A stretch of 32,588 nucleotides of DNA from contig CAMAGA010000001.1 in the NCBI GenBank assembly GCA_945833955.1, positions 1 to 32,588 of the forward strand, read 5' to 3'. The stretch comes from an uncultured Clostridia bacterium (GTDB lineage Bacteria > Bacillota > Clostridia > Christensenellales > Borkfalkiaceae). The notes under the pieces were generated by a model that saw only the letters and a list, made by a program, of their open reading frames with translations, was not told the origin of the DNA and made no database searches. The position numbers were made by a program, and so were the translations under genes. Within the stretch, counting starts at the first letter, position 1. Every line of letters starts with the position of its first letter. Below, piece after piece: positions 1 through 32,588 of the stretch.

Positions 1-28
1 AAGCGTTTTATAACGCTTGCCTTTTTTT
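1..28 (+). terminator. Intrinsic terminator of a gene left of the window
   Basis: A 7-bp perfect stem (AAGCGTT at 1-7, AACGCTT at 12-18) with a TTAT loop is followed by GCC and seven T residues at 22-28. This is the form of a rho-independent terminator for a plus-strand gene that lies outside the window. Confidence 0.7.
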
Positions 29-62
29 GCACTTTTCGGACGGGGCGAACATATTTTATTAT

Positions 63-335
63 ATGAATGATTTTAAGAATTTTACGGGAAACATACAAAA
101 AGACGCACTTTCCAAAGACGAAACCGAGAGCATCCAAAAGATAGCTTCCTCCTTGGAAGGCAAGAGCGAGAAAGATATATGGACCCGCATCATGAAGGAA
201 GCGGAAGCTCGCAGAAGGGCAGGAACGCTTTCCGATGCGGATATAGATCAGTTTGTGAAAAAGGTTTCGCCCATGCTCAACTCTTCCCAAAAGAAAAAGT
301 TATCGTCCATGGCGGAAAAGCTGAAAAAATCATAA
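63..335 (+). CDS. Small charged helical protein, function unknown
   Basis: A 90-residue soluble, lysine- and glutamate-rich protein with no membrane segment, cysteine motif or recognisable domain. It looks largely alpha-helical, with charged helices around residues 18-48 and 57-90 ending in KKKLSSMAEKLKKS. I chose ATG 63 over the in-frame TTG at 27, because the TTG codon sits inside the T-run of the preceding terminator. No Shine-Dalgarno sequence lies at a normal distance from 63. TTGCAC (27-32) and CATATT (50-55) are 17 bp apart and would start a transcript almost at the ATG, so leaderless expression is possible. Its last codon and stop overlap the convergent aminotransferase by 6 bp. No function can be assigned. 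Confidence 0.6.
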   Translation: MNDFKNFTGNIQKDALSKDETESIQKIASSLEGKSEKDIWTRIMKEAEARRRAGTLSDADIDQFVKKVSPMLNSSQKKKLSSMAEKLKKS

Positions 336-1418
336 CTTCTTCAGAACGGAGATCAGTTTGCGTACGTCGCAGGCAGTATTATCGGCGGCAAAGCTCGCAC
401 GGACGAGTCCGCCGTCCGCAGAAGAGAGGTAGCGGTGCATGAGCGGAGCGCAGTGCAGTCCTGCCCGAACGGCAATGCCGGCGTCGTTTAACTTTTCCGC
501 AACCGTTTCCGATTGGAAGCGTTTGTGGCGGAAGGCAACGATGCCGCAGGGGGTGGGCTCGGAAAACACTTCGTATTCTTCCAGCATTTTCAAGGCGGCA
601 ATCGTCTCTTCCGTCCGTCGGAAGATGATGCGGCTGTCGCGCGCAAAGTGCTTTTGCAGATAGAGTATTCCCGCTTTTAAGGAAGCGATCGCCGGGTAGG
701 AAATCGTCCCTGCTTCCAATCGGTCGGGGTAAAATGCAGGCATCTCCAATCGGAAGCTTTCGCTGCCCGTGCCGCCGTACATCACGGGGGAAATCTCCGT
801 TCGGTCGGAAAAGAGCAACGCACCGGAGCCCTGTATCGCGTGCAGTCCCTTATGCCCGGCAAGCGCCAGAGCGTCTATCCCGCTCCGCTTCATAGAGATG
901 GGGATATGTCCGCCGGCTTGCGCGCCGTCGCAGATGAGCAAAACGTGCGGCGGTATCGCACGGCGTATGGGGGCGACGTCTATGCACTCGCCCGTTACGT
1001 TGGAAGCGAGCGTTACGATTACGGCTTTCGTGTTGCCCTGTATTTTTTGCGGAATTTCTTCGGGCGTCGTTACGGAATATTCGATGATTCCCTTTTCCCG
1101 CAATGATTCCAGGGGGCGCAATACGGAATTGTGTTCATAGTGCGTGGTTACCACGTGGTCACCTTTTTGCAGAACGCCCAAAATGGCGAGATTCAATGCC
1201 TCCGTGCAGTTCTTGGTAAAAACGACCCGATCTTCCCCGTAACCGCCGAAAAAATCGGAAAGTAACGTTCGGCAGCAAAATACGGTTTGTGCGCATCGTA
1301 AGGAACGGGAATGTCCGCTTCTGCCCGGATTGGCGCAGGCGGAAACGGATCGAAGAACGGCATATCGGACGGATACGGGTTTTTTGCCGCCCGTTGCGGC
1401 GTTATCCAGATATCTCAT
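330..1418 (-). CDS. Class V aminotransferase, cysteine desulfurase-like
   Basis: A 362-residue PLP enzyme of the class V aminotransferase/cysteine desulfurase superfamily, expected to remove sulfur or selenium from (seleno)cysteine. It opens with the family signature MRYLDNAAT. ANPGRSGH lies at about 29-36, H96 would stack on PLP, D164 lies in ICDGAQ, and K190 (AGHKG) is the Schiff-base lysine. C323 in RAGLHCAP is the expected catalytic cysteine. The length is normal. The start at 1418 is set by homology at MRYLDN; 23 more codons are open upstream but look unrelated. The ribosome site is weak. The DUF3343 gene starts 30 bp away in the opposite direction, a partner often seen with this subfamily and linked to selenium/sulfur trafficking. 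The substrate is not shown by the sequence. Confidence 0.88.
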   Translation of the reverse strand: MRYLDNAATGGKKPVSVRYAVLRSVSACANPGRSGHSRSLRCAQTVFCCRTLLSDFFGGYGEDRVVFTKNCTEALNLAILGVLQKGDHVVTTHYEHNSVLRPLESLREKGIIEYSVTTPEEIPQKIQGNTKAVIVTLASNVTGECIDVAPIRRAIPPHVLLICDGAQAGGHIPISMKRSGIDALALAGHKGLHAIQGSGALLFSDRTEISPVMYGGTGSESFRLEMPAFYPDRLEAGTISYPAIASLKAGILYLQKHFARDSRIIFRRTEETIAALKMLEEYEVFSEPTPCGIVAFRHKRFQSETVAEKLNDAGIAVRAGLHCAPLMHRYLSSADGGLVRASFAADNTACDVRKLISVLKKL

Positions 1419-1448
1419 ACTATTCCATATTCGCAAAGGAGAAAAAAT

Positions 1449-1706
1449 ATGATTGTAATTTTGGCGGTATTCCGCACGCGTACTCAAACCATGGGGTATG
1501 CGTCTCGTTTACAAAGCGCGGGCGTACCGTGCGCACTCGTCAATACGCCCAAGGAAGCGAACGTCGGTTGCGGACTTTCCGTGCAGTTCCCCTGTAGCTA
1601 TATGCAAACGGCGCGGTCGGTGCTGGGCAAGGGCGGATATTCCGCTTTTGGCGGTTTTTACCGAAAAGTGGAGTCGCATGGCAGAATTTCGGTTGCGCGC
1701 ATTTAA
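1449..1706 (+). CDS. DUF3343 family protein (putative Se/S carrier-like)
   Basis: An 85-residue protein starting MIVILAVFRTRTQTMGY. It has the usual DUF3343 (PF11823) layout: a beta strand, a helix that includes an ALVNTPKE segment, then a conserved cysteine in GCGLSVQF. ATG 1449 is chosen because AAAGGAG lies 8-14 nt upstream, whereas the longer open frame reads into the divergent aminotransferase. Family members occur next to YedF-like proteins and cysteine desulfurase-like enzymes and are proposed sulfur/selenium carriers, but a biochemical role is not established. A possible promoter (TTGCGG 1394-1399, TACTAT 1418-1423) lies inside the divergent gene. It ends 21 nt before nth. Confidence 0.75.
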   Translation: MIVILAVFRTRTQTMGYASRLQSAGVPCALVNTPKEANVGCGLSVQFPCSYMQTARSVLGKGGYSAFGGFYRKVESHGRISVARI

Positions 1707-1721
1707 AAAAAGTGCTATACT
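1693..1721 (+). promoter_or_regulatory. Sigma-A-type promoter of nth, predicted leaderless
   Basis: TTGCGC at 1693-1698 and TATACT at 1716-1721 are separated by 17 bp, with an extended -10 TG at 1713-1714. The expected start, seven bases after the -10 box, is 1728, which is the A of the nth ATG. No Shine-Dalgarno sequence precedes that ATG. Confidence 0.6.
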
Positions 1722-1727
1722 GTTCCT

Positions 1728-2360
1728 ATGGATACGCAAAAGAAAGCTAAAATTTTAACTACTTTGGAAGGTTTATACCCGGACGCTAAGCCCGCCTTGG
1801 AATACGGCAGCGTGTACGAACTGCTGGTTGCCGTCATTTTATCGGCGCAATGTACGGACGAACGGGTGAATAAGGTCACTCGGGTATTGTTTGAAAAATA
1901 CAATACGCCGCAAGCCATGCTGGAATTAACGGCGGAGGCGCTGGAAAAGTACATCTACTCCTGCGGTTTTTACCGCATGAAGGCGGCGCATATCCTTTCC
2001 GCCAGCCGCGATATCTGCGAACGCTTCGGCGGCGAAGTGCCGGGCACGATTGCAGAATTAAAGACGCTTGCAGGGGTCGGGCAAAAGACGGCGAACGTAG
2101 TCTATTCCGTCGGCTTCGGCGGAGATGCCATTGCGGTGGATACGCACGTATTCCGCGTGAGTAACCGTCTGGGGCTGGCACACGGCGATACGCCCATGAA
2201 GGTCGAGCTCGATCTAAGGGAGGCTATCCCCCAAAAAGATTGGTCCAAGGCGCATCACTGGCTCATCTGGCACGGCAGAAAGGTCTGCCATTCGCAACGA
2301 CCCGATTGCGCAGGCTGCGCTCTGATCAATGAGTGCGAATATGCGCATAAAACCAAATAA
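1728..2360 (+). CDS. nth: Endonuclease III, DNA glycosylase/AP lyase
   Basis: A 210-residue bifunctional base-excision-repair enzyme that removes oxidised pyrimidines and cleaves the abasic site. The helix-hairpin-helix motif is LAGVGQKTANVV (about 114-125) with catalytic K120. The catalytic aspartate is D138 in VDTHVFRVSNR. A [4Fe-4S] loop is formed by C187, C194, C197 and C203 with the canonical C-x6-C-x2-C-x5-C spacing. Length and all key residues are normal. The start is ATG 1728; there is no ribosome-binding site and the promoter places the transcript start at the ATG. It converges on the EamA gene and shares a bidirectional terminator with it. Confidence 0.97.
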   Translation: MDTQKKAKILTTLEGLYPDAKPALEYGSVYELLVAVILSAQCTDERVNKVTRVLFEKYNTPQAMLELTAEALEKYIYSCGFYRMKAAHILSASRDICERFGGEVPGTIAELKTLAGVGQKTANVVYSVGFGGDAIAVDTHVFRVSNRLGLAHGDTPMKVELDLREAIPQKDWSKAHHWLIWHGRKVCHSQRPDCAGCALINECEYAHKTK

Positions 2361-2379
2361 GCATACGGTTGCAAAAAAG

Positions 2380-2412
2380 AAATCCTGCCCGAAAATCGGA
2401 CAGGATTTTTTA
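2380..2412. terminator. Bidirectional terminator between nth and the EamA gene
   Basis: A stem of about 12 bp with one mismatch (AAATCCTG-C-CCGA, AAA loop, TCGG-A-CAGGATTT) is followed by T residues on the plus strand and preceded by AAAAAAG, which gives a T-run on the minus strand. It can end both convergent genes. Confidence 0.85.
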
Positions 2413-2421
2413 TGCGTAAGA

Positions 2422-3375
2422 TTAACTTTCGGGGGGCGTTTTCTTTTTGCGCTTTCGTGTGTTGATGATATAGATACCTACCAGCACGAGCAACAGAGCG
2501 ATGCAGGTAAAATAGGTGATGGAGCCCCGCTCCTCGGGCAAAAAGGCGGCGGAGAGCAGAACGCCGAATACGGGGTTCATGGTTTTGAAGGCGGAAACGG
2601 TGGAAACGTCGTTATATTTGAGCAATATGCCCCAAAGCGAAAAGGCTACCGCCGAAATAAAGGCAAGGTAAAAGAGCATGGGCACGGCGAAGACGCTCGT
2701 CACCGTCAGTTTTCCGCCGAAGAGCAGTCCGCCGAGCACGAGTATCGCTCCGCCGATGAAGAACTGCCAGCCGCTTAAAACCACGGGGCTTTCTTCTTTG
2801 GAGTACTCCTTGATGAAGCCGGAAGCAAATGCGCTTGCCAAGGCGGAGATCATTAAGAATCCTTCCCCGATGATACTGAAATGCACTGCGGAAGCGGTAA
2901 AGTTATTTGCCTGTAAAACGAGTATACCGCCAAAGCCGAGAACGCACCCGACGAGGAGCTTTAAGGTAAACTTTTCCTGTCGGAAAATAAAGCAGGAGAC
3001 GAGAATGGTCAAAAATACGTTGAGTCCGTTGATGATGGCGGCGGTTACGCCCGGGGTATTGGCAAGCCCGATATAGTAAAATATATATTGCAGCCACGTC
3101 TGAAAGATTGCAAGCACGAATACGTCTTTCCAGTTGCGTTTTTGCGGTAGGAGAATCTTCTTTTCCCCGATGGAGCCGATCATTAAAATCAGCAGCCCTG
3201 CTAAAGTAAATCTGGCACCGGCAAATAAAATAATGGAAGGTACGTCCGACGAGTCCACGCCGAACAGGTTCTTGCCGATTTTCACGCAGGGGAAGGCGCT
3301 GCCCCATAAAAGACAACAGACGAGCGCACCGACGACGACTACGATTTTGTTTTTCCAAAAAGCTTCTTTATTCAT
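2422..3375 (-). CDS. EamA/DMT superfamily membrane transporter
   Basis: A 317-residue integral membrane protein of the drug/metabolite transporter superfamily with two EamA halves and about ten hydrophobic segments. The first half starts with ALVCCLLWGSAFPCVKIG (about 17-34), typical of the family. The second half begins near residue 165 and contains WQFFIGGAILVLGG. The tail is basic (RKRKKK). The substrate cannot be told from sequence; relatives export amino acids, metabolites or drugs. The start at 3375 is supported by TAGGAGA a few bases upstream. It is monocistronic, with its own promoter and a leader of about 80-90 nt. Confidence 0.9.
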   Translation of the reverse strand: MNKEAFWKNKIVVVVGALVCCLLWGSAFPCVKIGKNLFGVDSSDVPSIILFAGARFTLAGLLILMIGSIGEKKILLPQKRNWKDVFVLAIFQTWLQYIFYYIGLANTPGVTAAIINGLNVFLTILVSCFIFRQEKFTLKLLVGCVLGFGGILVLQANNFTASAVHFSIIGEGFLMISALASAFASGFIKEYSKEESPVVLSGWQFFIGGAILVLGGLLFGGKLTVTSVFAVPMLFYLAFISAVAFSLWGILLKYNDVSTVSAFKTMNPVFGVLLSAAFLPEERGSITYFTCIALLLVLVGIYIINTRKRKKKTPPES

Positions 3376-3463
3376 ATAATTCTCCTAACGGAAGATGCGA
3401 ATTTGCGGGAATGGCTGTAAAGCCTGTGCTATTTTGCGGTTTTCGGGAATTTTAACCTTGCAT

Positions 3464-3492
3464 ACTATAGCATATTTTTCGGGCAAAGACAA
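3464..3492 (-). promoter_or_regulatory. Promoter of the EamA transporter gene
   Basis: Read on the minus strand, TTGTCT (3492-3487) and TATAGT (3469-3464) are 17 bp apart, with an extended -10 TG. The transcript would have a leader of roughly 80 nt holding a small hairpin (GGCT-TTAC-AGCC) but no recognised riboswitch. Confidence 0.6.
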
Positions 3493-3549
3493 GTAAATTT
3501 GCTTTTTTTATCAAAAAAATGGAAAATAAGGAAAACATGGAAAATATGG

Positions 3550-3578
3550 TAGACATTTGCCGGGGAATATGTTATAAT
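3550..3578 (+). promoter_or_regulatory. Promoter of the 34-residue-repeat protein gene
   Basis: TAGACA (3550-3555) and a consensus TATAAT (3573-3578) are separated by 17 bp. The transcript would start near 3585, just ahead of the AGGAGG at 3597-3602. Confidence 0.75.
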
Positions 3579-3609
3579 AAAATCAACAGATAATCAGGAG
3601 GGCATGAAA

Positions 3610-5433
3610 ATGAGTACCAAAAGACATCCCGTTTTGCGGGTATTTTCCTACATACTGGTATTTTTGATCGGTATGATCGGAATGCTTGCAGTGGAAGTGG
3701 GCGTTGTATGGTTCGGATACGATTCGATCAACGTGAAAAAAGTTTTAGATAAGGTTTATCCGGCGTATACGGAGTATATATCGGAAGATTTTGCAGACAA
3801 TACGGTTGCAGGAATCGTAAAAGAGCTGCAAAACAGCCGATTTGAAAATTTAGACGACGTAAGGAAAGTCTCCCCTTACGTGGATACGCTCCTTGCGCAG
3901 GCATCGGGCGCATTGGCAGAATACGGTTTACATATCGACACGCAAAAGCTTGCGAATACGAATTGGAACGCAATCGGCAATTACATACTGGAAGACGTGT
4001 TGTATGCGGTGGAAATCGGGCCTTTCCTCGGGATAGACGGCAACGCCGATTCCTTATTGCGTTACCTTGCATACGGTTCGGAAAACGAAGACTATACGGT
4101 TTCCGGTTCGGAAATCATCATGGCGGCAGGCAAATCTCCGAGAACGCTCGGCGCGTTGATGGATGCGGAAGAAAGAACGCAGCTCTTCAATAAGCTCAAG
4201 CTCAGCGACGTTATGCTCATCGACGAAAGCAGCCCCGTGATTTTGCAGAAGTTTGCGGAAAAGACTTTGCAGGATCTGGATACTTTCGGGCAGGAGATTG
4301 CCGTAGGCGATATCATTCAGATAGACGAAAACAGCCCCGTGATTTTGCATACCCTGAAGGACGTGGTCATCGACGACCTCGGCAATAAGCTGAACACGAT
4401 TACGTTAAAGGAAATTATCGAGATCGACGAAAACAGCTCCCCTATTCTGCAATCCTTGCAGGATAAGACGCTCTCCGAACTGGAAAACGCAACGGAAGAC
4501 ATCAAAATTTCCGATCTCTTTGAAATCGACGAAAACAGCCCCGCAATCTTGCAGAAACTCAAGGACTCCTCTTTGAAGACGCTGGAAGACGATTTGAACA
4601 ACTTGGTTCTGGGCGACGTGGTTACGGTGAACGCAAGCAGCCCGATGATTTTACGGACTTTAAAGACGACCAAGATCTCCGATTTGGGAACCAAGGTCAA
4701 CACGCTGACGCTCGGGCAGGTCATTGAAGTCAATTCCTCTTCTCCGCTCATTTTGCAGAATCTGAAGAATAAGAAGATCACGGAACTGAGCGCGGCGTTC
4801 AATGATCTGAAATTGAAGGACGTAATCACCATTCAGACGGATTCCGCGCCGATTTTGCAGAAGCTCATGAATACGAAGATTACGGAACTGGACGGAGCGG
4901 TGGATAGTCTCGTTCTCGGCGATATCATCAAAATCGACGCAACCAGCCCTGCCATTTTGCAGAAGCTTGCTTCCACGAATCTGAATAATATTGCAACCAA
5001 GGTAAACACGCTGCGTATGGAAGATATTCTCGGTGCGGAAGCATTCGGCACCAACGTCGTATTGGATGCGATCCGCAATTCCACGCTGGAAACGGTTGCA
5101 GGCGATATTTCCCGTCTGACGGTAAACGAACTGTTCAAAAACGATATTTATGACGAACACCATAATCTGACGGGCGTATGGAAGTATATGCTGACCGATA
5201 AGGATACGCATCAGGAAGCGACGATTTCCATGAACGATATTGAAAAAATGACGCAGAATGTTTCCGCGAACGTAAACGCCGCAACGCTTTCGCAGTTGGT
5301 TGCGGACGGATTGGTTGTAATGGAAGATCCTTCCGCTTTGGAAAGACAGGTTACCTTCCGGGGCCATACCCGCAAGATCGGGGATATGACCATTGCGGAG
5401 ATGATTGAATTTGTAGTAGCAAGCGGCGTATAA
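3610..5433 (+). CDS. Membrane-anchored protein with eight 34-residue repeats
   Basis: A 607-residue protein that I cannot place in a named family. A short basic N-terminus (MSTKRHPVLR) precedes one long hydrophobic segment (about 10-37), so it is probably an N-in anchor with the rest outside the cell. Residues 38-197 are mostly helical and acidic. From about 198 to 469 there are eight exact-length 34-residue repeats, consensus LGDVIxIDxxSPxILQxL followed by xxxxIxxLxxxVNxLx, then a degenerate ninth unit and a tail of about 100 residues. No catalytic motif is seen. ATG 3610 is preferred over ATG 3604, because AGGAGG at 3597-3602 leaves 7 nt to 3610 but only 1 nt to 3604. It is monocistronic, with its own promoter and terminator. 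A structural or adhesive envelope role is only a guess. Confidence 0.85.
   Translation: MSTKRHPVLRVFSYILVFLIGMIGMLAVEVGVVWFGYDSINVKKVLDKVYPAYTEYISEDFADNTVAGIVKELQNSRFENLDDVRKVSPYVDTLLAQASGALAEYGLHIDTQKLANTNWNAIGNYILEDVLYAVEIGPFLGIDGNADSLLRYLAYGSENEDYTVSGSEIIMAAGKSPRTLGALMDAEERTQLFNKLKLSDVMLIDESSPVILQKFAEKTLQDLDTFGQEIAVGDIIQIDENSPVILHTLKDVVIDDLGNKLNTITLKEIIEIDENSSPILQSLQDKTLSELENATEDIKISDLFEIDENSPAILQKLKDSSLKTLEDDLNNLVLGDVVTVNASSPMILRTLKTTKISDLGTKVNTLTLGQVIEVNSSSPLILQNLKNKKITELSAAFNDLKLKDVITIQTDSAPILQKLMNTKITELDGAVDSLVLGDIIKIDATSPAILQKLASTNLNNIATKVNTLRMEDILGAEAFGTNVVLDAIRNSTLETVAGDISRLTVNELFKNDIYDEHHNLTGVWKYMLTDKDTHQEATISMNDIEKMTQNVSANVNAATLSQLVADGLVVMEDPSALERQVTFRGHTRKIGDMTIAEMIEFVVASGV
4201..5016 (+). 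repeat. Eight tandem 102-bp (34-codon) coding repeats
   Basis: Units start at 4201, 4303, 4405, 4507, 4609, 4711, 4813 and 4915, with no length variation. Protein conservation is highest at D-[VI]-[VI]-x-[IV] and at S-[SAP]-x-[IV]-L-x-x-[LF]. DNA copies have diverged widely, apart from short blocks such as AGCCCCGTGATTTTGCA shared by units 1 and 2, so the array is old rather than freshly amplified. A weaker ninth copy starts at 5017. Confidence 0.9.
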
Positions 5434-5456
5434 TCCGCCCAAAATGAAAAAAACAG

Positions 5457-5529
5457 AACACGCCCGTCCGTTTTGCAAAAATTTTCCTGCAAAATGCCGT
5501 CAAAACGTTTGACGAACGGGCGTGTTTTC
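5457..5529 (+). terminator. Terminator of the repeat-protein gene
   Basis: An 11-bp outer stem (AACACGCCCGT 5457-5467 with ACGGGCGTGTT 5516-5526) runs into T residues. A 7-bp inner stem (CGTTTTG 5469-5475 with CAAAACG 5501-5507) extends it. The right arm overlaps the promoter of the next operon. Confidence 0.8.
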
Positions 5530-5538
5530 GTTTATAAT
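5509..5538 (+). promoter_or_regulatory. Promoter of the rpsF-ssb-rpsR operon
   Basis: TTGACG (5509-5514) and TATAAT (5533-5538) are separated by 18 bp. The -35 box and spacer lie in the descending arm of the upstream terminator, so the two signals share DNA. Confidence 0.8.
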
Positions 5539-5546
5539 AAATAATG

Positions 5547-5606
5547 ACGGCGTATGCCGTTGCCTTGCATATCCCTTTGCGGATATGCCGAATCAGTCCA
5601 GGAGGT
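5547..5606 (+). promoter_or_regulatory. Structured rpsF leader, candidate S6:S18 autoregulatory site
   Basis: The 5' leader can form ACGGC-GTAT-GCCGT (5547-5560) and an 8-bp hairpin GCATATCC/GGATATGC (5567-5574, 5581-5588), directly followed by CGA, so a CCG triplet lies at the stem base. It runs into AGGAGG at 5600. Many bacteria control rpsF through an S6:S18-binding leader with a conserved CCG. The match here is by position and general form only. Confidence 0.4.
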
Positions 5607-5613
5607 GAAATTT

Positions 5614-5898
5614 ATGAATCAGTACGAAATGCTTTATCTTATCGACAGCTCTTTGAATGAAGAAGCCAAGAATGCAGTCGTTGCAAAGATGGAAGGTGTC
5701 GTTACGTCCATGAACGGCGTGGTTGATTCTACGGAACAGTGGGGTTTGAAAAAGCTCGCTTATCCTATCAACTACAAGAACGACGCTTACTACGTTCTTA
5801 TGAACTTCAGAGCAGAAGCACCCGTAGTTGCAGAACTCGTTCGCGTAACCGGTATCAGCGCTGAAGTCGTAAGACAGCTCATTACGAAGAAGAACTAA
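5614..5898 (+). CDS. rpsF: Small ribosomal subunit protein bS6
   Basis: A 94-residue S6 protein, which binds S18 on the platform of the 30S subunit. The sequence begins MNQYEMLYLIDSSL and has the family beta-alpha-beta pattern with WGLKKLAYPINYKNDAYYVL near 45-64. ATG 5614 is chosen over an open frame reaching back to 5554, because AGGAGG (5600-5605) lies 8 nt upstream and the S6 alignment starts there. It is first in an operon with ssb, which begins 18 nt after its stop, and rpsR. Confidence 0.97.
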   Translation: MNQYEMLYLIDSSLNEEAKNAVVAKMEGVVTSMNGVVDSTEQWGLKKLAYPINYKNDAYYVLMNFRAEAPVVAELVRVTGISAEVVRQLITKKN

Positions 5899-5916
5899 CA
5901 AGAGGTAAGAATTACT

Positions 5917-6363
5917 ATGAATAAAATATTCTTGATCGGTAATCTTACTCGCGATCCGGAGCGTTCGGAAACCCCTGCCGGTATTCCCGTTTGCCGCTTC
6001 GCTATTGCCGTAAACCGCCCGAGATCTGCAAACGGTACGCAGGAAGTTGACTACTTCAACATTACCGCATGGAGAGATCTTGGCGACAGAGTTGCGCGTT
6101 ACTTAAAAAAGGGCAACAAGGTTGCCGTTGTCGGTAGTATCCAGATGCGGAACTATGAAGACAAGCAGGGTATACAGCGCACTTACGTTGACGTTATTGC
6201 TCAGGACGTTGAATTTTTAACCCCCAAATCCCAGAACGAAGGCGATTCTTCTTCTGCATATGGCGGTGGTTCCTCTGCAGGTTATTCCGCACCCAAAAAG
6301 AAGGGCGGAGCCGTGGAGGCCTTGGAAGCTTTTGACGATGACGGCGACGACATACCATTCTAA
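5917..6363 (+). CDS. ssb: Single-stranded DNA-binding protein
   Basis: A 148-residue SSB that coats single-stranded DNA in replication, repair and recombination. The OB fold spans about 1-107, starting MNKIFLIGNLTRDPE and including DYFNITAWRDLGDRVARYL. A glycine/serine-rich linker follows, and the acidic C-terminal tip DDDGDDIPF is the docking site for partner proteins. It sits between rpsF and rpsR as in most Bacillota. The ribosome site is AAGAGGT upstream of ATG 5917. Confidence 0.97.
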   Translation: MNKIFLIGNLTRDPERSETPAGIPVCRFAIAVNRPRSANGTQEVDYFNITAWRDLGDRVARYLKKGNKVAVVGSIQMRNYEDKQGIQRTYVDVIAQDVEFLTPKSQNEGDSSSAYGGGSSAGYSAPKKKGGAVEALEAFDDDGDDIPF

Positions 6364-6386
6364 TTAAAGGATAAGGAGTCTGAATC

Positions 6387-6725
6387 ATGGAAGAAAAGAC
6401 CGTAGCTAAAAAGAACTTCAAGAGAGTTCCCCGTAAAAAGGTTTGCGCATTCTGCGAAGAAATCGCAGCTGCAAAAAAGAGAAGCCGCAAGCCCGTTGAA
6501 GAAGTAGCTGAGGAAGTTGCAGAAGTAGAAAAGAAGCCCACCTATGCAAGAAAGCCCGGCGAAATTGATTACAAGGACGTAAACTGCCTGAAGAAGTACA
6601 TTACCGAAGGCGGTAAAATCGTTCCCCGCAGAATCAGCGGCGTATGCACCAGACATCAGCGTCTGCTTGCAACCGCTATCAAGAGTGCAAGAGTCGTAGC
6701 ACTCCTTCCTTTCAAGGGAGAATAA
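6387..6725 (+). CDS. rpsR: Small ribosomal subunit protein bS18 with inserted linker
   Basis: A 112-residue S18. The C-terminal core (IDYKD at 60-64, [13 protein letters not shown] at about 80-92, ALLPF near the end) is standard. C20, C23, C67 and C87 form the zinc-ribbon pattern of the cysteine-containing S18 type. Between the CAFC motif and IDYKD there are 36 residues instead of about 7. The extra ~29 are alternating acidic and basic ([14 protein letters not shown]-like) and probably disordered or helical. There is no frameshift. It is third in the operon, 23 nt after ssb, with AAGGAG upstream of ATG 6387. Confidence 0.96.
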
Positions 6726-6756
6726 TGCGGAAGCATAAAGCCAGAAATCAAAAATC

Positions 6757-6794
6757 AAACCGTAGTATCCTTTCGGGTACTACGGTTTTTAATT
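6757..6794. terminator. Terminator of the rpsF operon, probably bidirectional
   Basis: An 11-bp perfect stem (AAACCGTAGTA 6757-6767 with TACTACGGTTT 6778-6788) runs into TTTTTAATTT. The minus strand also reads into a T-rich stretch (TTTGATTTTTGATTT), so it could also end the convergent GH42 gene. Confidence 0.85.
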
Positions 6795-6835
6795 TGTAAA
6801 CGATGCCGTTGGATTGGCGGCGTTACAGCGTTGCC

Positions 6836-8860
6836 TTACGATGCGTCTTTTTTCAGAATACGGCAAGTAAGGGGCGGAAGCGATACCTCGTTTATGACTC
6901 TTTCTCCCGTTTCCATATCGGTAAAGGAGCCGACTAAACTGCAAGCGGTTGCCGTATCCCCGTGATTTTCACAGAAGTAATATTCGTTTTCGCCGTCGGT
7001 ACGCATACTGACGGAAACGTTTTCCGTTTTCGGGGCGTAGCCGACGATATGTTTTTCGGCAAGAATACGCCCGATGAGCGCATCCATCAGTTCGCCCGTA
7101 TCCCTGCAAGCTACGTAATACGCCTTGCCTTTGCCGTATGCGTTGCAGGTAACGGCAGGCTCCCCGGCATAAAATTCGCTCGCATAGGTAGCAAGCACTT
7201 CTGCGCCCTGCGCATGGATGCGTTCGCAGTAGTCCATGGCTTCGTAGGTCTTGCCGCCGTAGGAAACGCTTACCCTTTCCTCGGGGTAGAGGGAATCTAT
7301 TTCCTCATTCCAAATGCCGAATACCTCTTTGAGCTTTCCGCCGGGGAATCCGCCCAAATGGCACAGGTCGTTTTCGTCCGTCATGCCCAACATATACGTT
7401 GCCAGCAGCGTACCGCCGTTTGCCACAAAATCGGTAAAGCGGTCGATGGTCGTCTGACTGCAGAGATACAGCATGGGCGCAATGACGACGGCGTAATCGG
7501 AAAGGTCCGCTTCCCTCGGCAAAACGTCCACCGCCACGTTGCGTTCAAACAGATGCTTGTAGATCAGGTTCTCCGTCAGGTAGTATTTTTTATCGTGTCG
7601 GGCAAAGGCTTGCGCATCGGCAAGGGCGAAGTTGTTTTCATAATCGTAAATCATGGCAACCTTTGCCTCGGGCATGGTACCTACGATTTCGTCCAGACAG
7701 GCAAGTGTCTTGCCCAAGGCAGCCACTTCCCGAAAGACGCGCGTGTCTTCCTTGCCGTAATGGTCGACCACTGCGCCGTGGAATTTTTCGCTGGAACCTC
7801 TGCCTTTCCGCCATTGAAAATACTGCACGCTGTCCGACCCGTGCGCAACCGCCTGCAGGGAAACGAGCGCATTTTGCCCCGGCCGCTTGAGTTTATTGAA
7901 GCTCTTCCAGTTTACGAGGGAAGGCGTGCTTTCCATCAGGAAGAAGGGCTGTTTTTTCATACTGCGGAAAGTATCGTGGTCGAAGGCAATGGAGGAAGCT
8001 TCGTGATAGTTGCCCCACGGTGCGCCCCAATCGGGGTAGCTGTCCCACGATACGAAGTCGAGGTGTTCCGCAATTTTATAGTAATTCAGACCGAAATATC
8101 CGCGCATCAGGTTGGTCGTTACGGGGATATCGGGATTATACTGCTGCACGGCTTGTTTTTCCGTTTCGATAAAGGAAATCGTCTGATCGGTGCAGAATCG
8201 GTACCAATCCAGGTTGAGCCCGTGTACGCCCATATCGCCTCTCGGAGACGGGGATTCTATCTGTTCCCAGGAGGTATAGTTATGGCTCCAGAAGCTCGTC
8301 CACCACGTAAAGTTGAGCTTTTCCAGCGTGCCGTATTTATTCTGCAACCATTGGCGGAAAGCCCTTTGGCAAAGCGCGCAGTGGCATTCCCCGTTGAGCT
8401 CGTTGGAAAGGTGCCAGGCGATCACCGCAGGATGATGCGCATAGCGTTTGGCAAGGGCTTCGTCCATAATGCGTACCTTTTCCCGATAGATCGGGGAAGT
8501 CAGGCAATGATTGTGCCTTTCCCCAAAGATATTCTTTTCCCGATTCTTTTCCGTACGCAGTACTTCGGGGTATTTTTCGGCAAGCCAGCGGGGGCGTGCG
8601 CCGCTCGGCGTAGCTAAAATGACTTTTCCGCCGTTTGCCGCTATCTTGTCCAGAACGGTATCCAGAAAGGAAAAATCAAACTTTCCTTCTTCGGGTTCGA
8701 GGACCGCCCAGGAAAAGACGCCCACGGTCGCTTCGTTTATGCCGGCAAGGCGCATCAGTCGCATATCTTCCTCCCATACTTCGGGGGTATCGCGCCATTG
8801 TTCGGGGTTGTAATCGCCGCCGTGCAAAATATTGCGGGCGGAAGTAACGTACTTTTTCAT
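6836..8860 (-). CDS. Glycoside hydrolase family 42 beta-galactosidase
   Basis: A 674-residue retaining beta-galactosidase, cytoplasmic because it has no signal peptide. The N-terminal signature ILHGGDYNPEQW (11-22) is typical. E154 in HLSNELNGE is the acid/base residue and E310 in FLMESTPSLVNW the nucleophile. C119, C159, C161 and C164 match the GH42 zinc site. The A domain (about 1-390) is followed by a trimerisation-type B domain and a small C-terminal beta domain. The likely substrates are beta-galactosides such as galactan oligomers or lactose. CAGGAGC precedes ATG 8860, and the promoter is close to consensus. It lies downstream of DUF421-DUF4363 on the same strand but has its own promoter. 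Confidence 0.95.
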   Translation of the reverse strand: MKKYVTSARNILHGGDYNPEQWRDTPEVWEEDMRLMRLAGINEATVGVFSWAVLEPEEGKFDFSFLDTVLDKIAANGGKVILATPSGARPRWLAEKYPEVLRTEKNREKNIFGERHNHCLTSPIYREKVRIMDEALAKRYAHHPAVIAWHLSNELNGECHCALCQRAFRQWLQNKYGTLEKLNFTWWTSFWSHNYTSWEQIESPSPRGDMGVHGLNLDWYRFCTDQTISFIETEKQAVQQYNPDIPVTTNLMRGYFGLNYYKIAEHLDFVSWDSYPDWGAPWGNYHEASSIAFDHDTFRSMKKQPFFLMESTPSLVNWKSFNKLKRPGQNALVSLQAVAHGSDSVQYFQWRKGRGSSEKFHGAVVDHYGKEDTRVFREVAALGKTLACLDEIVGTMPEAKVAMIYDYENNFALADAQAFARHDKKYYLTENLIYKHLFERNVAVDVLPREADLSDYAVVIAPMLYLCSQTTIDRFTDFVANGGTLLATYMLGMTDENDLCHLGGFPGGKLKEVFGIWNEEIDSLYPEERVSVSYGGKTYEAMDYCERIHAQGAEVLATYASEFYAGEPAVTCNAYGKGKAYYVACRDTGELMDALIGRILAEKHIVGYAPKTENVSVSMRTDGENEYYFCENHGDTATACSLVGSFTDMETGERVINEVSLPPLTCRILKKDAS

Positions 8861-8888
8861 CGTTTGCTCCTGTTATCGATTTAAGAAT

Positions 8889-8917
8889 ATTATACAACGA
8901 AAGGATAGTTTCGTCAA
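8889..8917 (-). promoter_or_regulatory. Promoter of the GH42 gene
   Basis: On the minus strand TTGACG (8917-8912) and TATAAT (8894-8889) are 17 bp apart, one of the best matches in the window. The -35 box begins 6 bp after the DUF4363 stop. No obvious operator palindrome is visible. Confidence 0.8.
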
Positions 8918-8923
8918 TACCTC

Positions 8924-9301
8924 TTAAAAAATATTCTCGGGGGAAACTTTATAAGTCGCAGGCAGGTTTTCGCAGATTTCTACCAAGACTTCCGCCTTCG
9001 CCAGGGCAAGTACGTATTCTCCGCTGTATAAGTAGGAAACCGCTTCGCCCAGATAGTAGTCCATGCGGACTACGTCGTTATGCGGAATGAAGACGTGCAG
9101 TACGTTTTTTTGCGCCCGCCACAGTGTGCGCACGCTTTCGCCGTCCTGCGTAGTGGCGGAGCCGTCCTCGATTTTATAGTACAGGGAATGCAGAGCCGTT
9201 TTAAACGCCTCAAACTGATGGGAAACGAACAGCGCTTCCGTCAGGAACAATAAAAAGAGAAACAGGGCGGAAGCGAATATGGAAATAATGTTCTTCGTCA
9301 T
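8924..9301 (-). CDS. DUF4363 family protein
   Basis: A 125-residue protein with one N-terminal membrane segment (about 4-24, IISIFASALFLFLLFLTEAL) and a helical extracytoplasmic domain rich in aromatic and acidic residues. This fits DUF4363 (PF14276), which typically sits next to DUF421 in Clostridia. ATG 9301 is preferred over an open frame five codons longer, because AAGGAG lies 7-12 nt upstream and its ATGA overlaps the DUF421 stop. Its role is unknown; the tight coupling suggests it acts with the DUF421 protein. Confidence 0.8.
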   Translation of the reverse strand: MTKNIISIFASALFLFLLFLTEALFVSHQFEAFKTALHSLYYKIEDGSATTQDGESVRTLWRAQKNVLHVFIPHNDVVRMDYYLGEAVSYLYSGEYVLALAKAEVLVEICENLPATYKVSPENIF

Positions 9302-9984
9302 GCGCTCTCCTTGCAATCGGGTATCTGCAATACCCGATAGGGCTGCGTTTTCGTCTGAAAGTACCCCTTGCCCTTTTCATCCAAGGTAAATAAAATGACG
9401 TCTTTTAATCGGTTTGCGCCGTTTTGGCGGAAAAGGTCCAAAAAAAAGGCTTCGTCCTTTCCGCTGGCGGCAAGGTTATCCTGTTCAAACTGCCCCTCGT
9501 CCACGATGATGCGGGGCAACGTGCCTGCACTCTCGGAGCCTTCTTTTTTGGGAATAACGCTGAAATTACCGTTGCTTTCGTACACGGCGTAGGCAACGGA
9601 ATCGAGGGAAGGATAGCCCGATTCCCGCATACTCTCTACGAGGTCGGCTACGTCTAAATTGTTACGCTTTAAATTGGCGTAGTCGATGCCGTCCGCATTG
9701 ATCACGATGCTGGGCTTTCCGCCGAGTACGGTGCGCATGAATCGGACCTTTTCGTCCACGACGCAGATGATCTGATGCAACAGATAGATGGTCACGATGG
9801 CAACTACGCCGTACAGAAGCGGAATGGAGGTGTCGGACATGGGTATGCAGGCAAGTTCCGCTATGAGCAGTGTGATTACAAACTCAAACGGTTGCATTTC
9901 CCCGATCTGTCGCTTGCCCATGAGCCGTATGACGATGAGCAAAACTATAAATATAACGGTCGTTCTTACAAAAATCAAAGCCAT
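9298..9984 (-). CDS. DUF421 (YetF-like) membrane protein
   Basis: A 228-residue protein with three N-terminal membrane segments and a cytoplasmic C-terminal domain. The signature VIRLMGKRQIGEMQPFEFVI near residues 18-37 and NNLDVADLVESMRESGYPS mark the YetF/DUF421 family. The family is conserved in Bacillota and its molecular role is not settled. Start choice is uncertain: a GTG at 10029 would add 15 residues, ATG 9984 fits the family N-terminus, and neither has a clear ribosome site. The folC promoter overlaps the longer version. The stop overlaps the DUF4363 start (ATGA). Confidence 0.88.
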   Translation of the reverse strand: MALIFVRTTVIFIVLLIVIRLMGKRQIGEMQPFEFVITLLIAELACIPMSDTSIPLLYGVVAIVTIYLLHQIICVVDEKVRFMRTVLGGKPSIVINADGIDYANLKRNNLDVADLVESMRESGYPSLDSVAYAVYESNGNFSVIPKKEGSESAGTLPRIIVDEGQFEQDNLAASGKDEAFFLDLFRQNGANRLKDVILFTLDEKGKGYFQTKTQPYRVLQIPDCKESA

Positions 9985-10006
9985 AAAAATAATATGGCGC
10001 AAAGGC

Positions 10007-10035
10007 TTGCAAAAGATACCGTTTTGCACTATAAT
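10007..10035 (+). promoter_or_regulatory. Promoter of the folate operon
   Basis: TTGCAA (10007-10012) and consensus TATAAT (10030-10035) are separated by 17 bp, about 24 bp before the folC ATG. This leaves a leader of roughly 17 nt. Confidence 0.75.
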
Positions 10036-10058
10036 ATAAAGTAATATGGGGCAAGATT

Positions 10059-11264
10059 ATGAATTATGTACAGGCAAGAGAAATTATTTCCCGTATGGAG
10101 AAGGCAGGGAGCCTATACGGCACGGAACGGGTGCGTTCCGCATTGCGTAAGCTTGGCAATCCGCAGGATAAACTCCGTATCATCCACGTTGCGGGAACCA
10201 ACGGAAAGGGCACGACTTGTGCGTTTATTTCCGCCGTTTTACAGCAGGCAGGGCTTCGGACGGGCGTGTTTACGTCGCCTGCGGTATTCGATTATCGGGA
10301 ACAGTTCGCTTTGAACGGCGAATATATACCCGAAGAGACTTACGCCCGATTGCTTACGGAAATATTGGAGACGAATCCGCAAACGACGGCGTTTGAAACG
10401 GAGTTCTGCCTGGCACTCCTGTATTTTGCAAGGAGCCAAGCCGATTTCGCCGTGATCGAATGCGGCTTGGGCGGACGGGAAGACGCAACGAACGCCATAG
10501 AAAAAAAAGAGCTTGCGGTGATCGCGAGCGTGGCATACGACCATATGCACATACTCGGCAGTACGCTTACGGAAATTGCGGAGCAGAAGTTCGGAATCGT
10601 GCAAAACTGCCCTTTGATCACTTTTGCGCAGGACGAAGAAGTGATGAAGGTGTTGCGCCGAGCGGAAAAGTGCGTCGTGGCAGAAAAGGCGCAAGCGTTG
10701 TCCGATACGGAATTTTTCTACCAAGGAAAAACGTACCGTATGCCCGACGTAACCGACGCAAGGATGCAGGACGCAACGCTGGCAATAGAAGTCGCCGAAT
10801 ATCTGGGGATAGACGCAGAGAGCATTCATAGGGGAATTGCCCGTTCGGGTTTATGCGGCAGATGGGAGCGGATGGAGCGGTTCGGGCATCGTTTCGTGCT
10901 GGACGGAGCGCACAATCCCAACGCCTTGCAGGCACTTTGCAACGCCCTGAAAAGATACGGTTATGCGCCGGGGGAGACGGCGATGATCGTGGGGATGTTT
11001 CGGGATAAGGACTTGCACGCCAACGCACGGGAACTGCTTGCATTTGCGCCGCATAGAATCTTTACGGTTATCGCCCCCACGGCAAGAGGGACGGATGCAA
11101 AAACGCTCCAAAGCGTATTTTTGCAGAACGGATTGCAGGCGGAAAGCGCCGAAAGTATGGAGCAGGCGTTGCAGGCGGCTATGCGATATAAAAATATAGT
11201 GATATGCGGAAGTTTTTCCGTTTTAGCAAAAGCAAAAAAAATTTTGACAGGAGAACGGCCATGA
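10059..11264 (+). CDS. folC: Folylpolyglutamate/dihydrofolate synthase
   Basis: A 401-residue Mur-ligase-type enzyme that adds glutamate to dihydropteroate and/or folates using ATP. The P-loop is GTNGKGTT (46-53), followed by FTSPAVFDYREQ (about 71-82) and the metal-binding stretch ECGLGGREDATN. SVAYDHMHILG and LDGAHNPNA are further Mur-ligase motifs. Length is normal. It is first in the folate operon, with GGGGC upstream of ATG 10059. Its TGA overlaps the ATG of the next gene, indicating translational coupling. Confidence 0.95.
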   Translation: MNYVQAREIISRMEKAGSLYGTERVRSALRKLGNPQDKLRIIHVAGTNGKGTTCAFISAVLQQAGLRTGVFTSPAVFDYREQFALNGEYIPEETYARLLTEILETNPQTTAFETEFCLALLYFARSQADFAVIECGLGGREDATNAIEKKELAVIASVAYDHMHILGSTLTEIAEQKFGIVQNCPLITFAQDEEVMKVLRRAEKCVVAEKAQALSDTEFFYQGKTYRMPDVTDARMQDATLAIEVAEYLGIDAESIHRGIARSGLCGRWERMERFGHRFVLDGAHNPNALQALCNALKRYGYAPGETAMIVGMFRDKDLHANARELLAFAPHRIFTVIAPTARGTDAKTLQSVFLQNGLQAESAESMEQALQAAMRYKNIVICGSFSVLAKAKKILTGERP

Positions 11265-11848
11265 GTGAAGAAATGGAAACAGAGCAACCTGCGGAAGCCG
11301 AGGAATCGGAACGGGCGCAGGCTTTGGCAGAGACCGCACGGGAAAATGCCCTGATAGAGATGCAGATCAGCGGGGAAAGAATCGCTAAGTTTGCAAGGGG
11401 TTGGCTGGATCATACGTGGATAGCGTATATTTTCGTTGTGCTGGCAGTGGCAACCTTCGGGTTCTGCGTGGTGTGGACAATCCAAAGCGGCAATCTGAAC
11501 GTGTTGATCTTTGCGGCGCTAGCCGGGATTTTAGGCGTGATGACCTTTCGGAATATCGGCAAATCGAACGCTTTGGCGCGGGAATTGGCGGATTGCTCCG
11601 TAGAGTATTACTTTATGCAGAACGCCATCCTCTGTGTGGAATATCGGGAGAACAAAGCGGTTTCCGCGAGGGAATGCGACTATGCCGACGTCACCAAGAT
11701 CAAAGAAAAAACGGAATTCATTTCCTTATACGTAGGGAAGCAAAGCATCACCTTGGATAAGCTCGGCTTTGTTCGGGGAGATCGGAATGCGCTCGTTGCC
11801 TTGCTGAGCGAAAAGACGGGGAAGATCCGTACTGCGGAGGAAGAATAA
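11261..11848 (+). CDS. Two-pass membrane protein, YcxB-like C-terminal domain
   Basis: A 195-residue protein with an acidic N-terminus (1-50), two membrane segments (about 53-73 and 79-95) and a C-terminal beta-rich domain of about 100 residues. The spacing of aromatic residues after the membrane pair and the strand-rich tail resemble YcxB-like proteins (PF14317); this is a family-level guess. It is translationally coupled to folC by ATGA and to folE by TAATG. Its place inside an otherwise biosynthetic operon is unexplained and could reflect a membrane role or simple co-expression. AGGAGA precedes ATG 11261. Confidence 0.75.
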   Translation: MSEEMETEQPAEAEESERAQALAETARENALIEMQISGERIAKFARGWLDHTWIAYIFVVLAVATFGFCVVWTIQSGNLNVLIFAALAGILGVMTFRNIGKSNALARELADCSVEYYFMQNAILCVEYRENKAVSARECDYADVTKIKEKTEFISLYVGKQSITLDKLGFVRGDRNALVALLSEKTGKIRTAEEE

Positions 11849-12396
11849 TGGACGTAAAAAAAGCGGAAGAAGCCGTAAAGACGTTTTTAGAGGCGATCGG
11901 CGAAGACCCCGAACGGGAAGGTTTGCGGGATACGCCGCATAGGGTTGCCGCCATGTTTGCGGAGCTGACGGCAGGGCGGGATAAGAGCCCGCAGTCGGAG
12001 CTTGCAAGAGTGTTTGATGCTCCTGCGAGCGAAGTCGTGGTGGAACGGGATATTCAATTCAATTCCACGTGCGAACACCACCTCATGCCCTTTTTCGGCA
12101 AAGTACAAATAGCTTATATTCCGAACGGGAAGGTGGTCGGCATTTCCAAACTGGCAAGAACGGTGGAAGTATTTGCCAAGCGTCTGCAAATACAGGAGCG
12201 CATGACGGATGAGATTGCGCAGGCGATTATGGATTATCTGCAGCCGCAGGCGGTAGTGGTGTTGTGCCGTGCGGAGCATACGTGCATGACCTGTCGGGGC
12301 GTAAAAAAGCCCGGCACGCAGACGGTAACGCTCGCCGTAAAGGGAACGATCACGGAGGCGAAGCGTGCGGAAATATTGTCGCTTTTACGGGATTAA
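11848..12396 (+). CDS. folE: GTP cyclohydrolase I
   Basis: A 182-residue type IA GTP cyclohydrolase that converts GTP to 7,8-dihydroneopterin triphosphate, the first step of folate synthesis. Zinc ligands C75 and H78 (in CEHHLMPF) and C146 (in AEHTCMTCRG) are present, with catalytic H77. The motif GKVVGISKLARTVEVFAKR (about 94-112) is fully conserved. The start overlaps the upstream stop (TAATG), with GGAGGAAG a few bases before. Length and residues are normal. Confidence 0.97.
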   Translation: MDVKKAEEAVKTFLEAIGEDPEREGLRDTPHRVAAMFAELTAGRDKSPQSELARVFDAPASEVVVERDIQFNSTCEHHLMPFFGKVQIAYIPNGKVVGISKLARTVEVFAKRLQIQERMTDEIAQAIMDYLQPQAVVVLCRAEHTCMTCRGVKKPGTQTVTLAVKGTITEAKRAEILSLLRD

Positions 12397-12399
12397 ACT

Positions 12400-13206
12400 A
12401 TGATTATCGGCAACAGATCGTTTGAAAAGGGCACGCATATTTTTGCCATCGTAAACATGACGCCCGATTCCTTTTTTGCGGAAAGCAGAACCAAGGAATG
12501 CGAAGTTCTGACTAAGGCGGAAAAAATGATAAAAGACGGCGCCGCCGTTTTAGACATCGGCGCACAGTCCACAAGGCCCGGGCATACGCTTGTGCCGCCC
12601 GAGGTGGAAAGGGAGCGGTTGCTCCCTGCAATACGGGCCGTCAAAAGGCATTTCGATATTCCCGTTTCCGTGGATACGTTCTATTCGTCCGTGGCAAGAG
12701 CCGCTTTGGACGAAGGCGCGGATTTAATCAACGATATATGGGGATTGCAGTACGATAAAGATATGGCAGGCACCGTTGCGGAATACGGCGCTTCCGTGTG
12801 CATCATGCACAATCAAAGCCACAACCGCTATCCGCAAGGGCTGTGGCAGGGGATAGAAGACTTTCTGCAAGTCTCCCTGCATCTTGCCAAGGCGGCAGGC
12901 ATACCCGAAAATAAGATCGTGCTGGACGGCGGCATCGGGTTCGGCAAAGACAAGGCGCAGAATTTTGCAACGCTCAAGGAGTATACAAAACTGCATTCGC
13001 TCGGGTACCCGTCGCTACTCGGTACGTCCCGCAAGCGTATGTTCGGCGGCGAACCGCAGGACCGCTTGCCGGCAACCATGCGTACCAGCGCCTTTGCCGC
13101 ACGGGAGGGAATACTCTTCGTTCGGGTGCATGACGTAAAGGAAAACAAGTACGCCATAGACCATTCGGAGGAATTTGATACGGACTTTTCCGATTTGGAG
13201 GGTTAA
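12400..13206 (+). CDS. folP: Dihydropteroate synthase
   Basis: A 268-residue TIM-barrel enzyme that joins p-aminobenzoate to the pterin pyrophosphate; it is the sulfonamide target. Motifs in order: VNMTPDSF (18-25), LDIGAQSTRPG (51-61), VDTF in the third strand, INDIWG, IMHNQ, GIGFGK, GTSRKR and the terminal RVHDV. One variation is LDGGIGFGK where LDPGIGFGK is usual. It starts 3 nt after the folE stop. There is no strong ribosome site, so it probably relies on coupling. Confidence 0.96.
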   Translation: MIIGNRSFEKGTHIFAIVNMTPDSFFAESRTKECEVLTKAEKMIKDGAAVLDIGAQSTRPGHTLVPPEVERERLLPAIRAVKRHFDIPVSVDTFYSSVARAALDEGADLINDIWGLQYDKDMAGTVAEYGASVCIMHNQSHNRYPQGLWQGIEDFLQVSLHLAKAAGIPENKIVLDGGIGFGKDKAQNFATLKEYTKLHSLGYPSLLGTSRKRMFGGEPQDRLPATMRTSAFAAREGILFVRVHDVKENKYAIDHSEEFDTDFSDLEG

Positions 13207-13210
13207 AGGG

Positions 13211-14029
13211 ATGCAAGGGAAAAAAATCAGTTGGCAGGGGCTGCGCATTTGGGCGAAACACGGCGTTTTGCCTGCGGAAAAAGTTAACCTGCAGCCGTTC
13301 GTATTCGACGGGGAAATGACGGTTGCCTTCGGGGATTCGGACGAGCTGGATAAAACCGTCAACTATGCGGAAGTCATGGGGGCAATCGACCGTTTTGTAC
13401 GGGAAAACTCCTTTGACTTGATCGAAACGCTGTGCTTGCGCACGGCAAGGCATATCGTATTGTCCTTTCCGCTCGTGCAAAGTATTTTACTGACGGTCAA
13501 AAAACCGCAAGCCCCCGTGCCGCTCGACTTCGATTTCGTTTCCGTTACGGCGGAAGTGCGTGCGGAGGAGGCGTACCTTTCCATCGGCGCAAACCTCGGC
13601 AACCGAAAGGAAAACCTCGACCGCGCGATAGAGGAATTGAAGGCGGATGAAAATATTGCGGTGGAAGCCGTTGCGCCCTATCTGGAAACGGCGCCTTACG
13701 GCGGCGTTGCAACCGAGCCGTTTTTGAATTCGGCGGTGAAGATCCGCACGGTGTACACGCCGCGCGAACTTCTGGATGCTCTGCACGGTATAGAAAACCG
13801 CGGCGGCAGAGTGCGCAAGGAGCGGTGGGGCAACCGCACCGTGGATCTGGACATCGTATTTTTCGGGCAGACGGAAATAAACGACCCGGACTTGATTATT
13901 CCGCACAAGGATTTTTGCAATCGGGACTTCGTGTTGACGCCGCTGCATTCGATCGCTCCCGATTTTGTGAGCCCGAGGGAAAAGAAAACGGTTGCACAAC
14001 TTTTGGAAATATTAAAAAACCATGAATAA
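13211..14029 (+). CDS. folBK: Fused dihydroneopterin aldolase and HPPK
   Basis: A 272-residue bifunctional enzyme. Residues 1-118 are FolB (dihydroneopterin aldolase), with E23 in HGVLPAEK and a lysine in LLTVKKP near 97-98. Residues 121-272 are FolK (6-hydroxymethyl-dihydropterin pyrophosphokinase), with YLSIGANLGNR, RWGNRTVDLDIVFFG (Mg ligands D212 and D214) and DLIIPH. No linker of note separates the domains. ATG 13211 is chosen because GGAGG is 8-13 nt upstream and the longer open frame overlaps folP. It is last in the operon and followed by a terminator. Confidence 0.95.
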   Translation: MQGKKISWQGLRIWAKHGVLPAEKVNLQPFVFDGEMTVAFGDSDELDKTVNYAEVMGAIDRFVRENSFDLIETLCLRTARHIVLSFPLVQSILLTVKKPQAPVPLDFDFVSVTAEVRAEEAYLSIGANLGNRKENLDRAIEELKADENIAVEAVAPYLETAPYGGVATEPFLNSAVKIRTVYTPRELLDALHGIENRGGRVRKERWGNRTVDLDIVFFGQTEINDPDLIIPHKDFCNRDFVLTPLHSIAPDFVSPREKKTVAQLLEILKNHE

Positions 14030-14033
14030 TTTT

Positions 14034-14098
14034 TCGCCCTTTGGAAAAACTTTTAGTAGCGGCAGATACGCTCAAAGGTTTTTCGGGGCGATTTTTTT
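14034..14098 (+). terminator. Terminator of the folate operon
   Basis: A composite hairpin: TCGCCC (14034-14039) pairs with GGGCGA (14086-14091), GAAAAAC with GTTTTTC inside it, and AGCG with CGCT at the top. It is followed by seven T residues (14092-14098). Confidence 0.8.
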
Positions 14099-14183
14099 GA
14101 GAAGCACCAAACGCCTGCGGATTACATAGAATAGAATGAGGGCGTATATTTACCGCAGAAAAAAAAGAAACGAGGTTGCTTAT

Positions 14184-14531
14184 ATGACTATTAAAAGGGG
14201 AGAACTTTACTATGCCGACCTTTCGCCCGTGGTCGGTAGCGAACAAGGCGGTATACGCCCCGTTCTGGTGGTACAAAACGACGTAGGGAATAAGTACAGC
14301 CCTACGGTGATAGCCGCGGCGGTTACGAGCAAAATCAACAAAGCAAAATTGCCGACCCATATAGAATTGCCCTCCCAGAGCTACGGACTACAAAAAGATT
14401 CGGTAATTTTATTGGAACAGATCAGAACGCTCGATAAAAGGCGGCTGAAGGAAAGGATCGGGGCGCTTCCCGACGGCACGATGCAAAAGGTAAACGAAGC
14501 TATATTGATATCCCTCGGTTTTACCGGTTAA
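14184..14531 (+). CDS. MazF/PemK-family mRNA interferase
   Basis: A 115-residue MazF-type endoribonuclease. R25 in [12 protein letters not shown] and T48 in AAVTSK align with the catalytic pair of Bacillus Maz[22 protein letters not shown] (about 68-88) is the family core, and IGALPDGTM follows. ATG 14184 has GAGG about 9 nt upstream; the open frame reaches 14136 but without family similarity. In Bacillus the antitoxin gene lies directly upstream, but here only 154 bp separate this gene from folBK and most of that is terminator. A solitary housekeeping MazF or an antitoxin elsewhere are both possible. Confidence 0.92.
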
Positions 14532-14536
14532 AAAGG

Positions 14537-14570
14537 AACGGCGACGCTCGTATCGGAGCGTCGCCGTTTT
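14537..14570 (+). terminator. Terminator of the mazF-type gene
   Basis: A 13-bp perfect stem (AACGGCGACGCTC 14537-14549 with GAGCGTCGCCGTT 14556-14568) and a 6-nt loop end in four T residues. A second copy of the right arm lies at 14600-14614. Confidence 0.85.
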
Positions 14571-14635
14571 CTATGGGTAAAATGCAAAAGGAACTTTCCG
14601 AGCGTCGCCGTTCCTTGCTTAGGCACAAAGGGCAT

Positions 14636-14668
14636 AAAAACGGCGTCCCTTCCGAAAAAGGAACGCCG
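14636..14668 (-). terminator. Terminator of the MORN-protein gene
   Basis: Read on the minus strand, CGGCGTTCCTT and AAGGGACGCCG form an 11-bp stem with one T-G wobble and a 6-nt loop, followed by TTTTTA. It lies about 130 nt past the MORN stop codon, and I see no gene between. Confidence 0.75.
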
Positions 14669-14795
14669 CAAAAAGGAGGAAATTATAGCAACCGAGTGGA
14701 GAGATAAGAAAGTACTTCCTTTGTGTTTTGAAATCTTTCGTCAAAGCTTTTCCGCTTCTATTATACTATATGCTCCGTGTTTCTGTTTTGTACCG

Positions 14796-17594
14796 TTATC
14801 CGCAAAATTTTCCTTTGCGCCAGATACCCGTTTTGGTTCTGCCGCTTGCATACGTCAGTTTGCCAAAGCCGTTCGGGCGGTTGTTTTTCCACTCGCCGTC
14901 GTATACGTCGCCGTTCGGGTAGCGATAGACGCCTTTACCGTGGAATTGATTGCCTTGAAAGTTCCCGAAATACTTTCCGCCCTTGGCGTCCGTCAGCGTG
15001 CCCGTGCCGAAAGGCATATCGGCTTGCCATTCTCCGTCGTAAACGGCGCCGTCCGCATAGCGCAGTATTCCTTTGCCGTGCCGCCTGTCTTTGACAAATT
15101 CCCCCGAATAGAAATCTCCGTTCGCATAGGTAAGTTCCCCTTTGCCGTGCTTCATGCCCCGCAAAACGTCGCCCTTGTATACGTCGCCGCTCGGGTAAAG
15201 GAGCGTTCCGTTACGGTCGAATTCGTTTTCCCAAAACAGACCTTCGTAAACGAGTCCGCAATGCGCGCCGCTGCCTCGCTTGTACCGCCCCGGTCCGTTG
15301 CGCTTATCGTCCTGCCACATACCTTCGTATTCGTCGCCGCTTTCCTTGTAGGTCTGTTTGCCGTTACCGTTGCGCAGGTCGTTATAAAAAGTGCCTGCGT
15401 AGGTATCGCCGCTCGTAAACGTCATTTCTCCGTAGCCGCTTCTTTTGCCGAACACGAATCCGCCCTGATAGCGGCTGCCGTCCGCACCCACGTAGAGGCC
15501 GCTGCCGTGTTTTTGGTCGTTTTTCCATTCGCCTTGGTATACGTCGCCGTTTTTGTAGCGGTATTCTCCGTAGCCGTTCTTTTTGCCGTCGGCATAATCG
15601 CCGTTAAAACTGCATCCGTCCGCATATTGCATGATGCCCCGCCCGTGCTTTTTATCGTTTTGCCAATGCCCGGAAAATTTGTCGCCGTTTTTATAGCGGT
15701 ATTCCCCGTAGCCGTTGCGCATTCCGCAGGCGAACGCACCCGTGTATACGCCGCCTGCGTGATGCCGATAAACGCCCTGCCCCTGGGGCAAGTCGGCTTT
15801 CCATTCCCCGCTGTAAGTATCGCCGTTGGCATAAACGAGCGTACCTTTGCCGTCGCGCAGGTCGTTTTGAAAGCTCCCGTTGTACAGGTCGCCGTTCGCA
15901 TAGCGTAAAATGCCCGTGCCGTGCTTTTTATCGTGTTTCCATTCCCCCTCGAATACGTCTCCGTTCGGGTAGTGAAAGGTTCCGTAGCCTTCCAGTCGGC
16001 CGTGCTTCCATTCCCCCTGATAATTGGTGCCGTCCCGATAAAACAATGTGCCAAAGCCGCTCTGCAAATCGTTTTCAAACGTGCCGATAAACGTGCTTTC
16101 GTTCCGAAAGGTCAGAATACCGTTCCCGTTCCGCTTGTCGTCCTTCCATTCCCCCTCGTATATTTCGCCGTTTTCGGCGTAGATTTGCTTGCCCTTGCCG
16201 CTACGCAGTCCGTCGGCAAAATCGCCTCGGTACACGTTGCCGTTCGGTTCAAAAAGGCAGCCTGCCCCGTTCCGTTCGTCGTTTAAAAAAGTGCCGTCGT
16301 AAACGGTTCCGTCCGCATAGCGCAGTCTCCCTGCGCCGTTCTTTTTGTCGTTTAGCCATTCCCCGATATATACGACTTCATCGGTGGTAAAACAGGCGCC
16401 GTAACCGTTCCGTTGCCCGTTTTTCCACTCCCCGTCGTATTCGCTGCCGTCCGCATAAAACATAACGCCGTAACCGTGTTGTACGCCGCGCGCTGTCTGC
16501 CCTTCGTAAACGCCGTTCGGGTAGGTAAATCGGGGCGTGCCCGTAATAAGCCCTTGCGCCCAGATTCCGAAGCAAACGGTGCCGTCCGGATAGCGAAGTT
16601 TCCCTGCGCCGTGCCTTTTATCGTTTTCCCAGTTGCCGCAATAGCTCGTGCCGTCTGCGTCCGACCATTCGCCGTAGCCGCTTTTTTTGCCGCATACAAA
16701 GGAGCCTCTGTATTCGGATCCGTTGGCGTATCGGAATACGCCCGTGCCGTGCATGGCGCCGCCTTTCCACTGCCCGTTATAGGAACACCCCGCAAGTTGC
16801 GTATTGCTTCCGCCCGTGTAGGAGCCCTTTCCGTCGGGCAGGTCGTCCTTCCAGTCGCCGTCGTACACGGCGCCGTCCGCATAAAGCATCTTGCCCTTGC
16901 CGTGGCGCAGTTTTCCTTTGAATCCGCCCGTGTAGGAGCCGTCGGAAAAGGTGAGGCTCTCCGCCTTGGGGTAGCCGTTTTCCCAAAGGCCTTCGTAAAC
17001 GGTTCCGTCCGCATAGGATAGCTTTCCCTTCCCGTGTTTCAGTCCGTTTTTCCATTCCCCTTCGTATTCGTTCCCCCGATAGCGGGCAATGCCGAATCCG
17101 TTCGGCTTACCGCCTTCCCAGTCGCCAGAATAGGAATCGCCGTCTGCGGATTTCCATTCCCCTTTGCCGTGGCGAACGCCGTCCTGCCAATACCCTACGT
17201 ACGTGGCGTTGGCGGTCTGCGTGTTTACCGCCCAGCGGTAGGAGCCGAAGCCGTGCATCGCATCGTTCTTCCATTTCCCTTGGTACGTTCCGTTTGGTTC
17301 CTGCCATACGCCGAAGCCTTCCCGAAGTAAATTTTTCCAGTTGCCGTTGTAAACGGTGCCGTCGGGGTACCGTATGGTGCCTTTGCCGTCTAAAAGGTTG
17401 TCCTTCCAGCTGCCGTTGTAAATTTTTCCGTCTTTGGTGGTTCTGGTTCCCGTTGCAAAAAGCTTGCCGTGATTCCATTTGCCGGCATAGGTATCGCCGC
17501 TATCCCATCGCAGAGTGCCTGTGCCGTGCGGTAAGCCGGCCTTATCCAAAGTTCCGATAAAGGAACAGTCGGGCGAGAGTTTTTTGGTCGCCAT
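14796..17594 (-). CDS. Giant MORN-repeat protein, about 40 repeats
   Basis: A 932-residue protein built almost wholly of MORN motifs, consensus Y-x-G-x-W/F-x-x-x-x-x-x-G-x-G with a following Y-x-x-G-x-x. I count about 39-40 units of mostly 23 residues; a few are longer (for example after SYRWAVNTQT and GSYTGGSNTQ) and some are degenerate (CFGIWAQG, YEGQTARG). There is no signal peptide, membrane segment or catalytic domain, so it should be cytosolic and fold as one long beta-hairpin ribbon. In other proteins MORN arrays serve as scaffolds or dimerisation platforms; a bacterial role is not known. AAGGAGGAAC gives a strong ribosome site before ATG 17594. A promoter is not obvious. Internal sequence similarity makes recombination or assembly collapse possible. 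Confidence 0.93.
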   Translation of the reverse strand: MATKKLSPDCSFIGTLDKAGLPHGTGTLRWDSGDTYAGKWNHGKLFATGTRTTKDGKIYNGSWKDNLLDGKGTIRYPDGTVYNGNWKNLLREGFGVWQEPNGTYQGKWKNDAMHGFGSYRWAVNTQTANATYVGYWQDGVRHGKGEWKSADGDSYSGDWEGGKPNGFGIARYRGNEYEGEWKNGLKHGKGKLSYADGTVYEGLWENGYPKAESLTFSDGSYTGGFKGKLRHGKGKMLYADGAVYDGDWKDDLPDGKGSYTGGSNTQLAGCSYNGQWKGGAMHGTGVFRYANGSEYRGSFVCGKKSGYGEWSDADGTSYCGNWENDKRHGAGKLRYPDGTVCFGIWAQGLITGTPRFTYPNGVYEGQTARGVQHGYGVMFYADGSEYDGEWKNGQRNGYGACFTTDEVVYIGEWLNDKKNGAGRLRYADGTVYDGTFLNDERNGAGCLFEPNGNVYRGDFADGLRSGKGKQIYAENGEIYEGEWKDDKRNGNGILTFRNESTFIGTFENDLQSGFGTLFYRDGTNYQGEWKHGRLEGYGTFHYPNGDVFEGEWKHDKKHGTGILRYANGDLYNGSFQNDLRDGKGTLVYANGDTYSGEWKADLPQGQGVYRHHAGGVYTGAFACGMRNGYGEYRYKNGDKFSGHWQNDKKHGRGIMQYADGCSFNGDYADGKKNGYGEYRYKNGDVYQGEWKNDQKHGSGLYVGADGSRYQGGFVFGKRSGYGEMTFTSGDTYAGTFYNDLRNGNGKQTYKESGDEYEGMWQDDKRNGPGRYKRGSGAHCGLVYEGLFWENEFDRNGTLLYPSGDVYKGDVLRGMKHGKGELTYANGDFYSGEFVKDRRHGKGILRYADGAVYDGEWQADMPFGTGTLTDAKGGKYFGNFQGNQFHGKGVYRYPNGDVYDGEWKNNRPNGFGKLTYASGRTKTGIWRKGKFCG

Positions 17595-17654
17595 AAAAAA
17601 GTTCCTCCTTGCAAGAATAGTTTCCTTATACTATATCACCCGAAAAGAAATCAA

Positions 17655-17697
17655 ATATAAAAAAGAGAAGCCTGAAAAATCAGCAAACTTCTCTTTT
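17655..17697 (-). terminator. Terminator of the zinc-ribbon protein gene
   Basis: A 10-bp stem (AAAAGAGAAG 17661-17670 with CTTCTCTTTT 17688-17697) is followed on the minus strand by a T-rich run (17665-17655). Confidence 0.75.
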
Positions 17698-17729
17698 CGG
17701 ACGCATTCGTTTTGGTTTTAACCGAAAAT

Positions 17730-18140
17730 TCAGGACAGGAAAATTCCCATACTGATGCCCACGGCAACGGTGATGATGACGGCCGCAATCGAAACGACGG
17801 ATAAAACGATGTTGATGATGCCGCAGACTTTACCGGTTTTGGCTTCGGAGACCATCACGCCGTTGGTTTCGGCCTTGCTCTTTTCCGCAAAAACGACGGC
17901 AAGGATACCCAGAATAAACCCGGCGAAGAAGAATCCGACAATTCCCAGAACCATGGAAGTTTTGGCAAGATTGGATTGCGCAGGTTCCGTTTGCGTATAG
18001 GACGGTTGGGAATAGGTGGTATTGGGAGATGATTCTCTGTTGAAGAGATCGCCTTCCGTTTGCGCAAATGCACGTCCGCAGTTCGTGCAGAATGCGTCCG
18101 AATCTTCTGCGGCTTTTCCGCAGTTGGAACAGTATTTCAT
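17730..18140 (-). CDS. Zinc-ribbon membrane protein with DUF4190-like domain
   Basis: A 136-residue protein. The N-terminal zinc ribbon is MKYCSNCGKAAEDSDAFCTN, with a CxxC at C4/C7 and a second CxxC at about C18/C21. A polar, glutamine- and serine-rich linker follows. The C-terminal region from about residue 60 has two strongly hydrophobic segments around an EKSKAETNGVM loop, matching DUF4190-type proteins. ATG 18140 is chosen over an open frame 13 codons longer, because AGGAGG is 9-14 nt upstream and the zinc ribbon starts here. Such small proteins are common in gut Clostridia and their function is unknown. Confidence 0.85.
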   Translation of the reverse strand: MKYCSNCGKAAEDSDAFCTNCGRAFAQTEGDLFNRESSPNTTYSQPSYTQTEPAQSNLAKTSMVLGIVGFFFAGFILGILAVVFAEKSKAETNGVMVSEAKTGKVCGIINIVLSVVSIAAVIITVAVGISMGIFLS

Positions 18141-18169
18141 GATAATGTCCTCCTTGATTGTATAATATG

Positions 18170-18198
18170 ATTGTATCACTTCGGTTATGGCGTGTCAA
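18170..18198 (-). promoter_or_regulatory. Promoter of the zinc-ribbon protein gene
   Basis: On the minus strand a perfect TTGACA (18198-18193) and TACAAT (18175-18170) are 17 bp apart, upstream of AGGAGG and the ATG at 18140. Confidence 0.8.
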
Positions 18199-18211
18199 GA
18201 AATTTAAAAAG

Positions 18212-18251
18212 AAAAAAACGATGCGTCGCATTTTTCAAAATGCGACGCATT
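18212..18251 (-). terminator. Terminator of the GH43 gene
   Basis: On the minus strand AATGCGTCGCATTTT pairs with AAAATGCGACGCAT in a long stem of about 14 bp with a short loop, followed by CGTTTTTTTC. It separates the GH43 gene from the zinc-ribbon gene. Confidence 0.85.
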
Positions 18252-18295
18252 GCGTGAATCCGGGGATTTCCCTATTTATCCGGTCGGTGTTTTAG

Positions 18296-20350
18296 TTATG
18301 CCTTTACAACGCTCGTCTTATCGAGGTCTACAACGCTGTTTGCCAGGATGGAATAACCCGTCTTCTGACCGAGTGCGGTGAAGGACATACCTACGCAGTA
18401 TTGATCATCCAGCCAGGAGCAGGTAACGGTGCCGTAATAGGTATCGTAACCGTCCAGAACGATCTTGATGAAGTTCTTGCCGTATACCTTCCAGGAACCG
18501 GTATATGCGCCGGAGATGGTATGGTCGGCATTGAGCTGTACGTACTGAGACGTAACGGTGCTTGCACCCGTCATAACGAGACGAGCCAGCTTGAAGTAAC
18601 CCTGATCGGCGAAGGCGAGCATTTCTGCTTCGGAAACCGTTCTTTCTACTTCACCGGCATAGCGGTTGGGGTTGACGCAGATATCGCCGTTTGCATTGAG
18701 CGTGTACTGATGAATCTGCGTTAAGAATACTCTGTTATTGGAAATACCCCAATCCTTGTAGGAGTCGGTTCTCGTGATGAACGCAGCAACGTGCGTGCCG
18801 TTCGAGGTGGTGAAGAGGTCGTTGTGTCCCGTGAGGAGAATGTCGTAGGAATAAGCGTTGTCTTCCCAAGTGAAGGAACCCATGTACTTGTTGCCGCCCT
18901 TGTTGTTGTTTGCCATATTATAAACGATACTGCCGGTTACGCCGTGATAGGTACCCGTAACGCTTTCGCTCTTGCCGCCCCACATAGCGTAAGCTACGTC
19001 CAGACCGTCCATGGAGTGCATGGAATAATAGTAGGTGGTGGCTTCGCTGATGGCGTTACCGTCTTCGTTATACTTTACAACGCCGTCATGACGGGCGATA
19101 ACGGGAGCTTCCATGTTTTTACGGGAAATGGCGGTGCCGTAGTAAGGCGTGTACCAACCGATTTCGTAGCCGTCTTCGTCTTCATAGTTGGAGAAGAGGT
19201 AGTTGGAAACGTAGTCTCTTTCGTTTACGACCTGATCGGGGGTCAACCAATCTTTATAGTTCTTGCTGCCCCGTTCGCCGTTGGCAGAGTTGGTCAGTTC
19301 CTTGACCTTTTCGGTGCGGAGACCGGTCTGCGGATCGAGTTCCAGAATATAGTTACCCGTACCGAAGGAACCGTATGCCATATACATTCTGCCGTCGGTG
19401 GTATAGATGATCTGCGGGTCGATGGCGTTTACGTCGAGGTCTTGTCCGGCTGCGGGAATGCAGGACTGCACGAGCACGCCCTTATAAGTGAACGTTTCGG
19501 GCGTCAGCGTTTCCGACCAGAACAGAACGATGGCTGCCTTGGTATATTTGCCGACTTCTCCGCCGACGGTAGCGTCTACGCCGCCGTTTGCGCCGTCAAC
19601 GACGCAGGTATACAGCCAGTAGCCGCCGCCTGCCGCAGGTACGATATCGGGAGCCCACCACTGCAAAGTGCCGTTTCTGTTGGAGGTGGTTTCCCAAGCT
19701 TCGATGTCCTTCAGTTCGGTGCCGGCGTGCGTGGATTTACCGATATATTCCCAATGGATGAGGTCGGTGGATTTTCTCATTTCGTTGCCGTAGCTCCAAC
19801 CGGTAGAGAACATATAATACGTCTTTACGCCGTTTTCTTCTACTTCGATCAGGGAAGGGTCGTGGCAACTGCCGGCGTGCTTACTGCTCTGCGTGTAGTC
19901 GCTTGCCTTCTTTTTGTACATATTATCGGGATCGGTGACGTATGCCGGAGCGGAAACGATTTCCAGCGTACCGACGGATGCGCCGTCCTTATTCAGCTGT
20001 ACTTTGACCGTACCTGCGCCGACGGAAGTGAAGGTGTTGCCGGAAACGGTTACGACCCGGGAAGCGTCCGTTGCCTTCTGATCCTTATCCACGGCGGTTA
20101 CGCTGCCCATGGTAACGCCTTCCGCAAGGTTCAGGGTATAGGACTTGTCTGCTTCCGCCATGTAGCTTTGGGTCAAGCCGGCTTCCGCATAGTTATCGTA
20201 GCAGATGACGGGGGTAGTGTCGCTCAAAACGTATTGCGCGATTTTTTCGGCGTTCGATAAATAGTAAGTTTTATCTTCTGCCGCGCCGCAACCCGTAATG
20301 GAAAGCAACAGTACGAATGCAACTGCCAAACAAGCAATTTTCTTTTTCAT
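18296..20350 (-). CDS. GH43 endo-arabinanase-like lipoprotein
   Basis: A 684-residue secreted lipoprotein. The signal peptide MKKKIACLAVAFVLLLSITG ends at lipobox cysteine C21. Residues about 60-135 form an Ig-like region (TVSGNTFTSVGAGTVKVQL). A five-bladed GH43 domain follows, with D164 (HDPSL) as general base, D311 (NAIDPQ) as modulator and E414 (MEAPVI) as acid. NPNRYAGE and the lipocalin-like tail from about 590 match the C-terminal domain of extracellular endo-1,5-alpha-L-arabinanases. Arabinan in pectin is the probable substrate. ATG 20350 is chosen because AAGGAG lies just upstream and the signal peptide starts here; the frame stays open to 20518. Confidence 0.92.
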   Translation of the reverse strand: MKKKIACLAVAFVLLLSITGCGAAEDKTYYLSNAEKIAQYVLSDTTPVICYDNYAEAGLTQSYMAEADKSYTLNLAEGVTMGSVTAVDKDQKATDASRVVTVSGNTFTSVGAGTVKVQLNKDGASVGTLEIVSAPAYVTDPDNMYKKKASDYTQSSKHAGSCHDPSLIEVEENGVKTYYMFSTGWSYGNEMRKSTDLIHWEYIGKSTHAGTELKDIEAWETTSNRNGTLQWWAPDIVPAAGGGYWLYTCVVDGANGGVDATVGGEVGKYTKAAIVLFWSETLTPETFTYKGVLVQSCIPAAGQDLDVNAIDPQIIYTTDGRMYMAYGSFGTGNYILELDPQTGLRTEKVKELTNSANGERGSKNYKDWLTPDQVVNERDYVSNYLFSNYEDEDGYEIGWYTPYYGTAISRKNMEAPVIARHDGVVKYNEDGNAISEATTYYYSMHSMDGLDVAYAMWGGKSESVTGTYHGVTGSIVYNMANNNKGGNKYMGSFTWEDNAYSYDILLTGHNDLFTTSNGTHVAAFITRTDSYKDWGISNNRVFLTQIHQYTLNANGDICVNPNRYAGEVERTVSEAEMLAFADQGYFKLARLVMTGASTVTSQYVQLNADHTISGAYTGSWKVYGKNFIKIVLDGYDTYYGTVTCSWLDDQYCVGMSFTALGQKTGYSILANSVVDLDKTSVVKA

Positions 20351-20387
20351 TTTCTTACTCCTTATGAAAATTTTTAGTACTGTTTTT

Positions 20388-20416
20388 ATTTTAGCACAAA
20401 AAAAGATAAATTGCAA
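20388..20416 (-). promoter_or_regulatory. Promoter of the GH43 gene
   Basis: On the minus strand TTGCAA (20416-20411) and TAAAAT (20393-20388) are 17 bp apart with an extended -10 TG. The surrounding 130 bp is very AT-rich. No clear operator repeat is visible. Confidence 0.7.
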
Positions 20417-20486
20417 CATTTCCAAGCAATTTTTTATATTTTTTAAATCAAATGCAATGTGTTTTTTGAAAATTCCTTTCAGGCAG

Positions 20487-20515
20487 TTGCCATAAAACGG
20501 GCAATCTGTTATAAT
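20487..20515 (+). promoter_or_regulatory. Promoter of the class I/II aminotransferase gene
   Basis: TTGCCA (20487-20492) and TATAAT (20510-20515) are 17 bp apart with an extended -10 TG at 20507-20508. Confidence 0.75.
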
Positions 20516-20552
20516 CAATAAGAAAGAATCTATGCACAGAGGTTTTATTTTT

Positions 20553-21743
20553 ATGGTTTCGGAAGAAATGATTCAACTTGGCACAAAGCGTTCCGTCATT
20601 CGGGAGATCTTTGAATACGGAAATCAAAGGGCAGCCGCTATCGGCAGGGAAAACGTATTTGATTTTTCCATCGGCAATCCTTCCGTTCCCGCACCGCCGA
20701 GCGTGGCGGAGGCGTTACGGGATATCGTGGAAAATACGGATCCCGTAAAATTACACGCCTATTCTTCCGCACAGGGGCATTACTCCGTGCGCAAGGCGAT
20801 CACGGACTATAACAACCGCCGTTTCGGCACCACGCTCGATCCCGACCTCGTATACATGACGGCGGGGGCTGCGGCGAGCCTTGCCATAACCTTCCATGCG
20901 CTTGCTTGCAAAGGCGATAACTTTATTACTTTTGCGCCCTATTTTACCGAATACAAGACGTTTGTGAACGGCGCGGGGTGTGCGCTGAAAATCGTTCCCG
21001 CAAGGACGGAAGATTTTCAGATCGACTTTGCCGCATTTGAATCGTTGATAGACGCACATACCAAGGGGGTTATCATCAATTCCCCCAACAATCCGAGCGG
21101 CGTGGTTTACTCCGAGCAGACGATTATGCGGCTTGCTCAAACGCTGAAGAAGCGTTCGGCGGAATACGGACATACGATTTACCTCGTATCGGACGAGCCC
21201 TATCGGGATCTTGCCTACGGCGGCGTGGAAGTTCCGTGCGTGTTCCGGTATTACGACGAAGTGATTCAGTGTTATTCTTTTTCCAAAGCTTTGTCCTTGC
21301 CGGGGGAACGTATCGGGTATATCGCCGTAAGCGACAGAGCGCAGGACGCGAAAGAGATTTACGCCGCCGTCTGCGGGGCGGGCAGAGCGCTCGGTTACGT
21401 ATGCGCGCCTACGCTGTTCCAGTTTCTGGTAGAGCGTTGCGTTGCGGAACGTTCGGATTTTTCCGTTTACGAGCGCAACCGCAACCTGCTCTGTTCCGCA
21501 TTGGAGGAATACGGATTTACCTGCGCCAAGCCGGACGGGGCGTTCTATATCTTCGTGCGTTCTCCCGAAGCGGACGCAACCGCTTTTTGCGAACGGGCAA
21601 AAAAGTACGAACTGCTTTTCGTGCCCGGGGACGATTTCGGCTGTGCCGGGTACGTGCGCATAGCGTACTGCGTTTCCACGGAGTTGATAAAAAAAGCGTT
21701 GCCCGCATTTGCAAAGCTGGCAAAGGAGTACGGCTTGCAATGA
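20553..21743 (+). CDS. Class I/II pyridoxal-phosphate aminotransferase
   Basis: A 396-residue fold-type I PLP enzyme, probably an amino-acid aminotransferase. FSIGNPSVPAPP is the N-terminal substrate region. AHTKGVIINSPNNPSG carries the conserved asparagine, SDEPYRDL the aspartate that contacts the pyridine nitrogen, and YSFSKALSLPGERIGY the Schiff-base lysine K245. A conserved arginine for the substrate carboxylate is in GYVRIAYCV. ATG 20553 (MVSEEMIQLG) is chosen because it fits the family; ATG 20532 would add seven residues. The ribosome site (AGAGG, about 10 nt before 20553) is modest. The substrate is not determined. Confidence 0.92.
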   Translation: MVSEEMIQLGTKRSVIREIFEYGNQRAAAIGRENVFDFSIGNPSVPAPPSVAEALRDIVENTDPVKLHAYSSAQGHYSVRKAITDYNNRRFGTTLDPDLVYMTAGAAASLAITFHALACKGDNFITFAPYFTEYKTFVNGAGCALKIVPARTEDFQIDFAAFESLIDAHTKGVIINSPNNPSGVVYSEQTIMRLAQTLKKRSAEYGHTIYLVSDEPYRDLAYGGVEVPCVFRYYDEVIQCYSFSKALSLPGERIGYIAVSDRAQDAKEIYAAVCGAGRALGYVCAPTLFQFLVERCVAERSDFSVYERNRNLLCSALEEYGFTCAKPDGAFYIFVRSPEADATAFCERAKKYELLFVPGDDFGCAGYVRIAYCVSTELIKKALPAFAKLAKEYGLQ

Positions 21744-21752
21744 GGCGGCATT

Positions 21753-21784
21753 TACCCGTAAACCTCGGTTTACGGGTATTTTTC
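21753..21784 (+). terminator. Terminator of the aminotransferase gene
   Basis: TACCCGTAAACC (21753-21764) pairs with GGTTTACGGGTA (21767-21778), apart from the innermost bases, and is followed by TTTTT. Confidence 0.85.
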
Positions 21785-21850
21785 GGTATGTTTTTTTGCG
21801 GTTCTTCTTATAAAAAATCATAAAAATTTATAAAACTACCCTTAAAAGCA

Positions 21851-21879
21851 TTGCCAATTGCGCGAAAATAATGTAAAAT
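21851..21879 (+). promoter_or_regulatory. Promoter of secA
   Basis: TTGCCA (21851-21856) and TAAAAT (21874-21879) are 17 bp apart. This leaves a leader of about 100 nt before the secA ATG, holding a small TGCCG/CGGCA hairpin near 21943-21956. Confidence 0.65.
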
Positions 21880-21985
21880 GGAATAATAGAACAGTATGAC
21901 GTTTTGAAAGAGACGCCTTGCGCATAAAAATTATGGATATGTTGCCGTCCCCGGCAGGGCGGAACATGATTTTTTGGAGTGAAAG

Positions 21986-24900
21986 ATGGGATTTTTTAAG
22001 AATGTATTAAGCAGCGACGGTAAAAAAAGTTTGAAAAAGCTGGATAAGCTGGCAAAGATTATCGAAGAACAGGAACCTAAGTATCAGGCGATGACCGATG
22101 AGGAGCTTCGCAATCAGACCAACGTATTCAAACAGCAGATTCAGGACGGCAAGACGACGGACGATATTTTGGTGGAGGCTTTTGCCGCTTTGCGCGAAGC
22201 AGCCTTCCGTGTATTGAAGATGAAGTACTACCACGTACAGCTCATCGGCGGTATCTGTTTGCATCAGGGCCGTATTGCCGAAATGCGCACGGGCGAAGGT
22301 AAAACGCTGGTTGCAACGTTGCCCGCCTATCTGAACGCTTTGACGGGCGAAGGCGTACACATCGTAACCGTCAACGAATATCTTGCGAAGCGTGACGCCG
22401 AATGGATGGGCAAACTCTATAAGTTCATGGGTCTGACCGTAGGCGTAGTCGTGCCCGGCATGACCGACGAACAGAAGAGAGAAGCGTATAAATGCGACAT
22501 CACTTACGGTACGAACAACGAACTCGGCTTCGATTATCTGCGGGATAATCTGGAAAAGTCCCTGCCCGCTATGCGGCAGAGGGGGCTGGCGTTTGCAATC
22601 GTCGATGAAGTCGACTCCATTCTGATCGATGAAGCGAGAACGCCGCTCATCATTTCCGGCAGAGGCGATAAATCTTCCCGTCTGTACGAAGACGTAGACA
22701 GATTCGTCCGTACTATCCGCGGCGGTTACGAAGACGAAAAGAAGGAAATGGAAGAGGCTTTGCAGGAACGCATCAAGGAAGCCAAAAAGAACGGCGAGAC
22801 GCTTTCCGACGCGGACATGGAACTGGAATGCGATAAGTGGGATTACGTCATCGACCGCAAGGAAAAGACCGTACAGATCACCGAAAACGGCGCAATCAAG
22901 GCGGAAAGAGCGTTCGGCATCGAAAACCTCGGCGATATCACCAATGCGGATCTCAACCATCACATTCAGCAGGCTTTAAAGGCGCATAAGCTGTTTGCCA
23001 AGGACGTAGACTACATCGTCAACAACGACGAAGTCGTCATCGTCGATGAATTTACGGGTCGTCTCATGATCGGTCGCCGCTATTCCGACGGGCTGCATCA
23101 GGCAATCGAAGCCAAGGAAGGCGTAAAGGTCAAGAACGAAAACAAGACCATCGCAACCATTACTTTCCAGAATTATTTCCGTCTTTATAAAAAGCTTTCC
23201 GGTATGACCGGTACGGCAAAGACGGAAGAAGCGGAATTCAGAACGATTTACTCGCTCGACGTATTGGAAATTCCGACCAATAAACCCGTTATCCGTGCAG
23301 ACTATGCCGACAGATTGTACGCTACCGAAGAGGGCAAAAAGAAAGCCGTCGTGCAGGAAATCATGGAGCGGCACGAAAAGGGGCAGCCCGTGCTCGTCGG
23401 TACCACTTCCGTCGAACAGTCCGAATCCATTGCCAAGCTCTTAAAGCATAACGGCATTCGTCATAATATCTTAAACGCAAAGAACCATGAACGGGAAGCG
23501 GAAATCGTTGCGCAGGCAGGTCGTCTGGGTGCGGTAACCATCGCTACCAACATGGCGGGTCGTGGTACCGATATTCTGCTCGGCGGTAACCCCGAATATC
23601 TGGCAAAGAAGAGACTGCGGGAAGAAAACTACGAACACGACGTGATCGAACAGGCGACTTCCTATACGGAACTGAGCCCCGAACTGGAAGAAGTCCGTCA
23701 GCATTACCGTGAAATTTACGAATTATACAAGCAGGAAACGGATGCGGAAAAGGTAAAAGTGCAGGAAGCCGGCGGCCTTTGCATCATCGGTACGGAACGG
23801 CATGAATCCAGACGTATCGACAACCAGTTGCGCGGCCGTGCAGGCCGTCAGGGCGACCCCGGTATGTCCGTATTCTTCCTTTCCCTGGAAGACGATCTCA
23901 TCAAGCGCTTCGGCGGCGAAAAGATGCAGCGGGTATATCAGTTCTTCAAGATGCAGGACGACGACTGCATCGAATCGAAGATGCTCTCCCGCGGGGTAGA
24001 AAATGCGCAGAAGGCGATCGAAGGCAGAAACTTCGGTATCCGTAAAAACGTCATTCAGTACGACGACGTCATGAACAAGCAGCGTGAAATCATCTACGCC
24101 GAGAGAATGAAAGTCCTCAAGGGCGAAGACGTACACGAACAGCTGCTCAAATATATTCCCGGATTCGTCAAGTTCGTGCTGGACGAAACGGTCAACGTGG
24201 AAGAATTACCTGAAAAGTGGGACGTAGACGCGCTCAATAAGGCGTTGGAACTGCGCATTCTGCCGGAAGGCACGCAGTTTACCACCGCAAAAGAGCTGGC
24301 GAAAATGGACTACAACGAAGTATTCAACCGCATCGTAGAACAGGCTACCGAGGGTTACAATACGAGAATTGCCAACATCGAAGCGGAATTGCGGGAAAAG
24401 ATCGGGGATCCGAACATCAGCTTTGCCGTCATCGAGCGCCAGATTCTGCTTTCCACGGTAGATACGAACTGGATCGATCACATCGACGCAATGGATCAGC
24501 TCCGTAAAGGTATCAGCCTGCGTGCCTATGCGCAGGTAGACCCCGTTATCGCCTACAAGCAGGAAGGCTTTGAAATGTTCGACGAAATGATCGAACGTAT
24601 TCAGAACCGCACGATTTCTCTTTTGTTGAAAGTTCGCATCACGGAAGCAAAGAATGCGCCTGCCAATAAGCCTGCGCCCGCGCAGACGGAAGAAAAGCTT
24701 GACGAAGCACAGGGAGAAAAGAAGGCAGAGGGCGAAAGTGCGCCCGCCGCACAGAATACGGAAGCGCCTGCACCTGCGGAACAGAAGAGCGCAACGGCTT
24801 CCGAATACGAAAGAGCCATGCTTCTGCCCACGACGGCGACCGCCCGTTCGGGAGGATACACCACCAATTCTTCGGAAGGCAACCGCCCCGTGATTGCAAC

Positions 24901-24988
24901 CAAGAAGCCCGGACCGAACAGTCCCTGCCCTTGCGGAAGCGGTAAAAAGTATAAAAAATGTTGCGGCAACCCTGCGAATAAGGCGTAA
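21986..24988 (+). CDS. secA: Preprotein translocase ATPase SecA
   Basis: A 1000-residue motor ATPase that drives proteins through SecYEG. Walker A is MRTGEGKT (100-107). The DEAD-like Walker B is IVDEVDSILIDEARTPLI. The preprotein cross-linking domain lies at about 225-365, NBD2 holds the nucleotide motif NMAGRGTDILLGGNPE, and QLRGRAGRQGDPG follows. A low-complexity alanine/glutamate linker (about 890-960) leads to the C-terminal zinc/SecB-type motif CPCGSGKKYKKCCG. GGAG precedes ATG 21986. Length is slightly above the Bacillus norm because of the linker and PPXD loops. It is followed by prfB, as in many Bacillota. Confidence 0.98.
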   Translation: MGFFKNVLSSDGKKSLKKLDKLAKIIEEQEPKYQAMTDEELRNQTNVFKQQIQDGKTTDDILVEAFAALREAAFRVLKMKYYHVQLIGGICLHQGRIAEMRTGEGKTLVATLPAYLNALTGEGVHIVTVNEYLAKRDAEWMGKLYKFMGLTVGVVVPGMTDEQKREAYKCDITYGTNNELGFDYLRDNLEKSLPAMRQRGLAFAIVDEVDSILIDEARTPLIISGRGDKSSRLYEDVDRFVRTIRGGYEDEKKEMEEALQERIKEAKKNGETLSDADMELECDKWDYVIDRKEKTVQITENGAIKAERAFGIENLGDITNADLNHHIQQALKAHKLFAKDVDYIVNNDEVVIVDEFTGRLMIGRRYSDGLHQAIEAKEGVKVKNENKTIATITFQNYFRLYKKLSGMTGTAKTEEAEFRTIYSLDVLEIPTNKPVIRADYADRLYATEEGKKKAVVQEIMERHEKGQPVLVGTTSVEQSESIAKLLKHNGIRHNILNAKNHEREAEIVAQAGRLGAVTIATNMAGRGTDILLGGNPEYLAKKRLREENYEHDVIEQATSYTELSPELEEVRQHYREIYELYKQETDAEKVKVQEAGGLCIIGTERHESRRIDNQLRGRAGRQGDPGMSVFFLSLEDDLIKRFGGEKMQRVYQFFKMQDDDCIESKMLSRGVENAQKAIEGRNFGIRKNVIQYDDVMNKQREIIYAERMKVLKGEDVHEQLLKYIPGFVKFVLDETVNVEELPEKWDVDALNKALELRILPEGTQFTTAKELAKMDYNEVFNRIVEQATEGYNTRIANIEAELREKIGDPNISFAVIERQILLSTVDTNWIDHIDAMDQLRKGISLRAYAQVDPVIAYKQEGFEMFDEMIERIQNRTISLLLKVRITEAKNAPANKPAPAQTEEKLDEAQGEKKAEGESAPAAQNTEAPAPAEQKSATASEYERAMLLPTTATARSGGYTTNSSEGNRPVIATKKPGPNSPCPCGSGKKYKKCCGNPANKA

Positions 24989-25006
24989 GCCGTAAAAAGT
25001 ACTCTC

Positions 25007-25042
25007 AGAGCGGACGGGCAGCATACAGGCACCGTTCGCTCT
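25007..25042 (+). other. Strong hairpin between secA and prfB
   Basis: AGAGCGGACGG (25007-25017) pairs fully with CCGTTCGCTCT (25032-25042), with one G-U, around a 14-nt loop. No T-run follows directly; ACGG-TTTTT-CCGT comes 9 nt later. It may be a weak terminator or an mRNA leader element of prfB. Confidence 0.45.
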
Positions 25043-25107
25043 TATACGATACGGTTTTTCCGTAGAATCAGAATTATTTCCGCAGAAAGCGGAGTAAGGA
25101 AATTTTT

Positions 25108-26205
25108 ATGTTTAAAGCAGACGATTACAGACTGAATTTAAAAGCGATCGGCGATACGCTTGCGGAAGTAAAGTACGCATTGGATATAGACGAAAAGCAG
25201 AAAAAGATTATTGAACTCAAAGCGGAACAGGAAAAACCCGAGGTCTGGCAGGATATAGAAGCTTCCGCCAAGCTCGGCAAGCAGATAGCTTCCATGGAAA
25301 GCAGCGTGAATGCCTATAACGAATGCGCCGCAAAACTCAACGACGCAAACGAGATGGTCAACCTGATCGAAGAAATGGAGGACGAAGAACTCATTTCCGA
25401 GCTGGACGCTTTGGTTGCGGAGACGGAAAAGAAGATCGAAGCGTTGCGCATCCGGGCGTTGCTAAGGGGGCAGTACGATTCCTGCAACGCACTCATGACG
25501 TTGCACGCAGGCGCAGGCGGTACGGAAGCTTGCGACTGGGTTTCCCTGCTCTACCGTATGTACTGCCGCTATGCGGAAAACACGGGGTATACGGTAACGG
25601 AAATCGACCGCATCCCCGGCGATGAAGCGGGCATCAAGAGCGTGGACTTCCGTGTGGAAGGAGAAAATGCTTACGGATACCTGAAAGCGGAAAGGGGCGT
25701 GCATCGCTTAGTGCGCATTTCCCCCTTTGACGCCGCCAAGCGCAGGCACACTTCCTTTGCCTCCCTCGAAGTCATGCCGGAAGTGGAAAACGACAACGAC
25801 GTGGAAATCAGACCCGAAGATATCCGCATCGACGTGTACCGTTCCAGCGGTGCGGGCGGGCAGAAGGTCAACAAAACGGAAACGGCGATCCGAATCACGC
25901 ACTTCCCTACCGGCATCGTGGTAACCTGCCAGAACGAGCGGAGCCAGTTGCAAAATAAGGAAATGGCGTTCCGGATTCTTCGCTCCCGTCTGGTGGAAAA
26001 ACAGATCGAAGAGCGGGAAGCCGCCGAAGCCGCTTTGAAGGGCGAAGTCAAAAAGATTGAATGGGGTTCGCAGATCCGTTCCTACGTATTCTGCCCTTAC
26101 ACGATGGCAAAAGATCATCGTACGGGATATGAAAAGGGCGATATTCAGGCGGTCATGGACGGAGAAATTCAGGAATTTATCGTAGAATATTTAAAAAAGG
26201 CGTAA
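25108..26205 (+). CDS. prfB: Peptide chain release factor 2, no frameshift
   Basis: A 365-residue RF2, which recognises UGA/UAA and releases the peptide. The tripeptide anticodon SPF is at 205-207 and the catalytic GGQ at 250-252 (SSGAGGQKVNKTETA). The N-terminal helical domain is intact. The programmed +1 frameshift normally found around codon 25 is absent: the reading frame runs straight through VKYALDIDEKQ with no in-frame TGA. The gene ends with TAA. The ribosome site is AAGGAA. Its stop lies 2 nt before tsaD, so the two are probably co-transcribed. Confidence 0.97.
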   Translation: MFKADDYRLNLKAIGDTLAEVKYALDIDEKQKKIIELKAEQEKPEVWQDIEASAKLGKQIASMESSVNAYNECAAKLNDANEMVNLIEEMEDEELISELDALVAETEKKIEALRIRALLRGQYDSCNALMTLHAGAGGTEACDWVSLLYRMYCRYAENTGYTVTEIDRIPGDEAGIKSVDFRVEGENAYGYLKAERGVHRLVRISPFDAAKRRHTSFASLEVMPEVENDNDVEIRPEDIRIDVYRSSGAGGQKVNKTETAIRITHFPTGIVVTCQNERSQLQNKEMAFRILRSRLVEKQIEEREAAEAALKGEVKKIEWGSQIRSYVFCPYTMAKDHRTGYEKGDIQAVMDGEIQEFIVEYLKKA

Positions 26206-26207
26206 AA

Positions 26208-27251
26208 ATGTATTTTGATACGATTCAGAAAACAACCGTTATTCGGGAAGAGCCGTTGATCCTCGGCATCGAATCCAGTTGCGACGAAACGGCTTGCGCC
26301 GTAATCCGAGGCAGAAAAATTTTGTCGAGCGAAATCATCTCTTCCGCAACGGAACAGGCGAAGTACGGCGGCGTCGTTCCGGAAATCGCTTCCCGCGCGC
26401 ATACGGAAGCGGTGGACGAAGTGGTGGAGCGTGCCGTTTGCAAGGCAGGCGTTACCTTAAAGGAAATCGACGCCGTTGCCGTAACCTACGGCGCAGGTTT
26501 GCTCGGCGCATTGCTCGTGGGGCTTTCGTTCGCAAAGGCGCTTGCCTATTCTTTGGGCGTACCCCTCATTGCGGTCAACCATATCCGGGGGCACATGGCG
26601 GCGGCGTATCTGGACGACGAAGCTTTGCAGCCGCCCTTCATCACGCTATTAGCCAGCGGCGGACATACCGCCATCATTCATACGAAGAGCTACACCGAAT
26701 TTGAAGTGCTCGGCGCCACGTTGGACGACGCCGCAGGCGAAGCGTTCGATAAGGTTGCAAGGGTGCTCGGTCTGCAATATCCGGGCGGCCCGAACGTGGA
26801 ACGCCTTGCAAGGGAAGGGAAAAACAATATCGTGTTCCCTAAAATGCTCAAAGGCGAAGGCGGCTATAATTTTTCCTACAGCGGCTTGAAGACGGCGGTC
26901 ATCAATTATTGCCATACCATGGAAATGAAGGGGCAGGAATACAGCCGTGCGGACGTGGCGTGTTCCTTTCAGCATGCGGCGGTGGACGTGTTGATCCAAA
27001 AGGCGATCCGTGCCGCCAAGGAAAAGCACCTTAGTACCATCGTGGCGGGCGGCGGCGTCATTGCAAACGGGTACCTTAGGCAAACGCTGGAAATAGCTTG
27101 CAAAGCGGAAGGGCTCAAAGCGGTCATTCCGGCACGGCAATATTGCACGGATAACGCCGCCATGATTGCGAGCGAAGGGTTGATTCAGTATAAAGCAGGC
27201 AATTTTGCGCCGCTCGATACGAACGCAAAAGCCGCCATTCCTTTGCGATAA
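26208..27251 (+). CDS. tsaD: tRNA threonylcarbamoyladenosine transferase TsaD
   Basis: A 347-residue ASKHA-fold subunit that, with TsaB and TsaE, attaches threonylcarbamoyl to A37 of ANN-decoding tRNAs. LGIESSCDETACAV (19-32) is the family start, PEIASRAH follows, and H125 and H129 in VNHIRGHM bind the metal. ASGGHTAI and GGGVIANGYLR are the nucleotide-site motifs. About 15 extra residues precede the conserved core. The ribosome site is weak and the start is 2 nt after prfB, suggesting coupled translation. tsaB and tsaE are not in the window. Confidence 0.97.
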   Translation: MYFDTIQKTTVIREEPLILGIESSCDETACAVIRGRKILSSEIISSATEQAKYGGVVPEIASRAHTEAVDEVVERAVCKAGVTLKEIDAVAVTYGAGLLGALLVGLSFAKALAYSLGVPLIAVNHIRGHMAAAYLDDEALQPPFITLLASGGHTAIIHTKSYTEFEVLGATLDDAAGEAFDKVARVLGLQYPGGPNVERLAREGKNNIVFPKMLKGEGGYNFSYSGLKTAVINYCHTMEMKGQEYSRADVACSFQHAAVDVLIQKAIRAAKEKHLSTIVAGGGVIANGYLRQTLEIACKAEGLKAVIPARQYCTDNAAMIASEGLIQYKAGNFAPLDTNAKAAIPLR

Positions 27252-27357
27252 AGCGGCAGGCGTTATAAAAAACGCAGGACGAACACGGTTTGATGGCGAT
27301 TGCATTGCCGTTGCCTTTCTGCGTGTGCGCTTTATTCCCAAAACTACATGGAAAAAC

Positions 27358-27390
27358 AGCCGTGGCGAATGATCTTCGCCACGGCTTTTA
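27358..27390. terminator. Bidirectional terminator after tsaD
   Basis: AGCCGTGGCGAA (27358-27369) pairs with TTCGCCACGGCT (27375-27386), a 12-bp perfect stem. TTTTA follows on the plus strand and GTTTTTCC on the minus strand, so it can also end the convergent kinase-like gene. The 105 bp before it hold nothing I recognise. Confidence 0.88.
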
Positions 27391-27423
27391 CGTTTTGCCA
27401 TAGAGTGCATTTTGCAATGCGGA

Positions 27424-28032
27424 TTATTTCTTTTGCTGCCCGAACCAATTTTTAGCGTATTCCGCAACGACGGGTACGATCTGCTTGATTTCCAGCCCGG
27501 TCGTGTCGATGCAAAGGTGATAATTATTTGCATCCCCCCAGGCGTTGTCGGAAATGAGCGCACGGTACTTTTTTCTGTTTTTGTCAATGGTTTTCATCTT
27601 GCGCAAAACGGATTTTTCCGTTTCCGATTCGTCATGCTGATGCGCCATGCAACGGTCGAGCTTTGCCTGCGTGGAGGCGTGCACGAAGATGTTGAACGGT
27701 TTGTAGTCGGCAAGCAAAATGTCCGCCGCGCGCCCGACGATGACGCAGTTCCCGTTTTTGGCGATCTCCCGAATGATGTTGGACTGTTCGGAAAGGATTT
27801 GCGTTACGTTGTCCTGTACGACCATATATACGAACGACGTGGCGTACGTAATGGGGAAAGTCGTGTTCTTTTCCAGCATTTCGGAAACGTATTCCGGGTG
27901 TAAGTGCGTTCGGTTTGCAATTTCCGTAACGATCTCTTTGTCGTAATACTGAAATCCCATCGCATCGGCAAGCCGCTTGGCAAGCTCCCTGCCACCGCTG
28001 CCGAATTCACGGCTGACTGTAATGATACTCAT
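27424..28032 (-). CDS. Cytidylate kinase-like family protein
   Basis: A 202-residue P-loop protein of the cytidylate kinase-like family (PF13189). The nucleotide loop is SREFGSGGRELAKRLA (7-22), followed by YYDKEIV. RAADIL and an aspartate/arginine-rich lid region (HQHDESETEKSVLRKMK) come later. This family is distinct from canonical Cmk and its substrate is unproven. ATG 28032 is chosen because GGGAGG lies 6-11 nt upstream and the P-loop must be N-terminal; the open frame extends 28 codons further. It follows aroA by about 100 bp and has its own promoter. Confidence 0.88.
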   Translation of the reverse strand: MSIITVSREFGSGGRELAKRLADAMGFQYYDKEIVTEIANRTHLHPEYVSEMLEKNTTFPITYATSFVYMVVQDNVTQILSEQSNIIREIAKNGNCVIVGRAADILLADYKPFNIFVHASTQAKLDRCMAHQHDESETEKSVLRKMKTIDKNRKKYRALISDNAWGDANNYHLCIDTTGLEIKQIVPVVAEYAKNWFGQQKK

Positions 28033-28087
28033 ATTTTCCCTCCCAATCACGTTGCAAAGGGTATTGCCCCCCTGCTTATATACTGTC

Positions 28088-28116
28088 ATTGTAGCATTTT
28101 GCGGCAGAAAAGTCAA
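28088..28116 (-). promoter_or_regulatory. Promoter of the cytidylate kinase-like gene
   Basis: On the minus strand TTGACT (28116-28111) and TACAAT (28093-28088) are 17 bp apart with an extended -10 TG. It lies just past the aroA stop, and no terminator is seen between. Confidence 0.75.
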
Positions 28117-28134
28117 TACCGCCCGAAAAATTTT

Positions 28135-29409
28135 TTAGCGGTAAAGGGAATCTATTACCTGAAAAAACTCGGCGAAGGTCTTTTTGCAGCAGAGCGGATC
28201 GAGAATCGTTACGTTCCCGCTCCGCATCCCCGTTACGGTAAAGGACATCGCTACCCGATGATCCCCGAACGTTTCAATTTCCGCCTTTTTTAAGGTTTGC
28301 GCAGGGTAAACGGTTACCGAATCCTGCGTGGCTTCGGTTTTTACGCCCAAAGCCGTCAGGTTTTGCACGATGGCGGACAATCTGTCGCATTCCTGCATAC
28401 GGATATGCCCGACGTTCCGTATATGCGTGGGGGTTTCGGCAAACGGCGCAATGGCGGAAAGTGTTAAAACCTGGTCGGAAAAATCCTGCATATCCACGTC
28501 TGCGCCCCGTAGGTGCGGCGTTCCCGTTACGGCGATGCCGTCCGCTTCTTCTCTGACGGTGCATCCCATGCTTTGCAGAACGGAAAGGAATTGCAGGTCG
28601 CCCTGCATGGAATTTTTATGCACGCCCCGTACCAAAGCGGTGCGACCCGTGACTGCGGCGGCGGCGTAAAAGTAGCAGGCGGCGGAAACGTCCGGTTCCA
28701 CGTAGTATTCGGGCAGACCGAACGGCGTGCCTGCGGCAAAGGTATAGCCGTCCCCGTTTTTTTGGAAGCGCACGCCGAACTCGGATAGCATTCGGGTTGT
28801 GATGCCGATATAAGCTCCGTTCGTGCGGTTGCCCGTAAGGTGTACGGTCAAGTCGTTTGCCTTGTTGGCGCAAAGGAGCAGTGCGCTTGCAAACTGACTG
28901 CTCTTTTCCGTGTCAATGGAAATCTCTTCGGTTTGCAGTCCGCAGGAACGGAGTCGGAAAGGGAAATGCCCTTCCGTCTTCCGGCATTCTATCTGTACGC
29001 CCGCCTGCCGCAAAGCGGACAGGAGCGGCTCCATGGGGCGTTTTTCCATTTGGGCGGAAGATTCCAAAAGGTACTCTCCGCCGCACACGGCAAGCAGAAC
29101 GGTCAAAAACCGAGCCGCCGTACCTGCGCTGCGCACGTTGATGGTTGCGCCTTCCGAACGGGGGATCTTTCCGTTTTCACCCCGCACGGTAACGGTCTTC
29201 TTTTCCCGATCGACGGAGAGCGAAAATCCGAGCGAAGCGAGGCAATCGAGGAACGCCTCCGAATCGTCGGAAAAGAGCACGCCGTGCAAAGTGCAGACTG
29301 TATCGGAAAGCGCCGCTAAAAGCAGAGCCCGATTGGTGATGCTTTTGGAACCGGGTACGGAAACGGCAACGTCTCCGCCCGTATACGGTTGAACGGTATA
29401 CTTTTCCAT
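28135..29409 (-). CDS. aroA: EPSP synthase (3-phosphoshikimate carboxyvinyltransferase)
   Basis: A 424-residue shikimate-pathway enzyme that joins phosphoenolpyruvate and shikimate 3-phosphate. VPGSKSITNRALLLAAL (18-34) carries the phosphate-binding lysine K22 and R27. VRSAGTAARFL is the PEP loop, DQVLTLSAIAPFAE holds the catalytic aspartate, and ECDRLSAIVQNL and FGDHRVAMSF close the fold. ATG 29409 has GAGG 7 nt upstream and fits the family N-terminus. ATG 29421, overlapping the upstream TGA, would add four residues. It is second in a minus-strand operon. Confidence 0.96.
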   Translation of the reverse strand: MEKYTVQPYTGGDVAVSVPGSKSITNRALLLAALSDTVCTLHGVLFSDDSEAFLDCLASLGFSLSVDREKKTVTVRGENGKIPRSEGATINVRSAGTAARFLTVLLAVCGGEYLLESSAQMEKRPMEPLLSALRQAGVQIECRKTEGHFPFRLRSCGLQTEEISIDTEKSSQFASALLLCANKANDLTVHLTGNRTNGAYIGITTRMLSEFGVRFQKNGDGYTFAAGTPFGLPEYYVEPDVSAACYFYAAAAVTGRTALVRGVHKNSMQGDLQFLSVLQSMGCTVREEADGIAVTGTPHLRGADVDMQDFSDQVLTLSAIAPFAETPTHIRNVGHIRMQECDRLSAIVQNLTALGVKTEATQDSVTVYPAQTLKKAEIETFGDHRVAMSFTVTGMRSGNVTILDPLCCKKTFAEFFQVIDSLYR

Positions 29410-29417
29410 ACGCAGCC

Positions 29418-29786
29418 TCATTTTAGCGAGATGCCGAAAAGGCTGTTATTTTGTGCTTCCGCACGGAAGATTTCGGCGGCAAGCGCCCACCGCTCCGCAA
29501 CGGTCGGCTTTTTGAAGAGGTGTTTCCATTGGAATTCCCGAATGCGTTTTGCATACAGCGTTCGGATGGCAGGGAATTTCTTTTCGCCCTGTACGCAAAC
29601 GACGAAGTTCACGTCGTTTCCGCCCGTCGGGCAACGGAATTCTATATAGTTGCGTTCATTCTTTTCAAAGCGGTACACGAATACGCAACAGGTATCGGTG
29701 GATTTGGTGTAATAGTCTTGAAAGGTAAAGCCGTACCCCCATAAAAAGTCAAAGGCGGCAAGCACGGCGTCGGTATGTTCGTACAT
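29418..29786 (-). CDS. Small uncharacterised protein upstream of aroA
   Basis: A 122-residue soluble protein I do not recognise. It is rich in aromatic residues, with FDFLWGYGFTFQDYY near 12-26 and a paired cysteine (TCCVFVYRFEKNERNYIEF, about 35-53). A helical C-terminal half ends AERWALAAEIFRAEAQN. No signal peptide or membrane segment is present. ATG 29786 is preferred to the longer open frame because GGGGAG lies about 8-13 nt upstream and the promoter TATAAT sits inside that longer version. Its TGA is next to the aroA start region (ATGA overlap with ATG 29421), so the two are co-transcribed. Function unknown. Confidence 0.75.
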   Translation of the reverse strand: MYEHTDAVLAAFDFLWGYGFTFQDYYTKSTDTCCVFVYRFEKNERNYIEFRCPTGGNDVNFVVCVQGEKKFPAIRTLYAKRIREFQWKHLFKKPTVAERWALAAEIFRAEAQNNSLFGISLK

Positions 29787-29820
29787 GGTTATTCTCCCCG
29801 TCGGTAGGTTATCTTTAAAA

Positions 29821-29849
29821 ATTATAGCATATTCCGCGGGAAAAAGCAA
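29821..29849 (-). promoter_or_regulatory. Promoter of the aroA operon
   Basis: On the minus strand TTGCTT (29849-29844) and TATAAT (29826-29821) are 17 bp apart with an extended -10 TG. The leader would be about 28 nt. Confidence 0.75.
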
Positions 29850-29869
29850 TTTGTAAGCGGTCAAAATGT

Positions 29870-29907
29870 ATAAAAAAGCCTGCAAAAGGGTTGCTTTTAC
29901 AGGCTTG
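29870..29907 (-). terminator. Terminator of the multispanning membrane protein gene
   Basis: On the minus strand AAGCCTG-T-AAAAG pairs with CTTTT-G-CAGGCTT around a short loop, followed by TTTTTTA. Confidence 0.8.
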
Positions 29908-29915
29908 GGAATAGT

Positions 29916-30851
29916 TTATTCTGCTTTTTGTTTCTTTTGTAAAACAATTTGACTGTATGCCGGCGAAAGGCTGAGCGCAGTGAAGATGACGCCGTCCAAT
30001 AAAGCTCTGCCCAAGTTGCGCACGCCGTAGAAGGTGATATCCATGGGATAGTTCACTGCAAATGCAGGGTAGGTGCCGCCGCGCAGGAAGAGGAATGCGG
30101 AAACGATCATCAAAGCGAGCGTTGCGCCGCCCAGAATATACTTTATTTTGGGGAACTTTCGGCAAAGCCAGATATTCGCAATGGCGATTAAGCCTGCCAC
30201 AACCGCAAGAATGATGGCAATGAGTTCTAAAAGACAGATGGCGGAAGGGGAGCCGACGCCGAAAACGGCACTGTTTGGACCCGTCATTTTAAACATGGAG
30301 TTAAAAACGAGTTCGGCAAGGAATGCGACTATGCCCAGCGTTGCGCCGATGCGGTATTTTTGAAAGATACAACATACGGCTACGCAAACGGTAGCTACGG
30401 CGAATGCGATGATCATAACGGTCATGGGTATGCCGAGCACGGGAAGCCCGCCACGGGTATAATTGAAGAAGAAGATAACGGAAAGAACGGTCAGCACGCC
30501 TGCCGTAAGGGTGACGAGGAGCTGTAAAAGAGCGGAAAGATTCATCTTTAAGGACTTTCTTTTCTTTTTTGCGGCAGGTTTTGCAATTTCGATTTCCGTC
30601 GTTTGGGGTTGCGGTGCGGAAATTTCGCACATATCGCCTACGCTGTACAAAATCAGATAGACGACAAAGGCGAAAACGGCAACGCCCGCGCAGGACGAAA
30701 GGCTGATAATGAGCGTAATTGGCGTTTGATTGCTTGCGAGGCATACGATTAAAGCGACGGTAAACGCAACGGCACAACAACATAAAAGAGCGATCAATAA
30801 AACGTGGGCGATTTTTTTCAGTTTCAGCCCGATCAAACCAGATGTTTTCAT
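29916..30851 (-). CDS. Multispanning membrane protein, function unknown
   Basis: A 311-residue integral membrane protein with about eight hydrophobic segments. Two lie near 17-38 and 45-68. A cytoplasmic basic loop (KPAAKKKRKSLKMN, about 90-103) separates them from a second set around 105-130, 140-162, 168-185, 205-225 and 235-255. The C-terminal 50 residues include a last amphipathic segment and a basic end (KKQKAE). I recognise no family motif, and no transport or enzyme signature is visible. GGAGG precedes ATG 30851 with 9-nt spacing. It has its own promoter and terminator. Similar uncharacterised proteins are common in Clostridia. Confidence 0.8.
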   Translation of the reverse strand: MKTSGLIGLKLKKIAHVLLIALLCCCAVAFTVALIVCLASNQTPITLIISLSSCAGVAVFAFVVYLILYSVGDMCEISAPQPQTTEIEIAKPAAKKKRKSLKMNLSALLQLLVTLTAGVLTVLSVIFFFNYTRGGLPVLGIPMTVMIIAFAVATVCVAVCCIFQKYRIGATLGIVAFLAELVFNSMFKMTGPNSAVFGVGSPSAICLLELIAIILAVVAGLIAIANIWLCRKFPKIKYILGGATLALMIVSAFLFLRGGTYPAFAVNYPMDITFYGVRNLGRALLDGVIFTALSLSPAYSQIVLQKKQKAE

Positions 30852-30898
30852 GACGGGATACCTCCGAAAAATAATTTGATATAAAATATAACGGAAAT

Positions 30899-30927
30899 AT
30901 TATAACAATATCTTTGTGTAATTGCAA
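30899..30927 (-). promoter_or_regulatory. Promoter of the multispanning membrane protein gene
   Basis: On the minus strand TTGCAA (30927-30922) and TATAAT (30904-30899) are 17 bp apart with an extended -10 TG. Confidence 0.75.
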
Positions 30928-31007
30928 TCAAAAAAGTCCATAATCGGGCAATTTTATAAAAAGATTTATTCCCGAATAGCTGAACCGTAAAAATAACGTA
31001 AAACGCC

Positions 31008-31036
31008 TTGAAATCGTTTCCGCTTTGTGTTATAAT
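31008..31036 (+). promoter_or_regulatory. Promoter of the ispE-like gene
   Basis: TTGAAA (31008-31013) and TATAAT (31031-31036) are 17 bp apart, upstream of GAGGT (31054-31058) and the ATG at 31066. Confidence 0.75.
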
Positions 31037-31065
31037 AAAAAGGACTATGCAATGAGGTGTATTTT

Positions 31066-31992
31066 ATGTGGGGCGTACATATCCGATCTTATGCAAAAAT
31101 CAATTTAACGCTTGCGATTACGGGCATGGAAGGGCAATATCATACGATCGATTCGGTGGCGGCATCCGTCAATCTATCCGATTATATCGTTTTAAAGCGG
31201 CGCAAGGACGATCTCATAAACGTATATATGCACGGCTACGGAAGCGAAAGAATACCGCCGGAAAAAAACAACGCCGTAAAAGCGGGGGAAGCGTTTGTGG
31301 AGGCATTCCGCACGAAGGGCGCAGACATCGAGATATGGAAGGATATTCCCATCGGTGCGGGATTGGGCGGCTCTTCTGCAGATGCAAGCGGCGTTTTAAG
31401 GGGTATGGCAAAGCTGTATAAAATCAAGGACGATTTAAAACCGCTGGCGGATACGTTGGGCAGCGATACGGGCTATATGCTCGGCGGCGGCTATGCGCGC
31501 ATGACGGGTCGGGGCGAAATCGTGCAGCCGTTTTCTGCCGATAGTAAGCTGCACTTTCTGCTGTTCCTTCCAAGCGGCGGCGTATCTTCGGGCGCATGTT
31601 ATAAAAAGTACGACGAGCTTTTCCCGGATGAAAAAAACACGAGCGAGCAAGCCATAGCGGCGTTGCAGGCAGGGGACCTTGCAGCGTTGGGCGCGTCCTT
31701 GCATAACGCTCTGTATCAACCGGCTTGCATTTTGCAGGAAGGCGTGGGCAGGGCGTACGAAGCCGCACAGAGCTTTTCCCCCTTAGGCGTCGTGATGACG
31801 GGTTCGGGCAGCGGCGTGTTGGCGCTCTTTGAGTCCTCGGAAATGTGCGCATGGGCAAAGAGTCGGTATCGGGGCGAATGCAGAGTTTTGCAACTTTCCA
31901 CGATACCTTCCGCAAGAGAAAAATTAAAATTGAATTTATTCCGTAACCCCTTCGCTCTGTCGGAGTCGGAAACGGAGGAATCAGAACAATAA
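31066..31992 (+). CDS. ispE: IspE-like 4-diphosphocytidyl-methylerythritol kinase
   Basis: A 308-residue GHMP-superfamily kinase, most likely IspE, which phosphorylates CDP-methylerythritol in the MEP isoprenoid pathway. K11 in YAKINLTL, H26 in QYHTID, the ATP loop PIGAGLGGSSADASG (95-109), D134 in GSDTGYML and GSGSGVLALFE all fit. Divergences from typical IspE are GSDTGYML for the usual GADVPFF and a short substrate loop (MEGQYH), so a different GHMP specificity is possible. ATG 31066 is chosen, with GAGGT 7 nt upstream; the GTG at 31057 lies inside that ribosome site. Confidence 0.85.
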   Translation: MWGVHIRSYAKINLTLAITGMEGQYHTIDSVAASVNLSDYIVLKRRKDDLINVYMHGYGSERIPPEKNNAVKAGEAFVEAFRTKGADIEIWKDIPIGAGLGGSSADASGVLRGMAKLYKIKDDLKPLADTLGSDTGYMLGGGYARMTGRGEIVQPFSADSKLHFLLFLPSGGVSSGACYKKYDELFPDEKNTSEQAIAALQAGDLAALGASLHNALYQPACILQEGVGRAYEAAQSFSPLGVVMTGSGSGVLALFESSEMCAWAKSRYRGECRVLQLSTIPSAREKLKLNLFRNPFALSESETEESEQ

Positions 31993-32006
31993 AGGAGTAA
32001 CGGATT

Positions 32007-32588
32007 ATGGAAGAAAGATTTGTAGACGACGACGGCAAAGGCACGTTGCGTGTGCGGAAGGACAAAAACGGCATGACGGTGATAGACACCGAATCTGCCG
32101 ACGGCGTGGATACGGAAGAAACGGAGAATGCGGCGGAGGAAGAATCCGTATTTGCGTTCCCCGAGTTCAAAGACGACGACGGCGAAGCGGAATTCCTCAC
32201 TTCCGAACAGTATGCGGCAAGGTTGCAGGCATTGAAGGAGCAGGAAGAACGGCTTCGCTTGCAGACGGAGCAACTTTTGGAGGAAGGCAACGCTCTGCTA
32301 TTGGCAGGAAAGACGGAAGAGGCAAAAGAAGCCTTTCTGCAAGCGGAGGAATATGCCGATAAGGTGCGTCTGGACGGCAGAGTGCATTGGGGTTTAGCGC
32401 TTGCGATAACCGAGGAATTTACGCATCTGGACGGGGATACGGTTGCAAAGTGCAATCTCGAAAATGTGGAACAACACCTTTCCGTAGAGCAGAGAAAGGC
32501 TGCCTTGGAAAAGTACGAAGAAAGGCTGACGCAGGCGGAAACGGATCTTTCCGCTGACCGTCTCCGCGGCGACGACGTCGGTGGAAAG
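32007..32588 (+). CDS. Acidic coiled-coil protein, cut by the window edge
   Basis: An open reading frame of 194 codons that runs off the right end. The N-terminal 65 residues are strongly acidic (DTEETENAAEEESVFAFPE). From about 66 there is a heptad-like helical stretch (EQEERLRLQTEQLLEEGN), then a TPR-like helix pair (ALLLAGKTEEAKEAFLQAEE) and more charged helices. No membrane segment is present. AGGAG at 31993-31997 gives a good ribosome site, and ATG 32007 follows the ispE stop by 14 nt, so the two probably share a transcript. Family and function are not recognised. Confidence 0.75.
   Translation, partial: MEERFVDDDGKGTLRVRKDKNGMTVIDTESADGVDTEETENAAEEESVFAFPEFKDDDGEAEFLTSEQYAARLQALKEQEERLRLQTEQLLEEGNALLLAGKTEEAKEAFLQAEEYADKVRLDGRVHWGLALAITEEFTHLDGDTVAKCNLENVEQHLSVEQRKAALEKYEERLTQAETDLSADRLRGDDVGGK

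Follow-up and report, generated by a model that had tools for sequence, protein, structure and literature searches.

What kind of protein is encoded directly upstream of rpsF in an uncultured Clostridia bacterium of the Borkfalkiaceae, and what might its long and regular repeats do? The window, the stretch of 32,588 nucleotides of contig CAMAGA010000001.1 that was analysed, carries the repeat-protein gene at positions 3610..5433 of the forward strand (607 aa), and homologues of this gene were found. The open reading frame ends at 5433 and may start at 3604 or 3610; the ATG at 3610 was preferred, because a ribosome-binding site (AGGAGGG, 3596..3602, forward strand) lies 7 nt before it. A sequence-only reading of this DNA had described a stand-alone gene with a strong promoter and a strong terminator. 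The promoter-like site on the same strand (TAGACA-17-TATAAT with an extended -10 TG, 3550..3578), identified by consensus match only, indeed agrees with the consensus at 11 of 12 positions, but such sites are only mildly enriched compared to shuffled sequences (6 versus 3.6). The terminator was borne out by the sequence: 3′ of the stop codon, between the repeat gene and rpsF, a large hairpin (-57 kcal/mol, z -5.9) is followed by a T-rich tail (5451..5533, forward strand). The conserved neighbours rpsF-ssb-rpsR follow at 5614..6725 on the same strand, outside the repeat protein. Elsewhere the window encodes a second large repeat protein, of 932 aa and consisting almost entirely of MORN repeats (PF02493, 578 bits; 14796-17594, reverse strand), and a PemK/MazF-type toxin (PF02452; 14136-14531, forward strand).

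The anatomy of the protein is well supported. Hydropathy analysis revealed one hydrophobic segment (residues 6-37; 3625..3720, forward strand, as for all features below), which is preceded by basic residues and corresponds to the single N-terminal anchor that had been predicted. It is followed by a conserved N-terminal region, helical in the full-length model (residues 38-133; 3721..4008). In the repeat array, both self-comparison and the predicted structure delimit eight canonical units of 34 residues without gaps (residues 196-467; 4195..5010). The BLOSUM62 self-similarity of residues 191-500 reached maxima at three offsets only (34, 68 and 102), with 1.50-1.77 per position, while 500 shuffled controls reached at most -0.07 per position. 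The count of eight gap-free units therefore stands for the canonical units, but one more unit precedes them. This first solenoid unit (residues 134-195; 4009..4194) contains an inserted beta-hairpin (AYGxxxxDYxVxxxxIxMxxGxxPRTLG; strands 162-165 and 168-171 in the AlphaFold2 model), and units of this type are also present in relatives, in some of them in several copies per protein. The stretch behind the array, previously taken for a degenerate ninth unit, is instead a conserved C-terminal cap found throughout the family (residues 468-512; 5011..5145). With 48.9 bits, it is the top-scoring stretch of the protein against the family-wide cap profile, of which the approximate consensus is LTLxEILGxExxxxNxILKxLxxSTLxxLxxDIxxLTIxEVFxDE. 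A C-terminal domain (GVWKYMLTD...ATLSQLVADGLV...IGDMTIAEMI, residues 513-607; 5146..5430) completes the protein.

When the DNA sequences of the units were compared with each other, they were only 41-62% identical, and the identity was highest at the second codon position (0.49, 0.66 and 0.38 for the three positions), which indicates that the protein and not the DNA is under constraint. For seven of the eight units the closest match was a unit from another species, so the array of the window has been stable over a long time. By these sequence comparisons, the units of the window are old repeats that are maintained by selection at the protein level, as had been proposed from their diverged DNA and regular length.

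The fold of the repeats was predicted with AlphaFold2. For the repeat part (residues 191-511, modelled from an alignment of nine relatives) a confident and strictly periodic repeat fold was obtained, with a mean pLDDT of 85.9 and a pTM of 0.49, whereas the full-length protein reached a pTM of 0.29. In the full-length model, the first two units were poorly predicted owing to a misalignment of distant units, which was remedied by the repeat-only alignment. In each period of 34 residues, the model contains three short helices (of 4, 6-7 and 8-10 residues) and two backbone bridges, in the order bridge and 4-residue helix (GDVI), loop (IDENS), 6-7-residue helix (ILQKLK), and bridge and 8-10-residue helix (ISDLGTKVN). 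The spacing of the bridges alternates between 22 and 12 residues, and the conserved T-x-G-D and S-P positions would be compatible with helix N-caps. The solenoid-like fold suspected from the sequence is thus well supported as a predicted, continuous periodic fold; the overall shape is uncertain, since both pTM values are low. Foldseek searches of the PDB at E <= 0.001, the sensitivity of which is limited by these pTM values, returned nothing for the full-length protein or the repeat region, and the whole protein did not match any viral structure.

The unit length of 34 residues is that of the TPR and repeat families evolve fast, which would fit a divergent representative of one of the named families (TPR, Sel1, HEAT, a leucine-rich variant or similar) that was missed by profile searches. 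Nothing credible was found when the window protein was compared with Pfam, NCBIfam, PHROGs and PDB sequences, or when alignments and ten further relatives were compared with Pfam and the PDB, in agreement with the earlier failure to match the repeat to a named family. Profiles for TPR, HEAT, ARM, LRR, Sel1 and pentapeptide repeats did not match the window protein or its relatives, and a Pfam search with the window protein and 19 relatives gave only sub-threshold matches, each confined to single members. Taken together with the predicted unit, which is not the helix pair of the TPR, and with the Foldseek result, this makes a diverged named repeat quite improbable. The candidate matches to SporV_AA (SpoVAA, PF12164), TrkA_C (PF02080), NCBIfam Lep and PHROGs were rejected, being weak, not common to the homologues where this was checked, and best explained by repetitive composition; SporV_AA and TrkA_C matched the window member below threshold and did not match any of nine homologues. 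A literature search found no description of the repeat family.

To what extent is the family distributed? By protein search, 20 of 60 related genomes contain a relative; with the repeat profile, relatives were detected in 54 of the 248 genomes from the order, and these 54 belong to seven of its families. The same profile found none in genomes sampled from other orders within the class and none elsewhere in the phylum sample. Restriction of the family to one order is therefore well supported, which bears out the expectation that hits of a unit profile would be limited to related Clostridia. The window protein alone as a query against genome contigs gave no match; a profile built from a closer set found nine loci in MAGs with 'Lapin' isolate names, which we take to be from rabbit gut. 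Viral contigs and plasmids contained no family members. A phage origin was rejected, as the sole phage match, MT835476.1, turned out to be bacterial: this mislabelled scaffold contains genes for gyrA, gyrB, cysS and glutamine synthetase. This entry (L155, 22480-40713; labelled 'Bacteriophage sp.', UNVERIFIED) carries a family member of 1,035 aa.

Family members keep the anchor, the N-terminal region, the cap and usually the C-terminal domain, and the window protein has all of these in addition to its units, of which at least one characterises a member. The N-terminal profile matched 46 family ORFs and none of seven control ORFs, and the C-terminal profile matched 44 family ORFs. Used together, they recovered seven of ten slot genes that were absent from the sequence-search results, plus a marginal one, and none of seven control ORFs. 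The middle of the protein is more variable. The shortest member has 381 aa and the longest is an open frame of approximately 4,900 aa (L159/L135, genome G064, contig C15); members contain one to eight canonical units (two to seven inside genus g10). In relatives, the units are mostly spaced by 32-57 residues, with insertions, so that the window protein stands out by an array in which the spacing is exactly 34 residues throughout. Recent unit duplications were found in some relatives (L131, identity 0.89; L032, identity 0.78).

This variation of unit number among related species, the recent duplications, the single anchor and the gut origin of the named relatives (the rabbit-gut MAGs) would suit a surface adhesin or 'periscope' protein, in which a solenoid stalk of variable length displays the C-terminal domain towards the host or the environment of the gut. 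However, an LPxTG-type C-terminal sortase motif was absent from all 36 members checked, and the C-terminal domain has no similarity to any known binding domain. Moreover, the units of the window are old, with no recent length switching seen here, and the fixed chromosomal slots next to housekeeping genes or cvpA favour a household role. We therefore consider an adhesin unlikely, while taking it more seriously than a diverged named repeat.

The anchor was present in all 36 members examined and is the sole anchor in nearly all of them. The tail before it is typically basic and ranges in length from near nothing to more than 100 residues, while the net charge of the ectodomain lies between -32 and -158 in the members examined. 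In genus g10, the tails (L035, L127, L148) bear repeated DEWGDPVKK motifs; tails of other members are acidic or proline-rich. From hydropathy and charge only, we infer that the repeat protein is probably exported, with an outward-facing ectodomain and the N-terminus inside. Helical solenoids are frequent as cytoplasmic scaffolds, many relatives contain cysteines, and a membrane-bound scaffold with its repeats facing inwards would be in line with both. Against such an arrangement, basic residues tend to sit before the anchor and the strongly acidic part lies behind it in all members examined, and a pre-anchor tail of such variable length fits a free inner tail. Cytoplasmic repeats are accordingly the least probable of the alternatives, and an outward orientation is preferred. 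The genome of the window encodes a penicillin-binding transpeptidase, and a cell wall is therefore likely.

Next to which genes is the family found? Within the window's family, the repeat gene lies immediately upstream of rpsF-ssb-rpsR in the window itself and in some 28 other genomes (counted from positions), often preceded by a gene resembling that of the CCA-adding enzyme; in some genomes of this family it is located elsewhere or missing from the rpsF slot. The situation is different in families f3 and f24. Here, cvpA (Colicin_V, PF02674) lies 3-54 bp upstream of the repeat gene on the same strand at all 11 loci examined, which represent eight genera; cvpA was identified by Pfam at eight loci and by a CvpA profile built in this analysis at three. 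The gene thus stands alone in the window, as had been stated, but apparently belongs to the same operon as cvpA in two related families. Beyond cvpA, yyaC-like and ftsH-like genes are often found at the f3 and f24 loci, and a conserved divergent block (ftsH - yyaC-like / cvpA - repeat gene) is located upstream of the repeat gene in L130, L132, L133 and L138. In the window's genome, cvpA is present on another contig (L158) together with yyaC-like and ftsH-like genes and without the repeat gene. As the block persists elsewhere in this genome, the repeat gene may have left the cvpA neighbourhood in the f1 lineage.

The recurrent operon suggests, by gene order, that the repeat protein and CvpA cooperate in envelope homeostasis. 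In E. coli O157 and in two Vibrio species, resistance to deoxycholate depends on CvpA (PMC6705877). The majority of genomes in the order encode CvpA with or without the detected repeat family, so CvpA does not need the repeat protein. We also considered an inserted loop of CvpA as a dedicated docking site; this was rejected, since an enlarged CvpA is widespread in the order, both in genomes in which the repeat family was detected and in those in which it was not.

Our preferred explanation, to which we give about an even chance, is that the protein is an exported, N-terminally membrane-tethered acidic solenoid of a lineage-specific family, which serves as an envelope scaffold or spacer and is probably linked to CvpA. 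We infer this role as follows. One long hydrophobic helix would anchor the protein and keep its N-terminus inside, and the acidic ectodomain would project outwards as a stack of 34-residue units that is closed by the cap unit and then the C-terminal domain. Gain, loss and insertion of units would alter the reach of the solenoid while both ends are retained, in keeping with a role as spacer or scaffold in the zone of the cell wall. The two ends would thus carry out the specific work, the number of units would set the reach, and the protein would act together with CvpA in envelope homeostasis. Several observations weigh against this explanation: the repeat gene is not adjacent to cvpA in the window's own family, cvpA is widespread in the order independently of the repeat family, the pTM values are low, and the topology was deduced from hydropathy and charge. 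A bolder version is that the family represents a new solenoid class of one order of gut Clostridia, in which a length-variable, acidic, membrane-tethered scaffold is a dedicated extracytoplasmic partner of CvpA and helps it to keep the envelope intact, possibly in the presence of bile acids; we put this forward tentatively, as rather unlikely in its full form.

To our knowledge, gut metagenomes are the only source of genomes for most families of this order, and the envelopes of these families have not been investigated. The window protein is a good target for structure determination, being a single-copy protein of regular fold in a fixed gene slot and without a described repeat family. The cvpA operon in two families offers a tangible starting point for work on the mechanism of CvpA, which is widespread among envelope proteins and which enteric bacteria need for resistance to bile salts (PMC6705877). 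Even if the link to CvpA fails, the family is a useful addition to the catalogues of repeat families and would give names to many hypothetical proteins.

How does this protein compare with known systems? CvpA itself is likewise an envelope protein and, in families f3 and f24, is encoded directly beside the repeat protein in the apparent operon, but the two have no sequence relation and their partnership is one of gene order only. With TPR and other alpha-solenoid repeats, the protein shares a tandem arrangement of helical units with a length near 34 residues, a predicted elongated stack and a terminal cap. The TPR unit, however, consists of two antiparallel helices, whereas the unit predicted here combines three short helices with two backbone bridges; in addition, the repeat protein has neither a TPR signature nor a Pfam match, and its repeats lie behind a membrane anchor. 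Periscope proteins are surface proteins with length-variable repeat stalks. In contrast to these, the repeat protein has an N-terminal membrane-helix anchor, no sortase motif and no recognisable binding head, and occupies fixed household gene slots; the two are alike in that the number of repeats differs among relatives while both ends are conserved. Solenoid repeat envelope proteins are already known as a kind, and the repeat family described here is new to the libraries that were searched.
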